The notes under the pieces were generated by a model, which did no database searches, was not told the DNA's origin, and saw only the letters and a list, made by a program, of their open reading frames with translations. From positions 1 to 63,804 of the forward strand of contig ONQB01000017.1 in NCBI GenBank assembly GCA_900319905.1: 63,804 bases of DNA, written 5' to 3'. The DNA comes from an uncultured Prevotella sp. (lineage in GTDB: Bacteria; Bacteroidota; Bacteroidia; Bacteroidales; Bacteroidaceae). This document shows positions 1 to 63,804 of the stretch, one piece after another (position 1 is the stretch's first letter; each line of letters starts with the position of its first letter). The position numbers were made by a program, and so were the translations under genes.

Positions 1-233
1 CAAAGAACTCTTTCTTGTGTGCCCCCGGTGTTTTTCCGAAAGCGAGTGCAAAGGTATTGCGAAATTTCCATTCCTGCAAGAGATTTGACGATTATTTTCG
101 AAAAAAGTGTTTTACTTGATTTAAATCAAGCATTTAGGTCTTCGTTTAGCCTTTTAGTCCGCTATACAGATACATTGCTAGTATATCATAGTATATATAG
201 AGATATCATTGTATATATAGAGGGTGTATGTAA
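1..233. other. AT-rich intergenic stretch, no gene seen
   Basis: No open frame here resembles a known protein. An AT-rich stretch holds two direct copies of GTATATATAGAG at about 191-223, just before the hairpin at 234-268. It may be the 3' flank of a gene that lies outside the window. Confidence 0.4.
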
Positions 234-268
234 AAAGCTACCCTAGGTTACTGCCTCAGGGTAGCTTT
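234..268 (-). terminator. Intrinsic terminator of the small minus-strand gene
   Basis: An 11-bp perfect stem (234-244 pairs with 258-268) with a 13-nt loop. Read on the minus strand it is followed by five T residues (232-236 region), so it looks like an intrinsic terminator for a leftward transcript. The only leftward unit that can feed it is the small ORF at 316-435 and its promoter at 556-587. Confidence 0.7.
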
Positions 269-315
269 ATACAACTGGTTCGACACTGGAAGTACCGTCG
301 AATAATATGCACACC

Positions 316-435
316 CTACTCATACCAAACTTCTCCGCCTAATTTGTGAACGTTAATTGTACCGTCACTTCTCCGGGAGAACTCCTCCTGAAAAATGCCT
401 GCTAGCTTTTTCAATGTCTCATTACTCATAATCAT
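316..435 (-). CDS. Predicted 39-residue small protein
   Basis: An ATG frame of 39 codons ending in TAG; an internal ATG at 429 would give 37 residues. The protein begins MIMSNETLKKLAGIFQEEFS and ends GGEVWYE. It is charged and looks amphipathic, with no signal peptide or membrane segment. I do not recognise it. It is taken as a gene because it sits inside a complete transcription unit: a -33/-7 promoter at 556-587 on the same strand and an intrinsic terminator at 234-268. That predicts an RNA of roughly 320 nt with a leader of about 115 nt; the leader contains GC-rich segments (about 505-532) that could fold. It could instead be a regulatory RNA whose small frame is incidental. Confidence 0.5.
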   Translation of the reverse strand: MIMSNETLKKLAGIFQEEFSRRSDGTINVHKLGGEVWYE

Positions 436-555
436 AGCTTTTAATTTAAAATTTAAAATATCACTTGCTCTAATAATCAAAAACACTCACAGATTTAGGA
501 ATAGGGCCTTCGGCATAGCCATGCAGCCCCGTTTCTTCACTTCTTATTCATATTG

Positions 556-587
556 CAAATATAGCAAGAAATTCTGAAATATCCAAA
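556..587 (-). promoter_or_regulatory. Bacteroidota-type promoter of the small minus-strand gene
   Basis: On the minus strand the -33 box TTTG (584-587) and the -7 box TATATTTG (556-563) are separated by exactly 20 bp, matching the primary-sigma promoter of Bacteroidota. Transcription should start near 549. Confidence 0.65.
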
Positions 588-723
588 TATTCGAGCGATT
601 AATTTCAACGATTTATTATTTTTTTGATTTTTTGGAAAATCTATCATACAGATTGAGCATTTCGCAACAATTACGCAAAACCTATTACTGGCCTATTGAC
701 GATTATACCATTATACAGAGCAA

Positions 724-780
724 CCGTCCCAAGCTTCCCTACCGACAAAAGCGGAAGTCGGCAGCTGGAAGTTGGGACGG
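724..780. terminator. Hairpin downstream of ftsH
   Basis: The arms CCGTCCCAA-G-CTTCC and GGAAG-TTGGGACGG form a 14-bp stem with one bulge, enclosing a second small stem (CCGAC/GTCGG). It lies about 50 bp beyond the ftsH stop. No clear T run follows on the minus strand, so its role as terminator is inferred from position. Confidence 0.45.
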
Positions 781-832
781 AAAATATATTACAGTATGAA
801 CCTATGGCAACGAGGCTAGATAAAGATCGTCA

Positions 833-2755
833 TTACGCATGTTGATGGCCACTGAGTACCTGCATGAACTCATCGCCGGTAATGGTTTCTTTCTTCAGCA
901 AGATAGATGCAGCCTCATCCATTTCCTTTGCATGTGCGGTGATTATCTTCACCGCTTTCTCATGTGCCTGAGCGATGATGTCGCGCACTTCCTTGTCAAT
1001 ATCGTGTGCTGTCTGTTCACTGCAAACGAGGGAAGACCGACCACCCAAGTATCGGTTGGACTGCTGTTCCAGCTGCATCATGCCATAGTTGTCGCTCATG
1101 CCATAGGTGGTGATCATGGCACGTGCCAGTTGCGTAGCCTTTTCTATGTCATTGCTGGCACCTGTGGTGCAAGTATGGCACATCACCTCCTCGGCGGCAC
1201 GTCCGCCAGTGAGTGTCGCAATACGGTTGAGCATCTCCTGCTTACTCATCAAGTGTTTCTCGCCCTCATCCACCTGCATCGTATATCCAAGAGCACCGCT
1301 CGTACGCGGCACTATGGTGATTTTCTGTACAGGCGCCGAATGGGTCTGACAGGCTGCCACCATGGCATGTCCAATCTCATGGTACGAGATGATGCGCTTC
1401 TCTTCCGGAGCTATGATGGCGCCTTTCTTCTGTTCCCCGGCGATGACAGTCTCCACGCTCTCTTCGAGGTCCTCGGTGTCAACCTGATTTTTACCGAGGC
1501 GCACCGCACGCAGGGCCGCCTCATTGACGATGTTGGCAATATCAGCGCCACTCGACCCCGCTGTGGCACGTCCGACAGCATCAAGATCGATGTCACCATG
1601 TTTCACATCTTTGAGATGCACCTTCAAGATTGCCTTCCGACCTTCCAAGTCGGGCAGTTCCATGATGATACGCCGGTCGAAACGTCCAGGACGCAACAAT
1701 GCCTTGTCGAGAGACTCCGGACGGTTGGTTGCCGCCAAGATAACCAAACCCTTGGCCGCATCAAAGCCGTCCATCTCTGTGAGCAACTGATTAAGCGTCT
1801 GTTCACGCTCATCATTGCCCATGGCCTGGTCACGACTCTTGCCAATGGCATCGATCTCATCGATGAAAATGATGCAGGGCGCTTTCTTCTGTGCCTGTTG
1901 GAACAGATCACGCACCTTTGCAGCGCCCATGCCCACGAACATCTGCACAAATTCCGAGCCAGAGATAGAGAAGAACGGCACTCCGGCTTCACCGGCCACC
2001 GCCCTGGCGATGAGGGTCTTACCCGTACCCGGAGGTCCCACGAGCAGAGCGCCCTTGGGCAGTTTAGCACCGAGCCTCGTATACTTGCGTGGATTGTGGA
2101 GAAAGTCGACAATCTCCTTCAGCGTATCTTTGGCCTCATCTTGACCGGCCACGTCAGCAAACGTTGTCTTCACGTCATTCTCCGCATAGATCTTGGCACC
2201 GCTGTTGCCCAGTGAAAGGAAGCCACCCATGCCTGCATTGCTTTTCATCATGCGTCGGGCACCATATTGCCATATTCCATAGAAGATCAGTGCAGGCAAC
2301 ACCCACCACAGGAAGAAGTCCATCAATGGCGAGTTCTTCTGAGGCAACGTCTTGGAGAACTCGATGCGTCCACTCTTGGTCGGGCTCTTGGCCTTAAGCA
2401 GCCGGTCGACCAACTGAGGGTCGTTTACCTCCACGGTCTTGTAAGTCACCTCCTTAGTTATATATTTGGGTTGCGCCTTCTTTGTGTTGCTGCCCAGCAA
2501 CGACTGCTGCTTCACCTTCTCGTCCATGGTAAAGTAGACCACGTCGTCCTTGATGAGCACTTTCTTTACCTTACCTTTCTGCACATCTTGAAGGAAAGTG
2601 ATGTAGTCGGCATCTCTCACCTCCTCTTTTCCGAAGAAGGGATAGAAGATTCCATTGAACAACAGCAACAAGACTATCATCCAAAACACGCTGTTCCAAG
2701 TAAACCACGAGGACTGACCGGAACCTTGATTTCGATTACGTTTATTCTCCATCAT
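833..2755 (-). CDS. ftsH: ATP-dependent zinc metalloprotease FtsH
   Basis: Membrane-bound AAA+ protease that extracts and degrades membrane and short-lived cytosolic proteins as a hexamer. The 640 residues show a first membrane segment (about 21-42), a periplasmic domain, a second membrane segment (about 147-165), Walker A GPPGTGKT (240-247), Walker B IIFIDEID (about 295-302), the second region of homology ending RPGRFDRR, and the zinc site HEIGH (459-463) with the third ligand Asp536 in TGASNDI. Most FtsH proteins have HEAGH; the Ile is tolerated by the HExxH motif. The usual acidic tail after the protease domain is short. The first two codons are both ATG (2755 and 2752). It is monocistronic, with a hairpin downstream at 724-780. 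Confidence 0.95.
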
Positions 2756-2890
2756 AGCATCTTATGACTTTCTATTCGTTCAATATATATCTGTACTCCT
2801 CCATAACAATTCACATGCCACAATCGCCCCTTTTTAGAGTTAATATATATTAATTAATCATTTTATGGGTTACATTCGAAGATAAATGTG

Positions 2891-2898
2891 TAAATTTG
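2891..2898 (+). promoter_or_regulatory. -7 box upstream of tRNA-Arg
   Basis: TAAATTTG fits TAnnTTTG and lies 48 bp before the first tRNA base, predicting a 5' leader of about 42 nt. No good -33 TTTG is visible. Confidence 0.4.
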
Positions 2899-2946
2899 CA
2901 TCCGATTTTAAACAAGACGCTATAAAGAGCGCTTGAGAAGTCCACT

Positions 2947-3020
2947 GGTTCCGTAGCTCAGCTGGATAGAGCAACAGCCTTCTAAGCTGTGGGTCTTGGG
3001 TTCGAATCCCAACGGAATCA
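2947..3020 (+). tRNA. tRNA-Arg (anticodon TCT)
   Basis: A full cloverleaf of 74 nt can be drawn. The acceptor GGTTCCG pairs with CGGAATC (one G-T pair). The D stem is GCTC/GAGC. The anticodon stem ACAGC/GCTGT carries loop CTTCTAA with anticodon TCT at 2981-2983. The T stem TTGGG/CCCAA has loop TTCGAAT. The discriminator base is A3020 and CCA is not encoded. It decodes AGA. Its 3' end is the source of the repeats that follow immediately. Confidence 0.95.
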
Positions 3021-3397
3021 CAAAAGTACATGATACAGCAACAACCAAAGCGCTGCTGGGTCATGGGCAGAATCCCAACGGAATCACAATTAGAATCCCA
3101 ACGGAATCACAAACGAACATGATACAGCAACAACCAAAGCGCTGCTGGGTCTTGGGTTCGAATCCCAACGGAATCACAAAAGTACATGATACAGCAACAA
3201 CCAAAGCGCTGCTGGGTCTTGGGTTCGAATCCCAACGGAATCACAATTAGAATCCCAACGGAATCACAAACAAACATGATACAGCAACAACCAAAGCGCT
3301 GCTGGGTCTTGGGCAGAATCCCAACGGAATCACAAACAAACATGATACAGCAACAACCAAAGCGCTGCTGGGTCTTGGATTTGAAGCCAAATGGAAT
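2991..3397 (+). repeat. Tandem array derived from the tRNA-Arg 3' end
   Basis: The tRNA variable arm, T arm and 3' acceptor strand are repeated downstream. The block GAATCCCAACGGAATCAC starts at 3004 (inside the tRNA), 3070, 3093, 3160, 3227, 3250 and 3316, with a decayed copy near 3382. A linker beginning ACATGATACAGCAACAACC starts at 3028, 3117, 3184, 3274 and 3340, that is at spacings of 89, 67, 90 and 66 bp. Two spacings sum to 156 bp, so 3028-3183 and 3184-3339 form a higher-order repeat. In each unit CAGCA in the linker can pair with TGCTG just before the copied variable arm, giving an anticodon-arm-like hairpin next to the copied T arm. The array is on the same strand as the tRNA and ends before the hairpin at 3406-3443. 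Confidence 0.9.
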
Positions 3398-3405
3398 AGA
3401 GATGG

Positions 3406-3443
3406 AAGCCACCAAACGAGGAGCATAACCCGTTTGGTGGCTT
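3406..3443 (+). terminator. Hairpin closing the tRNA-Arg/repeat unit
   Basis: A perfect 13-bp stem (3406-3418 with 3431-3443) with a 12-nt loop, followed by a short T-containing stretch. It lies just after the last tRNA-derived repeat, so the tRNA and the whole array are probably one transcript of about 540 nt. Confidence 0.65.
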
Positions 3444-3445
3444 TC

Positions 3446-4083
3446 GCTATTTGTAAATATAATTCTCAATATTTTAACACTTCGCAAGCACCCCGAAAAA
3501 TTGAGGAAACAAGCATTAAACAACGATATTGAGGACTTTTTCATCAAAGGAGACTGGCTTCGCATCGCTATATCGGCGAACAAGCTATGCCATATCGCCA
3601 TAAAGAAGGCTTGATTTCGCCGAATAAGCAACGGAATATCGCCGAATAAGCAACGGAATATCGCCGAAACTCCGATGGCGTTACTGTGATGGCAAAGCAA
3701 AATCTTAGACTTTAAATCACTAAACCGCTGACCGTCTGCTATTTACAAAGCAGGCAGCAAACTGGCCCACCATTCGCGTATTTGCAGCCAAGAATAGGCC
3801 CGTAGCAAATACGCAATTCTCAGAAGGGCGGTTGTAAACTATTTTAACCACGCGAAACCCTCGTTACCTCCCTAATATGTCCAGGTGTGTGCCAACACTC
3901 ATTACCAACGTCATCGTTGATTCACACTTGACAACCAGAAGCCACACTTAACACTGAATTACATCGACACAGAATTGTTTATTATGAGAAAACAATGTTT
4001 TAAACGTAAGATTAAGCCTTATTAAAGAGGTAATAGGCAAAATAAAAACGAGATTTCATAGGCATTATACGTCGATAATTTTG
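3446..4083. other. Intergenic region: 22-bp array and hairpin, no gene seen
   Basis: Apart from the 22-bp phased repeats at 3571-3680 there is a perfect 10-bp inverted repeat (3776-3785 with 3805-3814, core GCGTATTTGC). Open frames in this stretch are short, cross the repeats and resemble no protein. Confidence 0.5.
3571..3680. repeat. 22-bp phased intergenic repeat, locus A (5 units)
   Basis: Five consecutive units start at 3571, 3593, 3615, 3637 and 3659, exactly 22 bp apart. Each begins TATCG or TTTCG, followed in most by GCCGAA, AAGC and a GG near the end. Units 3 and 4 differ at a single position; the others are diverged but hold the phase. Related arrays lie at 23255, 30119 and 44951. 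Confidence 0.85.
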
Positions 4084-4091
4084 TACTTTTG
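4084..4091 (+). promoter_or_regulatory. -7 box of the activase gene
   Basis: TACTTTTG fits TAnnTTTG and lies 22 bp before the ATG at 4114, predicting a leader of about 16 nt. This supports the ATG over an upstream TTG in the same frame, which would overlap the promoter. The -33 element is weak. Confidence 0.45.
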
Positions 4092-4113
4092 CAAGTTGAA
4101 ACAAAAGTATGTT

Positions 4114-7100
4114 ATGGATAAGATATACAGAGCAGGAATAGATGTCGGGTCAACCACAGCTAAGATTGCCGTATTCGACGATACCGACAATTTGATTTAC
4201 TCACGTTATGAGCGTCACAATGCTAAAGTGACCGAATTGGTCAGCATGTATCTGCAAGAACTGGCTGACAAGTTTGGAGACATACGCATGAGCCTCTGCG
4301 TCACCGGTTCTGTAGGTATGTCCACTGCTGAGCAACTGGGAGCAGACTTTGTGCAGGAGGTGGTTGCTGCCACGGTATTTGCACGCAACCGTTATCCCGA
4401 GGCGAAGGCGCTGATAGACATTGGCGGTGAGGATGCAAAGGTGGTATTCTTCAACGGTCAGAGCATGGAGCTGCGCATGAACGGCAACTGCGCCGGTGGC
4501 ACGGGCGCCTTCATCGACCAGATGTCTGTGCTCATGGGCTGCAGCATTGAGCAAATGAATAAGCTAGCGCTCACCTCCACCCATCTCTACCCCATGGCCG
4601 CACGCTGCGGCGTGTTTGCCAAGACTGACGTGCAGAACCTGATGTCGCGCAATCTTCCCGAGAGCGACATCGCTGCCAGCATCTTTCACAGCATTGCCGT
4701 GCAGACCGTGACGACGCTCAGCCACGGCTGCGACTTCTCCGCTCCTATTCTGCTCTGTGGCGGTCCGCTCACCTTCCAACCAGCTCTCAGGAAAGCGCTT
4801 GCCGACTATCTCGACTTCTCCGCCGACGACTTCATTGTGCTCAAGGAAGGCAACCTCATTCCTGCCATCGGATGTGCCATTAAGTCAGAGAAAACAAGCA
4901 ATGACAAAATTGTCACTCTGTCAGTTTTCCGCGACCGTCTCAGCCATAACCACAAGGCCATGACAAACACTTCCGCCCCGGTTTCCTCATGCAGTGTCAG
5001 TTCCACAGATACCAACGACACCGACGAGTTGCGACCTCTCTTCCAGTCGGACGCCGACCACAAGGCTTGGCTGCAGCACAAAGCACAATATGCCACACCC
5101 GTCTATCCCATGCACCAAGGCGACGAATACGTCACCATCGGCATTGACTCCGGATCGACAACCACGAAGATCATCGCCGTGCGCGCACAAGGCGATGAGG
5201 CCGGACAGATTATCTTCACCGACTATTCCATGAACCTCGGCAACCCCATCCACGCCGTAGAGGAAGGCTTGAAGCGTCTGAAGGAACAAGCCACGACAAG
5301 CGGAGCCACACTCCACATCACTGGATCATGCTCCACCGGCTATGGCGAGGAGCTCATCAAGGCCGCCTTCGGCCTCGACCAGGGCATCATCGAGACAATG
5401 GCCCACTACCGTGCCGCAGCCCGTCTGTTGCCCGACGTGAGCTTCATCCTCGACATTGGCGGACAGGACATGAAAGCCATCTTCGTGGACCACGGTGCCG
5501 TGACACGCATGGAGCTCAACGAGGCTTGCTCGTCGGGCTGCGGCACCTTCATTCAGACCTTCGCACGAGGACTCGGCTATAAGGTAGAGGACTTCGCGCA
5601 ACTGGCCTGCGAGGCCGACAAGCCCTGCGACCTCGGCACACGCTGCACGGTGTTTATGAACTCAAAGGTGAAACAGGTGCTGCGCGAGGGCACCACCATC
5701 CAGGACATCGCCTCAGGACTGTCCTACTCAGTGGTACGCAACTGCCTCTACAAAGTGCTCAAGCTGCGGGGCAACGACGACCTGGGCAAGCATATCGTCG
5801 TACAAGGCGGCACCATGAAGAATGACTCCGTGGTGCGCGCCTTCGAACTGCTCACCGGCACCGATGTGGCCCGCAGCAACATGCCCGAGATGATGGGAGC
5901 CTACGGTTGTGCACTCCACTGTATTGCAACGGCCAACAGCACCTCGCACCAGCCTACTACCATCGACAGCCTTCTGGCTATGTCGGGCTATGAGACCAAG
6001 TTGCTCAACTGCAAGGGCTGCGAGAACCACTGCTACGTCACTATGTATAAGTTTGCCGGCGGCCGCAGGTTCTACTCAGGCAACAAGTGCGAGCGGGTGT
6101 TCAACAACAAAGGCAAGAATGACGTGAAGGGTGAGAATATCTACACATTCAAATACCATCAGCTCTTCGACCGTGCCACCACCGCAGTCCCTGCCACTGC
6201 AGTCCGTGCCGTCGTCGGCATCCCACGCGTACTCAACATGTACGAGGAGTTTCCCTTCTGGCACACCTTGTTCACCCGAGCCGGCTTCGAAGTGCGACTG
6301 AGCTCTGAGAGCACCTTCAGCAATTATGAGAGTGCGCTGAGCACCGTCATGAGCGACAATCTCTGTTTCCCCGCCAAGCTCGTCCATAGCCATGTGAAGG
6401 AGCTCGACCGGGAGCTGAGTCAGTTGCCGCAGGGTGTGAGCCATTTCATCTTTATGCCCTACGTCATCTTCGAGCATCAGGATGACACACGCAACATCAA
6501 TTCCTACAACTGCCCGATCGTGTCCGCCTACAGTGATGTCATCCGTTCAGCGATGAATCTGAGCAACGAGGTCGTGTCGCCCGTCATCAACTTCCGCGAT
6601 GAGAAGCTGCTGAAGAAGCAGATCGACACCTTCCTCAGCAGCTATGGCGTAGACCGCAAGACGCGCCACGAAGCCTTCGACGCCGCCATGGCCGAACAAA
6701 GCGCCTACGTATCGGCCATCCATCAGAAGGCCGTCGACATACTGGCAGCCAGCCGTCGCGACCACCGGCTTACCATTCTGCTGGCCGGCCGCCCTTACCA
6801 TACCGATCCGCTCATCCAGCATAAGCTGTCGGAGATGGTGGCAGCTTTGGGTGTCAACGTCATCTCCGAAGATATCGTGCGCGGCGACATGAAGACCGGC
6901 ACCGGCGAGACCTACCTCGTGCGCCAGTGGGCTTACATGAACCGCATCATCAAGGCCGGACAGTGGTGCGCCCAACAACCCAACGACGTGCACTTCGTAC
7001 AGATGACCTCGTTCGGCTGCGGTCCCGACTCGTTTATCCAGGACGAGATACGCGACATCATGAAGCGCCACGGCAAGCCCTTCACCCTGCTGAAGATCGA

Positions 7101-8466
7101 CGACGTGAGCAATACCGGTTCGCTGAAGCTGCGCGTGCGCTCGCTCATCGAGAGTCTGACAGCCGGCGGCCAAAGCACCGCCTCTGCAGAAACAGAACAA
7201 GAAGAGGTACCCATCACCACGTCAGGCGCACAATACAAACGCAAGATCCTTGCGCCTTACTTCACCGAATACCTCACGCCGTTGTTGCCGCCACTGTGCC
7301 GCGTCATCGGCTGGGACGTGGAAGTGTTGCCGCCAAGCGACGAAGAGAGTGCCGAACTAGGATTGAAGTATGCCAACAATGAGGTGTGCTATCCTGCCAC
7401 ACTCATCGTAGGCGACTTTGTCAAAGCCCTGCGGTCAGGACATTACGACCCCGAGAAAGTGGCTGCTGTCATGAGCCAGACAGGCGGACAATGCCGTGCC
7501 ACCAACTACGCTGCGCTCATTCGTCGCGCCATGAATGCCAACGGCTTCAGCAAAGTGCCACTCATCACGCTCGGCGTCTCTGCCAATGCCTCAGAGGATA
7601 AGGAGCAGAGCGAGGCGCTCGATGTGCCATGGATGAAGTTTGCGCCCATCATCACCACCACACTGCTCTATGGCGATGTCATCTCCAAGCTCTATCATGG
7701 TTCGGTGAGCCGTCTTAAGAAAGACGCCTACCTCGTGGGCGACCGCTTTGCCAACAAAGCCGAGCAACTGCGCGACAAGTTCCTGACCATCGCCGCCAAA
7801 CCCATTCTTGCCAACCAGCCCAAAGGTCTGATGGACCTCATCGGCCAGGCCGCCGAGGAGTTTGACGCCATCACGGCCGACAAGGACATTCCCGCCGTGG
7901 GCATCGTGGGTGAAATATTCCTGAAGTTCAACCCCTTCGCCCATCAGTTCCTGGCCCGCAAGATCATAGAGCATGGCTGTGAAGTGGTGCCGCCCCTGCT
8001 CACCCCGTTCTTCCTGCAGGAGTTTGTCAACGCCATCGTGCAGAAGCACATGGGACTGAAGTGCTCTCATGTTCCCGACTTTCTGGTGAAAAGCATCTAT
8101 AGCCTCATTTGGCGCCGTGAGCAGAAAATGAACCAACTGGCATCACGATTCCGCTACTATCGTCCCTTCACCAACATTTTCACCGACGCCAAGGAAGTGA
8201 ACGGCGTGGTGTCGCTCGCCGCGCAGTTCGGCGAAGGCTGGCTGTTGCCCAGCGACATCATCAGCATGGTCAGGCAGGGCGTCAACAACGTTGCCAGCCT
8301 GCAGCCATTCGGTTGCATCGCCAACCACATCGTGTCGAAGGGCATCGAGAAGAAGCTTAAGCGCATGTACCCACAGCTCAATCTCGTGTCGCTCGACTTC
8401 GACTCAGGTGTGTCCACCGTCAACGTCACCAACCGTCTGCTCCTGTTCCTCGACAGCATTGCATAA
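4114..8466 (+). CDS. Acyl-CoA dehydratase activase fusion protein (BadF/BcrA type)
   Basis: A 1450-residue cytosolic protein of the 2-hydroxyacyl-CoA dehydratase activator family. Known activases use ATP to inject a low-potential electron from a [4Fe-4S] cluster into a partner dehydratase. Two ASKHA ATPase domains are visible: GIDVGSTTAK (8-17) with Cys126 in NCAGGTG and Cys165 in ARCGVF, and GIDSGSTTTK (about 343) with Cys472/Cys476 in CSSGC and Cys511 in TRCTVF. These match the cluster-ligand positions of HgdC-type activases. A region resembling DUF2229 follows (about 700-880, starting VGIPRVLNMYEEFPFW). The last 550 residues resemble dehydratase subunits and are rich in Cys. Fusions of this length are known in anaerobes, but the substrate is unknown. 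No CoA-transferase or separate dehydratase gene lies nearby. Confidence 0.85.
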   Translation: MDKIYRAGIDVGSTTAKIAVFDDTDNLIYSRYERHNAKVTELVSMYLQELADKFGDIRMSLCVTGSVGMSTAEQLGADFVQEVVAATVFARNRYPEAKALIDIGGEDAKVVFFNGQSMELRMNGNCAGGTGAFIDQMSVLMGCSIEQMNKLALTSTHLYPMAARCGVFAKTDVQNLMSRNLPESDIAASIFHSIAVQTVTTLSHGCDFSAPILLCGGPLTFQPALRKALADYLDFSADDFIVLKEGNLIPAIGCAIKSEKTSNDKIVTLSVFRDRLSHNHKAMTNTSAPVSSCSVSSTDTNDTDELRPLFQSDADHKAWLQHKAQYATPVYPMHQGDEYVTIGIDSGSTTTKIIAVRAQGDEAGQIIFTDYSMNLGNPIHAVEEGLKRLKEQATTSGATLHITGSCSTGYGEELIKAAFGLDQGIIETMAHYRAAARLLPDVSFILDIGGQDMKAIFVDHGAVTRMELNEACSSGCGTFIQTFARGLGYKVEDFAQLACEADKPCDLGTRCTVFMNSKVKQVLREGTTIQDIASGLSYSVVRNCLYKVLKLRGNDDLGKHIVVQGGTMKNDSVVRAFELLTGTDVARSNMPEMMGAYGCALHCIATANSTSHQPTTIDSLLAMSGYETKLLNCKGCENHCYVTMYKFAGGRRFYSGNKCERVFNNKGKNDVKGENIYTFKYHQLFDRATTAVPATAVRAVVGIPRVLNMYEEFPFWHTLFTRAGFEVRLSSESTFSNYESALSTVMSDNLCFPAKLVHSHVKELDRELSQLPQGVSHFIFMPYVIFEHQDDTRNINSYNCPIVSAYSDVIRSAMNLSNEVVSPVINFRDEKLLKKQIDTFLSSYGVDRKTRHEAFDAAMAEQSAYVSAIHQKAVDILAASRRDHRLTILLAGRPYHTDPLIQHKLSEMVAALGVNVISEDIVRGDMKTGTGETYLVRQWAYMNRIIKAGQWCAQQPNDVHFVQMTSFGCGPDSFIQDEIRDIMKRHGKPFTLLKIDDVSNTGSLKLRVRSLIESLTAGGQSTASAETEQEEVPITTSGAQYKRKILAPYFTEYLTPLLPPLCRVIGWDVEVLPPSDEESAELGLKYANNEVCYPATLIVGDFVKALRSGHYDPEKVAAVMSQTGGQCRATNYAALIRRAMNANGFSKVPLITLGVSANASEDKEQSEALDVPWMKFAPIITTTLLYGDVISKLYHGSVSRLKKDAYLVGDRFANKAEQLRDKFLTIAAKPILANQPKGLMDLIGQAAEEFDAITADKDIPAVGIVGEIFLKFNPFAHQFLARKIIEHGCEVVPPLLTPFFLQEFVNAIVQKHMGLKCSHVPDFLVKSIYSLIWRREQKMNQLASRFRYYRPFTNIFTDAKEVNGVVSLAAQFGEGWLLPSDIISMVRQGVNNVASLQPFGCIANHIVSKGIEKKLKRMYPQLNLVSLDFDSGVSTVNVTNRLLLFLDSIA

Positions 8467-8494
8467 AGAGCCTTACTCAAAAGGCAGAAAGCAA

Positions 8495-8546
8495 TAGACA
8501 GAAGACAAATGATGGTATTCCGCTCTGTTATTATGTCCTCTGTCTA
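8495..8546 (+). terminator. Possible terminator after the activase gene
   Basis: TAGACAGA-GACA pairs with TGTC-TCTGTCTA (13 bp, one mismatch) across a 26-nt loop, followed by an AT-rich stretch. It lies 28 bp beyond the stop codon. Confidence 0.4.
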
Positions 8547-8644
8547 CTATATTATTATGTCTTAAGAAAAGCGCTGCTACGTCTGAAGAAATTGTTACTA
8601 AGTAAAAAACTTCATAAACACAACGCTGTTACATTTCTTTTTCG

Positions 8645-8652
8645 TAACTTTG
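8645..8652 (+). promoter_or_regulatory. -7 box of the serine acetyltransferase gene
   Basis: TAACTTTG fits TAnnTTTG and lies 23 bp before the ATG at 8676. It indicates that the frame starts there rather than at an upstream TTG. Confidence 0.45.
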
Positions 8653-8675
8653 CTCACAATTTATGTACATCATCG

Positions 8676-9680
8676 ATGAGCAGACAAACAACAAACCTCA
8701 TGCTGACCAACACTGTGGAGCAGCTCTCATGCCCACAGTCGTTGCAAGGACTTTTTCATCAGCACAAGGAAGGATACCCCTTGCCGTCAGGCGAAAAGCT
8801 TGAGGAGATTATACAGTTGGCCCGAGCCATCCTTTTCCCTGGCTATTTCGGCCAGTCCCAGGTCAACATACATACCATCAAATACCAGATAGGTGTCAAC
8901 GTGGAGCAACTCTATCACCTGCTCTGCGAACAGATATTAGCCGGGCTCGGTTTCGAGTTCACTTCGTCGTCAGCCTCCTCTGAACAGGATGCCGACGCGT
9001 CCCCACTTCAAATCAAATGTCCCACGACTGGTGCTGTGAGCGAGACTTCCCTGTCGGCTCTCACCCGCCGGTCACACAACATCGCCCGCAAGCTCATCAC
9101 GCGGTTGCCCGAGCTGCGCCGCATTCTTGCCACCGACGTCGTCGCCGCTTACAATGGCGACCCTGCAGCAAAGGGACTGGCCGAGATCATCTCGTGCTAC
9201 CCTGTCATCAAGGCGCTCACCAACTACCGGCTGGCCCACGAGCTATGCCTGCTCGGTGTGCCCCTCATCCCGCGTATGATGACCGAGATGGCCCACTCCG
9301 AGACTGGCATCGACATACACCCAGGAGCCACCATCGGCGAATATTTCACCATCGACCACGGCACCGGTGTCGTCATTGGCGAGACCTGTAAGATAGGCCG
9401 CAACGTCAAGCTCTACCAAGGTGTCACACTCGGCGCCAAGAGCTTCCCGCTCGACGAGAAAGGCAACCCCATAAAAGGCATTCCACGCCACCCCATCATC
9501 GGCGACAACGTGGTCATCTATGCCAATGCCACTGTCCTGGGACGCATCACCATCGGATCGGGATGTGTCGTGGGAGCCAACGTGTGGGTGACACGGGACA
9601 TGAAGCCCGACACACGAAAATACATGCAAGAGAAAACAGACATGATAGACTTAGAATTCAATAATGGAACAGGAATTTGA
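8676..9680 (+). CDS. Serine O-acetyltransferase
   Basis: Acetylates L-serine with acetyl-CoA to give O-acetylserine, the first committed step of cysteine synthesis. The 334 residues have an N-terminal helical domain and a C-terminal left-handed beta helix of hexapeptide repeats (about 205-320), with the signature IDIHPGATIGEYFTIDHGTG, then GETCKIG, YQGVTLGA and IIGDNVVIYANATVLG. The start at 8676 follows a -7 box; ATG 8700 is the alternative. The 3' end overlaps the next gene by 17 bp, so the two are probably co-transcribed although their roles differ. Confidence 0.9.
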   Translation: MSRQTTNLMLTNTVEQLSCPQSLQGLFHQHKEGYPLPSGEKLEEIIQLARAILFPGYFGQSQVNIHTIKYQIGVNVEQLYHLLCEQILAGLGFEFTSSSASSEQDADASPLQIKCPTTGAVSETSLSALTRRSHNIARKLITRLPELRRILATDVVAAYNGDPAAKGLAEIISCYPVIKALTNYRLAHELCLLGVPLIPRMMTEMAHSETGIDIHPGATIGEYFTIDHGTGVVIGETCKIGRNVKLYQGVTLGAKSFPLDEKGNPIKGIPRHPIIGDNVVIYANATVLGRITIGSGCVVGANVWVTRDMKPDTRKYMQEKTDMIDLEFNNGTGI

Positions 9681-11196
9681 ACTCATTGCCAAGACCTTCA
9701 TGGGCTTGGAACCCGTCCTGGCACAAGAGCTCACGCAGCTGGGTGCCAACAACGTACAGATTGGCCGACGCATGGTGTCGTTCACAGGCGACAAAGAGAT
9801 GATGTATCGCGCCAACTTCCAGCTGCACACAGCCATCCGCGTACTCAAACCCATCAAACATTTCAAGGCACGCTCTGCCGATGACGTATATAATAATGTG
9901 AAAGACGTGGACTGGAGCCGCTACATTGCGAAAGGAAAGACCTTCGCCGTCGACTCCGTGGTCTACTCCGAGGAGTTCCGCAACTCCCACTTCGTCAGCT
10001 ACAAGGTAAAGGATGCCATCGTTGACCAGTTCCGCGAAAAGACTGGCGACCGTCCCAACATCTCACTGACCAACCCTGACATCCGGCTACACATCCACAT
10101 TGCCGACGACGACGCTACGCTGTGTCTCGACTCAAGCGGTGAGAGCCTGCACCGTCGTGGCTACCGCCAGGAGAGCGTCGAGGCACCTCTCAACGAGGTG
10201 CTGGCAGCAGGCATGATCCTCATGACCGGATGGAAAGGCGACTGCGACCTCATCGACCCCATGTGCGGATCAGGTACCATCGCTATTGAGGCCGCACTCA
10301 TCGCGCGCAATATCTCACCGGGCGTGTTCCGAAAAGGCTTCGCCTTTGAGAAATGGCCCGACTTCGATGCCGACCTCTTCGAACGCATCTACAACGACGA
10401 CAGCGCCGAACGTCCGTTTGAGCACCACATCTATGGATACGACATAGACATGAAAGCCGTCAACACTGCACGGCTCAACGTGAAGGCTGCCGGATTGTCA
10501 CAGGACATCACCATTGAGCAGCAGGACTTCAAGAACTTCAAGAAGCCGGCTGAGAAGAGCATCATCATCATGAACCCGCCCTATGGCGAACGCATCTCCA
10601 CCCCCGACCTGCTCGGCACCTACCGCATGATCGGAGAGCGGCTGAAGCATGAGTTCGGAGGCAACGAAGCCTGGATTCTCAGCTACCGCGAGGAGTGCTT
10701 TGAACAGATAGGCCTCAAACCCAGCATCAAGATACCCGTCTACAACGGTTCTCTCGAATGCGAGTTCCGCAAATACACGCTCTTCGACGGTAAGATGAAG
10801 ACTTTCCGGCAGGAAGGCGGAGTAGTGAAGACCGAACAGGAGAAGCGCGAGATGGCACAGAAGCACCGGTTCAAGAAAAACCGCGAGTTCAAGGAGCGTC
10901 TCGAGCAGGAAGAAGCCAACGAGAAAGGCGACATCCGCTCATTCACGTTCCATACGTTCAAGAACGAGGACCGGCCGCATTTCACACGCAAGAACTTCGA
11001 CGACGATAACGACAACTTCGACTACAAGAAGAGCTACAGCAGCAACAAGAAAAGCCGCAACGATTACAAGGGACGCGGTGAGTACAAAGGCCGTAACGAC
11101 TTCAAGCGGTCAGGATTCAAAGGCAGCAAAGGACAAGGTCATGGCCACGGCGGCAACAAGTTCTCGCGTGACCGTCGCTTCGAGGACGAGGATTAA
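9664..11196 (+). CDS. THUMP-domain 23S rRNA guanine-N2 methyltransferase, RlmL-like
   Basis: Predicted S-adenosylmethionine-dependent rRNA methyltransferase similar to the N-terminal half of E. coli RlmL (m2G2445). A THUMP RNA-binding domain covers about residues 45-155. Motif I DPMCGSGTIAIEA starts near 197 and the catalytic NPPYGER near 304. The last 125 residues (about 385-510) are a low-complexity tail rich in Lys, Arg, Gly, Asp and Asn (repeats such as YKGRGEYKGRNDFKR) and are likely disordered and RNA-binding. The frame starts inside the acetyltransferase gene (17-bp overlap), which suggests translational coupling. Confidence 0.88.
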   Translation: MEQEFELIAKTFMGLEPVLAQELTQLGANNVQIGRRMVSFTGDKEMMYRANFQLHTAIRVLKPIKHFKARSADDVYNNVKDVDWSRYIAKGKTFAVDSVVYSEEFRNSHFVSYKVKDAIVDQFREKTGDRPNISLTNPDIRLHIHIADDDATLCLDSSGESLHRRGYRQESVEAPLNEVLAAGMILMTGWKGDCDLIDPMCGSGTIAIEAALIARNISPGVFRKGFAFEKWPDFDADLFERIYNDDSAERPFEHHIYGYDIDMKAVNTARLNVKAAGLSQDITIEQQDFKNFKKPAEKSIIIMNPPYGERISTPDLLGTYRMIGERLKHEFGGNEAWILSYREECFEQIGLKPSIKIPVYNGSLECEFRKYTLFDGKMKTFRQEGGVVKTEQEKREMAQKHRFKKNREFKERLEQEEANEKGDIRSFTFHTFKNEDRPHFTRKNFDDDNDNFDYKKSYSSNKKSRNDYKGRGEYKGRNDFKRSGFKGSKGQGHGHGGNKFSRDRRFEDED

Positions 11197-11283
11197 CCCG
11201 TCCGAACGTAGGCTGCCGGTGCTGCCATCATTAACCCACGAGGCGATGGCGCACTTCACACATTGCACATCTTATCAGCTATA

Positions 11284-13500
11284 ATGAGAAAGACATTATT
11301 ATCATTATTTCTAAGCATAATGACCCTTAGTGGCATGGCCGCATCACTTACAGAGGACAATGCGGCAGAGACGTCGAAGCAGCAAACCGGCAACGGCCTG
11401 CGCGCCTTCACCCTCGAAGACCTCAACTTCGGCGGCACCAACTATCACAACATGGTGCCGAAAAACCGCTACACCACCTGGTGGGGCGATGAGCTCGTGC
11501 GCTTGGACGCTGAGCATTGTTACCTCGTCAACAAGGCTTCGGGCCGCGAGACGGAACTGTTTAGCACGGCATTGCTCAACAAGTCCGGCCTCAACGTCCA
11601 CAGCCTCTACTATGCCACCTTCCCCGAGGCAGACAAGCCGTGGGTCATGGTAAGGTCGGGACGTCAGCAGGTGCTCTTCGACTGGAAAAAGAAGAAGACA
11701 GTGTGGAGTCTCGATCTCGACAGCGCCATACAGGCCTCCAGCCTCTGCTATGCTTCTAAGGCACTGGCCTTTGTCAAGGGCAACCAGCTCTACGTGGAGC
11801 GTGCAGGCAGCCAACCGGTCCAGCTCACCACCGACGGGTCACGCGACATCGTCTACGGACAGAGCGTGCACCGCGACGAATTCGGCATTGAGAGCGGATT
11901 GTTCTGGAGCCCCGACGGTCAGCGGCTTGCTTTCTACCGCATGGACCAGAGCATGGTCACCGACTATCCGCAGGTGGACATACCCGAACCCACATGGGTG
12001 CCGAAGAGCGGATCGCGCATTGCCACCGAAGCTCCGGATAAGTACCCCATGGCCGGTGAGACCAGCCACAAGGTGACCGTCGGCATCTACGACTTGAAGA
12101 CAGGCACTACGCTCTATCTCAAAGCCGGAGACCCTACCGACCGATACTTCACCAATATCGCTTGGAGTCCGGACAGCAAGACCGTCTATATGTTCGAGCT
12201 CAACCGCGACCAAAACGACTGCCGCCTCGTGAGTTACAATGCTGCAACCGGCGACAAGATCAAGGAGTTGTACCGTGAGACTGACGACAAATACGTGGAA
12301 CCGCTCCACCCCATCGTCTTCCTGCCATGGAACGCCAACCAGTTTGTCATGCAGAGCCAGAAAGACGGCTACAACCATTTCTACCTCTTCGACACAGACG
12401 GCAACCAACTGAAGCAGCTCACGAAAGGCCCGTGGGTGGTGGAAGACATGGTGGGCTTTGACGCCCGTCAGCACACCATCATCTATCTTGGCAACGAGTT
12501 GTCACCCATCCAGCGCAATATCTTCAGCATCAATGTGGACAATGGCCGCACGCAACGTCTTGACGAGACAGGCAATGGATGGCACAGCGCCAGCCTGAGT
12601 CCATCGGGCAGCTACCTCGTCGACAACTATTCCGAGCCCACCACACCGCGCAACATCGCCATCGTCAACACCACAACCGCACAGGCACACCGTTGGTTCA
12701 CCGCCGACGACCCCTGGAAAGGATATAACGTTCCCGAGTACCGCATGGGCACCATCAAGGCTGCCGACGGCACCACCGACCTCTACTATCGCATGGTAAT
12801 GCCCGTAGGCTTTGACCCGAAGAAGAAGTATCCCACCATTGTCTATGTCTATGGTGGTCCCCACGCCCACAACGTGGACGCACGCTGGCACTACTGCAGT
12901 CGCTCATGGGAGACCTACATGGCACAGAAAGGCTACCTTCTCTTCATCCTCGACAACCGAGGCAGTGAGAACCGTGGCAAGGTCTTCGAGCAGGTGACGT
13001 TCCGCCACCTCGGCGACCACGAGGTGAAAGACCAGATGGAAGGTGTTAAGTACCTCAAGTCACTCGCCTACGTAGACAGCACACGCCTCGGCGTACACGG
13101 CTGGAGCTTCGGCGGCTACATGACCATCAACCTGATGACCACCCATCCGGGCGTATTCAAGGTAGGTGTGGCAGGCGGACCTGTCATCGACTGGAAGTGG
13201 TACGAAGTGATGTACGGAGAGCGCTACATGGACACCCCGCAGACCAATCCAGAAGGCTACGCCCACTCATCGCTCATCCCGAAGGCAAAGAACCTGAAGG
13301 ACCGCCTCGAGATTATCATCGGCTACAACGACAAGACCTGCGTACCGCAGCACTCCCTGTCGTTCCTCAAGGCCTGCATTGAAGCCGGCACCCAGCCCGA
13401 CTTCTTCGTCTACCCAGGCGAGCCGCACAACATGCGCGGGCACCAGTCGGTGCACCTGCATGAGCGCATCAGCCGCTACTTCGATGATCACTTGAAATAA
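11284..13500 (+). CDS. Dipeptidyl peptidase IV (S9B serine peptidase)
   Basis: Secreted or periplasmic exopeptidase that removes X-Pro or X-Ala dipeptides from peptide N termini. The 738 residues begin with a signal peptide (MRKTLLSLFLSIMTLSGMAA), followed by a beta-propeller domain and an alpha/beta hydrolase domain. Catalytic residues are Ser609 in GWSFGGY, Asp683 in GYNDKT and His715 in EPHNMRG. VYGGPH precedes the hydrolase core, and the VHRDEFGIE stretch fits the region that anchors the substrate amino group. The chosen ATG begins a proper signal peptide; the frame extends 7 codons upstream to another ATG. The length matches Porphyromonas DPP-IV. It fits a proteolytic, peptide-using lifestyle. 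Confidence 0.92.
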   Translation: MRKTLLSLFLSIMTLSGMAASLTEDNAAETSKQQTGNGLRAFTLEDLNFGGTNYHNMVPKNRYTTWWGDELVRLDAEHCYLVNKASGRETELFSTALLNKSGLNVHSLYYATFPEADKPWVMVRSGRQQVLFDWKKKKTVWSLDLDSAIQASSLCYASKALAFVKGNQLYVERAGSQPVQLTTDGSRDIVYGQSVHRDEFGIESGLFWSPDGQRLAFYRMDQSMVTDYPQVDIPEPTWVPKSGSRIATEAPDKYPMAGETSHKVTVGIYDLKTGTTLYLKAGDPTDRYFTNIAWSPDSKTVYMFELNRDQNDCRLVSYNAATGDKIKELYRETDDKYVEPLHPIVFLPWNANQFVMQSQKDGYNHFYLFDTDGNQLKQLTKGPWVVEDMVGFDARQHTIIYLGNELSPIQRNIFSINVDNGRTQRLDETGNGWHSASLSPSGSYLVDNYSEPTTPRNIAIVNTTTAQAHRWFTADDPWKGYNVPEYRMGTIKAADGTTDLYYRMVMPVGFDPKKKYPTIVYVYGGPHAHNVDARWHYCSRSWETYMAQKGYLLFILDNRGSENRGKVFEQVTFRHLGDHEVKDQMEGVKYLKSLAYVDSTRLGVHGWSFGGYMTINLMTTHPGVFKVGVAGGPVIDWKWYEVMYGERYMDTPQTNPEGYAHSSLIPKAKNLKDRLEIIIGYNDKTCVPQHSLSFLKACIEAGTQPDFFVYPGEPHNMRGHQSVHLHERISRYFDDHLK

Positions 13501-13548
13501 GCATCTGAGCAGAGCAGAAGTCCGTAAAGCGCAGATACGCATCAACTG

Positions 13549-13643
13549 CCTAACGGAATCGGGTAGCCGTTACAACGGAAGACGATTGGCACACAGCCTT
13601 ACCGGATCGGGTAGCCGTGACAACGGAAGGCGATGGGCACCAG
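13549..13643 (+). repeat. Tandem 48-bp duplication upstream of purD
   Basis: Two adjacent copies, 13549-13596 and 13597-13643, share ATCGGGTAGCCGT, ACAACGGAAG and CGAT-GGCAC. The second is one base shorter and has a few substitutions. They occupy half of the 207-bp gap between the DPP-IV gene and purD. No coding frame or clear promoter is visible in the gap. Confidence 0.8.
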
Positions 13644-13707
13644 ACAGATAAAGGACAATAAAGATTCAGTGGCCTTGACAATCCAAAGGCCCTATCATAT
13701 TACCATT

Positions 13708-14976
13708 ATGAAGATATTACTTTTAGGTTCCGGCGGCCGTGAGCACGCCTTGGCATGGAAGATTGCGCAGAGCGCAAAGTGTGAGAAACTGTTCATCGCA
13801 CCGGGCAATGCCGGCACGATGGAGGCAGGCGAGAATGTGGCCATCAAGGCCGACGACTTCGACCGTCTGAAAGACTTTGCCGTAGAGAACGGCGTCGACA
13901 TGGTGGTAGTCGGTCCGGAAGACCCACTGGTGAAAGGCATCTACGACGCCTTCAAGACCGACGCGCGCACCGCCGCCATTCCGGTCATCGGCCCCTCGAA
14001 AGCCGGTGCACAGCTTGAGGGCAGCAAGGACTTTGCCAAAGCCTTCATGAAACGGCACCACATTCCCACAGCAGCCTATGAGACCTTCGACGGCACTACC
14101 GTGGAAGAAGGTTGCAAGTTCCTCGAAACACTAAAGCCGCCCTATGTACTGAAGGCTGACGGACTGGCCGCCGGCAAGGGCGTGCTCATCGTCCCGACAC
14201 TTGAGGAAGCCAAGGTGGAACTGCGTCAGATGCTCGACGGCATGTTCGGCGACGCCTCGGCAAAAGTCGTCATCGAGGAATTCCTCAGCGGCATCGAGTG
14301 CTCCGTCTTCGTACTCACCGACGGCAAGCACTACAAGATACTACCTGAGGCCAAGGACTACAAGCGCATTGGCGAGCACGATACCGGGCTCAACACCGGT
14401 GGCATGGGCAGCGTTTCACCTGTTCCCTTTGCCACCAAGGAATGGATGCAGAAGGTGGAAGACCGCATCATCCGTCCGACCGTAGAGGGACTGGCTGAGG
14501 AAAAGCTCGATTACAAAGGCTTCATCTTCTTTGGTCTGATCAACGTCAACGGCGACCCCATGGTCATTGAGTACAACTGCCGCATGGGCGATCCTGAGAC
14601 TGAGGTAGTGATGCCGCGACTGAAGAGCGACATCGTCGATCTGTTTGAGGGCGTGGCCAACGGCAACCTCGACACGAAGACCGTGGAGACCGACCCACGT
14701 GCCGCTGTCTGCGTGATGCTCGTCAGCGGCGGCTATCCCGTGGCTTACAAGAAAGGCTTCCCCATCACCGGTATAGACAAGGTGAAAGATGCCATCGTCT
14801 TCCACTCAGGCACTGCAATGAAAGAGGGACAGACCGTCACCAACGGCGGACGCGTCATTGCCGTCACCGCTTATGGCAAAGATAAAGAAGAAGCTCTTAC
14901 GAAGAGCATGCAGGAAAGTCTCAACATCGAGTTTGAAGGCAAGTACTTCAGACGCGACATCGGACAAGACCTCTAA
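13708..14976 (+). CDS. purD: Phosphoribosylamine-glycine ligase
   Basis: Second step of purine synthesis: ATP-dependent ligation of glycine to 5-phosphoribosylamine. It is a 422-residue ATP-grasp enzyme, the usual length. It starts [18 protein letters not shown], the family N terminus, has the ATP-binding stretch [11 protein letters not shown], and the metal and phosphate site [13 protein letters not shown]. The start is the ATG at 13708; an in-frame upstream ATG at 13633 would add 25 residues that do not belong to the family. It is followed after 2 bp by a membrane-protein gene. Confidence 0.95.
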
Positions 14977-14978
14977 GA

Positions 14979-15905
14979 ATGAAAAAACGATTACAGAACA
15001 GAGTAGCACTATCGAGGTGGGCCCTGCCCGTCACCATCGTCTATGGTCTGGCCATCTGCCTGATCGTAGGCATGATGGAAAGGGAGCAGTTGTCAACCTT
15101 TGTGTTGTTGGTGGTGTCGTCGCTCATGATGGCCGAGCTGAACAACAGCTACTCACTCATACGCATCTACAGCCGCATGGTATCATGCTCGTTTCTTGTA
15201 ATGACGAGCATGTGCCTCCGGTTGTTTCCCTCAGCCGAAGTGGTGGTCGTACAGCTTACGTTCATCGCTTTTCTACTGCTCATCTGGCGGGCCTATCAGA
15301 ACCCGGGCGCTGTAGGATGGGTGTTCTACGCCTTTCTTGCATTGGGTGTCAGCAGCATTGTTTTTCCCAAAGCACTACTCTTTGTGCCTGTGCTATGGGT
15401 GGTCATGGGCACCAACGTGCTCTGTCTCAGCGCACGCACCCTGATGGCCTCCATTCTCGGACTCTTCACGCCCTACTGGTTCTTCGCCGCATGGCTGTTC
15501 TACACCAATGACCTCGGCATGCTGGCCGGCCATTTCGCCAGTGTGGTATCGTTTCAGCCCCTTTTCCAGTTCAACGGCATCGACATCCACCACCTCGTCA
15601 CCTTTGGCTTCATTCTGCTGCTGGCAGTGATTGGCGCAACCCATTTCATCATCTACAGCTACCAGGACCGCATCCGCATTCGTCTCATCTACGAAACGTT
15701 TATTGTGCTGGATGCCTGCTGCGTCATCTTTGCCCTGCTGCAACCCCAGCATTTCAATGAGTTGCTGGGCATGGCCATCGTCAACACTTCGCCGCTCATC
15801 GGTCACTTCCTGGCCCTCACCCATTCGCGGCTGTCCAACATCACATCCATCTCCATCGCGTTGATAGCCTTCGCCATCACACTTTTCAACTTATGGCCGA
15901 ACTAA
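14979..15905 (+). CDS. Multi-pass membrane protein of unknown function
   Basis: A 308-residue protein almost wholly made of hydrophobic segments (about 8-10 predicted helices) with short loops and a basic N terminus (MKKRLQNR). I recognise no catalytic motif. It resembles the polytopic membrane proteins often found after purD in Bacteroidota (compare the DUF6427-type proteins), but that link is from memory of gene order, not alignment. It begins 2 bp after purD and overlaps the next gene by 13 bp. Confidence 0.7.
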   Translation: MKKRLQNRVALSRWALPVTIVYGLAICLIVGMMEREQLSTFVLLVVSSLMMAELNNSYSLIRIYSRMVSCSFLVMTSMCLRLFPSAEVVVVQLTFIAFLLLIWRAYQNPGAVGWVFYAFLALGVSSIVFPKALLFVPVLWVVMGTNVLCLSARTLMASILGLFTPYWFFAAWLFYTNDLGMLAGHFASVVSFQPLFQFNGIDIHHLVTFGFILLLAVIGATHFIIYSYQDRIRIRLIYETFIVLDACCVIFALLQPQHFNELLGMAIVNTSPLIGHFLALTHSRLSNITSISIALIAFAITLFNLWPN

Positions 15906-16345
15906 ACGAGATACTCATCAACTACGGTTACTGGGGCATGCTCATTGCCGCCTTTCTTGCCGGCAGCTTCGTACCGTTCAGCAGTGAGGCCGTCATGGTA
16001 GGACTGCTCGCGGCGGGTCTGAAGAGCCAGCCGCTCATCATCTATGCCACAGTGGGCAATGTGCTTGGTGCCATGCTCAATTATTACATTGGCCGGATGG
16101 GGCGGATGGACTGGATAGAGAAGTTTCTGCACGTCAAGAAAGAGAAGATTGACAAGGTGCAGCACGCGCTGGCCGGTCATGGTGCGTGGGTGGCCGTCTT
16201 CACCTTTGCCCCAGGCATCGGGGAAGCCATCTCCGTTGCCTTGGGCCTGATGCGGGCCAACGTTGTCATCACTCTTACCGCAACAACCTTAGGGAAATTG
16301 GGACGCTACATCATACTAATGTACGGCGCCAGTTTCTTCATTTGA
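15893..16345 (+). CDS. DedA/YqaA-type small membrane protein (VTT domain)
   Basis: A 150-residue inner-membrane protein of the SNARE-associated/DedA group, thought to handle membrane lipids or ions. It shows the family elements F-x-P-FSSEAVMVGLL near residue 28, an N-x-x-G-A-x-x-x-Y-Y-IGR-G segment, and the amphipathic F-APGIGEAIS-x-ALG turn near residue 105. It overlaps the upstream membrane-protein gene by 13 bp and is therefore the third gene of the purD unit. The stop codon lies inside the first of two 20-bp direct repeats. Confidence 0.8.
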   Translation: MAELNEILINYGYWGMLIAAFLAGSFVPFSSEAVMVGLLAAGLKSQPLIIYATVGNVLGAMLNYYIGRMGRMDWIEKFLHVKKEKIDKVQHALAGHGAWVAVFTFAPGIGEAISVALGLMRANVVITLTATTLGKLGRYIILMYGASFFI

Positions 16346-16374
16346 AGTCATATCTCTTCATTTGAAGTCATATC
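16335..16374 (+). repeat. Perfect 20-bp tandem duplication at a stop codon
   Basis: TCTTCATTTGAAGTCATATC occurs at 16335-16354 and again at 16355-16374 without change. The first copy contains the stop codon of the DedA-type gene (TGA, 16343-16345), so the duplication does not alter the protein. Confidence 0.9.
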
Positions 16375-16501
16375 TATCAAATGAACATCAGTCACTGCAT
16401 GAGGAGAAAAGAAAGAACCTCTTTCATACTGGAAATAAAAGAACGACTTAAAAATTAAGATTAAAAAACTCTCATTCCTTCAATGTGTCAAATATAAGTT
16501 G

Positions 16502-16509
16502 TATCTTTG
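16502..16509 (+). promoter_or_regulatory. -7 box of the DUF2723 gene
   Basis: TATCTTTG fits TAnnTTTG, 40 bp before the ATG at 16550; predicted leader about 35 nt. The -33 position reads TTC rather than TTG. Confidence 0.45.
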
Positions 16510-16549
16510 CATCATTATTGCAATAACACAATTATTTTTCTGTCAATAA

Positions 16550-19500
16550 ATGAAACAGTACAAGTTAGTGGACACCTTGTTAGGATGGGTTGCATTTGTC
16601 ATTGCCGCCTTTACCTATTGCTCCACCATTGAGCCGACAGCCTCATTTTGGGATTGTCCTGAGTTTATCACAACTGGGTACAAACTTGAGATTGGTCACC
16701 CACCAGGGGCACCATTCTTCATGCTTACAGCCAATTTGTTCAGTCAGTTTGTAAGCGACCCCTCACAAGTGGCACGCATGGTTAACACGATGAGCGCCCT
16801 GCTCTCAGCAACAACCATTCTTTTCCTTTTCTGGACCATTACGCACCTAACGCGCAAGCTCATTGTCAAGGACTGGGACTCACTGACCGTAGGCAAGACC
16901 ATTGCCATCGAAGCAAGCGGCTTGGTGGGCGCCCTGATCTACACCTGGAGCGACACTTTCTGGTTCTCAGCCGTCGAGGGTGAGGTGTACGCCTACTCTT
17001 CGGCTTTCACAGCCATTGTGTTCTGGCTCATTTTGAAATGGGAAGACCATGCCGACGAGCCTCACTCCGACCGTTGGCTTGTGCTCATCTTCTATATGAC
17101 CGGTCTTAGCATTGGCGTGCACCTGCTCAACCTGCTGTGTCTGCCCGCCATCGTGCTGGTCTACTGTTACCGCCGCTTCCCCAACGTGGAGCTGAAAGGC
17201 TCACTCATCGCCCTGCTCATCTCGTTTGTCATCGTAGCAGCCGTGCTCTACGGTGTGGTGCCGGGCATCGTCACCGTAGGCGGATGGTTTGAGCTGTTCT
17301 TCGTCAACGTACTGGGCCTGCCGTTCAATACCGGTCTCATCATCTACATTGCCTGCCTCGTGAGCGCCACTATCTGGGCCATCTATGAGAGCTACGTCGA
17401 CCGCAACACGAAGCGTGAGAACCTCTCGTTCCTGCTGGCCTTCGCGCTGATCGGCATCCCGTTCTACGGCTACGGCTGGACCGCCGTCATCGTTGGCGTC
17501 ATCGTGCTGGCCATCACCGCCTTCCTGCTCAACCGCAAGAAGGTGGTCAACAAAAAGCCGGTCTACTTCGTGAAGCCCCGCTTCAAGAACACGGCCCTGC
17601 TCTGCATGCTCATGCTGATGATTGGCTATTCCAGCTATGCGCTGATCGTGATCCGCTCTGTGGCCAACCCGCCCATGGACCAGAACTCACCTGAGGACAT
17701 CTTCACCCTCGGCTCTTACCTGAGCCGTGACCAGTACGGCGACCGCCCACTGTTCTACGGTCAGGCCTATACCTCACAGGTGGCTCTCGACAACGACGGA
17801 CAGGTATGCCGCCCGAAAATGTCGGAAGGCGCTCCCGTCTACAGCCGTAAGGAGAAAGCCTCGAAGGACGAGAAGGACTCTTACTTCGTGGTTACTCATA
17901 AGAACAAATACATCTACGCCCAGAACATGCTCTTCCCACGCATGTATGACTCCAGCCACGCACAGGACTACGAGTCATGGATGGGTGGCATAGAGGGCAC
18001 GCAGGTGCCCTACGACCGTTGTGGTGAGAACATCATGGTGAAGATGCCTACACAGCTTGAGAACATCAAGTTCTTCCTCAGCTATCAGTGCAACTTCATG
18101 TACTGGCGTTACTTCATGTGGAACTTCTGCGGCCGCCAGAACCAGATACAAGGCAATGGCGAGCTGGAGCACGGCAACTGGATTACCGGTATCTCTGCAC
18201 TCGACAACGCCCGTCTCGGCGACCAAAGCAAGCTGCCTGACGACCTGAAGAACGACAAGGGACATAACGTGTTCTACGGACTGCCGTTGCTGCTCGGCCT
18301 CATCGGCCTCTTCTGGCAAGCCTTCCGCGGACGCCGTGGCATCCGACAGTTCTGGGTAGTGTTCTTCCTCTTCTTCATGACAGGCCTGGCCATCGTCGTC
18401 TACCTTAACCAGACACCGGTGCAGCCACGCGAGCGTGACTACGCTTACGCTGGTTCGTTCTATGCTTTCTCCATCTGGTGCGGCTTAGGCGTGGCAGCCA
18501 TCATCGACCTGCTGAAGAAATATCTCAAACTAGACAACGTTGCCGTCACGGCCATCGTCTCACTGCTCTGCCTGCTCATTCCTATTCAGATGGTAAGCCA
18601 GACCTGGGACGACCACGACCGCTCGGGCCGCTACACCTGCCGCGACTTCGGACGCAACTACCTCATGACGCTGCAGGACAAGGGCAACCCAATCATCTTC
18701 ACCAATGGAGACAACGACACCTTCCCGTTGTGGTACAACCAGGAGACAGAAGGCGTGCGCACCGATGCCCGCGTCTGCAACCTCTCTTACCTGCAGACCG
18801 ACTGGTACATCGACCAGATGAAGCGTCCGGCATACAACTCGCCGGCCGTGCCTATCTCATGGCCGCGTCTCGACTACTGCTCGGGCACGAACGAGTATGT
18901 CGAAGTGCAACCCGAACTGAAGCAGCAGGTGCTCGACTTCTACAAGCAGAACCCGGCAGCTGCCAAGGCTCAATTCGGCGACAACCCGTTCGAGGTGAAG
19001 AACATCATGAAGTACTGGGTACGCTCCAAGGGCGACATGCACGTCATTCCGACCGATACGCTCTATGTCACCATCGACAAGAACGCAGTCAAGAAGAGTG
19101 GCATGATGATGGCCAGCGACTCCATCCCCGACCGTATGGTCATCTCGCTCAAGGGTAAGAACGCACTCTACAAGGGCGACCTGATGATGCTCGAGATGAT
19201 CTCGCAGTGCAACTGGACACGTCCTCTCTATGTCGCCATTACCGTAGGCGAGGAGAACTTCATGAACCTCGGCGACAACTTCGTGCAGGAAGGTCTGGCC
19301 AACCGCATCACTCCTTTCACTACCAACAAGGGCAATGCAAAGAACTTCGATACGGAGAAGACCTACTACAACATGATGTACCGCTACCGCTACGGCGGAT
19401 TGGAGAAGCCGGGACTGTATATCGACGAGACCGTGATGCGCATGTGCTACACCCATCGCCGTCTGTTCGGTCAGCTGGCCCTTCACCTCATCGCAGAGCA

Positions 19501-19882
19501 TAAGGACGACAAGGCCCGCAAGGTGCTGGCCAAGGCTGCCAAGGTGCTGCCCACCTACAACATCCCAATGAACTACATGAGCGGCGGCGTAGACCTCGCA
19601 CGGTCCTATGCGATGCTGGGCATGAAGAAGGAAGCCTTACAGTGCATCAATGCCGTGTGGACCAACGCCGACCAGTATGCCAACTACTATCTCTCGCTCG
19701 ACGGCATCCGCTTCCAGCAGTCCAGCCGCGACGTGATGATACAGTTCACCATCATGCAGCAGGTAGCCGAAGTGTCCAAGCTGGTTGACAGCAAGCTGGC
19801 CGCCAAGCAGACACAGACGCTCAACCGTCTCTATCAGCTGTATGTCGGCAAGGGCGGACAAACACCTGAGAACGTACAATGA
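16550..19882 (+). CDS. DUF2723 membrane protein, TMEM260-like GT-C glycosyltransferase
   Basis: An 1110-residue protein with about a dozen membrane helices in the first 690 residues and a soluble C-terminal half ending in TPR-like helices. The N-terminal stretch SFWDCPEFITTGYKLEIGHPPG matches the family signature, in which an acidic residue after the first helix is the likely catalytic base of a GT-C fold. PF11028 proteins are related to human TMEM260, a protein O-mannosyltransferase. In Bacteroidota the donor and acceptor are unknown, and glycan transfer to exported proteins is an inference. Its stop codon overlaps the start of the polysaccharide deacetylase gene (ATGA), implying coupled translation. 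Confidence 0.85.
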   Translation: MKQYKLVDTLLGWVAFVIAAFTYCSTIEPTASFWDCPEFITTGYKLEIGHPPGAPFFMLTANLFSQFVSDPSQVARMVNTMSALLSATTILFLFWTITHLTRKLIVKDWDSLTVGKTIAIEASGLVGALIYTWSDTFWFSAVEGEVYAYSSAFTAIVFWLILKWEDHADEPHSDRWLVLIFYMTGLSIGVHLLNLLCLPAIVLVYCYRRFPNVELKGSLIALLISFVIVAAVLYGVVPGIVTVGGWFELFFVNVLGLPFNTGLIIYIACLVSATIWAIYESYVDRNTKRENLSFLLAFALIGIPFYGYGWTAVIVGVIVLAITAFLLNRKKVVNKKPVYFVKPRFKNTALLCMLMLMIGYSSYALIVIRSVANPPMDQNSPEDIFTLGSYLSRDQYGDRPLFYGQAYTSQVALDNDGQVCRPKMSEGAPVYSRKEKASKDEKDSYFVVTHKNKYIYAQNMLFPRMYDSSHAQDYESWMGGIEGTQVPYDRCGENIMVKMPTQLENIKFFLSYQCNFMYWRYFMWNFCGRQNQIQGNGELEHGNWITGISALDNARLGDQSKLPDDLKNDKGHNVFYGLPLLLGLIGLFWQAFRGRRGIRQFWVVFFLFFMTGLAIVVYLNQTPVQPRERDYAYAGSFYAFSIWCGLGVAAIIDLLKKYLKLDNVAVTAIVSLLCLLIPIQMVSQTWDDHDRSGRYTCRDFGRNYLMTLQDKGNPIIFTNGDNDTFPLWYNQETEGVRTDARVCNLSYLQTDWYIDQMKRPAYNSPAVPISWPRLDYCSGTNEYVEVQPELKQQVLDFYKQNPAAAKAQFGDNPFEVKNIMKYWVRSKGDMHVIPTDTLYVTIDKNAVKKSGMMMASDSIPDRMVISLKGKNALYKGDLMMLEMISQCNWTRPLYVAITVGEENFMNLGDNFVQEGLANRITPFTTNKGNAKNFDTEKTYYNMMYRYRYGGLEKPGLYIDETVMRMCYTHRRLFGQLALHLIAEHKDDKARKVLAKAAKVLPTYNIPMNYMSGGVDLARSYAMLGMKKEALQCINAVWTNADQYANYYLSLDGIRFQQSSRDVMIQFTIMQQVAEVSKLVDSKLAAKQTQTLNRLYQLYVGKGGQTPENVQ

Positions 19883-20490
19883 TTATAGAGCAACCCGCCA
19901 AATGGTTGCGCTGGATCTATCCTAAAGCCACATGGCGGATGGACAAGCACGACCATTCGGTGTATCTCACGTTCGATGACGGTCCCATACCAGAGTCGAC
20001 ACCGTTTATCCTCGACACCCTGAAGGAGTTTGGCATCAAAGCCACTTTCTTCATGGTAGGGGAAAACGTCATGCGCAACCACGACCTCTACAACCGCATC
20101 GTGGCCGAAGGACACCAGGTGGGCAACCACACGTTCAACCATCTGGGAAGCCTGAAGCACATGGCCATCACCTATGGACAAAACATTGCCATGGCCAATG
20201 AGCTTATCCATGCGCATCTCTTCAGGCCACCTCACGGATGGATGAAGTTCTCGGTCTACTGGTGGGTCAACCGCTACTATAAGATCATCATGTGGGACTT
20301 GGTTACCCGTGACTACTCCAAGAGGCTTACGGCTGAGGATGTGGTGCGAAACGTAAAGCGATATGCACGCAACGGCTCCATCATCACATTCCACGACTCG
20401 CTGAAAAGCATCGACAAGCTGCATACAGCGCTGCCCGAGAGCCTCAAGTGGCTGAAAGAACAAGGTTACACGTTCAAGACATTTGACTAA
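19879..20490 (+). CDS. Polysaccharide deacetylase (NodB fold, carbohydrate esterase 4)
   Basis: A 203-residue metal-dependent deacetylase of N- or O-acetylated glycans. Family motifs are in order: TFDDGP (31-36, catalytic and metal Asp), the metal site HTFNH (His84, His88), RPPHG (usually RxPYG), a WDxxTRD stretch, and ITFHDS with the last catalytic His. No clear signal peptide is visible; the N terminus has only a short aromatic stretch (AKWLRWIYP), so location is uncertain. It shares an ATGA overlap with the upstream GT-C gene and ends before a strong terminator at 20503-20546. The pair may modify one glycan. Confidence 0.9.
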   Translation: MIIEQPAKWLRWIYPKATWRMDKHDHSVYLTFDDGPIPESTPFILDTLKEFGIKATFFMVGENVMRNHDLYNRIVAEGHQVGNHTFNHLGSLKHMAITYGQNIAMANELIHAHLFRPPHGWMKFSVYWWVNRYYKIIMWDLVTRDYSKRLTAEDVVRNVKRYARNGSIITFHDSLKSIDKLHTALPESLKWLKEQGYTFKTFD

Positions 20491-20502
20491 ACCCATATTC
20501 AG

Positions 20503-20550
20503 AAGGGTGTATTAAAATTGGAGAAGTCCAATTTTAATACACCCTTTTTT
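20503..20550 (+). terminator. Strong intrinsic terminator after the deacetylase gene
   Basis: A perfect 20-bp stem (20503-20522 with 20527-20546) with a GAAG tetraloop, followed by six T residues. The left arm GTATTAAAATTGGAGAAG also occurs in the terminator at 22358-22419. Confidence 0.92.
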
Positions 20551-20678
20551 GTCTTTTACTAACCAACATCAGTCTGACAATATACGCACGACCGCAATAG
20601 ACAGAATCAATCATAACAGATAACTGTCAAAAAGTAAAAAAATAGTCTTCACAGCATTCCTATTCCAAATCTTTTTGG

Positions 20679-20686
20679 TAACTTTG
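20679..20686 (+). promoter_or_regulatory. -7 box directly before the 84-residue ORF
   Basis: TAACTTTG ends only 4 bp before the ATG at 20691. With the usual spacing, transcription would begin at or within a few bases of the start codon, so the mRNA would be nearly leaderless. The -33 element is weak. Confidence 0.45.
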
Positions 20687-20690
20687 AACC

Positions 20691-20945
20691 ATGAAAAAAG
20701 AAGTAGAACAGCAAGTGACTGCGTTCTTCCGCGAATACGCGATGAAAGTACTCATCACCGCCCACGTGGATCCCAACAATGCCCATGGCGTGAAGACAGC
20801 GATGCTCGACCACTACGAGCAGATATATCCTGCCTTTACACTGACTCCTGCTTTTAAGGCCTATAACAAGTCAAAGCACCACGACGACATGGTCGAGGCC
20901 TATCGCTACTGCTTCTCACTTCTATTGCAAGGACGCGTGCCATAG
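20691..20945 (+). CDS. Hypothetical protein, 84 residues
   Basis: A small soluble protein starting MKKEVEQQVTAFFREYAMKV, with an all-alpha look and no membrane segment, cysteines limited to one, and many His and Tyr in its second half (TPAFKAYNKSKHHDDMVEAYRY). I do not recognise a family. Its coding character is supported by a -7 box just upstream and by codon use like its neighbours. It lies 63 bp before the FucP-type permease gene and could be co-transcribed with it. Confidence 0.65.
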   Translation: MKKEVEQQVTAFFREYAMKVLITAHVDPNNAHGVKTAMLDHYEQIYPAFTLTPAFKAYNKSKHHDDMVEAYRYCFSLLLQGRVP

Positions 20946-21008
20946 CATGGTTGCGCCTAAAGACCATGAAGACATTGAAAGAACACTAATTAAAAATTAA
21001 AAACAAAT

Positions 21009-22334
21009 ATGGCAAAACAAAATCAGAATGGTCGCATCATTGCGATCGTGGCATGTATCTTCCTCTTCGGAATGATATCATTCGTCACCAATCTCGCCGC
21101 CCCCATCGGCGTCATTTGGAAGAACCAGCCCGGCTTGGCAGGCAGCAACACCCTCGGCATGATGGGTAACATGATGAACTTCCTGGCTTACCTGTTCATG
21201 GGTATTCCCGCCGGCAACCTGCTGACAAAGATTGGTTATAAGAAGACCGCCCTCATCGCTATTGCCTTAGGTTTCTTAGGCGTACTCGTGCAGTTCCTCT
21301 CAGGTGTGGTGCTCGTTGGCTCAACCATCGCCAACCTTCCCGCCAACTGGTTTGTCTATCTGCTTGGAGCCTTCATCAGCGGCTTCGCCGTCTGCATGCT
21401 CAACACCGTGGTCAACCCAATGCTTAACCAGCTGGGTGGCGGCGGCAACCGTGGCAACCAGCTCAACCTCATCGGCGGCTCCTTCAACTCACTGATGGGT
21501 ACCATCACGCCTATGCTCGTGGGCGCACTCATCGGTACTATCACTAAGAACACAGCCATCACCGATGTCAACCTTGTACTCTATATGGCTATGGGCATCT
21601 TCGCCGCTACGTTCTTCATCCTGCTCTTCGTGCCCATTGAGAACCCGAAGCAGATGGACAGCAATACCGTCTACGAGCGTTCTCCGTTCGCCTTCCGTCA
21701 TTTCAACTTTGGCGTCATCGCCATATTCGTATATGTAGGTGTGGAGGTAGGCCTTCCCGGCACCCTCAACTTCTACCTCTCCGACACAACCAATATCGGC
21801 GGTGGACTTGATCCGGCTACAGCTGCCACCATCGCAGGCTTTGCTGCCGGCACCTACTGGTTCCTCATGCTTGTCGGACGTTTTGTCTCCAGCCTCATTG
21901 CCTCCAAGGTGTCCAGCCGCGTGATGATGATTGCCGTTAATGGTACAGCCATGCTGCTCATCATCCTCGCCATCCTTCTGCCCAAGACCATCACTGGAAG
22001 CATGCCCGTATTCACAGGTACAAGCTTCACTATGGTCCAGCTGCCTATCAGCGCCATTCTCATCGTGCTCTGCGGCCTCTGCACCTCCGTCATGTGGAGC
22101 TGCATCTTCAACCTCGCTACCGAGGGACTGGGCAAATACACGGAGAAAGCCAGCGGCATCTTCATGATGATGGTAGTTGGCGGTGGTATCGTACCGCTGA
22201 TTCAGAACGGCGTTGCCGACGCTACCCACAACTACATGCTGTCCTACATCGTTCCGCTCCTGGCCGTAGCTTACATGTTCTGCTACTCCGCCTTCCTGTC
22301 TAAGAACGTCAACAAGGACATCAAGGTTGATTAA
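21009..22334 (+). CDS. FucP/GlcP-type MFS sugar permease
   Basis: A 441-residue major-facilitator transporter with about 12 membrane helices, resembling the Bacteroidota fucose/glucose/galactose:H+ symporters. Family features are the N-terminal FGMISFVTNLAAPI helix, the loop LLTKIGYKKT between helices 2 and 3, and the N-x-x-NP-x-LNQLGGGGNRGNQLN segment after helix 4. The sugar cannot be decided from sequence; no fucose, galactose or glucose pathway gene is adjacent. A very strong terminator follows at 22358-22419. Confidence 0.85.
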   Translation: MAKQNQNGRIIAIVACIFLFGMISFVTNLAAPIGVIWKNQPGLAGSNTLGMMGNMMNFLAYLFMGIPAGNLLTKIGYKKTALIAIALGFLGVLVQFLSGVVLVGSTIANLPANWFVYLLGAFISGFAVCMLNTVVNPMLNQLGGGGNRGNQLNLIGGSFNSLMGTITPMLVGALIGTITKNTAITDVNLVLYMAMGIFAATFFILLFVPIENPKQMDSNTVYERSPFAFRHFNFGVIAIFVYVGVEVGLPGTLNFYLSDTTNIGGGLDPATAATIAGFAAGTYWFLMLVGRFVSSLIASKVSSRVMMIAVNGTAMLLIILAILLPKTITGSMPVFTGTSFTMVQLPISAILIVLCGLCTSVMWSCIFNLATEGLGKYTEKASGIFMMMVVGGGIVPLIQNGVADATHNYMLSYIVPLLAVAYMFCYSAFLSKNVNKDIKVD

Positions 22335-22357
22335 TTGTTAGACTCAAGTATATAATT

Positions 22358-22423
22358 GAGGCTGTATTAAAATTGGAGAAGTCCGGACTTCTGGACTTCT
22401 CCAATTTTGATACAGCCTCTTTT
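22358..22423 (+). terminator. Long terminator hairpin after the permease gene
   Basis: The arms GAGGCTGTAT-AAAATTGGAGAAGTCC and their complement form a stem of about 26 bp with one mismatch near its middle and a short loop, followed by TTTT. The arm shares GTATTAAAATTGGAGAAGTCC-type sequence with the terminator at 20503, so the two hairpins are related copies. Confidence 0.9.
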
Positions 22424-22436
22424 CATTAACCGTATT

Positions 22437-23069
22437 AGAGCTACCAATTACCTTAAGAGCACTACCTTTCCATCTTCCATATTCCTAACTTCGTCATCTT
22501 TTTGTAGAAACAAAATAATATGGTTGATTACCAATCTGTTATAAAGGTTCTCGGGTAATAATGGTGACGCATAGCCAAAGAAAAAAGAAAATGGTCACTG
22601 ACAGTCTTCCGCTCCCAATGGAGCTATGGTTCTGAAGCAAAGGTGTAGCCTTACGAGCAAGCTCGCAGGCTACACCTTTGCTTCAGAACCACACCTAAGG
22701 TGTCAAGCCTGTCAATGACGAAAATCGCTTCGCGTAAAATTGCCCTTCGGGCATAAAATAATGCAGCAGAAAAGCCGTTTTGGTTACTTATTTGGCAATT
22801 CATTTCTTACAGGCCATATTTTATGCCCGAAGGGCAATTTTACGCAAAGCGATTTTCGTCATCGATAGGCTTGTACCCCGAAGGGGTGAGGCTAAGGTTA
22901 CGGGATAGCCGTCGAGCTTGCTCGTAAGGCGATCCCGTAACCTTAGCCTCAGGAGCTCCATCGAGAGCGAAAGCCTGACGATGACTATTTTCCTTTAATA
23001 GGGTGACGCATTGGCGAAGTCAAGAGCTACCGATTACCTTAAGAGCACTACCTTTCCATCTTCCATATT
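22437..23069. repeat. Large nested palindromic element between 47-bp direct repeats
   Basis: The direct repeats at 22437-22483 and 23023-23069 differ at one of 47 positions. Between them lies a roughly symmetric structure: a 23-bp stem (22628-22650 with 22668-22690), a central 46-bp inverted repeat with one mismatch (22715-22760 with 22817-22862), and a 19-bp stem (22888-22906 with 22932-22950). The loops of the first and third stems are reverse complements of each other (CGAGCAAGCTCG versus CGAGCTTGCTCG). Weaker inverted similarity extends to about 22590 and 22990. There is no protein-coding frame, so this is a non-autonomous or structural element. Confidence 0.85.
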
Positions 23070-23254
23070 GATACAAAACACGCGCAGATAATGTCCGCTT
23101 TTTTCATGTATTTTTAACATTGTGAAGGGGCATGAAACCAATAAGGACACCCATTGTTCAGATTACGCCCGTTATAAAGCGGATTAATCAAATCGCTGAG
23201 CATCAATCTATTACATTGAAATGAGCACTATCTAACGGCTTTCATCTTCTACAA

Positions 23255-23386
23255 TTATCCCGAAAAGGCATCGGAATATCGGCGAAAAGCCGATGGACAT
23301 ACGCCGAAAAGCCAATGACATCTCGCCGAAAAGCCAATGCCGTTTCGGCGATATCTACTCTTCATTTCGTCGAAACAGCGTTGCCC
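23255..23386. repeat. 22-bp phased intergenic repeat, locus B (6 units)
   Basis: Units start at 23255, 23277, 23299, 23321, 23343 and 23365, exactly 22 bp apart. The best conserved core is CGGCGAAAAGCCGATGG in the second unit and CGCCGAAAAGCCAATG in the third and fourth. The outer units are decayed but keep the phase. Confidence 0.85.
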
Positions 23387-23533
23387 ATTCGATTTTACAT
23401 AGATTTCAATGCGGTTTCCCTTTATTTTCGCATCGTAAAAGTGTTAAAATCCTGACGGCATTTTGTAGGAATATTTCAGCACACAAACGCAACAATTAGC
23501 CCACCTTGTCTATGTCTGCCATCACCGACACAG

Positions 23534-24109
23534 CTAAATGCCGTTGTGATGCTTCTGTGCGATGGCCAGAGCATGCTCGTAGCTGGTGTAGCCTTTCTCG
23601 TAATCGTCAAAAGTGCAGTATATGTTACCAATGTTCTTGTAGAGTTGCTCCCCTTAGGGAGTTCCAGTCAGCTGCTCGCTTGGATAGGTACCGGCGATGA
23701 TACAGCCGTCGCCAGAGAGGTCAACAACTTTTCCATTGCAACCACCTTCAGGCACGGCAAGGCGCTGTATGGTCCAGGCGCCGTCGCTACCCTGGGTTCA
23801 CTTGCAAGAGTAGAAATTGGCTGAATTGTATAATGAGAGATAGCCAATGGCCGTCTTACCGTCACGAGAGATGCAGGCGCCGATCATGCCGTCACCCGAC
23901 TGCTTAAGTTCAAGAGTATCGAGCGAGCCATAGGGCAACAACGTGCGCGTACCCGTAGAGTCACACACAGCTGCTACGTAGGCATAGCAAGTACGGTTGC
24001 TTGAGGCCACAAAGGTGTGCGTAGTGTCCTTGGCGGCACCAATGAAATGACACAAGCATGGATAAAATAATAATCCACGCTTGTGCCATCTATTACAGAG
24101 ATGCGTCAA
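23534..24109 (-). pseudogene. Decayed gene with in-frame TGA and TAA
   Basis: One minus-strand frame stays protein-like over 192 codons but is broken by TGA (23798-23800) and TAA (about 23651). The first part, FIGAAKDTTHTFVASSNRTC to AIGYLSLYNSANFY, and the second, AWTIQRLAVPEGG with DLSGDGCIIAGTY, have the look of repeated beta-propeller blades (compare ISRDGKTAIGY and LSGDGCIIAGT). The third part, YKNIGNIYCTFDDYEKGYTS, resembles a TPR. No start codon with a promoter is visible, and the 5' end runs into the hairpin at 24049. I infer a remnant of a secreted or regulatory protein of unknown function. Confidence 0.6.
24049..24087 (-). terminator. Hairpin downstream of rnfA
   Basis: A 15-bp stem (24049-24063 with 24073-24087, two G-T-type mismatches) around a 9-nt AT loop lies 42 bp past the rnfA stop. 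A T-containing stretch follows on the minus strand. It probably ends the rnf operon. Confidence 0.5.
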
Positions 24110-24128
24110 TTGGGGCGCACCTTAACGA

Positions 24129-24731
24129 TTAATTCAAACCAAACAGACTGCGCAGGCCGTTCTCCAAACCGCTGAAGCCCATAAAGGCCAGGGCCAGCAG
24201 TGAGGCGGTGATCAGCACTATAGGCATGCCTCTCATGCCCTTGGGAATATTGACCAAGGCCAGCTGCTCACGGATGCCTGCAAATGTCACAAGTGCCAAG
24301 CCGAAGCCCAGTGCCGTAGAAAATGCGTACACCACACTTTGAAGCAGGTTGAAGTCTTTTTGAATCACGAGGATGGCCACACCCAGAACAGCGCAGTTCG
24401 TCGTGATGAGCGGAAGGAAGATGCCCAAAGCCTGATAGAGGACGGGTGACACCTTCTTCAGCACAATCTCAACCATCTGCACCAATGCTGCTATCACGAG
24501 GATGAAGGCGAGCGTCTGCAGATAGCCCAAGCCAAAGGGATCCAACACGAGTTTCTGCACCAACCACGTCACGGCCGTTGCCAACGTCAACACGAAAGCC
24601 ACCGCCGCGCTCATGCCCAGCGAGGTGTCTATCTTCTTGGAGACACCAAGGAAAGGACAGATGCCCAAGAACTGCGAGAGTACGATGTTGTTGACAAAAA
24701 TCGCACTAATAAATATAATAAGGTATTCCAT
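24129..24731 (-). CDS. rnfA: Rnf complex membrane subunit RnfA
   Basis: Integral membrane subunit of the Rnf ferredoxin:NAD+ oxidoreductase, which couples electron transfer to Na+ or H+ export. The 200 residues carry six hydrophobic segments and the family N terminus MEYLIIFISAIFVNNIVLSQ, followed by GICPFLGVSKK; the Cys in this segment corresponds to the RnfA ligand of the intramembrane [2Fe-2S] cluster shared with RnfE. The ATG at 24731 is chosen; an in-frame TTG 9 bp upstream would overlap rnfE. Last gene of the operon. Confidence 0.93.
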   Translation of the reverse strand: MEYLIIFISAIFVNNIVLSQFLGICPFLGVSKKIDTSLGMSAAVAFVLTLATAVTWLVQKLVLDPFGLGYLQTLAFILVIAALVQMVEIVLKKVSPVLYQALGIFLPLITTNCAVLGVAILVIQKDFNLLQSVVYAFSTALGFGLALVTFAGIREQLALVNIPKGMRGMPIVLITASLLALAFMGFSGLENGLRSLFGLN

Positions 24732-24736
24732 GACTA

Positions 24737-25324
24737 TCAAGCTTTCTTTAACTTATTGAACAAAGCCACCAGATAACCCAGAGTAAGGAAGGCACCCGGG
24801 GGCAGGACAAACAGCAGCACGTTGGTAGTCTCGGGCAAGAGATGGATGCCAAAGACAGAACCGGCTCCCAGCAGCTCCCTGACCACGCCTAAGATAGTGA
24901 GACCCATCGTGAAGCCCAAGCCGATACCCAGGCCATCGAAGATGCTGGCCACGGGCGTGTTCTTACAAGCAAACGACTCGGCGCGGCCAAGGATGATGCA
25001 GTTCACCACAATCAGCGGGATGTAGATACCCAAAGCTTTGTTGATAGAATCGGGGGCATACGCGCTCATCAACATCTGAAGGATGGTGACAAAGGCGGCA
25101 ATGACCACGATAAACACAGGAATACGCACCATGTCGGGTGTGATGTTCTTAATGGCCGAGATCACGAAATTGGTACAAACCAAAACGGCCATCGTGGCCA
25201 ATCCCATCGACAGGCCGTTGATGGCACTTGTCGTGGTAGCCAACGTCGGACACATACCAAGGAAGAGCACGAAGGTCGGGTTTTCCTTAATCAGTCCGTT
25301 GAGAAATATTTTCAAGTTGCTCAT
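24737..25324 (-). CDS. rnfE: Rnf complex membrane subunit RnfE
   Basis: Second RnfA-like membrane subunit of the Rnf complex (195 residues, six hydrophobic segments). Typical elements are NPTFVLFLGMCPTLATTTSA near the N terminus, whose Cys is the probable cluster ligand facing RnfA, and YIPLIVVNCIILGRAESFAC in the middle. The gene ends 5 bp before rnfA and begins 12 bp after rnfG. Confidence 0.93.
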   Translation of the reverse strand: MSNLKIFLNGLIKENPTFVLFLGMCPTLATTTSAINGLSMGLATMAVLVCTNFVISAIKNITPDMVRIPVFIVVIAAFVTILQMLMSAYAPDSINKALGIYIPLIVVNCIILGRAESFACKNTPVASIFDGLGIGLGFTMGLTILGVVRELLGAGSVFGIHLLPETTNVLLFVLPPGAFLTLGYLVALFNKLKKA

Positions 25325-25336
25325 ATTGCTTCACTA

Positions 25337-25981
25337 CTAATCTTTAATCATTGTCGCATTGGCGCCCGCAGCATTCTTCTTGACTTGCGAAACGCTGCCG
25401 CGGTCCTTATTCCATGCTCCATAAGCCTGGTTGATAGCCTTGAGGAAGGCACGGCTGGTAATGGTACTGGCCGTGATGGCATCCACCTTGCCGCCGTCTT
25501 TGGTCACTGTCAGGTCACCGTCTGCAGGCGACAGACCGATGACGCAGCCCTTGCCACCTTTCTGAAACCAGTCGCCGGCTTTCATGCCAAGGCCCGGTGT
25601 CTCGGAGCTTTCCAGAATGGTGTAACCCAGAATCTTACCCGTGGCGTCGAAGCCTACAAGCACTTTCAAAGGACCGCCAAAGCCGGATGTGGCGCTTTCT
25701 ACGGCAGCACCCAGAGGCTGTCCTTGTGCGTCGCTGATATTGTGAATGACGAAGTCGGCTGTCTTGCCGTCAATGACCTCATTGACGCTGTCGGTCTTCG
25801 TTACCTTGATGGAACTGTTGCCCATCACACTGACAATGCCGGCCTGCAGCTGGGCGGCTTTCTTCTTTTCTATCTCGCCCTGCGTCAGATGGTTGACGTA
25901 GGCCAGCAGTGCGCCGATGACTACTGAGAAGCCCACCAGCACAAGGAGCATATTACTTAAAGATGATTCTAACTTTTTCAT
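25337..25981 (-). CDS. rnfG: Rnf complex FMN-binding subunit RnfG
   Basis: Membrane-anchored periplasmic subunit that carries covalent FMN. One N-terminal membrane helix (about 10-30) precedes an FMN-binding domain. The attachment motif reads DAITASTITSR, where most family members have (S/T)GAT; the acceptor Thr is kept but Gly-Ala is replaced by Ala-Ser. GLGMKAGDWFQKGGKG and the preceding ETPG are family features. Length 214 residues. It lies between rnfD (18 bp gap) and rnfE. Confidence 0.92.
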   Translation of the reverse strand: MKKLESSLSNMLLVLVGFSVVIGALLAYVNHLTQGEIEKKKAAQLQAGIVSVMGNSSIKVTKTDSVNEVIDGKTADFVIHNISDAQGQPLGAAVESATSGFGGPLKVLVGFDATGKILGYTILESSETPGLGMKAGDWFQKGGKGCVIGLSPADGDLTVTKDGGKVDAITASTITSRAFLKAINQAYGAWNKDRGSVSQVKKNAAGANATMIKD

Positions 25982-25999
25982 TTTGTCTCCTCTACTGTT

Positions 26000-27001
26000 T
26001 TAATGCTTTACCGGCACCTCGCCAAAACGCTTGGGACGGATATAGATGTTGATAAGCGGGGTGAAACCATTCATGATTAAGATGGCAAAAGACATGCCCT
26101 CGGGATAGCTGCCCCAGTCACGGATGATCACGGTGAGCAAACCTATCATCACGCCATAGAGCAATTGGCCGCGGTGGGTCATCGGCGACGTGACGTAGTC
26201 TGTGGCCATGAAGATTGCGCCAAGAAGCAAACCGCCCGACAGCACCACCTGCAACGGATTGGCATAAGCGGGATTGGCCGCATGGAGCAAGCCACTGAAA
26301 ATGAATACAGTAAGGAGGATGGACACAGGGATATGCCACGTGATTATCTTTTTCCAAAGCAGGAAGGCGAAGCCTAACAGCAGGGCCAAGGCGCAAACCT
26401 CACCCAGCGAGCCTACGCCGAAGCCGTCAGCAGCACGTCCAAGCAGCAGGTCGAACGACGACGGCAACTTGTCGAGCAGCGAGGCATCGCCACTCTTGAT
26501 GGCGCTCTTCATGATGGCGAGCGGCGTGGCACCGGTCTGTGCGTCAACATACGACGTAAGCTGACCGGGCAGAGGCCATGAGGTCATCTGCGCCGGGAAG
26601 CTGACCAAGAGGAAGCAACGTCCCACCAAGGCGGGATTGAACGGGTTGCAGCCCAGGCCCCCAAAGCTCATCTTGCCCACGCCGATGGCTACCAAGGCAC
26701 CGATAATCACTATCCAGACGGGCAGGTTGGAGGGCATGTTCATACCCAGCAACAGACCCGTTACGATGGCACTGCCGTCGGCAACAGAGGGCTGCCGCTT
26801 GAGTAAGTATTTGGAGATGGCCCACTCAAAAAACACGCAGGCCGCCACACTCGACAAGCACACGACCACACTGCCAAGGCCAAAGTAGTAGAAGCTGACA
26901 AGCAGAGCGGGCAGCAAGGCGATGATGACACCATACATGTTGCGTTCGATGGTGTCGGTGCCGTGTGCGTGCGGTGATAAAGAAACTATAAGTTTTCCCA
27001 T
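26000..27001 (-). CDS. rnfD: Rnf complex membrane subunit RnfD
   Basis: Polytopic membrane subunit that binds covalent FMN and forms part of the ion path (333 residues). The FMN-attachment stretch QTGATPLAI is present. Other family elements are SPHAHGTDTIERNMYGVIIAL at the N terminus, GGLGCNPFNPALVGR, and ATDYVTSPMTHRGQLLYG near the C terminus. It starts 46 bp after rnfC. Confidence 0.94.
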   Translation of the reverse strand: MGKLIVSLSPHAHGTDTIERNMYGVIIALLPALLVSFYYFGLGSVVVCLSSVAACVFFEWAISKYLLKRQPSVADGSAIVTGLLLGMNMPSNLPVWIVIIGALVAIGVGKMSFGGLGCNPFNPALVGRCFLLVSFPAQMTSWPLPGQLTSYVDAQTGATPLAIMKSAIKSGDASLLDKLPSSFDLLLGRAADGFGVGSLGEVCALALLLGFAFLLWKKIITWHIPVSILLTVFIFSGLLHAANPAYANPLQVVLSGGLLLGAIFMATDYVTSPMTHRGQLLYGVMIGLLTVIIRDWGSYPEGMSFAILIMNGFTPLINIYIRPKRFGEVPVKH

Positions 27002-27047
27002 AATTAGGAGTTCGTATCTTTAATGTTAATAAGGTGTTCGTTAATGA

Positions 27048-28418
27048 TTACTTCTGTTGTGCCGCCTTAGCCTTCGCGGCACGCGCCTTGATCTGAGCCA
27101 TGACGACGCCCTTGCCAAGCAGAATGTTGTCAAGAATGGGACGATGGGCTGGGCAGGTGAACTGGCACGAACCGCAAGAGATGCACGACGTGATGCCGTG
27201 TTCCTCAAGACCGTCATAGAGATGAAGCGCCGACTTGGTGGCCAACAGATAAGGCTCCAGGCCCATGGGGCACACGCTCACGCACTTGCCGCAGCGGATG
27301 CAGGGCTCGGCAGGCTTGCGCACGGCATCGCTGCCCGACAGCACCGTCACGGCATTGGTGCCCTTGCAGACAGGCACGTCGAGGGAGTTGACAGCCTTGC
27401 CCATCATCGGGCCACCGGCCAAAACCTTGTTGTCACCTTCGGGCATGCCCCCGCAGGCGTTGATCAACTGAGCAAAGGGAGTGCCCATCCTCACCAAGAA
27501 GTTGCCTGGATGGGCAATCTGCTTGCCCGAGACGGTGGTGTAGCGCTCAAAGAGAGGCTTGTGCTTCATCACAGTCTGGTAAACGGCAAACGCCGTTCCG
27601 ACGTTCTGAACAATGGCACCCACATTGACGGGAATGGCTGGCGGAGCCGGCACCTGACGGCGGATCACCGCATCGACAAGCTGCTTCTCACCGCCCTGAG
27701 GATACCGTGTCTTCAGAGGCACCACTTCGATGGTCTCGTCCTGTGCCGTCTTCTCCTCGAACAGCGCTATGGCTTTCGGTTTGTTTTCCTCAATGCCGAT
27801 GTAGCCACGGTTCACCTTGGCAGCCTTCATGAGCAGCCGCAGTCCCTCTAAGATCTCGTCGGTATGCTCAAGCATCAGACGGTAGTCGGCTGTGATATAC
27901 GGCTCACACTCCACGGCATTGATGATGACACACTCGGCCTTGGCGCCGGGAGGCGGACAGAGTTTGATGAATGTGGGGAAACCGGCACCGCCCATTCCTG
28001 TGACACCGGCCACCTTGATGCGGTTGACGATCTCCTCAGGCGTCAGTTCCTGATGGTCACTGACCTTCTCCAGTTTCTCGCTCCGGTCAATGGTGTCTTC
28101 CCAGTCGTCACCTTCGGTCTTGATGAAGATGGCGGGCTTGCGGTAACCTGTGGCATCGAACACTGTGTCTATCTTCTGCACCGTACCGCTCACCGAGCTG
28201 TAGATGGGGGCCGACACGAAGCCACCGGCTTCGGCAATGAGCGTGCCCACCTTGACCTTATCACCACGGCCCACCACCGGCTTGGCAGGGGCACCAATAT
28301 GCTGGCTCAGCGGGAACACGGCCACTTCAGGCAAAGCTGCCGGCTGCGTTGCCACCTCTGCTGTCAGTTTGTTCTCGTCAGGATGTACGCCTCCTATTCT
28401 AAATGTCTTCAGTTTCAT
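27048..28418 (-). CDS. rnfC: Rnf complex NADH-side subunit RnfC
   Basis: Peripheral subunit that binds NAD(H), FMN and two [4Fe-4S] clusters (456 residues). It starts with the RnfC motif GGVHPDENK, has the NADH/FMN Rossmann-like segment around GMGGAGFPTFIKL and INAVECEPYITADYR, and two cluster motifs CIRCGKCVSVCP and CISCGSCQFTCP near the C terminus. The ATG overlaps the rnfB stop by 4 bp (ATGA), so translation is coupled. The C terminus is Ala/Lys-rich. Confidence 0.95.
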   Translation of the reverse strand: MKLKTFRIGGVHPDENKLTAEVATQPAALPEVAVFPLSQHIGAPAKPVVGRGDKVKVGTLIAEAGGFVSAPIYSSVSGTVQKIDTVFDATGYRKPAIFIKTEGDDWEDTIDRSEKLEKVSDHQELTPEEIVNRIKVAGVTGMGGAGFPTFIKLCPPPGAKAECVIINAVECEPYITADYRLMLEHTDEILEGLRLLMKAAKVNRGYIGIEENKPKAIALFEEKTAQDETIEVVPLKTRYPQGGEKQLVDAVIRRQVPAPPAIPVNVGAIVQNVGTAFAVYQTVMKHKPLFERYTTVSGKQIAHPGNFLVRMGTPFAQLINACGGMPEGDNKVLAGGPMMGKAVNSLDVPVCKGTNAVTVLSGSDAVRKPAEPCIRCGKCVSVCPMGLEPYLLATKSALHLYDGLEEHGITSCISCGSCQFTCPAHRPILDNILLGKGVVMAQIKARAAKAKAAQQK

Positions 28419-29338
28419 GCTTCCTTCTCCTCCTTATTTTCCACCTTATTGTCCTGTTCTTTTGCGGCAGTCACGACTTCGGGCGCAGCCTCAACGGCTG
28501 GTTTCGGCTTGCGCACGGGGAAGTTGACCTTCACAATAGCGCCTGTGGGGCATTCGTCAACGCACTTGGTGCACAACCGGCACTTGTTGTAATCAATATA
28601 GGAAAGGTTGTTCTCCACGGTGATTGCGTCGAACTTACACACTTTCTGGCACTTGCCACAGCCAATGCATGCCACTTCGCATGCCTTGCGGGCCACCGCG
28701 CCCTTGTCTTTGTTGACACACTGCACATACACGCGCCGGCCCTTGGGCCCCTTGTCACGCAGTTCGATAATGTGCCTGGGGCAAGCCTTGACACACCCGC
28801 CACACGCCGTGCACTTCTCTTCATCTACCTCCGGCAACATCGTGTCAGGATTGATGTGGATGGCATCGAAGGCGCAGGCCTTGACGCAATCGCCACAGCC
28901 CAAGCAACCATAGCCACACAAGGTTTCACCGGCACCTGCGGCATTCATGGCCGCACAAGTGCGCAAGCCACTGTAGCCCGTCACACGGGGACGATGCTCA
29001 CACGTTCCGTTACAGCGGACGACGGCCACACGGGGCTTGGTCTCTGATACGGTCATGCCAAGCAAATCAGCAACACGCTTCATGGTCTCCTGACCGCCCA
29101 CGGGGCATAACAGACCGTCGATGGAACCACTGTCGGCTCCCTTCACCAAGGCTCCGGCCATGGCTGCACATCCGGCAAAGCCACAACCACCACAATTGGC
29201 GCCAGGCAACAACGACTGCACCTCACTGACCCGGTGGTCTTCGTGGACAGCAAACTTCTTAGCGCAAACATACAGTATCAAGGCTGCCACAAAAGCAATG
29301 GCGCCAAGTACGATGACTGCTAATAAAATGAAATTCAT
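28415..29338 (-). CDS. rnfB: Rnf complex ferredoxin-like subunit RnfB
   Basis: Iron-sulfur subunit that takes electrons from reduced ferredoxin (307 residues). One N-terminal membrane helix is followed by the Fe-S motif GANCGGCGFAGC with a distal Cys, and then four ferredoxin-type cluster motifs: CLGCGDCVKAC, CTACGGCVKACP, CIGCGKCQKVC and CRLCTKCVDECP. The Cys spacing of all is canonical. The ATG at 29338 is chosen because it begins the membrane helix MNFILLAVIVLG; the open frame extends 23 codons upstream into rseC. The C-terminal tail is acidic. Confidence 0.95.
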   Translation of the reverse strand: MNFILLAVIVLGAIAFVAALILYVCAKKFAVHEDHRVSEVQSLLPGANCGGCGFAGCAAMAGALVKGADSGSIDGLLCPVGGQETMKRVADLLGMTVSETKPRVAVVRCNGTCEHRPRVTGYSGLRTCAAMNAAGAGETLCGYGCLGCGDCVKACAFDAIHINPDTMLPEVDEEKCTACGGCVKACPRHIIELRDKGPKGRRVYVQCVNKDKGAVARKACEVACIGCGKCQKVCKFDAITVENNLSYIDYNKCRLCTKCVDECPTGAIVKVNFPVRKPKPAVEAAPEVVTAAKEQDNKVENKEEKEA

Positions 29339-29390
29339 AACGTTTTTATGTCCTTTTGATATATTAGTTTTTGGTTTGTTATTGATAAGA

Positions 29391-29813
29391 TTACAATGCT
29401 TCCTCAACGAAGAAGCTGAACTGTGACTGCCATTTGACTCTGGTCATATACAGAATGAGGAAGTAAAGCGCAATGCTCCCCAAGGCCACTCCAACCGCCA
29501 GTTCATCACTACAGCCCACAGCATGAAGCCCGAACATCAGGCCTACCATAATAAGAAGAGGATATAGAAAAGCGAGGAAAGAAGCCTTAAGGCCCTGGCG
29601 CATAGACGCAGCCACAACGACATGCTGACCAATATGGTAACACGATGTGCCCTCAGGACAAACGACAGAAAGCTGTTTCACCTTAATATTAGATGCATTG
29701 CATTGAGAAGCTACCTTGCAACCTGCGCAGGCCGCCTGTTCCCCAATACTTACCTCTATCCGGTCGGAGCCAATGCTTACGATGGTTCCTTCATGTTTTA
29801 TCTTGCTATTCAC
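29391..29813 (-). CDS. RseC-like SoxR-reducing system protein
   Basis: First gene of the rnf operon (140 residues). It has the RseC layout: a small N-terminal domain with the cysteine motif CAGCKVASQC (about 24-33) and two membrane helices (about 80-125). In E. coli RseC works with the Rnf-like Rsx complex to keep SoxR reduced; in Bacteroidota it usually heads the rnf operon and its role is unproven. The likely start is GTG at 29813, as no in-frame ATG fits the family N terminus. The gap to rnfB is 52 bp. Confidence 0.88.
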   Translation of the reverse strand: MNSKIKHEGTIVSIGSDRIEVSIGEQAACAGCKVASQCNASNIKVKQLSVVCPEGTSCYHIGQHVVVAASMRQGLKASFLAFLYPLLIMVGLMFGLHAVGCSDELAVGVALGSIALYFLILYMTRVKWQSQFSFFVEEAL

Positions 29814-29953
29814 AATTTTCTCAATATAGATAGTAGTTCTTTAAATCATCTTTAGACACTTCACTCAAAAGTCCAAGTCGCACGACGATTGTCCATACAA
29901 TCTCATTCCCTTTGGCCTTAAGGCCTATGTTTGTGTCAAACCAAGAGACACTG

Positions 29954-29985
29954 CAAAAGTAAGCAGATTATTTTACACCGCCAAA
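29954..29985 (-). promoter_or_regulatory. Promoter of the rseC-rnf operon
   Basis: On the minus strand a -33 TTTG (29982-29985) and -7 TACTTTTG (29954-29961) have a 20-bp spacer. The start would be near 29947, giving a leader of about 134 nt that includes the palindrome GGCCTTAAGGCC near 29917-29928. Confidence 0.65.
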
Positions 29986-30118
29986 CAAAACGCTTTGAAT
30001 TTACCAAACATTTTAAAAGCAAGTGGCAAAATGTTCAATACCGAAGTTTAATAGGGCTTAAAGTTATCAATCATAAGTTACAATCGTGACGCCTTAGAAG
30101 CCGATGCCTCATTTAAGC

Positions 30119-30206
30119 CTTACGCATCCAAATGGCTTGTTTTCCCAAAATCAAATGGCTTCTTTCCCATATTCAAATGGCACCCTTCGCCTATGAAATG
30201 AGCCCG
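30119..30206. repeat. 22-bp phased intergenic repeat, locus C (4 units)
   Basis: Units begin at 30119, 30141, 30163 and 30185. Units 2 and 3 share TTTCCCA and TCAAATGGC at fixed positions. The core differs from loci A, B and D, but the 22-bp period and the ATGGC end of the unit are the same. The rest of the 500-bp gap between rseC and glmM holds only the rnf promoter and the glmM terminator. Confidence 0.75.
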
Positions 30207-30233
30207 GACAAGAATCATTCCTATCCGGGCTCA
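30199..30233 (-). terminator. Terminator downstream of glmM
   Basis: A perfect 10-bp stem (TGAGCCCGGA at 30199-30208 with 30224-30233) with a 15-nt loop, followed by TTTC on the minus strand. It lies about 90 bp past the glmM stop and overlaps the last unit of the 22-bp array. Confidence 0.6.
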
Positions 30234-30321
30234 CATATTATCTGTAAGTTATTGAAGTTCTACGCTACCGACAAGCCTTAAGCCTGATATCGAATAGCCT
30301 TTGGTCTGTTACCGACAAATC

Positions 30322-31713
30322 TTAGACCATTCGAAGGATCTCGTCCATCATCTGCTTGCCCAAAGCATCGGCCTCTTCCATGGTAGAGGCCTCACTGTAG
30401 ACGCGAATGATGGGTTCAGTGTTCGACTTACGCATGTGCACCCACTTCGTTGGAAAGTCGAGCTTGACGCCGTCAATGTCTGTCACCTGCACATCCTTCT
30501 CCGAGCTGTACTTGGCCTTCATCTTGGCCAGGATAGCGTCGACATCGGTGGTTGGCTGAAGGTCGATGCGATTCTTTGCGATGAAGTAGTTGGGGAACGA
30601 GGCCCTGAGTTCGCTGGCCTTGCATCCTTTCTGAGCCAGACTGCTGAGGAAGAGAGCTATACCCACCAAGGCGTCGCGTCCGTAATGGCTCTCGGGATAG
30701 ATGACTCCACCATTGCCTTCACCGCCGATTACGGCACCCACTTCTTTCATCTTTGTCGTGACATTCACCTCACCCACGGCCGCAGCATAATACTTGCAGC
30801 CATGTTTCTCAGTGACGTCACGCAGCGCACGTGTCGAACTGAGATTGCTCACAGTCGCACCCTTAACATGATCGAGCACGTAGTCTGCGACCGTCACGAG
30901 CGTGTATTCCTCGCCATACATCTTACCATCCTCCTGAATGAAGGCCAGACGGTCGACGTCAGGGTCAACCACAATTCCCAGATCGTAGCCGCCATTAGCC
31001 ACCTCGTTCATGATGCCGCCGAGGTTTTTCTCCAACGGTTCCGGATTGTGAGCAAAGTCGCCTGTGCACTGACCATTGAGAAACTTATACTCCACGCCCA
31101 GCGCATCCAGCAGATGGGGAAGGATAAGACCGCCAACAGAGTTGATACTGTCAACACATACCTTGAAATGAGCCTTGCGGATAGCTTCCGTGTCAACGAG
31201 GTCAAGCTTCAGCACTGACTGAATATGGCGCTCGTCGAAAGAATTGTCAACCGTGCACTTGCCCAAATGATCAACATCAGCGTAGTTGAAGTCTTCCGCC
31301 TCAGCGATGCGCAGCACTTCATTACCATCCTCCTTGGTAAGGAACTCCCCCTCGTTGTTGAGCAACTTCAGAGCGTTCCACTGGCGGGGATTATGACTGG
31401 CAGTAATGATGATGCCGCCGGCCGAATGACTCATGCGTACAGCCAGCTCCGTGGTCGGCGTTGTGGCATAGCCAATATTGATGACATCGTAACCCATGCC
31501 CATGAGCGTGCCACAGACAATGTTCTTCACCATCGGACCGGAGATACGTCCGTCGCGTCCCACCACGATGGTATTGCTGTCAGACTTGCCGCTCTTGCGT
31601 ATAAAGGTAGCATAGGCCGATGTAAATTTCACAATGTCCAACGGATTGAGGGTGTCACCCGTAGGGCCACCAATCGTTCCGCGTATACCGGAAATAGATT
31701 TAATTAGTGTCAT
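30322..31713 (-). CDS. glmM: Phosphoglucosamine mutase (phosphohexomutase family)
   Basis: Interconverts glucosamine-6- and -1-phosphate for UDP-GlcNAc synthesis. The 463 residues show all four phosphohexomutase sites: the catalytic phosphoserine Ser106 in TASHNP, the Mg site DPDVDR (250-255), the sugar-specificity loop GEGNGG, and the phosphate-binding loop RKSNTEPIIRVYSE near the C terminus. The GEGNGG loop and the N terminus (ISGIRGTIGG) fit the GlmM-like branch found in Bacteroidota; phosphomannomutase activity cannot be excluded. It follows the DUF4827 lipoprotein gene by 28 bp, probably as one operon. Confidence 0.88.
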   Translation of the reverse strand: MTLIKSISGIRGTIGGPTGDTLNPLDIVKFTSAYATFIRKSGKSDSNTIVVGRDGRISGPMVKNIVCGTLMGMGYDVINIGYATTPTTELAVRMSHSAGGIIITASHNPRQWNALKLLNNEGEFLTKEDGNEVLRIAEAEDFNYADVDHLGKCTVDNSFDERHIQSVLKLDLVDTEAIRKAHFKVCVDSINSVGGLILPHLLDALGVEYKFLNGQCTGDFAHNPEPLEKNLGGIMNEVANGGYDLGIVVDPDVDRLAFIQEDGKMYGEEYTLVTVADYVLDHVKGATVSNLSSTRALRDVTEKHGCKYYAAAVGEVNVTTKMKEVGAVIGGEGNGGVIYPESHYGRDALVGIALFLSSLAQKGCKASELRASFPNYFIAKNRIDLQPTTDVDAILAKMKAKYSSEKDVQVTDIDGVKLDFPTKWVHMRKSNTEPIIRVYSEASTMEEADALGKQMMDEILRMV

Positions 31714-31741
31714 AAGTCGTTTAGTTTATGTCTCATATTGA

Positions 31742-32383
31742 TTATCTGCCTCGTTCGAAGGTGATATCATACAAGCAGGGGTACACATTCTGCATGGCAT
31801 AAGTCTGCCCGAGATCATGCGGTACGATGATTCTCACCTTTGCTATCTCGCTGTTCTCGTCGGCATAACGGGCGAAGTTAATGTATGGCAACACAGCCAG
31901 CCAGCCGCTGGGTATGGTGGTCGAGCCATAGAACATCGACATCAGACTGCTGTTGTTGTCGAAGCTACCCGAGAAGGTACCGGAGTTGTTGGTCACCGTC
32001 ATAGTCTCTACCCAACGGTAATAATAAGGTGAGATTGTGTTGGACAATTGTATAGAGTCCGTCAGCAGGTTGCGCTCGGTGAAGCGACACAGCACCCGCG
32101 CGGTCTCCCCCGTGGCAATATGACTGCCCGTACCCTTACGGATAATCTGCAAGTAAAGGCCACTTGACTGGAAGAGCACGAACTCGTTTTTGCTGACATC
32201 TGTCGTGTAATTATTGTTTCGAAACTCGTCCTCACTAATCACCGACACCGCGGAGTCTGCAATGTAGGCATTGATGGCAGAGCGCTCCCGCTTCACCTGA
32301 TCGGCGTAAGTAACATCATCGTTACAAGCCACGAGCGCGGTGATACCAAGTATCAAAAACAAGAACTGAATTAGTCTATTCAT
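31742..32383 (-). CDS. DUF4827-like lipoprotein
   Basis: A 213-residue exported lipoprotein. The signal sequence ends in the lipobox LVAC with Cys20, followed by NDD, an outer-membrane-type sorting context in Bacteroidota. The mature part resembles DUF4827/FKBP-like Bacteroidota proteins (VLFQSSGLYLQIIRKGTG, VRIIVPHDLGQ, PCLYDITF). Its function is unknown; peptidyl-prolyl isomerase activity is only suggested by the fold resemblance. It is the first gene of a unit with glmM and has a promoter at 32409-32441. Confidence 0.75.
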   Translation of the reverse strand: MNRLIQFLFLILGITALVACNDDVTYADQVKRERSAINAYIADSAVSVISEDEFRNNNYTTDVSKNEFVLFQSSGLYLQIIRKGTGSHIATGETARVLCRFTERNLLTDSIQLSNTISPYYYRWVETMTVTNNSGTFSGSFDNNSSLMSMFYGSTTIPSGWLAVLPYINFARYADENSEIAKVRIIVPHDLGQTYAMQNVYPCLYDITFERGR

Positions 32384-32408
32384 CCAATTATATCTATCAA
32401 CTTTATTG

Positions 32409-32441
32409 CAAAGTTACTATAAAATATTCAGAACTATCAAA
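32409..32441 (-). promoter_or_regulatory. Promoter of the DUF4827-glmM unit
   Basis: A -7 box TAACTTTG (32409-32416) and a -33 TTTG (32438-32441) with a 21-bp spacer on the minus strand. Predicted leader about 20 nt. Confidence 0.55.
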
Positions 32442-32490
32442 GAAGCAGGCGTCTCGCGTACCACTTTTAAGTATAATTCATACTTCACGC

Positions 32491-32550
32491 CTAATATTTA
32501 CACCTTATCTTTACGTCCAATCTTTACACCTACACTTCATCTAATCTTTA
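32491..32550. repeat. Short degenerate repeats at the nrnA 3' end
   Basis: The motif AATCTTTAC or ATCTTTAC recurs about every 13-24 bp here and overlaps the last codons of nrnA (stop at 32541-32543). The copies are short and imperfect. Confidence 0.45.
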
Positions 32551-33584
32551 CGTAGTTGGTCAGCATAGAATGCAATAGCCTCTCGGGTTGTTTTCTCTGC
32601 CTCTTCCATGGTTCCATTCAGCTGACCGCCGCTGGCATTGAAATGGCCGCCACCGTTGAAGAACCGCTTTGCCATGTCCTCCACCGAGAAGTCATCAACC
32701 GACCTTAAGCTGACCCATATGCGGTTGGGGATGCGGTCGTCCTCCCGCAGCGAGATGGAGCATTTCATGCCACGGATGCGCAAAGGCTCGTTGACCAGTC
32801 CCTCAATGTCGCCCCTCACGAAGTGATAGTCGCGCATATCCTGGCGTGTCACCGTGTAGTAGCTGGCATGCAGGTCGTCCAGCACGTTGAGTTTCTGCGA
32901 CATCAGATAGCCACGCAGGCGGATGGCCCACGAACTGTAATTGTTGAAGACGTTACGATAAATCTTATCTTTGTCGATGCCCTTGGTGAGCAGCTGGCAG
33001 ATAATGAAGTAAATCTCCGGGCGGGTAGAATTGTAGGTGAAGCCGCCGGTATCTGTCATCATACCGCAATAATCGGGCACGGCAAACATCTTACCGAGCT
33101 CATCGAAGCCTCCGAGCTGCCACACGACGCGGAAGACTATCTCCGACGTAGAGCTCAGCTCTGGATAAGACACCTGCACCGCAGCGTCGATATACGCGCC
33201 CAGATGGTGGTCGAAGAGCAGTCGCTGTGCCTTGCAGGCGGTCAGCAAGTCAGCCATATCATCCACGCGTGAGAGTTGGTTGAAGTCAAGGCAACACAAG
33301 AGATCGGCCTCGTCAAGGTACTGCTTCACCTTATCGGGGTGCTTGTCGTAACGCACAATCTGCTCACTCCCAGGCAACCAGTGGAGGAAGTCAGGGTAAG
33401 CATTCGGCACAATCACGACGGGCTGCTTGCCATAATGCACGGTGAGGTAGTTGGCCCACGACAGGCAAGAGCCGAGCGCATCGCCGTCAGGACGCGAATG
33501 TCCCACAATGACTATATGATTGGCTGCACGCAGCATGTTGTCAAGCGTCTGTGCCTGCTTCTCTGATAACAGATTCAAATCCAT
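32541..33584 (-). CDS. nrnA: DHH-family oligoribonuclease / pAp phosphatase NrnA
   Basis: Degrades 2-5-nt RNA fragments and dephosphorylates 3'-phosphoadenosine 5'-phosphate. The 347 residues contain the DHH motifs: HSRPDGDALGS (29-39), CLDFN, the DHH triad in LLFDHHLG, and MTDTGGF. The C-terminal DHHA1 domain has GGGHFNASGG. The chosen ATG at 33584 begins MDLNLLSEKQ and lies downstream of a promoter; the open frame runs 26 codons further upstream with hydrophobic, unrelated sequence. Confidence 0.9.
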   Translation of the reverse strand: MDLNLLSEKQAQTLDNMLRAANHIVIVGHSRPDGDALGSCLSWANYLTVHYGKQPVVIVPNAYPDFLHWLPGSEQIVRYDKHPDKVKQYLDEADLLCCLDFNQLSRVDDMADLLTACKAQRLLFDHHLGAYIDAAVQVSYPELSSTSEIVFRVVWQLGGFDELGKMFAVPDYCGMMTDTGGFTYNSTRPEIYFIICQLLTKGIDKDKIYRNVFNNYSSWAIRLRGYLMSQKLNVLDDLHASYYTVTRQDMRDYHFVRGDIEGLVNEPLRIRGMKCSISLREDDRIPNRIWVSLRSVDDFSVEDMAKRFFNGGGHFNASGGQLNGTMEEAEKTTREAIAFYADQLRKD

Positions 33585-33626
33585 AAAGGGTATTATAAAA
33601 GGTATAAAATATGAAGATAATGGATG

Positions 33627-33658
33627 CAAAGGTAGTATAAAGGAGGAAAACCACCAAA
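33627..33658 (-). promoter_or_regulatory. Promoter of nrnA
   Basis: A -33 TTTG (33655-33658) and -7 TACCTTTG (33627-33634), spacer 20 bp, minus strand. It places the transcription start near 33620 and excludes the longer nrnA frame. Confidence 0.65.
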
Positions 33659-33717
33659 ACAATAAGTATTATTTGTGTTTATTTAGTAAGGCTTGCGTAT
33701 AGTTAGTTTCAATGAAA

Positions 33718-33785
33718 AAGCATCCTAAGACAGCTGTTGTGTATCATGATCGCTCAATGATACGGGTTATTGTCTTAGGATGCTT
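33718..33785 (-). terminator. Terminator of the nucleotidyltransferase gene
   Basis: A perfect 15-bp stem (33718-33732 with 33771-33785) encloses a second small stem (GTATCAT/ATGATAC). On the minus strand five T residues follow. It lies between the nucleotidyltransferase gene and nrnA. Confidence 0.85.
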
Positions 33786-33815
33786 ATGTTCAATTGTTAA
33801 CGGAGTATGCTGCGT

Positions 33816-34730
33816 TTAGAACAGCTTATTGGGATAGACGCCTTCGTCAACGAGCTTCTTGATCTTAGCCACCACACTTGGACGGTCGGCCGAATAGGTC
33901 ACGCCAAACCATTTGCTGGTAGTATCAAGCACCTCGCAGGTAGCCTTACCACTCTTGATGAGTTTGTCGACCACCCAAGGGATGAGGTATTCAGCCTTGG
34001 GGTTGGACTTTGTAGACTCACTGTCGAGGAACTCCTTGAAGTACTTGTCGCTGTAGTCGAAGTACTCGGGCGTAAAGCCCCACACGTTCATGGAAACCGG
34101 AGTGGTGTCGGGGATGTTCACCCAGTCGCCATTCTCATCCTTGTAAGCGACGCGGCCGTCTTCCTTACGCTCAATCTCGGTGCGCTCCACGCAAGAGGTG
34201 AGCAGGTTCTTCTCGTCCTTGGCGCAGACGCCACGGCTCACGGCACCATTGTCAGACAGCGTGTTGGCCACGCGGAAACCCACCATAGCATACTTGCCCT
34301 TGCTGTTCTCAGACAGCTGAGAGAGGAACTTACCAATGACCATGAAGCAGTCGCGATTGTAGAAGTCGTCGCAGTTGATCACGCAGAAAGGCTCCTTGAT
34401 GACGTCTTTGGCCATCATCACGGCATGATTGGTGCCCCAAGGCTTGGTGCGGCCTTCTGGAACGCTGTAGCCCTCAGGAATCTTGTCGAGGCTCTGGAAC
34501 ACAATCTCACAGGGGATGTGGCCCTCATACTTAGAGAGGATCTTCTCACGGAAGTCCTTCTCAAAGTCCTTGCGGATTACCCAAACAATCTTGCCGAAGC
34601 CAGCCTGGATGGCATCGTAGATGCTGTAGTCCATGATGGTTTCGCCATTGGGTCCCAGGCCGTCGAGTTGTTTCAATCCACCGTAACGGCTACCCATGCC
34701 GGCAGCCAAAAGTAACAAAGTAGGTTTCAT
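33816..34730 (-). CDS. Predicted sugar-phosphate nucleotidyltransferase
   Basis: A 304-residue GT-A-like nucleotidyltransferase. The N-terminal nucleotide-binding signature reads LLAAGMGSRYGGLKQ, followed by a potential metal site in FCVINCDDFYNRD. It probably activates a sugar phosphate with NTP, but neither sugar nor nucleotide can be told from sequence. It is a single gene with its own -7 box and terminator. Confidence 0.82.
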   Translation of the reverse strand: MKPTLLLLAAGMGSRYGGLKQLDGLGPNGETIMDYSIYDAIQAGFGKIVWVIRKDFEKDFREKILSKYEGHIPCEIVFQSLDKIPEGYSVPEGRTKPWGTNHAVMMAKDVIKEPFCVINCDDFYNRDCFMVIGKFLSQLSENSKGKYAMVGFRVANTLSDNGAVSRGVCAKDEKNLLTSCVERTEIERKEDGRVAYKDENGDWVNIPDTTPVSMNVWGFTPEYFDYSDKYFKEFLDSESTKSNPKAEYLIPWVVDKLIKSGKATCEVLDTTSKWFGVTYSADRPSVVAKIKKLVDEGVYPNKLF

Positions 34731-34777
34731 TGATACTATATTTTATAAGTTAATACGTTTCTGATATAAATCCAATG

Positions 34778-34785
34778 CAAAGGTA
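34778..34785 (-). promoter_or_regulatory. -7 box of the nucleotidyltransferase gene
   Basis: TACCTTTG on the minus strand, 47 bp before the ATG at 34730. No convincing -33 TTTG at the right distance. Confidence 0.4.
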
Positions 34786-34876
34786 GTCATTATTAGGCAA
34801 CAACGAGCAGAAAAGTCCAAAAGTTTTTCAGGCAGACTGCAATATTCGCCGCACGCCTCACAATGAGAATGTATCA

Positions 34877-37216
34877 TCAGAACGGGTAGCCCACGGCAAA
34901 GTGCAGGCTTTGGCTATCCTTGAACTTGCCGACATTGTAGAAGCCCGACTCATAAGGCAGATGCAGGCCCACGCCCCAGTCAAGACGGATGACGATGAAG
35001 TCCATGTCATAGCGCAGACCGACACCCGTGCCCAGGGCCATCTCCTTCAGCGCGTTCTTTATCTGGAACTTGCCACCCGTCCGGTAGTCGTCGTGCAAAT
35101 TCCACACATTACCTGCATCGAGGAACACAGCGCCGTAGAGATTGCCAAACAGCCTCGGCCGGTACTCAAGGTTGGCCAAGAACTTGATGTCGCCCGTCTG
35201 GTCGAGGTAATAGCTTTTGGCCGATGCGGGATTGTGGTAACTGCCCGGACCGATAGAGCGTACGGTGAACGCTCGGATGCTGTTGGCACCGCCTACATAG
35301 AACTGCTCGCTGTAAGGCGCATCCTCAGAGTTGCCATAGGTCCACACGATGCCGGCATCCACATGTCCCACCAATGAACTATGCTCTGAGAGCTTCCACG
35401 TCTTGACTATCTCTGACTCTATCTTTAGGAACTGCGCATACGGGTTGTTGAACAGTTGCTTGTTTTTCTCATCCCATTTGTGTCCAGCCACCATATAGCC
35501 GAGCGACAGCAGGTTGCCCGACTCGCTGACCGTGGTCTGCCACCAGATGGGATTGAGCACTGTGGAAGGGCTGGTGTAGGTATAGACATACTGCATGCGT
35601 GGAATAAACTGGTCGCGCATGGTATAGAAAAGGTAGGGATTGACGCGCATCACGGAGTCGAAAGCCGTCGACGAGCGCCGCATGTATTCGAATGAGAAGT
35701 TAAGCGGGCTCCACTGGTGCCGGCTAGTGGCAGATGTCTGGAGTTCATAGGTCCACTCTCCCGACACGATATGACGTGTGAAGTAATTGGAGCGTCTGAT
35801 GATGTCGCTTGAGAACTTCAGCTTGGTGGTAGGCGCAGAGAAGAAATGAGTCTTCTGTGCTCGCCGCCACATCCACCGTCTTATCTGTTTCGACCAAGGA
35901 AGGATGAGTCGCGGGAACTGCAGTGAGGCGTCAATGCCATACTCGTAGCTGTTGAGCTTCGACGACGTGCCGTCGGCTTGATGTCCGGTCTGCCACTCGT
36001 AGCTGCCTTTGAGATTGATATCAAGCAGTTCGCCGCCGCGGAAGGCGTTGCGCTTGGTCAGACCAACGGTGACACCCGGGCCAATACGGTTATTGGTCTT
36101 GCCGGTAATGTTGCCCTGTATGTAGAAGTCGTATGGCTTGTCAAAAAGCAGGTTAAGACGCAGGTCAAGCGTATCGCAGGCACCGGTAGTGTCGCGGGGC
36201 GTAAAATTGAAGTCGACGAGTGAGAACAAACCTGTCGACGACAATCTGTTGGCGCTCTCCTGATGGCCGAGGTAGCTGTAGGGCTGCCCAGGCATAAGCC
36301 TCATGTTGCGCAGGATGGTTCCCACGCGGATGGGCGGGCGCCGTCCGTTGTAGTTCACGGCCAGGTGTCGCACCTTCACTGTGTTACGCAGGGTGTCACC
36401 ATAGTTACGCCTCATGTCTATATCGACGTTGCCGATGGCCCACTTGCGCTTGGCCACCTGCGGGATGTTGTCAGCCTCTTGGAAGCGCAGCTGCACATGG
36501 CCGGGCACCTGCAGGGTATCGGCAAGGTAAGAGGAATAGCCTGACTGGTAATAGAAGAAGCCGTTGTTGCGGAAGAGGCTGCTGATGCGTGACCGCTCGG
36601 CATCGAGCGTTGACACGTCGAAGGCATCGCCTTTCTTCACCTTTGCCTCGGCAAGACTGCTTCGGATAAGGCTGTCGGCAACAGGCGGAAAGCCCACGTA
36701 GTCAAGACTGTCGATGGTGAAGAGGGGACCTGTGTTGACCGTATAGCCAATCTTTGCCTCCTTGGGGTTGCGCTGCTTCACGACATCATAGGTCACATTG
36801 CCCCTAAAGTAGCCATGTGCCCGCAGCACTTCCTTTGCCACCGACGCACGCAGCTCGGGGTTGACCCAACTCATAAGCACAGGATTGGAGCCAAACGACT
36901 TGAGCATCCACTTGCCGAGGACGCCGTTGCTGTTGACGAACTCGTTCCACACCCACAGACCAATAGGAAATGGCGACCTCACACTGCTGCTGCCAAAGAG
37001 GGCACCGTTGGGGGCAGTGGCCAAGGCAGCGCTCACTTCCTCCTTCGTCAGCGTGAGATGGGCGCCACGGTCGGACGTGTTGTAGACAATCTTTGTCAGG
37101 CCAGTATACAACTGGTCGTTCTCCGGGATGCTCTTGGTGGTGGAACAGCCCACCAGAAGTGAGAGCACAGCCAGAAGGATCAGTGCGGGATATGATGTAT
37201 GTGCGAAGTGGTTCAT
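34877..37216 (-). CDS. tamL: TamL: BamA-like outer-membrane assembly lipoprotein
   Basis: Outer-membrane beta-barrel protein of the Omp85/TamA group (779 residues). In Bacteroidota the TamA role is filled by a lipidated form called TamL; here the signal ends LLVGC with Cys24 in a lipobox. POTRA-like modules occupy the N-terminal third. The C-terminal barrel includes the L6-type motif SIRAFTVRSIGPG and ends in VGYPF with a terminal Phe, as expected for a barrel. It starts 12 bp after tamB, so the two are one operon. Confidence 0.88.
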   Translation of the reverse strand: MNHFAHTSYPALILLAVLSLLVGCSTTKSIPENDQLYTGLTKIVYNTSDRGAHLTLTKEEVSAALATAPNGALFGSSSVRSPFPIGLWVWNEFVNSNGVLGKWMLKSFGSNPVLMSWVNPELRASVAKEVLRAHGYFRGNVTYDVVKQRNPKEAKIGYTVNTGPLFTIDSLDYVGFPPVADSLIRSSLAEAKVKKGDAFDVSTLDAERSRISSLFRNNGFFYYQSGYSSYLADTLQVPGHVQLRFQEADNIPQVAKRKWAIGNVDIDMRRNYGDTLRNTVKVRHLAVNYNGRRPPIRVGTILRNMRLMPGQPYSYLGHQESANRLSSTGLFSLVDFNFTPRDTTGACDTLDLRLNLLFDKPYDFYIQGNITGKTNNRIGPGVTVGLTKRNAFRGGELLDINLKGSYEWQTGHQADGTSSKLNSYEYGIDASLQFPRLILPWSKQIRRWMWRRAQKTHFFSAPTTKLKFSSDIIRRSNYFTRHIVSGEWTYELQTSATSRHQWSPLNFSFEYMRRSSTAFDSVMRVNPYLFYTMRDQFIPRMQYVYTYTSPSTVLNPIWWQTTVSESGNLLSLGYMVAGHKWDEKNKQLFNNPYAQFLKIESEIVKTWKLSEHSSLVGHVDAGIVWTYGNSEDAPYSEQFYVGGANSIRAFTVRSIGPGSYHNPASAKSYYLDQTGDIKFLANLEYRPRLFGNLYGAVFLDAGNVWNLHDDYRTGGKFQIKNALKEMALGTGVGLRYDMDFIVIRLDWGVGLHLPYESGFYNVGKFKDSQSLHFAVGYPF

Positions 37217-37228
37217 GCGCGATTACTG

Positions 37229-40200
37229 TTAAAGCGACGGTTGGTTGTTGCGCGTCGGTGTTTGGCTGGCAGTCTTCTTGTTCTTTGCCGTGGAGTCAGG
37301 TGTTGCGGCAGGCAGGTCCTCCTCGCCCTTGAAGCGGAACAGGTCGGAGAAATGGCGCAGCTTGCGCCTCCAGATGAAGCCACCACCAAACTTGCTCACA
37401 TTGCCCTCAAGCCAGTCATAGCTGTCACGGATATAGAACAGGTTGAGGTATTTATTCGACACAGGGCTGAGACGGTACTCCAGCGTGACGTTGTCGAAGA
37501 AGGTCTCGTTCTGCACCGCGACATTGGCGCCGGTAGATATTTTGCCGCCAATAGACACCTTGAGGCGGTTGTTCCAGAAGCGGCGGGCGAACTTAAACGA
37601 ATAGTCAGTCTGCATGTCACCATTGGTATAATTATTGTCAACGTTGAAGCCGATGTCGAGTGTGCGCAGGGCCTTGCTTGAGATCTGATTGATCTGGCTG
37701 TTGAGGAAGGCTGACAGGGCCGAGTTCATGGAGAACGCCGACATGTTGCCATCGGCCAGATACATGCCGGTGGTGAGCATGGTGACGGCCAGCTTGCCGC
37801 GTTCCTCCTTGGTCATGCTCTGCAACTGGTTGTGGATGGTCAGATCCTCAGGCGCATCAATGGTGAATTCCAGTCCCATATTGTTGAGCGTCTGACTGAC
37901 CTTCACACCACAGGTGAAGTCGACCGACCGTCCACTGCCCGACGACTCACCGACGGTAGCTTTGGTTTGCTCGGTAGCGGTAATGCTAAGCTGCGGATTC
38001 ATCGGGTCGCCTGTGAACTGTATGTAGCTGCCTTCGGCAATGGTGAACGTCTTGAGCGGGATGACGGGAAGAGCGTATTTCATCTCACCGCTGCCGATGG
38101 TGTAGCGGCCGCGGAGGATGATGCCGTCGGCCACGTTGTACTGCATGCGCATGTCACCGCCACCCACGACATCGATGTAGTTGGACTTGGCGGCATTGAG
38201 GTAACAGTCTACGTGAGCACCCTCGTCGATGCTCACCGACAGGTCCATGTCAAGGCCCGTGACAGGCGGGCGGTTGACCACATCGGTGGTGGTGTCGGCA
38301 AGATTGGTAAACTCCACGAGGTCCTTCAGCTGGTCGTCGGTGGTAAGCGGAGAGTCTTTCAGGTTGTACTTCAAGTCGGTAGTACCGAGCACGTCCACGC
38401 GTCCCCTCATCTTCAGGTTGTCAACGAGTCCATTCATCGTACCATAGAAGTTGACAAATGCCTTGCCAAAGGCCTCCGACCTGGCAGTCTCCTTGGCGTC
38501 GATAAGTTCAAAATTGTCGGCACGCATGCGGACATTGAGCGCCATGCGGCTGAGGTCAGAGAAGTCGAGCGATCCCTGCACATTGAGCGGGCTGTCGTTG
38601 TTGGCAAACACCTCGAAGTTCTCAAACTGTATGTGACTGTCTTGAATGGCCACGGGGTCGTTGGCGAAGCGCAGGCTCACGCCGTAAGGCTCGCTGTACA
38701 TATGGCAGGAATCGAGGTAAAGCTCGCCGTTGACATCGGGTGTCGACGGTGCCCCCTTGAGCTTGACGGTACCCTCGGCATAGCCGTTGAAACCGATGAT
38801 CTTGTCGGGGATGAAGCCGTTGAGGTACGCCATCGGCATACGGTTGAGGGCCAGCGACGCATCGATGACACCCTTGCCGGCCGAGTAATACGTACCTGTC
38901 AGCGTGCCCACCTCGTTGCCGTCGCGCGTGATGATGCCGTCGACATAGTGACTGCCGTCGCTCTTCGGCATATAAGTGAACTCCGTGCCGACGTTGCCCA
39001 TCGGACTGCCACCATACATGAGGTTGTCTACGTTGACCGTCGACGAGATTGACAGTTGCTCACTGGTCTGCACGAGGTGGAAGTCGCCATCCATCACGCC
39101 TTTGATGTCGGGCGCATAAGGGATGACCGACAGCACCTGGCCGAGGTTGAACTGATGGAGATCGACAGTGACGTCTTGCAGCGCCTCGGTATTGTCGTTG
39201 TTGCTGTATATCTGGACACCCATGCCGTCGTCGGCACGCAGTTTCATGTCGGCCCTCACTCTCCGGTCATCGCCGAGGTAGATATAGTTGCTGTCATTGA
39301 CAGCGAACTTCTTATAGCCCAGGATTGGTTCATCGCCGAAGAGATGCAGGCTCACTCCGTGGTTGTGGATGCTGGCCATCAGTCCCATGCCAATACCGAG
39401 ACGGCCCTGTGCATCGTAGATGCGGGGCTTCATCCAGGTGCCGTTCTCCGTGACGGCGCCGTCGAGGAACGCATGGAACACATAGGTGGGATTATCGGGT
39501 TTGTTCTCCACCTCAAGGTTGTAAGACATTGTCCTGTCATCGGCCGTTGTGATATGGAGGCTGACGGTATCGATGGGGATGCTGTCGACCACGAGCTTGC
39601 CGACTGAGGCGGAGCCGTTGATGCCCGTGGCGGGTGATGACGCCATGTCGACAAGCAGGTTGCCCACGTTGACACCATAATGGTGGAGCACGCGCATGAT
39701 GAAGTTGTCGTTGCCCGACGAGGCGTAGAGGCGCATCGTGGGCAGGAGCCGGTAGAAGCGTTCCTGGTTGATGGTGCGCTCTTTCATCTGCCGTTGCGCC
39801 TCAGCCATAAGCCGGCTGAAGCTCTTGATCAGCGGCTCGTAACCGCCATGGGCATTGAGATTGAGATGGAAGTCATTGCAGTCGACCACGGCATGGGTGG
39901 TGTCGCGGCGCGTGAGGATGTCAAGCACGAGGTCGTTGGGACGGTAGAATCGTTTGTTCTGCAACACGGTGATGTCGCTCAGCAAGCCCTGCACCTTATA
40001 ATAATGCTTCATATCGGTGCCCACATCGACGTGTCCGCAGAGCGACACAGCCAGGGAGTCGTCGACGACACCAAGCTTGCGCAGGTCGGCATGGCTGAGG
40101 TCACAGCCCACCGTAGCCTCCAAGGTACGGCCATTGGTGAGGGCATCGAGACTGAGCAGTCCCTTCACCATGGGGTTGGCGCAGTCGGCATCCACCTTGA

Positions 40201-41881
40201 TGCGGCCTCCTTGAATGTTGGCCGTAAGCTTGATGTTGTTGAGGTCGTAACGGTCGTATTGCATGCGGTTGACATGGGCGACGGCGTGGATGCGCGTGCG
40301 TGGCGACATCACGTCGGTGCCTGCGCCGCTGGCCGCGATGGTACCTGTGAAGGGATGGAGCGGCTGGTGGAGCAGGAAATGGGACAAGGGCAGACGGTTG
40401 GCCGAGAGCCGTGCGTTGTAGGCCATGCGCTTTGTGTCAATGCTGACATTGCCCCGCAGCGAGCCTCCGCCCTGCGTAGCCACAAAGCGTGACCCATAGC
40501 GGTCGCCGTCGACATTGACGCGGCCTCGGAAGGTGATGCCATTGGGGATGCGCACCGTGGAAGCGGTGGACGCAGGCAACAGCTTGTTGACGAAATCGAG
40601 CCGTCCGCCGGTGGCGTTGACGTTCAGGCCGGCGACGAGGTGCTTGCCTGTGAGATTGCTGAGGAAGCCGTCGGCACGCAGCTTCAGCACCGACGGCAGG
40701 TTGAGGTAGAGCTGTTGCAGGTGAAGCCGCTGCAGATTGCCGCCAATCTTGGCATTGACCACCAGCGGCACGCGGGGCCATGCGCTGACAATGTTTCTCG
40801 GCATCATCGGCGAGGCCAGGGTCATGAGATCCTGCCGCCCCACGGTACCGCTCACGTTGGCCGAGAAGTGTCCCGGCAAGCTGTCGGCAAAGGCATTCAT
40901 GTCCATGCGGAAGTGGAGGAGCAGGTCTGATGAGGGCGTGCGCAGTCTCAGACCGGGCAGGGCGAGCTGCAGGCTGTCCATGGCAAACGGACCGCTCAAG
41001 TTGTTGACAGCCAGTCCGCAACGTTCATAGAACGTCCCACCGAGCAGCTTCAGACGCAGCTGCGGACTGCAGAAGGAGAAGGAGTCGGCACGCAGCGTGA
41101 GATTGGTCAGGCCGATATGATTGGGGTCGAAGCCGGCAGTGCGCGGCGCGAAGGTCTGGTCGTAGTTGAGCGAACCGCCGTTCCAGTCGAGATGCCTCAC
41201 GGTGTAGAGGCTCTTGTAGAGGTCGAGGTAGACACCACTGGCGTTGGTACGGTTCATGAAGGTGTTGACGGCAATGGTGTCACCGGGCGTGCGCAGCGCA
41301 AAGGCCACATTGCGCAGCTTGAGGTCGTCGAGGTTCACCTTCCAGAAGTTCTCGCTGGTCGAAGTGTCCTTCTTGGCCGTGTCGCTGAGTTCGACCAAGA
41401 GGGAAGCATCGCTCAACAGCGCCGTATTGACACGCACATGTTCACGGCTGAGGTCGATGCCATGGGCACGCACCTTAAGCGTCCCCACCCTGCCGGCGAT
41501 GCGCACGTTGCGTATGAAATGGGTGGTGTTGACCTTCATCTGCTGCAAAGAGAGCTCGTCGACCATGACCTGGCTGCGCAGCAACGGCCACAGCTGCACG
41601 TCGGCCACCATACGGCGCACGTCGGCCACGGTGTCGTTGACGCCGGGCAGCGAGTCGTTGGGCTCGAGCATCTTCACGTTTTCCAACGAAAGGTCAAGGG
41701 GAAAAGCCAAACGCACATAGCCCACACTGATTCGCATGCCCGTTTTTTCCGAAGCGATGCGTGAGGCTTTATTGACGGCCCAACGCTGAAATGGCGGAAA
41801 GTAAAAAAGCAGGCATAGCAAAAGAAGCAATGTCAAGACGGAGCCTACTACGACCCCACCCCATTTGAGGACTTTCTTCAT
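37229..41881 (-). CDS. tamB: TamB-like translocation and assembly module protein
   Basis: A 1550-residue envelope-spanning protein of the AsmA/TamB group, thought to form a lipid- or protein-conducting beta groove between the two membranes. It has an N-terminal inner-membrane anchor (about 8-30) with AsmA-like sequence after it (ISVGYVRLAFPLDLSLENVKML), a long region of beta repeats, and a C-terminal DUF490-type region (about 1130-1500) with GxMxY and YIQFTGDPMNPQLSITA elements. The last 40 residues are Thr/Lys/Gln-rich. It is followed by tamL. Confidence 0.9.
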   Translation of the reverse strand: MKKVLKWGGVVVGSVLTLLLLLCLLFYFPPFQRWAVNKASRIASEKTGMRISVGYVRLAFPLDLSLENVKMLEPNDSLPGVNDTVADVRRMVADVQLWPLLRSQVMVDELSLQQMKVNTTHFIRNVRIAGRVGTLKVRAHGIDLSREHVRVNTALLSDASLLVELSDTAKKDTSTSENFWKVNLDDLKLRNVAFALRTPGDTIAVNTFMNRTNASGVYLDLYKSLYTVRHLDWNGGSLNYDQTFAPRTAGFDPNHIGLTNLTLRADSFSFCSPQLRLKLLGGTFYERCGLAVNNLSGPFAMDSLQLALPGLRLRTPSSDLLLHFRMDMNAFADSLPGHFSANVSGTVGRQDLMTLASPMMPRNIVSAWPRVPLVVNAKIGGNLQRLHLQQLYLNLPSVLKLRADGFLSNLTGKHLVAGLNVNATGGRLDFVNKLLPASTASTVRIPNGITFRGRVNVDGDRYGSRFVATQGGGSLRGNVSIDTKRMAYNARLSANRLPLSHFLLHQPLHPFTGTIAASGAGTDVMSPRTRIHAVAHVNRMQYDRYDLNNIKLTANIQGGRIKVDADCANPMVKGLLSLDALTNGRTLEATVGCDLSHADLRKLGVVDDSLAVSLCGHVDVGTDMKHYYKVQGLLSDITVLQNKRFYRPNDLVLDILTRRDTTHAVVDCNDFHLNLNAHGGYEPLIKSFSRLMAEAQRQMKERTINQERFYRLLPTMRLYASSGNDNFIMRVLHHYGVNVGNLLVDMASSPATGINGSASVGKLVVDSIPIDTVSLHITTADDRTMSYNLEVENKPDNPTYVFHAFLDGAVTENGTWMKPRIYDAQGRLGIGMGLMASIHNHGVSLHLFGDEPILGYKKFAVNDSNYIYLGDDRRVRADMKLRADDGMGVQIYSNNDNTEALQDVTVDLHQFNLGQVLSVIPYAPDIKGVMDGDFHLVQTSEQLSISSTVNVDNLMYGGSPMGNVGTEFTYMPKSDGSHYVDGIITRDGNEVGTLTGTYYSAGKGVIDASLALNRMPMAYLNGFIPDKIIGFNGYAEGTVKLKGAPSTPDVNGELYLDSCHMYSEPYGVSLRFANDPVAIQDSHIQFENFEVFANNDSPLNVQGSLDFSDLSRMALNVRMRADNFELIDAKETARSEAFGKAFVNFYGTMNGLVDNLKMRGRVDVLGTTDLKYNLKDSPLTTDDQLKDLVEFTNLADTTTDVVNRPPVTGLDMDLSVSIDEGAHVDCYLNAAKSNYIDVVGGGDMRMQYNVADGIILRGRYTIGSGEMKYALPVIPLKTFTIAEGSYIQFTGDPMNPQLSITATEQTKATVGESSGSGRSVDFTCGVKVSQTLNNMGLEFTIDAPEDLTIHNQLQSMTKEERGKLAVTMLTTGMYLADGNMSAFSMNSALSAFLNSQINQISSKALRTLDIGFNVDNNYTNGDMQTDYSFKFARRFWNNRLKVSIGGKISTGANVAVQNETFFDNVTLEYRLSPVSNKYLNLFYIRDSYDWLEGNVSKFGGGFIWRRKLRHFSDLFRFKGEEDLPAATPDSTAKNKKTASQTPTRNNQPSL

Positions 41882-41978
41882 AGGATGCGTTTAGCAAGAA
41901 TTCTAAACTGCAAAGTAAATAAAAAAAAAGCAAACTACTGCCTTTTCAGACAAGAAATGTTCCTTTTTTCTTAATTTT

Positions 41979-42446
41979 AGCCCCACCCCCGCGCTTCGCG
42001 CGGTCCCCTCCCCCAAATGGGGAGGGCTAGTTTCAATTGACGGCTCAAAGGGACGGAAGTTCTGTCTTTCAGGAGTTAGCAAGAGAATATTGTATTGTCA
42101 GAATCCCCAAGGGGGTTCTCTAAATACTCAAGTTTCGGAAGTGAATCAACCCTTTGCAGGGGCGGCCCTTGTGGCCGTCCGCAACCAATGGAGTGAAGAC
42201 TTGGTGGATATAATAGTTGACAATGTAGGTTGCGGACGGCCACAAGGGCCGCCCCTGCAAGGAATTACTGCACTTCCGAAACTTGAGTAAATACAATCAT
42301 TCCAGTATTAGACATTCTCGATACACACAGCGGTATTGAGGCTAAAAAGAAAAATCTTGAAAACAATGCGGTTGCATTGGTATAGCAATGCAAGCTTGCC
42401 CTCCCCATTTGGGGGAGGGAACCGCGCGAAGCGCGGGGGTGGGGCT
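41979..42446. repeat. Three-layer nested palindrome upstream of tamB
   Basis: Three inverted repeats are nested around one centre. The outer arms 41979-42027 and 42398-42446 are 49 bp with one mismatch. The middle arms 42125-42143 and 42271-42289 (ACTCAAGTTTCGGAAGTG core) are 19 bp and perfect. The inner arms 42154-42186 and 42228-42260 are 33 bp and perfect, containing GGCGGCCCTTGTGGCCGTCC. A short palindrome AATCCCCAAGGGGGTT lies near 42102-42118. The structure fills the gap between tamB and rluA; no coding frame in it is credible. Confidence 0.9.
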
Positions 42447-42467
42447 TCATTTGGGAGAGAACTAGTC

Positions 42468-43157
42468 CTATGGCTTGTCCACGTCAGCAACCGGTGCCAG
42501 GGCCCGCCACAGATTGTCGTCGGGCAGAGGTGCCACGACATGGATGGTCTCTTTGGAGACGGGATGGACAAACGTCATCTCGTGAGACAGCAGAGAGATG
42601 CTGCCGTCGGGATTGCTTCGCTGGGCTCCATACTTCAGGTCGCCTTTGATGGGACAGCCGATATGGGCAAGCTGACAGCGTATCTGATGGTGGCGGCCGG
42701 TCATCAGATGGACCTCCAGCAGATGGTAGTGGTCAGTATGGCCAATGACCCGGTAACTCAACAGGGCTTTCTTGCTGTCGGGCACCTCACGGTCGTAGGC
42801 GTAGCTTTTGTTCTGGCGTTCGTTGCGCACGATCCAGTTGGTGAGTGTGGCCTGCGGTTCCTTTGGCATGTTTTTGGTGATGGCCCAGTAGGTCTTGTGG
42901 ATGTCGCCCTTTCGGAACATCTCGTTGAGCCGTGCCAACGCTTTGCTCGTGCGGGCAAAGACGACGAGTCCGGCTACAGGACGGTCAAGGCGATGCACCA
43001 CTCCGAGAAACACATTGCCCGGTTTGTGATACTTCGCCTTGATATATTCCTTTACCGTTTCCGAAAGCGGGCGGTCGCCGGTCTTGTCGCCCTGCACGAT
43101 CTCGCCGCTTTGCTTGAAAACGATAATGATATGATTGTCTTCGTAGACGACCTGCAT
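42468..43157 (-). CDS. RluA-family pseudouridine synthase
   Basis: Converts uridine to pseudouridine in rRNA or tRNA. The 229 residues contain the catalytic motif HRLDRPVAGLVVFARTSKA (Asp in HRLD) and the RluA-type C-terminal segment LMTGRHHQIRCQLAHIGCPIKGDLKYG. There is no N-terminal S4 domain, as in the RluA/RluC short forms. Which RNA site is modified cannot be told. It starts 3 bp after fabG and is probably co-transcribed with it. Confidence 0.88.
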   Translation of the reverse strand: MQVVYEDNHIIIVFKQSGEIVQGDKTGDRPLSETVKEYIKAKYHKPGNVFLGVVHRLDRPVAGLVVFARTSKALARLNEMFRKGDIHKTYWAITKNMPKEPQATLTNWIVRNERQNKSYAYDREVPDSKKALLSYRVIGHTDHYHLLEVHLMTGRHHQIRCQLAHIGCPIKGDLKYGAQRSNPDGSISLLSHEMTFVHPVSKETIHVVAPLPDDNLWRALAPVADVDKP

Positions 43158-43160
43158 GAC

Positions 43161-43913
43161 TTACATATTCATACCACCATCCACCTGGATTACCTGACCG
43201 GTGACATAGCTCGACAGGTCGGATGCGAGGAAGGTAGCCACGTTGGCGATGTCGTCCACTGTTCCTGCACGGCGCAACGGAATGTTCTTCACCCACTCTT
43301 TGCGAATCTCCTCAGGCAGGGCACGTGTCATGGCAGAGTCGATGAAGCCGGGGGCAATGGCGTTGGCACGCACACCACGACGGCCTATCTCCTGTCCGAT
43401 GCTCTTGGCCAGGGCAATCAGGCCGGCCTTGGAAGCAGCATAGTTGCACTGTCCGGCATTGCCGTGGACACCGACTACCGATGACATATTGATGATGGAG
43501 CCACCCTTCTGATGCATCATGATAGGTGTGACAGCATGAATAAAGTTGAAAGCGCTCTTCAGGTTGACGTTGAGCACAGCATCCCACTGTTGCTCGGTCA
43601 TCTTCAGCATCAGACCGTCCTTGGTGATACCGGCATTGTTGACCAGGATATCGATGGAGCCAAACTCCTTCTGCACCTCAGCCACCACCTCTGCAGTCTG
43701 CGCAAAGTCGGCAGCATTGCTGGCATATCCTTTAGCCTTGACGCCAAGAGCCTGAATCTCACGCTCTGTAGCCAGACCGCCATGCTCCTCATCGATAAAC
43801 AAATCGGTGAAGGCGATATTGGCACCTTCCTTGGCAAACTTCATGGCAATGGCCTTGCCAATGCCTCGTGCTGCACCCGTGATCAGGGCAGTCTTACCTT
43901 GTAATAATCCCAT
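43161..43913 (-). CDS. fabG: 3-oxoacyl-ACP reductase FabG
   Basis: NADPH-dependent short-chain dehydrogenase of fatty-acid elongation (250 residues). The cofactor motif GAARGIGKAIA starts near 13. NNAG, the catalytic Ser in NMSSVVGVHG and the YxxxK pair in YAASK are present, and the C terminus YVTGQVIQVDGGMNM is typical of FabG. It has its own promoter at 43958-43989 and lies 120 bp downstream of a tetR gene on the same strand, which may regulate it. Confidence 0.92.
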   Translation of the reverse strand: MGLLQGKTALITGAARGIGKAIAMKFAKEGANIAFTDLFIDEEHGGLATEREIQALGVKAKGYASNAADFAQTAEVVAEVQKEFGSIDILVNNAGITKDGLMLKMTEQQWDAVLNVNLKSAFNFIHAVTPIMMHQKGGSIINMSSVVGVHGNAGQCNYAASKAGLIALAKSIGQEIGRRGVRANAIAPGFIDSAMTRALPEEIRKEWVKNIPLRRAGTVDDIANVATFLASDLSSYVTGQVIQVDGGMNM

Positions 43914-43957
43914 GATTGTTTTTATAGTTGATTAAAATTGTATCTTCAATGACATTG

Positions 43958-43989
43958 CAAATGTACGATTGTTTCCCGGCACAGCCAAA
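43958..43989 (-). promoter_or_regulatory. Promoter of fabG-rluA
   Basis: A -33 TTTG (43986-43989) and -7 TACATTTG (43958-43965), spacer 20 bp, minus strand. Leader about 39 nt. Confidence 0.65.
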
Positions 43990-44032
43990 CATGCTGCTAA
44001 CAAACCTGTGGTTTTTAACACTCCGCAAGTCA

Positions 44033-44632
44033 TCAGCGCACATTCGGTGTCTTATTGCCCAGGGCGCCATACACTATCTTGGCTATGAGCGGCCGGCTGG
44101 TCTCCTCGGTCAGCCCGTGGCCAAGCCTGCCGTAGATAAACGGCACCTCAAGACCTTTGATACAATAGTGCGTGATGTCAGCCACCAGCTCCACATTGTC
44201 TATGTCAAACTCGCCGTCGGCCTTGCCCTCGGCATAAACCTTCCGGAACAGCTCCATCTCGTCCTCGTCGAAGTTCTTGCGTACCTTCTCTACGGTCCAG
44301 ATGTTACGGAAAAACTCTGCACGGAGATTGCCGTTTCTCACCACCGTCTCCTTGATCATCGTCAGATGGGTGTAGATAAGGTCTATAATCTTATCCTGCG
44401 GCCTGATCTTCTTAGAGGCCACCTCGTCCAACTTGTCGCTCAGACGCTCCAGCTCCGACTCAATAACCGCATAATAGACATCGTCCTTGCGCTTAAAATA
44501 CGTATAAAGCGTGCGGCGACCCTTGCCCGAAGCTTGGGCAATATCATTCATCGTCGTTCCATTCAGACCGTTCTTCGCAAACAATTGTCGCGCCACGTCC
44601 ACCAGTTTCTGCCTTGTCTTTGATATTGACAT
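44033..44632 (-). CDS. TetR-family transcriptional regulator
   Basis: A 199-residue repressor-type protein. The N-terminal helix-turn-helix is clear: ARQLFAKNGLNGTTMNDIAQ followed by GKGRRTLYTYFKRKDD. The C-terminal ligand domain is helical and not recognisable. Its position just upstream of fabG on the same strand suggests control of fatty-acid genes, as with other TetR proteins next to fab genes, but no operator dyad is obvious in the 120-bp gap. Confidence 0.88.
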   Translation of the reverse strand: MSISKTRQKLVDVARQLFAKNGLNGTTMNDIAQASGKGRRTLYTYFKRKDDVYYAVIESELERLSDKLDEVASKKIRPQDKIIDLIYTHLTMIKETVVRNGNLRAEFFRNIWTVEKVRKNFDEDEMELFRKVYAEGKADGEFDIDNVELVADITHYCIKGLEVPFIYGRLGHGLTEETSRPLIAKIVYGALGNKTPNVR

Positions 44633-44673
44633 ATACCGCTAAGAGCTATAATTGCACATCTTTATTTCAAGTG

Positions 44674-44704
44674 CAAAGTTAACATGTTTCATTGAAAAAA
44701 CAAA
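44674..44704 (-). promoter_or_regulatory. Promoter of tetR
   Basis: A -33 TTTG (44701-44704) and -7 TAACTTTG (44674-44681), spacer 19 bp, minus strand. Leader about 35 nt. Confidence 0.6.
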
Positions 44705-44950
44705 ATCATTGCGCAGAAAACAATCTATTTCTCTTTCTATTCGTTGTTTATACTTGCAACTATTAGCCACCAGCGAGGCTCCTTCCCAGAGATATGGAAT
44801 GGCAAGCTACTACCGTCAACTCCGAGGCTGTTGATATGGGAGAAAATAGGAAATTAGTTTACAAAACGACGTTGTGGGTTTTCCGTCGTTTTGAAGAGGA
44901 AATTGGCTAAAATCGTCAAGAAAACCCATAAAAATCAAGGCAGCACCGGC
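44705..44950. other. Intergenic region, no gene seen
   Basis: The stretch between the tetR promoter and the 22-bp array has only an imperfect repeat around AAAACGACG and GTCGTTTT (44861-44891). Open frames here run into the repeats and resemble no protein. Confidence 0.4.
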
Positions 44951-45082
44951 CTTACGGCGAAATGTGCTCGGCCTTACGGCGAAAAGCCGATGGCTCTTCG
45001 GCGAGAAGCCGATGGCTCTTCGGCGAAAGGGCAGTGCCTCTACGGCGAAAAGCCGAGCCGCTTTCGACACTTTCATGAGACC
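44951..45082. repeat. 22-bp phased intergenic repeat, locus D (5-6 units)
   Basis: Units start at 44951, 44973, 44995, 45017 and 45039, exactly 22 bp apart, with a decayed sixth at 45061. The shared core is ACGGCGAAAAGCCGATGGC. Each unit has an internal dyad (CGGC/GCCG). This is the best-preserved of the arrays and lies between divergent genes (tetR and the GNAT-Nudix gene). Confidence 0.92.
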
Positions 45083-45293
45083 AAATCGTAGATCTTTAGG
45101 ATAATAATTAAATAAATATCTGAGACTTAGCGAATTACAAAAACGCTCAAAACGGCCGTTTTTGAGCATCCATCCGACCTTGTTCGCAAAAACAGCCGCC
45201 ATGAGGCACTTAAAACATGAAAGATATTGACACCCTCTGTCATGCAGAATAGAAAATAGACAGAGGCTGAACACTTGTTTCACGAAATAGTGT

Positions 45294-45301
45294 TATCTTT
45301 G
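45294..45301 (+). promoter_or_regulatory. -7 box of the GNAT-Nudix gene
   Basis: TATCTTTG, 27 bp before the ATG at 45329. A TTG at 45275-45277 is closer than the usual -33 spacing. An 8-bp hairpin (CCTCTGTC/GACAGAGG, about 45234-45266) lies just upstream. Confidence 0.4.
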
Positions 45302-45328
45302 TAACCAAATACACATAGAATAAGAAAT

Positions 45329-46378
45329 ATGGCAATATGCAGGATAAGGCAAGAGGACAACGAAAGAATAGCCAGCATCATCCGGCACGTCTTTGACGAG
45401 CTGGATATGCCCAAAGAGCACACCGTCTACGACGAGGAAGCCACCGACCACCAGTACGAGGTCTTCCGCGACGAGCCCCGCTCCGTGCTTTGGGTGGCAG
45501 AGGAAAGAGGCATCGTCCTCGGTTCCTGCGGCGTTTATCCCACACAGGGACTGCCCGAGGGCTGGTGCGAGATAGTAAAGTTCTATGTGGACAAAAGCGC
45601 TCGCGGCAAGGGCATCGGCAGCGCACTCTTTACCAAAGCGCTGGAATCGGCCCGATGCCTGGGCTATAAGACGGCCTATCTGGAGACCTTCCCCAAATTC
45701 GGCAATGCCATAGGCATGTACCGCAGGCTCGGTTTCCACGACATCGATCATCAGATGGGCAACTCCGGCCATACGGCTATGAGCATCTTCATGACCAAGT
45801 GCTTGAGAGACGTCACCTTCAACGACGATGACATGAGATGGACGGTTCTCGAGTCGGAGAACCTGATTCACCATCCTCATCTCGATGCTTATAAGGAAAA
45901 AGTGGCGCTACCCGACGGCAGAGTCTACGACGATTTCTATCATCTGCACTTCGCTCCCGTCGTCTGCATTGTCGCAGAGACCGAGGACGGCAAGATTCTC
46001 TTGGAGCGTCAGTACCGCCATGCTGCTAAAGAGGTGCTGACGGAGATTCCCGCCGGCGTTGTAGAAGGCAACGAGGACCCCTTGGAAGCCGCCAAGAGAG
46101 AACTGATGGAGGAAACAGGTTATGCCGGTGGTGAATGGACGGCGCTATGCGAGGAATATGCCCAAGGCGGTGTGCAGGACAACAAGATGTACAGTTTCTA
46201 TGCCAAGGGCGTAAAGCATCAGGGCCCCCGTCATCTTGACGCAACAGAAGACATCCGGGTCTACGCCATCGACAAGCATGAGGTGTTGGGGATGCTGATA
46301 GACGGAGACATCAAGCAGGCTCCCCTAAGTCCCGCTCTTTGGAAATACTTTGCGCTCTACACCGATTTGCTGAGATAG
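45329..46378 (+). CDS. GNAT acetyltransferase - Nudix hydrolase fusion
   Basis: A 349-residue cytosolic two-domain protein. Residues about 1-155 form a GNAT acetyltransferase with the acetyl-CoA loop VDKSARGKGIGSALF and the later motif GNAIGMYRRLGF. Residues about 165-349 form a Nudix hydrolase with a complete Nudix box: G-x5-E-x7-REL-x-EE-x-GY, starting at AGVVEGNEDP. VLTEIPAG just before it is typical of the ADP-sugar pyrophosphatase branch of Nudix proteins. Substrates are unknown. The fusion suggests that the acetyl acceptor and the nucleotide substrate belong to one pathway or repair route. It is a single gene with its own -7 box. Confidence 0.88.
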   Translation: MAICRIRQEDNERIASIIRHVFDELDMPKEHTVYDEEATDHQYEVFRDEPRSVLWVAEERGIVLGSCGVYPTQGLPEGWCEIVKFYVDKSARGKGIGSALFTKALESARCLGYKTAYLETFPKFGNAIGMYRRLGFHDIDHQMGNSGHTAMSIFMTKCLRDVTFNDDDMRWTVLESENLIHHPHLDAYKEKVALPDGRVYDDFYHLHFAPVVCIVAETEDGKILLERQYRHAAKEVLTEIPAGVVEGNEDPLEAAKRELMEETGYAGGEWTALCEEYAQGGVQDNKMYSFYAKGVKHQGPRHLDATEDIRVYAIDKHEVLGMLIDGDIKQAPLSPALWKYFALYTDLLR

Positions 46379-46480
46379 CGGGGCTAAGACTTTGAGTGTC
46401 TAACAAGCTGGAGTCTTGTGCCGGCCACTACACTACAAAAAAGATCCGTTGCGCCGGCACTTACATCCCTATTATAACTA

Positions 46481-46991
46481 ACTCAAGTTTCGGAAGTTTG
46501 TATTGTTAGAACCCCCTTGGGGGTTCCGGAATCATAGCGAGGGGATGAGGTGAGCGAAGCGAACCTCTTCCCCTCGGAACATAATGGTGGAAAATTAATT
46601 CGCTACCCCCTTGGGGGTTGCGGCAATGTTATATTCCCAGTCTGTAGTCCCTGTTACATGTTTCACGGATGCTCCAAATTTATTATTGCCGCAACCCCCA
46701 AGGGGGTAGCGAATTATTTGACTACATCATGTTACGAATTTCGAGGGGAATCGCTTCATTCGCTATCGCTCATTCGCTTTTCCCCTCGCTATGTTACCGG
46801 AACCCCTAAGGGGTTCTGTCATATGTTACTCAAGTTTCGGAAGTTTGTATTTCTTTGCAGAGGCGGCCCTTGTGGCCGTCCGCGGCCTATGTTTACACTT
46901 TTATATCTCTCAAATCTTTACTCCTTTGGTTGCGGACGGCCACAAAGACCGCCCCATCAATAGATTGATCCACTTCCGAAACTTGAGTAAC
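46481..46991. repeat. Cluster of nested palindromes after the GNAT-Nudix gene
   Basis: The 24-bp sequence that starts ACTCAAGTTTCGGAAGTTTG occurs at 46481-46504 and 46828-46851, and an inverted copy of its core lies at 46972-46988. Between the first two are nested layers: AGAACCCCCTTGGGGGTTCC (46508-46527) facing CCGGAACCCCTAAGGGGTTC (46797-46816); an ATAGCGAGGGG arm (46534) facing CCCCTCGCTAT (46782-46792); and an inner perfect 31-bp inverted repeat (46597-46627 with 46685-46715). Between the second and third copies lies GGCGGCCCTTGTGGCCGTCC (46862) with a partly decayed inverse at 46932-46953. The last copy abuts the kinase stop codon (46991-46993). Confidence 0.9.
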
Positions 46992-47902
46992 TAAAAGTGG
47001 CTGACCACGGTATTGCCGTCGCTTTCAGTCTGCTCGATGCTATTGTCAGATGCCGTGCCGCTCATCTGACAGACCAATCCAGCGATAGCCAGTCCAAGCA
47101 GTATAATGGCAGTGCCCACGATGGCCGCCATGCTCCAGCGATAGTGTACAGCGGGGAGGCGAATGGCAGAAGCGCTCTTCGGCCGCTCGGCCGCATCGAG
47201 GCTAACGCAAGCCTGCGAGGCATGCTGCAAGCCCCAATCGTGAGTGGCGGAAGCCATGTTCTGCATGACCTTACCCAGACTGTAGATGTCGGCAGCCACG
47301 CTGGGCAGCGCTCCGGCAAGCAACTGCTCGGGTGCGATATATCCCCTCGAACCCGCCGGGCTCTTCAGCACGCTAAAGGCATCGCTGTCGGAGAGGCTGA
47401 AGTCGATGAGTTTGACTTGGTTGCCGGTGTGCGTGACCATGATATTGGCGGGCTTGATGTCGCGGTGGATGATTTGCTTACTATGCATGTAGTCGATGGC
47501 CTGACAGAGCTGGCGGAAGACACTGCGCGCCAACGTCTGGGTGAGGCGGCCTTGGTTGATAAGACTCTCCAGCGTGTCGCCGTCGATATACTCCATGACA
47601 ATGGCTTGCCCCAATTCGGGCACCTCTTCCCAACCGATGGTGCGGCAGATGTTGGGATGGTCGAGCTGAATGCCTATCTCAAACTCCTTGCGCAGGGCCA
47701 TTCGGTAGACGGGGGTCAGCTCAAAGTCGGGCTTGAGCAGTTTCAGCACATAGCGTTTGCCGTAGCGCTGGGCCATGTAGAGACGGGCAGGCCCAGAGGG
47801 TGAGGTGTAGATTGGCGTCACATTAGTGAATTGTTTACCGGGCTGCAAGTCGACTGCACTCTCTACGTCAGAGAGAAAAGCAGATGAGGAATCATTGTTC
47901 AT
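46991..47902 (-). CDS. Membrane-anchored Ser/Thr protein kinase homologue
   Basis: A 303-residue Hanks-type kinase with one C-terminal membrane helix (about 256-277) and a short Ser/Thr-rich tail beyond it. Kinase features are Lys54 in YVLKLLK, the alphaC Glu in KEFEIG, the catalytic loop HRDIKPAN (146-153), DFS in place of DFG (167-169), and APEQ (190-193). The Gly-rich loop is poorly formed (TSPSGPARLY). DFS keeps the metal-binding Asp, so activity is possible but not certain. The start codon overlaps the stop of the upstream HTH-like gene (ATGA). It is the last gene of the fimbrillin/M64 operon. Confidence 0.85.
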   Translation of the reverse strand: MNNDSSSAFLSDVESAVDLQPGKQFTNVTPIYTSPSGPARLYMAQRYGKRYVLKLLKPDFELTPVYRMALRKEFEIGIQLDHPNICRTIGWEEVPELGQAIVMEYIDGDTLESLINQGRLTQTLARSVFRQLCQAIDYMHSKQIIHRDIKPANIMVTHTGNQVKLIDFSLSDSDAFSVLKSPAGSRGYIAPEQLLAGALPSVAADIYSLGKVMQNMASATHDWGLQHASQACVSLDAAERPKSASAIRLPAVHYRWSMAAIVGTAIILLGLAIAGLVCQMSGTASDNSIEQTESDGNTVVSHF

Positions 47903-48483
47903 GCCTTGGAGTGTTTAAATACCTTTAAAATTGAAAGTCCGCCATTGCGCCCTGCCACGAAGGGCTCAGTACGCTCGCCCCGGCGGAGCAGATAGGGCAG
48001 GAAGAGAGGCTGTCCTTTGAGGAAGCATCCCGTGAGAAAGCGGTCGCCCACGCATAACTTGCTGTTGTCAGCGGCAACGACCTCATAGAAACTTTCGCCG
48101 AGGTAGCGCAGCCGTATCAGGCGGTTGGGGTTCCATCCTATTTCCACCTCATCGCCCACAACGAGGGCATTGCTGACGAGTTGGTCGGCATGGATGAACG
48201 ACGAGTTGAACCGCGTGCTGGTCTTCAGCCAACGCACGAATGCACGGTAGTCGGCATGGCCGAGATAGCGGGCGAGCACGTCGAGGGTGCCCACGCGCGG
48301 CTTGTGGCTGTCACTGACATAGCCCCACAGGCGCTTGAGCGTCGAGGCCGAGAGGTCGAGCTGGGCCTTATAGTGGAGATCGACCGAGAACGACTCGAAA
48401 TCGGTAGTCGTATTCAGTCCCTTGCCATATTTTTCTTCAACGAGGAGTTTCAGTTGTTCTATTTCTGCATTGTTCATCTTCAA
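47899..48483 (-). CDS. Bacteroidota HTH-like protein of unknown function
   Basis: A 194-residue soluble protein. The first 85 residues look like a helical DNA-binding domain with the motif LSASTLKRLWGYVSD and, after it, TLDVLARYLGHADYRAFVRW. I recall similar S/TLKRLxGY motifs in Bacteroidota regulators but cannot name a family. The second half is beta-rich (GDEVEIGWNPNRLIRLRYLG, KLCVGDRFLTG) and could bind a ligand or peptide. It starts 4 bp after the LRR lipoprotein gene and shares an ATGA overlap with the kinase gene. I infer that it works with the kinase, perhaps as its target. Confidence 0.6.
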   Translation of the reverse strand: MKMNNAEIEQLKLLVEEKYGKGLNTTTDFESFSVDLHYKAQLDLSASTLKRLWGYVSDSHKPRVGTLDVLARYLGHADYRAFVRWLKTSTRFNSSFIHADQLVSNALVVGDEVEIGWNPNRLIRLRYLGESFYEVVAADNSKLCVGDRFLTGCFLKGQPLFLPYLLRRGERTEPFVAGRNGGLSILKVFKHSKA

Positions 48484-48487
48484 GAAG

Positions 48488-50158
48488 CTATTTCATTGCT
48501 TTGACATGTACGAATTGTCCCCACGTGGGGTCAGCCCGATAGAGGGCAAGGCTCTCCGCCGGCACATGGAGCACACAGTTTTTGAAGATACTGCGTCCTG
48601 TAGTGGAGAAGGCTGCCGCAGTACACACGGGAGGAAGTGTGGCCGCCACGTAGAGGTCGGCCAGCGGGCATCCGTCGAAAGCATAGTCGGAGACGAGTTC
48701 GGTCGCCGTGCCCAACCTTACGGTGGCCAGATGGGTGCATTGCTGGAAAGTGGCTGTGGGTACAAGTTTCAAAGCCTCAGGCATGACCACCTCCTCTACC
48801 CTACTGCCGAAGAAGGCGGCACGGCCCAGCGTCGTCAGTGTAGAGGGCAGCACGAAACGGGTCACATGGCACTGCTGGAAGGCATAGTCGCCCACGGCGG
48901 TGACGGTGGAGGGCAGCGTGTAGTCGCCCGTCTTGCCCATGGGGAACCACACGAGACGCGTGGCAGCCTTGTTGAAGAGCACTCCATCGATGCTGGCATA
49001 GTGGTCGTTGGCTCCACTGACCCAAATGGCAGTCAGCGACGTGCAGCCCGATGAGGGAGTGACATTGGAGGCTGAAGCGGGGATGGTGAGCTCGCGCAGC
49101 GCGGAGCATCCCTGCAGGGCATCCTTTTCCAACGTAGTAGCCGAGGTGGGAAGGAGCAGTCGCGTCAGGCGGTCGCAGTCGGCAAAGAGGCTCTAGCCCA
49201 CCACGTCGGCAACGGCATAGCGGCCACTGCCATAACTGCCACCACCGGCGACGATGGTCACTTCAGTGAGATCGACATCGGTCAGTTGGCCGGCGGTGGG
49301 CGTGCCGTCTTCATCACGCCCCATCATGCGGCGGAGACAGCGCAGGTCGTCGCCGTTCATCTTGCCGGAGAACGCCAGTCGGGTGTGGCTGTACAAGTCG
49401 CTGGACATGAGCAAGGACAGGTCGCCGGGCGCATTGAGCATCACCGTACTGCCCGTAGTGAAAGCCAACGGAGCACTCTCCGTGCGCCCGACGCTGTTCT
49501 CGGCAAAGGCCACGAAGCGATAGGAGGTATTCTGGGAGAGAGGACCTGCGCAGAGACGTGCCCGGTGCTGCACGGCCGAGTCAGGGTCGACCGTCAGCGT
49601 CGTAGTTTGCCCCGTCGCCCCGTTCACGCAATAGACGCCCGTGGCAGTGACCGCCTCACCACCGGTGTCAGTGACCGTATAGGCGAGGATAGCCGAGGTG
49701 GGGCCACAACTGAGCAGCACCGGGGCAGTAAGCGCTGGACGACTGTTGGGCAGAGTGGCAAAGCTGACAGCATTGCTCTGCAGCTCGGCCTCACCATGTC
49801 TGCCTTGCAGCACGCAGGTATATCGTCGGCCGGCAGTCAGTCCGCTAACCATCCATGACACGCTATCACCCTCGACGGTCAGCACCGGAGAAGTGAATGT
49901 CTGTTGTATGCCGCCTGCTGTTCCGTCCGCCGTAGCCATCTTGTCCTCACTGACACGGAAGGTCAGCGAGGGCAGGTCGCTATGGGCGGTGCGGGCCACA
50001 TGGCCGTGCAGCACGGCGGTGGTGCGCGTCATCGCGGTAGGGGCATCCATCCATAACGTCGGCTCCAGGTTGCCGGGGCCGTCAGACTCGCTGCACGAAC
50101 CGCAGAGAGCCAGCAGGGCGAGGAAAGCCGATACGCATGATAATTTATGTTTCTTCAT
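48488..50158 (-). pseudogene. LRR surface lipoprotein interrupted by an in-frame TAG
   Basis: One continuous frame of 556 codons, broken only by TAG at 49193-49195 (after ADVVG, before SLFADCDRL). The N-terminal part has a lipoprotein signal ending LCGSC, then two fibronectin-III/Ig-like domains (SLTFRVSEDK, AILAYTVTDTGGEAVTATGVY and SYRFVAFAENSVGRTES). The part after the stop has BspA-type leucine-rich repeats (TLEKDALQGCSALRELTIPA, AVGDYAFQQCHVTRFVLPST). Sequence on both sides of the stop is in frame and intact, so this is a single nonsense change (GAG or CAG to TAG) or a sequencing error. The N-terminal 321 residues could still be made. It lies 46 bp after the envelope-protein gene. Confidence 0.75.
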
Positions 50159-50204
50159 TGTGATGTCGTTTGGTATGGCCGCAAAGCATGAGTGCTCCCG
50201 CGGC

Positions 50205-51179
50205 CTATTTTATTTTGATGCCTACACCTATCTGTGCCTGCCAATACTTGCCCTTCACCGTGGAGGCCGAGGCCGAAAAGCAGCATCGTCCCACAGTCAC
50301 CACCAGTCCGGTCTCTGCGGCAATGCCCTTGGCTGAGCGGTCACGGCAGCGCAGATAGCCACCGCCCTCGCTGGGAGCCAGTTGCCAATAGGCATAGCGT
50401 CGGCCAAAGCCGAGACCCTCATAGAGGTAGAGCCACCGGCTCAGACGGTGGGCGGCGCCACCAGTAATGAGGTAATGACGGTACTCGGTGCGCCCACTGT
50501 AGTAGGGCGTCACCGTCCAGCCGTCGGCCTGTCCGTCGTCAGAGCATACGCCACGTTCGTCCACCTTGCCGCGCAGGTCGCCGGCAACGTGCAGGAATGC
50601 ACCGTTGCGCTTGCCCACAACCACCATCAGGCCCCACGAGGGTCCATGGGCATAGGCACCAACGGTGGCCAGCGTCATCAGGGACAGGGGAATGCGCGGG
50701 CGGGCAGCCACCGTGACGATAGTGTCGCGCAGCACCTGAGTACGCACCACGGTGTCGTGACGCAGCACCACGGGCGACGGCGGCAGACGCAACGTGAGCT
50801 CATAGGCCAGACGCGACTCCAGCGCTGAGGGCAGACGATAGTCGCGCAGCACACCCCAACGGGGATGCTTGATGGTGAGCAGGCGCGTGCCCTGGGGAAC
50901 GTAGAGCCATATCTCGCCCACCTTGTCCACACGGCGGACAATACCCAAGGGCGTGGAGAAAGCAAAGTCGGAGGATGCCTGCACTTTGATTAACGCACAG
51001 GCGTTGGTATTGTTGTCGCGTACTGGATGGACAAAGGCACTGATGTCGTTGGGCAAGGCTCGGAAACCCGACACAGAGAACTGCTGGGCACGTGCCATGC
51101 ACACGCAGCAGAGACTGAGCGTCAGCCATGCCAACAGGCGCGACAGCGATGAGTGGAGGTGAAGGGAGGAGAGGGTCAT
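50205..51179 (-). CDS. Predicted exported envelope protein, PEGA-like
   Basis: A 324-residue protein with a signal peptide (LLAWLTLSLCCVCMARAQ). The N-terminal half (about 35-140) resembles PEGA-like surface domains (IWLYVPQGTRLLTIKHPRWGVL, YELTL). A central hydrophobic stretch (IPLSLMTLATVGAYA) and the C-terminal part, with alternating residues and aromatic strands (GWTVTPYYSGRTEYRHYLITG, YWQAQIGVGIKIK), suggest a small outer-membrane barrel. I recognise no function. The ATG at 51179 is chosen; a TTG two codons upstream is the alternative. It lies 11 bp after the NTF2-like gene. Confidence 0.65.
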   Translation of the reverse strand: MTLSSLHLHSSLSRLLAWLTLSLCCVCMARAQQFSVSGFRALPNDISAFVHPVRDNNTNACALIKVQASSDFAFSTPLGIVRRVDKVGEIWLYVPQGTRLLTIKHPRWGVLRDYRLPSALESRLAYELTLRLPPSPVVLRHDTVVRTQVLRDTIVTVAARPRIPLSLMTLATVGAYAHGPSWGLMVVVGKRNGAFLHVAGDLRGKVDERGVCSDDGQADGWTVTPYYSGRTEYRHYLITGGAAHRLSRWLYLYEGLGFGRRYAYWQLAPSEGGGYLRCRDRSAKGIAAETGLVVTVGRCCFSASASTVKGKYWQAQIGVGIKIK

Positions 51180-51190
51180 AGGCAAAGGAG

Positions 51191-52237
51191 TTATTCAAGA
51201 TTGAAATCGCCCAAGCTGACAATATCGTCGGCACTGCGCACGGTGCCGGCCGGTTGCCAGGTGCGCACGTGGATGAGCGGCATGCTCGGGTTGCGGAAGT
51301 CCCACAAAAGAAAGAGATAGCCGTCGTCGGCATAGCGGTCGCTGCGGTACTGCTGGCGCAGCGTCACGCCATAGATGCCGTCCATGGTGGGATGGCGATA
51401 GATATGGAAATCGGAGAAGGCCACGTCGATACGCTTGTTGGCTGCAAAGGCCCTTGCCAGACGTGACAGATATTCTTGCTTGGTGCGCAGGTGGAAGCTC
51501 ACGCGGGAGGCATGAGCCAACGGGTCGTCACCCTGCTTGGTGCGGCACTCGTTGCCTACGATGATAAGGGCTTGGTCGCTGAACACCTGACGCAGGAAGT
51601 CGAGGTCGCGCGTGGGATAGGCGGCGCGGAAGTGCTCGCAATAGTTCAGGATGATGGTGCGGCGCTGGGCGTCGGTCTCGGTCAGTTTGCCCTGTAGTAT
51701 CTTGTTGGCTTCTGCGGCAAACGGACTATGGCGGTCGTGGCGGGCCAAAGGTTTCATACGAACCATACGGGGCACTGACGACGAAGTGGTGACGGCAGCC
51801 TCTGCTGCCTCAGCAGTGGAGGGAGACGTAGCTGTATGCGCCGGAGAGTTGATGGGCTGCGATGCCCCTGTCACCTCGTTGCAGTTCATGCGGGGCTTCT
51901 TGTCCATCGCCACATACACGCGGCCCTGCTTGTCAAGGAAGCCGTCACTGCCCGTGGCCTTGTCGCGGAAGTGCAACTCACCGCCACGATAGCGGCTGTC
52001 GATATAGCAGTTGCGCAGTGGCATGGCGAAGACCTGCCGCCCCTGGGCGTCCTCGACAAGGCACACGGATCTGCCGTCGCGGAAAGTGCGCATTACAACC
52101 TCGCGACCCTCATGCAGTCCATAGCGCGTGTCGCGGTATGGATGAAAAACGCCAAAGGATGGCCACAGCCACACGGCCACGACCACCCCAAATAGAGAGA
52201 GTAATAAAATGGTCCAAGGCCATATGTATCTGTTCAT
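51191..52237 (-). CDS. Membrane-anchored protein with an NTF2-like C-terminal domain
   Basis: A 348-residue protein with an N-terminal membrane helix (WPWTILLLSLFGVVVAVWLW). A beta-rich region follows (about 30-110, with GLHEGREVVM, QVFAMPLRNCYIDSRYRGG and GFLDKQGRVYV), then a Ser/Thr/Ala linker. The C-terminal domain of about 170 residues resembles SnoaL/NTF2 folds (ILNYCEHFRAAYPTRDLDFL, SDQALIIVG, GIYGVTLRQQYRSDRYADDG, LFLLWDF). The function is unknown. The start is the ATG at 52237, where the membrane helix begins; the frame runs 86 codons further upstream through sequence belonging to the antisense of the fimbrillin gene. It forms a tight pair with the next gene. Confidence 0.65.
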   Translation of the reverse strand: MNRYIWPWTILLLSLFGVVVAVWLWPSFGVFHPYRDTRYGLHEGREVVMRTFRDGRSVCLVEDAQGRQVFAMPLRNCYIDSRYRGGELHFRDKATGSDGFLDKQGRVYVAMDKKPRMNCNEVTGASQPINSPAHTATSPSTAEAAEAAVTTSSSVPRMVRMKPLARHDRHSPFAAEANKILQGKLTETDAQRRTIILNYCEHFRAAYPTRDLDFLRQVFSDQALIIVGNECRTKQGDDPLAHASRVSFHLRTKQEYLSRLARAFAANKRIDVAFSDFHIYRHPTMDGIYGVTLRQQYRSDRYADDGYLFLLWDFRNPSMPLIHVRTWQPAGTVRSADDIVSLGDFNLE

Positions 52238-52256
52238 TCGCAATATGATGATATTA

Positions 52257-53147
52257 TCATTCGTTCCATCCCTCAACCTCGCCGCCGATGTTGATCTTGA
52301 CCTGCTCAGGATTGTCGGAGAGGATAAGGTTGACAAGATGGTTGACCCCCGGCTTGAACACGAAGCGGCTTTCATAGAGGTAGGACACGCCCTTGGCGAC
52401 CACCTCGACGAGGGGCACGCTGTTGGGCAATCGCTGTGGCACAACGATGGCAGAGAACAGCGTGGCTGCGTCCTGATGGGCTCGAATGGAAGCACGTGAG
52501 CCCTTGGGGGCCTTGGTTACCACACCGGCAGCAAGGTCGAAAGTGGCGGTGGGCACGGTGTTGTGCACATACACCTCAGCGTCACTGGGCAGGTCGCCCT
52601 CATAGTCCTCGCCCTTGATGAGGCGGATGGTGAGCTTGCTCATGACGTGGCTGAAGACGAGCGGCACCGGATCGGCCGAGGCATGTATGCCCTTGGTGCG
52701 TGCCCAAAGCAGGTCGCTGGCCTCATAGCCACCCATCGCCGTGGCGGTCGAGGCGGTGGATTGGTCGAGGCAGACGGTGACGGGCATGTCGTCGACACTC
52801 CGCACCGTTTTCTGATAAGGGTAATAGGCGTAGGCCGTGTAGGTACCATCGTCCCAATAGAGGGTCCGGGTGGGCGTCCATACATTGCCGTTGCAGGTCA
52901 GCATCTCGTTGTTCACCGTGTTGCCACCAGGCTCCAAGGGCAGTGTGTCGCCCGCAACAAACAGTCCAATGGTATCGCCTTGCTCGAAGGTGTTGTTGGC
53001 CACACGCGTCTGCCCTGGGTAATAGGTATTGAAGCGCATCATGTAGGAGTCGTTAGACTGCGCTACGATGTCCTCATTCTGTGAACATGCCTGAAAGACA
53101 AGCGCGAAACCCGCAATACAGGCGATTATCATGCTATGACATTTCAT
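52257..53147 (-). CDS. Fimbrillin-family lipoprotein
   Basis: A 296-residue surface lipoprotein with a signal ending LVFQAC (lipobox, Cys21) and acidic residues after it. It shares with the two neighbouring fimbrillin-type proteins the elements YAYYPYQ, a DQS motif, GGYEASDLLWA, FSHVMSKLTIRL and AIVVPQ. This layout matches fimbrillin-like proteins (PF13149), which form fimbrial subunits or adhesins in Bacteroidota. Whether it polymerises is unknown. It lies 29 bp after the M64 fusion gene. Confidence 0.82.
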   Translation of the reverse strand: MKCHSMIIACIAGFALVFQACSQNEDIVAQSNDSYMMRFNTYYPGQTRVANNTFEQGDTIGLFVAGDTLPLEPGGNTVNNEMLTCNGNVWTPTRTLYWDDGTYTAYAYYPYQKTVRSVDDMPVTVCLDQSTASTATAMGGYEASDLLWARTKGIHASADPVPLVFSHVMSKLTIRLIKGEDYEGDLPSDAEVYVHNTVPTATFDLAAGVVTKAPKGSRASIRAHQDAATLFSAIVVPQRLPNSVPLVEVVAKGVSYLYESRFVFKPGVNHLVNLILSDNPEQVKINIGGEVEGWNE

Positions 53148-53176
53148 TGTGTTTACTTTTACGGTTCAACATGCTG

Positions 53177-56100
53177 TTATCTGTGGCGGCGTGCGGCCCG
53201 TCGCTTCAGACTGGTGAGCGGACTGCCGCGGTGGATGCACGGTGCCGACTCGAAGCTATGGGCTGAGCGGCTGCGGCCTACGCCCGTGGCACGGGTCTCG
53301 GTGATGACATCGCGCTTGTCGTTGGCCACGAACTTCTCGAAGGAGTAGGTTTCGCCGGCATACTGCATGATGCGCTTGACAATGGCCTCGCGGCTGATGG
53401 CGCTGTAGTAAGGAATGTCGTTGTTCATGCAGGAGTTCTGTTCTGAGCGGAACACGCCGCGCGAGTGCATATAGCCTCCCTCATAGATATCGACGATGTC
53501 GCTGTAGCGGCTGTCATAGATAAGATGGCTCCAGGGCACCTCGTGCATCTTTCCCGTCAGGGCGAGGTTGGCATACCAGCCCTTGGCCTTGCCGGCGTTG
53601 AACTCCATTACATGCGGACAGCAGGTGCACTGGCAGGCATCGATGAAGGCATTGTGATAGATGTACTCGTCGGCAAGTTTGCCGAAGCCATGTCCGCCAG
53701 CCTCGTGCTGCACTACGCCGCGGGTGTCGAGCGGATAGCCGTAGGTGCTCTTGGGGCAGAAGGCAATGGCCGAACCGTCGTCCCACATCTGGCAGATGCC
53801 GCCATAGTCGGTAGAGTTGGGCACCACGATGATGAGGGTCTGGTTGAGGTTGCTCTTGTTCACCGTGGGGGCATTGAGGGCGTAGCTGAACAGCTCGTCG
53901 TAGTCGGCCCTGAGGCCAACGCCACCCGTGAAGGTGGTATTGAACCGGTTGTAGCGGATGGTGTTTACCGTGCCCACGCCCGTCTCGGTAGAGACCGGGA
54001 AGGCCGTATAGACATTGAAGTAAGCGCGATAGGTCTTGTACGGCTCAATGGCAAAGAAGTATTCCATTTCCTGCTTCATGTCCTTGAGATAGGTACCCTC
54101 GGAGATGTCCTTGGCATCGTAGCCGTCGCCGAGGAGCACAATGTTGATGCCGCCGCGGTTGCCCTTCGTGGCTTTCTGCAAGGTGATGTACTGGTCCTCG
54201 CCATACTCGTAGTTGTACTGGCTCACCTTGCATGTATGCGTATAGTCCTTGTCCTTGAGCTTGAAGACGATGTTGCCCGTGCGGTTGGCACTACCCTTGG
54301 CCATTGCCTTGATGGTCAGCGTCAGCTCGGTCTTCTTGCTGCCGCTGGTCTGTGAGAGTTCGCACCAGTCGGGCTTGCTGGCCACTTCCCAGTCGCCCTC
54401 AGCGTTGAGGGTGAGCGTCTGCTTGTGCTCGGTGTTGATGGCACAGGCCACCGACGGACGGCACACCAGCTCGTGGTGGGCAGCAATGCGCTTGAAGTCC
54501 TTCCAGCCACTGGCCGCCTGATACTGCGTAATGCTGGATTCGGGCACCTCAAGGGTGAAATTGTCCTTGGGGACGCCGTTGAAAGCTCCCGCCAATACAT
54601 GGGCGGGCTCAGTACCCTTGCAGACAATACTGCCAATGCCATAGCAGTTGGCAAACGCACCACCATTGTCTCCCCATGTAGCCTCATAACCGATACTCTC
54701 TAACGAGGATGGAAAAACAAGTCCTTCGAGCGAGCGACAGTTGGCAAAGGCTCCTGCGCCAATAGATTGCAATCCTTCTGGGAATTCCACCACACCCATG
54801 AGTCGCCAGTTGTACGCAAAGACACTGCGGCCAATGGAAATAAGATGCTTGGGCAGTTTCAGTGTGCCCGAGAAGTCGCAACCGTTGAATGCGTCTGAAC
54901 CTATGGAAGTGAGATTCTTAGGCAAGTCAAGCTCACCTTTTAGGGGCACACCTCTAAAAGCATCATTCTGTATATTCTTAAGGCCTGCTGGCAATGTCAG
55001 CGTTCCATTAAAACCAGTACCACTAAATGCTCCTTGACTGATAAAGGTAATCTTATCGGGTATTTCCAGATTACCCGTCAAGTTCTGGTCACCGGCGAAA
55101 GCATTATCACCAATAAACTCCAAACTAGAAGGTAGCTTCAAGTTGCCATAAAAGTTAGAGTTCGAACAGAAAACGTTATGTCCGATATATTTAAGCTTGT
55201 CAGGAAGAATGAGCTCGCAATTGAACTGACATTCCCAAAAAGCTCCTCCTCTATCTACTGCGCCACCGCCACCAATATACTCAAGAGTACTGGGCAAAGA
55301 CAAAGTTCCAGTAAGCGATTTATCCCACATGAAAGCACTCTCACCGATTTCTGTAACACCCTCAGGTATATAAAGAGAACCAGAAAGGTTGACGCAAGAA
55401 CGGAATGCACGCTCACCAATTCCCGTGAGCTTATCCGGTAAGACCACATTGGTTAATGATGTCTTTTCATCAAAAGCTAAGGCGGTTAAAACGCCTGGAC
55501 GGTCATCATCCTCATTTGATGCATTACCTTTGATCCAAGGCCTATATCCCATGTGTCCTGATACGGACACCTCTTTCATATTGAGTGCGGTTAGATTGTC
55601 CATCGAGTCACGCATGAAATAGCAGTCCTGTCCATTGATGCTGCCCGTCAGCTTCAGGTTCCTCAGCGTGCGCCAGTCCTTGTGGGCTGCCTCGATGCAC
55701 TGACGGAGCTTGCCGGCCTCGGAATGGATGACGACATACTCCTTGGCTTGTGCGTTGTGGCTCACGAGGTCGTTCTCCCACGCTGTGATGCTCTCACTGA
55801 TGAGCGTGAGGTGGTACTGACCTGTGCCTTCCTTCTTGTCCACACGGATGGAGAAGTTGCACATCTTACCGGGCACATAGGTAAAGTCTTCGTTCTTCTT
55901 GAAGTTGTAGGGAGTACCTCCGATGGTAATGGAGAAGAGCGTCGTTCCGGCCTTGACCGCCTGCGGCACGACGATGGCGCGCCACTCGTTGCCGGTTTCT
56001 GCTGGCAGGGTGGCTGTCCCCTCTACACTGCCTTTGGCAGCCACGACGCCAGTGCTCAAGTCAATGGTCGCTTTTCTGATAAGGTTGCTCAGCAGCACTG

Positions 56101-56710
56101 TTTTTGTGGTAGAGGCCCACTCTCCGCTGGCAAAGCCTGAGCCCTCGACAAGGGTGATGCGCGCACAGCTCATGCGATGGGCCATGGGCAGGCGGATGAC
56201 GCTCGTCGTGGGTGCCACATCAGTGGCTTTACCCCAAAGAAAGTCGCTCTGCTCGTAGCCGCCCATCTCACCATCCTCAGTAGGCTTGCTCTGGTCGCGC
56301 TGCACGTTAAACTCGTAGTCGCTGATGCTCTCAGGCTTGCCGTAAGGATAGTAGCCATAGACATCGATGGGCGTGTGCTTGTCCTTCCAGAAGATGTCGT
56401 AGGCCGAGTTCCATTTGGCATTGGCCTCATCGTAAGTATGCCTCACGTTGTCGCCACGGTTACCATCGAGCTTCAGTTCACCGGGCGTATTGCCATTATA
56501 GTCAACAATGTACACGCCCATGACGTCGCCGTTGGCAAAGCCGTTGTCATTGACACGCGTGACAGCCAGCTGGTCGATCTCGCCCGCCAGTTGGATGCGG
56601 TTGCCGCTGTTGCCCTCGTCATCGCCGAAGAAGTCACCATCGTGACACCCCGCCAAGAGGGCCAACATGGCACACATGAATATGGAAAGGTGATGATATT
56701 TCATAGTCAT
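53177..56710 (-). CDS. Fimbrillin - LRR - BACON - M64 metallopeptidase fusion lipoprotein
   Basis: A 1177-residue surface lipoprotein (signal ends LLAGC, Cys22). In order it has a fimbrillin-like domain (about 25-300, with VYGYYPYGKP, DQSK, GGYEQSDFLWG and AIVVPQ), BspA-type leucine-rich repeats (about 370-745, e.g. LPSSLEFIGDNAFAGDQNL), a BACON/Ig-like domain (about 760-835) and an M64 peptidase domain (about 845-1145). The zinc site reads HEAGGHGFGKLADEY, His1002 to His1007, so the two His are spaced HExxxH, not HExxH. Founding M64 members cleave IgA; the substrate here is unknown. The C-terminal 38 residues are Arg-rich and unlike the rest. Two ATG codons (56710, 56704) could start it. It lies 30 bp after the first fimbrillin gene. 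Confidence 0.85.
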   Translation of the reverse strand: MTMKYHHLSIFMCAMLALLAGCHDGDFFGDDEGNSGNRIQLAGEIDQLAVTRVNDNGFANGDVMGVYIVDYNGNTPGELKLDGNRGDNVRHTYDEANAKWNSAYDIFWKDKHTPIDVYGYYPYGKPESISDYEFNVQRDQSKPTEDGEMGGYEQSDFLWGKATDVAPTTSVIRLPMAHRMSCARITLVEGSGFASGEWASTTKTVLLSNLIRKATIDLSTGVVAAKGSVEGTATLPAETGNEWRAIVVPQAVKAGTTLFSITIGGTPYNFKKNEDFTYVPGKMCNFSIRVDKKEGTGQYHLTLISESITAWENDLVSHNAQAKEYVVIHSEAGKLRQCIEAAHKDWRTLRNLKLTGSINGQDCYFMRDSMDNLTALNMKEVSVSGHMGYRPWIKGNASNEDDDRPGVLTALAFDEKTSLTNVVLPDKLTGIGERAFRSCVNLSGSLYIPEGVTEIGESAFMWDKSLTGTLSLPSTLEYIGGGGAVDRGGAFWECQFNCELILPDKLKYIGHNVFCSNSNFYGNLKLPSSLEFIGDNAFAGDQNLTGNLEIPDKITFISQGAFSGTGFNGTLTLPAGLKNIQNDAFRGVPLKGELDLPKNLTSIGSDAFNGCDFSGTLKLPKHLISIGRSVFAYNWRLMGVVEFPEGLQSIGAGAFANCRSLEGLVFPSSLESIGYEATWGDNGGAFANCYGIGSIVCKGTEPAHVLAGAFNGVPKDNFTLEVPESSITQYQAASGWKDFKRIAAHHELVCRPSVACAINTEHKQTLTLNAEGDWEVASKPDWCELSQTSGSKKTELTLTIKAMAKGSANRTGNIVFKLKDKDYTHTCKVSQYNYEYGEDQYITLQKATKGNRGGINIVLLGDGYDAKDISEGTYLKDMKQEMEYFFAIEPYKTYRAYFNVYTAFPVSTETGVGTVNTIRYNRFNTTFTGGVGLRADYDELFSYALNAPTVNKSNLNQTLIIVVPNSTDYGGICQMWDDGSAIAFCPKSTYGYPLDTRGVVQHEAGGHGFGKLADEYIYHNAFIDACQCTCCPHVMEFNAGKAKGWYANLALTGKMHEVPWSHLIYDSRYSDIVDIYEGGYMHSRGVFRSEQNSCMNNDIPYYSAISREAIVKRIMQYAGETYSFEKFVANDKRDVITETRATGVGRSRSAHSFESAPCIHRGSPLTSLKRRAARRHR

Positions 56711-56740
56711 ATACTCATCGAAAGGTTCAACAATCAGCGT

Positions 56741-57658
56741 TTACTCAGCAGTACCTCCATAGTCAGTGCCGTCGCTGTCCCAGTCAGTGATATTGACATT
56801 GATGCCATTGCTCGTCTTGCTCACGGTAACGGTCATCTGATAGCTCTTGCCACCCACGAAGGTGAAGGCCTTGGGCAGATTGAAGTCGCGTCCGTCAACG
56901 GTCACGGTAATCAGGTTGGTCTTCTCCACGGTCTGCGGCACGATGAGTGCCTTGTATGTGCCATTGGTGAGAAGCGGTGTCACGCTGGTGACGTCGCCGG
57001 TGGCCGACACCTTGGCCTGGGCTATATCGACGAGTGCCTGCGTCTTTACGCCGTTGACCTTCACTGCCACCTGGGCTGCTGCCAGCTTCTCCGTCGTGAA
57101 GCCATTGCCGGCGGCCACGCGGATGACCAGCTGACTCATCAGATGGTGTGCCGTAATAGACACGGCCTGTGCGGTGGGAGCCACATTGAGCGCGGAACCG
57201 GCGACAATCTCACTGGCTTTGTAGTTGTCGACCGAGCTCTGGTCTGACTTGGTAGTTACAGGCATGGACGTGACATCAGTGATGCTGGCCTGATAGGGAT
57301 AGTAAAGGTAAAAATCGGCATGCGTGGTCTCGTCCTCCCAATAGATTGGCGTGTCGGGCGTCCACGTTCCACTGTAGGTGAAGCGCATGTTGTCCACATG
57401 GTTGCCCTTGGAGAGCAGCGATTGCGACGAGCCGTCAGCATTGTGGTTGACAACATAGAGTCCGATGTGGTCGGCATTGTCAAAGCCTGTGTCTGAAACA
57501 CGACTGGCCATACTCGTGCTGATGCTTATCGGCAAACGGGAAGGCTGCGGAGGATTGGGATTGTCGGGAATGTCGGTACCGCCCGACGAACATGCACATA
57601 GACACAGTGTAGCAACTGCCAAAGGTAATGATTGTAGTCTCTTCATAGTCTTCTGCAT
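56741..57658 (-). CDS. Fimbrillin-family lipoprotein, first gene of the operon
   Basis: A 305-residue lipoprotein with signal ending LCLCAC and the lipobox Cys followed by SSGG. Shared fimbrillin elements are FDNADHIGLYVVNHN, ADFYLYYPYQ, a DQSS motif, VSITAHHLMSQLVIRV and ALIVPQ; ITDWD near the C terminus is typical of these domains. It begins the eight-gene minus-strand operon and has a promoter at 57683-57713. Probable role: surface adhesin or fimbrial subunit. Confidence 0.82.
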   Translation of the reverse strand: MQKTMKRLQSLPLAVATLCLCACSSGGTDIPDNPNPPQPSRLPISISTSMASRVSDTGFDNADHIGLYVVNHNADGSSQSLLSKGNHVDNMRFTYSGTWTPDTPIYWEDETTHADFYLYYPYQASITDVTSMPVTTKSDQSSVDNYKASEIVAGSALNVAPTAQAVSITAHHLMSQLVIRVAAGNGFTTEKLAAAQVAVKVNGVKTQALVDIAQAKVSATGDVTSVTPLLTNGTYKALIVPQTVEKTNLITVTVDGRDFNLPKAFTFVGGKSYQMTVTVSKTSNGINVNITDWDSDGTDYGGTAE

Positions 57659-57682
57659 TTAAGTTGTTTTAGATTTCAATCA

Positions 57683-57713
57683 CAAAGTTAAATAAAATAG
57701 ACACATTCTCCAA
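57683..57713 (-). promoter_or_regulatory. Promoter of the fimbrillin/M64/kinase operon
   Basis: A -33 TTG (57711-57713) and -7 TAACTTTG (57683-57690), spacer 20 bp, minus strand. Start near 57677, leader about 18 nt. No comparable promoter is seen in the short gaps between the eight genes. Confidence 0.55.
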
Positions 57714-57788
57714 GTCCATAATGGTTCAAATCGTGATTTTTTCCAACTACAAGAATCATTTGGCCATCACATGGGAGTTGGATAGTCC

Positions 57789-57876
57789 ATCTATGCGTTA
57801 AACGATACGGTCAAATGGGCTAAACGGCAACATGCGACGAAATCATTTCCTTCTTGTGACGAACATTTGAAGAAAG
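57789..57876. repeat. Weak fifth 22-bp phased array (locus E)
   Basis: Units 57789 and 57811 share TAAACG at the same offset; units 57833 and 57855 share TGnGACGAA at the same offset. The phase is 22 bp, but the two pairs differ from each other, so this is a tentative member of the family. It lies between the fimbrillin operon promoter and the end of the histidine kinase gene. Confidence 0.4.
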
Positions 57877-57917
57877 GCAGACGATAGATGAGACTACGGA
57901 TAGCAAGGGGAAAGCGG

Positions 57918-59051
57918 TCACAGCTTCAGCCGAAAGGTTGTGACGCCATCGCTGCCGTAGGGCAGCAGGGCCAGCGAGCCGTTGCTGACACGCATGATTT
58001 GACGTGAGATCGACAATCCGATGCCGCTGCCCTGGGCCTTGGTCGTAAAGAAGGGGATGAAAATGTGTTGGGCCACGTCGGACGGGATGGGCTCACCGTC
58101 GTCTGACACATCAATGATCACGGATTCGTCATTGTCGGAAAAAGCGTGCAGGCTGATATGCTGCCCGGAAGTGGTGGCCTCGGCCGCGTTTTTCAGGAGG
58201 TTGCTCACCACGCGGGCTATAAGGCTCTCGTCAGCATAGACCAGCAAATCCTTGGGAGAGACTTCAATGTTGATGGTGACATCCGGTTGGATAAGATGCC
58301 TCGTCTGTAAAGCCATGCGCTCCAAGAAAGGCTTTACATAAAAGAGCTTGGGCACAGGCGTAGGCACATGCGTGAACTTACGGTAGTTGCCTACGAACTT
58401 CATCAAGTCCTTGCTGGCTTGGAAGATGGTTTCCAATCCTTTCTGCTGTTCTCCGCTTGCAGAAGGCAGCAGGGCCTCGCTCCACGAGATGACCGGCGTG
58501 AGCGTATTCATAATCTCATGAGTAAGCACGCGGATGAGCCGCACCCAGGCATCAATCTCCTGATTGGAGAGCTCGTTGTAGATGTCGCTGATGGCGATGA
58601 TGTTCACATACTTCCCGTTGAGAGTCGTATGCGTCTCGTGCACGGAGAAGTTCTTGAGCTTATCCTTCACCTGGTTGATGTGGGTGATGACGTCACGGTT
58701 CAGAAGCTTGAGGGCGGCGGCATTGCAGCGCAGCACCAGTCCGCGCGCTGCGTCGACAACCAGGACACCGGTATCGACAGAATTGAGAATAAACTCGAAA
58801 TATTTCTCCTTCTCAATCTGTTCATCCCGCGCGTGCTGCAGGATTTTCTTGAGACGGTTGAGCGTAGTATTGACGAAACGGCTATCGCCACTTTCCGAAA
58901 AGCGGAAGGTATAGTCGCCGCTGTCGATGGCCTGAAAGAGGAACTCCACCTTATGAACCATTTTGACGTTGCGCGACCACAACACGATGACGGCGACAAG
59001 CAGTATGACAATGACGCAACCGGCGATAAGCAGCAGTAGACTTGTGTTCAT
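57918..59051 (-). CDS. Sensor histidine kinase (NtrB/NtrY-like)
   Basis: A 377-residue membrane-anchored kinase with one N-terminal helix (about 4-25), a HAMP-like linker, a PAS-like domain (about 85-140) and a kinase core. The phosphoacceptor is His178 in LTHEIMNTLTP. The N box NLLKNAAEA, G1 box DVSDDGEPI, and F/G2 boxes PFFTTKAQGSGIGLSIS are complete. The start at 59051 is chosen because the membrane helix begins there. It follows the sigma-54 activator gene by 17 bp and is presumably its partner. With a single membrane helix, the signal is probably sensed in the membrane or cytosol. Confidence 0.9.
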   Translation of the reverse strand: MNTSLLLLIAGCVIVILLVAVIVLWSRNVKMVHKVEFLFQAIDSGDYTFRFSESGDSRFVNTTLNRLKKILQHARDEQIEKEKYFEFILNSVDTGVLVVDAARGLVLRCNAAALKLLNRDVITHINQVKDKLKNFSVHETHTTLNGKYVNIIAISDIYNELSNQEIDAWVRLIRVLTHEIMNTLTPVISWSEALLPSASGEQQKGLETIFQASKDLMKFVGNYRKFTHVPTPVPKLFYVKPFLERMALQTRHLIQPDVTINIEVSPKDLLVYADESLIARVVSNLLKNAAEATTSGQHISLHAFSDNDESVIIDVSDDGEPIPSDVAQHIFIPFFTTKAQGSGIGLSISRQIMRVSNGSLALLPYGSDGVTTFRLKL

Positions 59052-59068
59052 AAGCAGGAAAAGAAGCC

Positions 59069-60397
59069 TTAAAGATTGTATTTCTTCATCTTGTTGTACA
59101 GTGTCTGACGGGAGATGCCCAACTGCGCTGCCACATGCGAGAGATTGCCTTCGCACTGTCGGATGGCTTTGGCAATCATGTCACATTCCATGTCGTCCAA
59201 CCGCTGAATCTCACGAGCCTCATCTTTTGGTGCGGCTGTTGCACTTCCTTCGATATCAAATGGCTGGATAGTGGTGCCGTCGCAAAGGATCACGGCCTTC
59301 TCCACCGCGTGTTGCAGCTCACGGATATTGCCGTACCAAGGCAACTGACAGATGCGCTCCTGTGTCTCGGGGGCAAACTGCAAGTCTTTCTTATTGTAGA
59401 TGTCAGCATAACGGCTGAGGAAGTGATTGGCATACGTCATAATGTCACCTTTGCGCTCGCGTAGTGGCGGGAGGTGCAGATGAATGGTGTTGATGCGGTA
59501 AAGCAGGTCCTCTCGAAACTCACCGTTTCTTACCTTCTCATCAAGATTGCTGTTGGTGGCACAGATGACACGCACATCGACAGGAATCGCCTTACTGCCA
59601 CCCACGCGCACGATGGTGCGACGCTGCAGGGCCGTGAGTAGTTTGGCCTGAAGCGGATAGCTAAGATTACCTATCTCGTCGAGGAAGAGCGTGCCGCCGT
59701 CGGCCAACTCGAACTTACCCGGCTTGTCGGTTTTGGCGTCGGTAAAGGCACCTTTCACATAACCAAAGAGCTCACTCTCAAACAGCGTCTCGGTGATGGC
59801 GCCCATGTCGATAGACATCAACTGCCGGTCGGCACGCCTTGACAAGCGGTGTATCTCTTTGGCCAGCACCTCCTTACCCGTACCATTCTCACCCGTGATA
59901 AGAATGTTGGCATCGGTGGCGGCAACCTTCTCCACCATGTCGCGCAACTTATTCATGACGGCCGATGTACCCCAAATCATGCCTGACGGAGTATGAGGCG
60001 AGGCACCCTTCTTTTGCGTCTTCTTGCAGGCATCGGTAAGCGTCTGAATAAGCTTTTGGTTGTCAAAGGGCTTGACAATGAAGTCGGCGGCACCGTCTTT
60101 CAGTCCCGTTACGGCCAGTTCAATGTCGGCATACGCAGTAAAGAGCACAACAGCGGTCTGCGGCTGCGTCCGCTTGATCTCACGCAACCAATACAATCCC
60201 TCGTTGCCATTGTTGATACCACTATGGAAGTTCATGTCAAGCAACACCACATCGGGCTTATCTTCCCTTATCCGCGTGAGCAGTCCCGAAGGGCTGGCCA
60301 TGCAGACAATATGCTCGAAGGTATGCTCCATCACCATCTTCACCGTAGAGAGGATGTTGCGGTTGTCATCCACGACAAGCAATGTACCGTGTTTCAT
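59069..60397 (-). CDS. Sigma-54-dependent response regulator (NtrC family)
   Basis: A 442-residue activator of RpoN promoters. The receiver domain has Asp10/Asp11, phosphoacceptor Asp54 in VLLDMNF and Lys109. The AAA+ domain has Walker A GENGTGKE (169-176), GAFTDA (216-221) where the canonical sigma-54 contact loop is GAFTGA, and Walker B GGTLFLDEIG. A Fis-type helix-turn-helix ends the protein (CEGNLSHVAAQLGISRQTLYN). It is co-transcribed with the histidine kinase gene. The nearby tolC promoter is of -24/-12 type with two upstream dyads, a likely target. Confidence 0.92.
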   Translation of the reverse strand: MKHGTLLVVDDNRNILSTVKMVMEHTFEHIVCMASPSGLLTRIREDKPDVVLLDMNFHSGINNGNEGLYWLREIKRTQPQTAVVLFTAYADIELAVTGLKDGAADFIVKPFDNQKLIQTLTDACKKTQKKGASPHTPSGMIWGTSAVMNKLRDMVEKVAATDANILITGENGTGKEVLAKEIHRLSRRADRQLMSIDMGAITETLFESELFGYVKGAFTDAKTDKPGKFELADGGTLFLDEIGNLSYPLQAKLLTALQRRTIVRVGGSKAIPVDVRVICATNSNLDEKVRNGEFREDLLYRINTIHLHLPPLRERKGDIMTYANHFLSRYADIYNKKDLQFAPETQERICQLPWYGNIRELQHAVEKAVILCDGTTIQPFDIEGSATAAPKDEAREIQRLDDMECDMIAKAIRQCEGNLSHVAAQLGISRQTLYNKMKKYNL

Positions 60398-60427
60398 TGT
60401 GCGATTTGCTTTCCGTCTTAATGCTGT

Positions 60428-60769
60428 TTACAAAGTAACGCCTACGGCTTTTGCCAATGTCTGACGTATATAATTATTTATGGTAGTACCCGTTTGCTGG
60501 GCAATTGTTGCTATTCTGCTATGTATTTCTGGTGTCAATCGGACATTCAGATTTCCACTGTAAGGTTTGCGAGGTTCCTTGCCCTGTGCTTTGCAACTTG
60601 ATATATAATCGTCCACGGCTCCTTCGAAGTCCTTACGGAGCTCGTCCACGTCTTTACCTTCGTAGGTGATTGCGTCATGACTCATGCCAAGCACCGAGCC
60701 ATAAAGGCAGTTGTCTTCTTCACTATAATCAACGCTTCCCGTATAACCTTTATATTTCATTGTTCCCAT
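60428..60769 (-). CDS. hicB: HicB-family antitoxin
   Basis: A 113-residue antitoxin with an N-terminal HicB domain (MKYKGYTGSVDYSEEDNCLY, GSVLGMSHDAITYEG, the partial RNase-H-like fold that blocks HicA) and a C-terminal ribbon-helix-helix DNA-binding segment (GNLNVRLTPEIHSRIATIAQ). It neutralises HicA and probably represses the operon. The start is ATG 60769 or 60760. It lies 11 bp after hicA. Confidence 0.88.
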   Translation of the reverse strand: MGTMKYKGYTGSVDYSEEDNCLYGSVLGMSHDAITYEGKDVDELRKDFEGAVDDYISSCKAQGKEPRKPYSGNLNVRLTPEIHSRIATIAQQTGTTINNYIRQTLAKAVGVTL

Positions 60770-60780
60770 AGTGTTACCTC

Positions 60781-61047
60781 CTATTTGTTTTTTATGTATC
60801 CTTTTGCTTTTAGATAATTATATACTTGGTGCATTACATAACCTTTGATAACGTTTGAAGGATGAGGCTTATGCATAATGTAGCTGTCTCCATTATTATC
60901 ATTTACAAAGATAATTCTCGAACCAGACGTCGCACCTTTGTTTTGTTGATGGAAACCAAATTGCCCAAACAGACTCACCATCTCGTTAAAGGTAAAGTCC
61001 CGTGGCAAATTGTTGAAGCGCTTCAAAAGCTTATCTTGCTTGTTCAT
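60781..61047 (-). CDS. hicA: HicA-family mRNA interferase toxin
   Basis: An 88-residue toxin with a small dsRBD-like fold. The catalytic His is expected in the stretch YIMHKPHPSNVIKGY. The N-terminal part (LLKRFNNLPRDFTFNEMVSLF, GFHQQNKGATSGSRIIF) fits the longer HicA variants. Toxin-first order is usual for hicAB. It has its own promoter with a palindrome between the promoter and the start codon. Confidence 0.85.
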   Translation of the reverse strand: MNKQDKLLKRFNNLPRDFTFNEMVSLFGQFGFHQQNKGATSGSRIIFVNDNNGDSYIMHKPHPSNVIKGYVMHQVYNYLKAKGYIKNK

Positions 61048-61049
61048 TC

Positions 61050-61064
61050 ATACAGTTACTGTAT
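61050..61064. promoter_or_regulatory. Probable HicB operator
   Basis: ATACAGTTACTGTAT is a perfect 15-bp dyad (7-bp arms, one central base) between the hicA -7 box and the hicA ATG. Its position and the RHH domain in HicB suggest autorepression. Confidence 0.6.
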
Positions 61065-61071
61065 TCTGCTA

Positions 61072-61103
61072 CAAAAGTAACTAAAATTAGTTGCACAAGC
61101 AAA
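61072..61103 (-). promoter_or_regulatory. Promoter of hicAB
   Basis: A -33 TTTG (61100-61103) and -7 TACTTTTG (61072-61079), spacer 20 bp, minus strand. Start near 61065, immediately at the operator-like dyad. Confidence 0.65.
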
Positions 61104-61130
61104 TATTATCGAAACTTTTTGAGTCAAATC

Positions 61131-61169
61131 CTTTCCCTCTTGTCTTTCCCTCTTGTCTTTCCCTCTTCA
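61131..61169. repeat. Three tandem 13-bp repeats
   Basis: CTTTCCCTCTTGT at 61131-61143 and 61144-61156, and CTTTCCCTCTTCA at 61157-61169. They lie between the hicAB promoter and a single copy of the GGCCGTCCGC palindromic module. Confidence 0.85.
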
Positions 61170-61170
61170 T

Positions 61171-61202
61171 TTGCGGACGGCCACGAGGGCCGCACCCTGC
61201 AA
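61171..61202. repeat. Solo copy of the GGCC-rich palindromic module
   Basis: TTGCGGACGGCCACGAGGGC and the bases that follow are the reverse complement, with few changes, of the inner module at 42154-42186 and of the copy at 46862. Here it stands alone, without its inverted partner. Confidence 0.8.
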
Positions 61203-61228
61203 TTTGCTTGATGGAGAAGCATACGCCG

Positions 61229-61267
61229 TGTCCAATTATTATACACTCACTGTCCAAATATTGTACA
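61229..61267 (+). promoter_or_regulatory. Two direct dyads, probable activator sites (UAS)
   Basis: TGTCCAATTATTATACA (61229-61245) and TGTCCAAATATTGTACA (61251-61267) match at 14 of 17 positions and each has partial dyad symmetry (TGT...ACA ends). Their centres are 22 bp apart, two helical turns, and lie about 80-120 bp upstream of the predicted start from the -24/-12 promoter. That is the usual layout for NtrC-type activator sites. Confidence 0.55.
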
Positions 61268-61320
61268 GTCGCTTTTAAGGTTGTTTCTCTCATTTTGTTC
61301 ATATACAGCAACTTGCATTT

Positions 61321-61337
61321 TTGGCACGGCTTTGGCA
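61321..61337 (+). promoter_or_regulatory. Sigma-54 (-24/-12) promoter of tolC
   Basis: TTGGCACGGCTTTGGCA matches the RpoN consensus TTGGCACG-N4-TTGCA except for one base in the -12 element; GG (61323-61324) and GC (61335-61336) are separated by exactly 10 bp. Transcription should begin near 61348, so the tolC mRNA would have a leader of only about 3 nt. Confidence 0.65.
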
Positions 61338-61350
61338 CTGTATTAAATGT

Positions 61351-62700
61351 ATGAAAACGAAGCATTATATACTTTTGTCGGGGTTGCTGATGGCCCTGAG
61401 TGTTCACGGACAAGAGGCGTGGACGCTCAACCGCTGCATCGCCTATGCGCGCACACACGCCTCCGAGGTGAGACGGCAGACACTGGAACAGGAGCAGAAG
61501 CGCGCCGACTATCGCACGTCGCTGCTCGACTTCCTGCCCTCGGTGTCGGCGGAGGCCAACGGACAATACAGCTGGGGCCGCAACATCGACCCGGAGACCA
61601 ACACCTATAATAATGTCACCACGTTCAACAACTACTATGCTCTCGGCGCCTCTGTGACGCTCTTCGACGGCGGTGCTACTTGGAACGCCTTCCGGCAGGC
61701 CCGGCTCGACAGGGCCTCGGCACAGAGCGCCATTGACAAAGCCAGCGACGACAAGGCCATGAGCGTGATGGAGAAATATGTCGATGCCGTCTACACCCGT
61801 AGTACCATCGCTCTCACTGAGGAGAAACTGCGTGACTCAAAGGCGCTCTTGGTAAAGACCCGCCGCATGTTCGACCTCGGCGAGAAGAGCCGGCCCGACG
61901 TGGTGCAAGTAGAGAGCCAGGTGGCGGAGGATGAGTACAATCTCTTGCACCAGCGCAACCTTGCCGACAAGGCTCTGGCCGACCTGAAGACGGCCATGAA
62001 CTATCCGACCGACGACACGCTCTTGGTAGCCGGTCTGCCCGTCGATGTCGCCGCTGCCGCCATGCTGCCCGCCAACCGCCGGGCCTGCGACAGCCTGATA
62101 GCGAGTGGCTACTTCCTTGCCGACCGTCCTGCCGTGGCCGTAGCCGAGGCAGCTGCCGAACGAGCCCGGCTGTCGTGGAAGATACAGCGCGCTGCGCTCC
62201 TGCCCAAGCTCACGCTGAGCGGCGGCGTAGCAACCAACTACTACAAAAATCTCACAGCAGGCGGGCGGACTGAGGGTTTCGGCTCACAGTTCCACAACAA
62301 CATGGGTGAGTATGTTTACCTCTCTCTTTCCATACCCATCTTCAATGCTTCGTCGTGGAACAAGGTCCGAAGGGCTAAGACCGACTGGCAGGAAGCCCGC
62401 CTTGATGTGGAGAACGCACGCCGCAAGCAGCACGACGATGCCTTGCAGGCCGTCCTCGACTACCGTGGCTACGCCCGCGAGGTGGAGCAGCTGCAGCGCA
62501 AGGTGGCCTCTGACTCATTGGCGCACCACCTCTCTGATCGCAAGTACGAGGAAGGCATGCTCAGCGTCTTCGACCTGCACACCGCCTCGCAGACCTTGCT
62601 GCAAAGCCGCCTCCTCCTGCTGCAAAGCGAGATGATGCTGGCACTGAAGGCAAGGCTCGTCAACTATTACATCACAGGGGAGTTAGGAGTTAGGAGTTAG
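61351..62700 (+). CDS. TolC-family outer-membrane efflux protein
   Basis: A 449-residue outer-membrane channel for a tripartite exporter. A signal peptide (MKTKHYILLSGLLMALSVHG) precedes the TolC-type domain with two repeat halves of long helices and strands (WTLNRCIAYARTHASEVRRQ; later LQSRLLLLQSEMMLALKARL). The ATG at 61351 is chosen because the signal peptide begins there and it lies just downstream of the sigma-54 promoter; the open frame extends 10 codons upstream to a TTG. The last few codons and the stop are inside a 7-bp repeat tract, so slippage would change the C terminus. hlyD follows after 76 bp. Confidence 0.9.
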   Translation: MKTKHYILLSGLLMALSVHGQEAWTLNRCIAYARTHASEVRRQTLEQEQKRADYRTSLLDFLPSVSAEANGQYSWGRNIDPETNTYNNVTTFNNYYALGASVTLFDGGATWNAFRQARLDRASAQSAIDKASDDKAMSVMEKYVDAVYTRSTIALTEEKLRDSKALLVKTRRMFDLGEKSRPDVVQVESQVAEDEYNLLHQRNLADKALADLKTAMNYPTDDTLLVAGLPVDVAAAAMLPANRRACDSLIASGYFLADRPAVAVAEAAAERARLSWKIQRAALLPKLTLSGGVATNYYKNLTAGGRTEGFGSQFHNNMGEYVYLSLSIPIFNASSWNKVRRAKTDWQEARLDVENARRKQHDDALQAVLDYRGYAREVEQLQRKVASDSLAHHLSDRKYEEGMLSVFDLHTASQTLLQSRLLLLQSEMMLALKARLVNYYITGELGVRS

Positions 62701-62763
62701 GAATTAGGAGTTAGAAGTTAGGAGTTAGAAGTTAGGAGTTAGAAGTTAGAAGTTAGAAGTTAT
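62680..62763 (+). repeat. 12 tandem 7-bp repeats at the end of tolC
   Basis: Twelve contiguous heptamers of the form GAGTTAG or AAGTTAG (one GAATTAG, last AAGTTAT) run from 62680 to 62763. They cover the last codons of tolC and most of the gap to hlyD. As 7 is not a multiple of 3, loss or gain of a unit shifts the tolC C-terminal frame slightly and changes the spacing to hlyD. Confidence 0.95.
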
Positions 62764-62776
62764 TGAGTATAGCAAT

Positions 62777-63804
62777 ATGGATATAGAAATCAAACAGAAG
62801 AAATACCGCGTGCCACGGAAGTACTGGCCGTGGATAGGTGGGGGCGTGCTGGTCATTGCCCTGCTGGTATGGTTGGCCTTGGGCAATTTCACCTCAACGC
62901 TGCAAGTCGACACACGCGGACTGAGCATCGCTACAGTCACCGACGCGCGGTTCGACGACTACGTCAGTCTCGACGGCAATGTGGTGCCTATCCAGGTGGT
63001 GCAGATCTCACCCGAAGAGGGCGGCGTGGTCGTAGAGAAGGTCGTCGACGAGGGTTCGAAGGTGCACAAGGGCGATGTCATCGTCAGGTTGAGCAATTCC
63101 AACCTCGACCTCGAAATCCTCAACGCTGAGAGCGAGCTCGCCGAGAAGCAGGACATGCTGCGCAACACGCAACTGTCGATGGAGCAGGACCAGCTCAACA
63201 ACCGCACCGAGGCCGCACAGTATGCCAGACCGCCTTGCAGCGTGAGCAGCTCAACTCGCGCGAGGACTACCTCAAGGCCAAGGAAGACTACCAACTGGCC
63301 CAGGAGAAGAACCGACTCATCCGTCAGCGGCTCAGCAAGAGCGCGCAGATGCGACGGGCACAGATGGACCAGATGAGCGACAACCTCGCGTCCATGCAGC
63401 GCAACGTCGAGCTCGTGCGCCAGCGTAAGGCCAAGCTCAATGTGCGCTCCACCATCGACGGCGAGGTGGGCGCACTCGACGTAGAACTCGGTCAGAGCAT
63501 CACGCCGGGACAGAAGATTGGTGTCATCAACGACCTGAGCGACTACAAGGTGGAGGCACAGGTCGATGAGCACTACATCGACCGCGTACACGCCGGCCTC
63601 GCCGCCACGTTCACGCAGAACGGCAGGACCTACCGCTTGGAGGTGCGCAAGGTCTATCCCGAGGTACACGAAGGCCGCTTCAAGATTGACTTCGTCTTCC
63701 GTGGTGACCGTCCACAGAACATCCGTACGGGACAGACCTACTACATCGACTTGCAGCTCGGCGAGTCGAAGAAGGCCATCATCATCCCCAAGGGTACGTT
63801 CTAC
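62777..63804 (+). pseudogene. HlyD-family periplasmic adaptor, frameshifted and cut by the window end
   Basis: Membrane-fusion protein linking an inner-membrane transporter to TolC. The first frame gives an N-terminal membrane helix (YWPWIGGGVLVIALLVWLAL), then the biotinyl-lipoyl-like beta domain (VQISPEEGGVVVEKVVDEGS, VHKGDVIVRL) and the start of the coiled coil (EILNAESELAEKQDM). At about 63227-63229 one base appears to be missing. The correct protein continues in another frame from ACC at 63229 (TALQREQLNSREDYLKAKED, later ELGQSITPGQKIGVI and VDEHYIDRVHAG) and stays open to the window end. In the original frame a stop follows at 63376. This is either a recent pseudogene or a sequencing error. 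An ABC-type permease gene would be expected next. Confidence 0.8.

Follow-up and report, generated by a model that had tools for sequence, protein, structure and literature searches.

Short arrays of contiguous 22-bp units are abundant between the genes of an uncultured Prevotella species, and 22 bp is also the leading intergenic period in three other genomes of the genus. Our best explanation, to which we assign a probability of roughly 0.5, is that these arrays form the interior of non-coding, MITE-like repeats dispersed between the genes of Prevotella-like bacteria. Because the array of one same-genus genome (G017) belongs to a discrete dispersed element, mobile repeats are favored over free-standing operator sites, although evidence for discrete elements is weaker in the genome from which our search began (G000) than in G017. 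We read the sequences as indicating that the geometry of the arrays, rather than their sequence, is conserved.

Arrays in the window

The window, a stretch of 63,804 bp, is the whole of contig C13 of G000, a 3.11-Mb draft genome. Arrays were scored by lag-22 identity in 66-base windows. As a control, the whole window was shuffled 100 times under a first-order Markov model; the maximum score of these shuffles was 36 and the mean 31.1. The relevant features are as follows.

3571..3680, no strand: 22-bp array of about 5 units, TCGCCGAATAAGCAACGGAATA type; lag-22 score 46/66; TRF
23255..23386, no strand: 22-bp array (GGCGAAAAGCCGATGG type, ~6 units) between convergent genes; lag-22 score 46
30119..30206, no strand: weaker array of a different unit (TTTGGGAAAACAAGCCATTTGG-like) with some indels; score 38, which beats all 100 shuffles
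44849..44950, + strand: left flank of the 44951 array, common to other arrays according to flank alignments
44951..45075, no strand: 22-bp array of about 5 units, TTCGGCGAAAAGCCGATGGCTC, with dyads every 11 bp; lag-22 score 51 (for 44951-45060)
57789..57876, no strand: locus claimed as a weak array; score 29, indistinguishable from chance

The original prediction named five loci with an exact 22-bp period and a common core. Four of them lie above every shuffle at lag 22, but the fifth, at 57789, does not. Three of the four have a core of GGCGAAAAGCCGATGG type, whereas the unit of the 30119 array differs. The period itself is as exact as had been proposed, in that lags 20, 21, 23 and 24 score only 16-33 at the four supported loci. 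TRF gives 87% matches and 3% indels for the 30119 array and 8% indels for one part of the 23255 array, whose units, when written out, are still in a 22-base frame. Diverged units stay in phase. The expected internal dyad was likewise seen, and most arrays repeat it at 11-bp steps.

The 3571 array lies where an FtsH-like and a BcrAD-like gene diverge, with a tRNA gene upstream of the array, and the 30119 array adjoins a phosphomannomutase-like gene. TetR-like and GNAT/NUDIX genes in divergent orientation are separated by the 697-bp gap that contains the 44951 array, whose dyad centers are at 44990, 45001, 45012, 45023, 45034 and 45045. By eye, the left flank of this array carries a small inverted repeat, CAAAACGACG..CGTCGTTTTG, and flank and array together (44849-45069) align with C26:118306-118526 at 71% identity. 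Apart from a tRNA, no Rfam family was matched in the window.

Other repeats are present in the window. Tandem duplications of ~66-156 bp that include a repeated tRNA 3' half (GGGTCTTGGGTTCGAATCCCAACGGAATCACA) extend over 2986-3397, immediately beyond the tRNA gene (2947-3020). Long imperfect inverted repeats with arms ATGCCCGAAGGGCAATTTTACGC and GGCTACACCTTTGCTTCAGAACC are found at 22335-23070, in the same convergent gap as the 23255 array, and related copies of them are present elsewhere in the G000 sample described below. A 7/14-bp array, GGAGTTAGAAGTTA (6 copies of 14 bp), at 62679-62762 overlaps the end of a long mechanical ORF.

Abundance and placement in the window genome

A 463-kb sample of G000, consisting of the window and 399 kb taken as stretches, contains 24-26 lag-22 regions, at least one of which is a simple short-unit repeat. 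At a cut-off of 40 or more of 66, lag 22 yields 24 regions and lags 20, 23, 25 and 26 yield 0-1 each; one Markov shuffle of the sample produced no region at any lag. The check that had been proposed, genome-wide enrichment of period 22, therefore came out in favor of the arrays: they are neither restricted to the loci of the window nor matched in shuffled sequence. When each array was assigned one best period, 22 was the commonest among intergenic arrays (21/53, with 3 more at 44).

Intergenic location, also part of the original prediction, was borne out with a rough home-made gene caller. The midpoints of all 24 arrays in the sample, one of them at a contig edge, fall outside called genes, and none of the 11 arrays assigned to the inside of called genes has period 22. 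The 30119 array is below the cut-off of this midpoint count and also lies between ORFs. By orientation, the 24 arrays comprise 8 in divergent, 10 in tandem and 5 in convergent gaps, plus 1 at an edge, so, on the question whether arrays mark gene-orientation boundaries, they single out no one kind.

Array sites occur about once per 19 kb of the sample. Scaling to the whole genome gives roughly 140-175 arrays, and the pattern TCGNCGA-N15-TCGNCGA, with up to 1 mismatch, is found at 312 places in G000 versus 10 for the reversed control. The earlier estimate of hundreds per genome thus holds roughly.

Arrays of the main G000 family share flanks with one another (13/15 loci, 19/105 pairs). However, control gaps of G000 share flanks too (19/34 loci, 50/561 pairs), so the flank evidence is weak in this genome, whose intergenic DNA is repeat-rich throughout. 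Borders of a putative element around the G000 arrays are partly resolved and are suggestive only. At C30:129418-130051 (L049) and C26:1505-1752 (L038), a single leader, TAATATTTAGATAGAGGCCATTGGGGACGCTGATACATAG, adjoins two unit families, CAACGGTTTCCTGCGCTCCGTG and GTGCGCCCATTTTAGGTGTTGA, the second of which is without a dyad. Elsewhere (C26:46930-47054, L040), a 22-bp array passes straight into an array of 8-bp type, GGTAGGAA/GGTAGGCA.

A dispersed 184-bp element in G017

In G017, the array is the interior of a dispersed element. Its core pattern has 213 matches and its tail pattern 126 in 2.8 Mb, or about one core match per 13 kb, and the reversed controls of both patterns have 0 matches. The core pattern was not found in G000, G010 or G016. 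We aligned 30 copies, the best-ranked of 79 matches, of which 40 were scored as full-length. The aligned copies measure 184 bp in 28 cases and 185 bp in the other 2, and all are bounded by GTAAATATTTTTC and GAATTATCTTTAC. In this alignment, the imperfect end repeats GTAAATATTTTTC and GTAAAGATAATTC are short and A-T rich, with 10/13 positions identical. Per-site diversity falls from 0.237 in the leader to 0.056 in the array and 0.021 in the tail, values lowered by the choice of copies for similarity to one copy; one extra T was taken out of each 185-bp copy before this count.

A second set was selected by the tail and consists of the first 30 listed of the 126 tail matches, one of which ends at a contig end, without unit letters. 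All 30/30 of these copies have the same spacing between first unit and tail, so the number of units is fixed at four in this set. At C88:50618 and 50640, two core matches are 22 bp apart, and this place perhaps holds a five-unit copy.

Loops of the element vary unequally. Loop 3, between units 3 and 4, is variable, with ACAACGC in 10 copies and its reverse complement, GCGTTGT, in 3 or 4 depending on the copy set; units 3 and 4 themselves are complementary at only 13/15 letters in 18/30 copies. Among copies chosen by similarity, 30/30 have one and the same loop between units 2 and 3; by eye, this loop differs in at least two copies chosen by tail (L336, L356).

The contexts of 30 elements are 6 ++, 8 --, 10 convergent, 4 divergent and 2 unresolved, a lean toward convergent gaps (10/28 resolved versus 5/24 background gaps). 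Neighboring genes look ordinary by eye, for example ribBA- and exbB-like genes in L241. A search of the 30 copies for target-site duplications (offsets -3 to 3, lengths 2-9) revealed no similarity of left and right flanks with z>2 over shuffled pairing. Because conserved bases are found outside the assumed borders, the true ends of the element may lie further out.

Period 22 in relatives

A three-unit pattern was used to search one genome per species (84,980 species). Among the matches listed, 46/80 are in Prevotella/Prevotellaceae, which make up the main part and include Prevotella sp. oral taxon 376 and KH2C16; from this distribution G000 was judged to be Prevotella-like. Outside Bacteroidota, matches to the three-unit 22-bp TCGSCGA pattern were obtained in Cerasicoccus frondis (L072, L111, L135) and Kiritimatiellae (L088, L090), more than once per genome and with palindromic-looking units; here the period is imposed by the search pattern.

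A check of relatives had also been proposed, and 22 proved to be the leading intergenic period, N runs excluded, in the same-genus genomes G016 (14/30), G010 (15/25) and G017 (11/12, after removal of a CA repeat from a set of 13). Their consensus units are approximately TGACGCANATTACANNGTNATT in G016, AAAAGGTNACCTTTTACTCATT in G010 and AAAACCGTAGGTTTTGCACGGT in G017, and the core sequence of G000 is near background in same-genus genomes. Smaller samples contain 2 arrays in G004, 1 in G005 and 1 in G007. By best period, no 22-bp array was found in 200 kb of G009, 80 kb of G020, 100 kb of G022 (which has one at lag 22), or 100 kb from each of three genomes of other families. G009, of the same genus, carries 21 intergenic heptad (7-bp) arrays in its 200 kb and zero of 22 bp (L066-L070, L213-L217). 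G020 has 11-bp direct repeats, half of 22, at L230:8097-8282 and 10167-10308 (TTCGACGTAGA, TAGCTGGCCGA).

Single-linkage clustering of unit sequences (>14 of 22) divides 77 arrays into 16 clusters. The largest, with 43/77 arrays, is loose; it joins the main families of G000, G010, G017 and G004 and one G005 array, which have an AAAA/TTTT pattern in common. The other 15 clusters include G016, and one of the 15 is a simple CCTTCC-type run. Judged by this clustering, the statement that units have different sequences is true of the other 15 clusters and not strictly of every species pair. Selection on geometry is favored, because the period is kept across same-genus genomes with other unit sequences.

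A comparison of orthologous flanks covered 31 loci from genomes other than G000. Lag 22 is the most frequent there: 12 places pass threshold 36 and 8 pass 38. Lag 18 follows (6 and 1, respectively); then, at threshold 36, come lags 15, 23 and 30 (4 each) and lag 21 (3). Conservation of position, which had been raised as a possibility, is not clear. No lag-22 stretch precedes the three closest BcrAD-like orthologs (84, 76 and 71% identity; L298-L300), where the 3571 array therefore lacks a counterpart, and some such stretch is upstream at 3/20 fetched loci from other genomes (L301, L306, L317). Among GNAT/NUDIX orthologs that reach the protein start, 1/3 (L319) has an upstream array, of another sequence than the 44951 array. 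A close strain was not found, and among the six relatives compared, whose intergenic DNA is hardly alignable, no pair of insertion and empty site was seen.

Symmetry and folding

Reverse-complement symmetry, assessed by within-unit shuffling, reaches p of 0.05 or less in 44/72 arrays (16/26, 8/16, 10/18 and 10/12). The consensus units, read by eye, most often consist of an 8-letter word and its reverse complement, each followed by 3 letters, and dyad centers recur every 11 bp in most arrays inspected. The remaining 28/72 arrays fail this test, and some families with an exact 22-bp period, such as GTGCGCCCATTTTAGGTGTTGA in G000, are without a dyad; hairpin formation alone is therefore insufficient to explain the period.

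Covariation across array centers was examined with a trimmed test. Complementarity around the best center of single arrays exceeds that of column shuffles at p<0.05 in 22/72 arrays, where 3.6 are expected. Selection for hairpins and inverted-repeat conversion would each fit this excess, which gives no guide to choosing between them. DNA-fold z-scores are -8.9 for the G017 element, -8.2 for a G010 array, -2.8 for the 23255 array, and -2.7 (plus strand) and -2.0 (minus strand) for the 44951 array; that of the 3571 array is modest (-1.5). At lag 11, A-T content correlates at +0.13 to +0.26 in G010, G016 and G017 and at -0.05 in G000. Because A-T is unphased at 11 bp in G000, phased A-tract bending was ruled out as a general explanation.

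Comparison with known repeats

The nearest published relative in design that we found is BrickBuilt of Porphyromonas gingivalis, a dispersed intergenic element with leader, tail and terminal inverted repeats that contains 23-nt repeats with dyads and long stem-loops (PMC4596501). In the strain described, 19 segments hold 1 to 22.8 units, and unit number varies between strains; 41-, 23- and 22-nt repeats had been noted earlier in strain W83, and the portion of the description drawn on here names no parent element (PMC4596501). The repeats reported here appear to follow the same design, as dispersed intergenic elements of Bacteroidales in which a short tandem repeat lies between leader and tail, with putative terminal inverted repeats. 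As far as that description goes, they are set apart by a 22-bp unit in place of 23 nt, by arrays that are short (median about 5 units) and, in G017, of fixed length where BrickBuilt varies in copy number, by far more numerous copies, and by a period common to different unit sequences in several genomes. What is new is the 22-bp pitch, which appears to be conserved over different sequences and genomes, together with the fixed array length in G017 and a far higher copy number. Among the listed open-licence PMC papers that were inspected, none deals with 22-bp Prevotella arrays.

REP/BIME sequences with RAYT are high-copy intergenic palindromes that are clustered and have a species-specific sequence. 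The arrays share each of these properties but have a strict head-to-tail pitch of 22 bp and occur in divergent gaps. An origin through RAYT, a Y1 transposase, was rejected for G000, as PF01797 has 0 matches in G000 and matches in 5/14 control genomes. Contiguous protein sites at helical pitch are known from the met boxes of MetJ and the end sites of Tn7 and Mu, and in Tn7/Mu ends the pitch is 22 bp. Our arrays resemble these sites in their contiguous units at helical pitch, and Tn7/Mu ends also in the 22 bp, but number over a hundred loci per genome and have species-specific letters. Mu-transposase-C (PF09299) was matched neither in five genomes nor in any of 14 controls. Arrays and CRISPRs are alike in being short periodic repeats between genes; CRISPR was rejected, as in the original prediction, because the units are contiguous, without spacers.

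Alternative explanations

A host DNA-binding protein, nucleoid or regulatory, might occupy the arrays as a dimer or polymer bound to half sites that follow one another at 11-bp intervals along the same face of the helix, with a recognition sequence that evolves fast between species and a footprint that stays constant. Such a protein lattice would account for the constant pitch equally well and could be combined with the mobile-repeat reading; as an explanation by itself we consider it rather doubtful. The fixed period of 22 across several genomes and unit families, the symmetry of the half sites, and arrays in divergent gaps away from genes, such as that at 44951, all speak for it, as does the greater conservation of array columns than of the leader in G017, a comparison among copies chosen by similarity. 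However, with 16 clusters among 77 arrays (one a simple repeat), several proteins or a sequence-blind one would be needed. The G017 array is also tied to a fixed tail, and position is not clearly conserved at the orthologs of the 3571 and 44951 loci. A neutral minisatellite, in which replication slippage or hairpin-templated duplication sets a functionless 22-bp step, seems unlikely. It would explain why units are alike within arrays and why other periods, 7 bp in G009 and 11 bp in G020, occur in relatives, and inversions of loops are typical products of template switching. Slippage, in contrast, would not be expected to leave the distance from unit to tail invariant in the 30 tail-selected G017 copies, and there is no obvious reason why it should favor 22, and hardly 20, 21, 23 or 24, in four genomes of GC 0.40-0.54.

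The arrays might instead act in RNA, as terminators, mRNA stabilizers or processed hairpins similar to BIMEs, which we regard as quite improbable. Folding does give long hairpins for G010 and G017 arrays, one side being rich in A and the other in T, only 1/18 G010 arrays is in a divergent gap, and the lean of G017 elements toward convergent gaps points the same way. Yet, for G000, G016 and G010 together, divergent gaps hold 11/57 arrays for which both neighbors are known (8/23, 2/16 and 1/18, respectively) versus 66/325 background gaps of at least 120 bp (28/130, 21/93 and 17/102), and convergent gaps likewise hold 11/57 arrays versus 66/325. This lack of overall depletion in divergent gaps, despite 1/18 in G010 alone and 4/28 for G017 elements, disfavors intrinsic terminators in particular. 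The 44951 array, moreover, is upstream of both flanking genes and, judged by eye from nearby TAnnTTTG sequences, which we take to be promoter-like boxes, outside their mRNAs, and the tRNA is the only Rfam match in the window.

A possible mechanism and its implications

If the arrays are parts of mobile repeats, a plausible course of events would begin with non-autonomous, hairpin-rich elements that spread through copying in trans by some enzyme and whose copies survive only between genes, being purged from genes. When the DNA is replicated or mobilized, the palindromic units may form or extrude hairpins, which would explain loop flipping and arm-to-arm complementarity. The recognized feature would be the geometry of the hairpin or cruciform, or else a multimer would dock every one to two turns. 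Either could keep arrays at ~4-6 units and 22 bp, and recognition of geometry could hold the spacing fixed while letters drift.

A broader proposal, which we advance tentatively as a possibility, is that these arrays form a genus-wide intergenic lattice. About 4-6 palindromic 22-bp units, arranged head to tail with half-units of 11 bp corresponding to one turn of underwound DNA, would be read by a sequence-tolerant, self-assembling protein or by one specific to hairpins or cruciforms, at ~100-200 places on each chromosome, to which mobile elements would carry it.

When the length of a repeat is conserved across species but its letters are replaced, the implication is that a distance of 22 bp (or 11 bp) is being measured in these genomes. 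Mouth, rumen and gut harbor Prevotella-like bacteria in large numbers. The arrays offer a handle on the spread of mobile elements, on hairpin dynamics or on chromosome organization in these bacteria, and, at such density, the elements may shape assembly breaks, recombination and gene neighborhoods.
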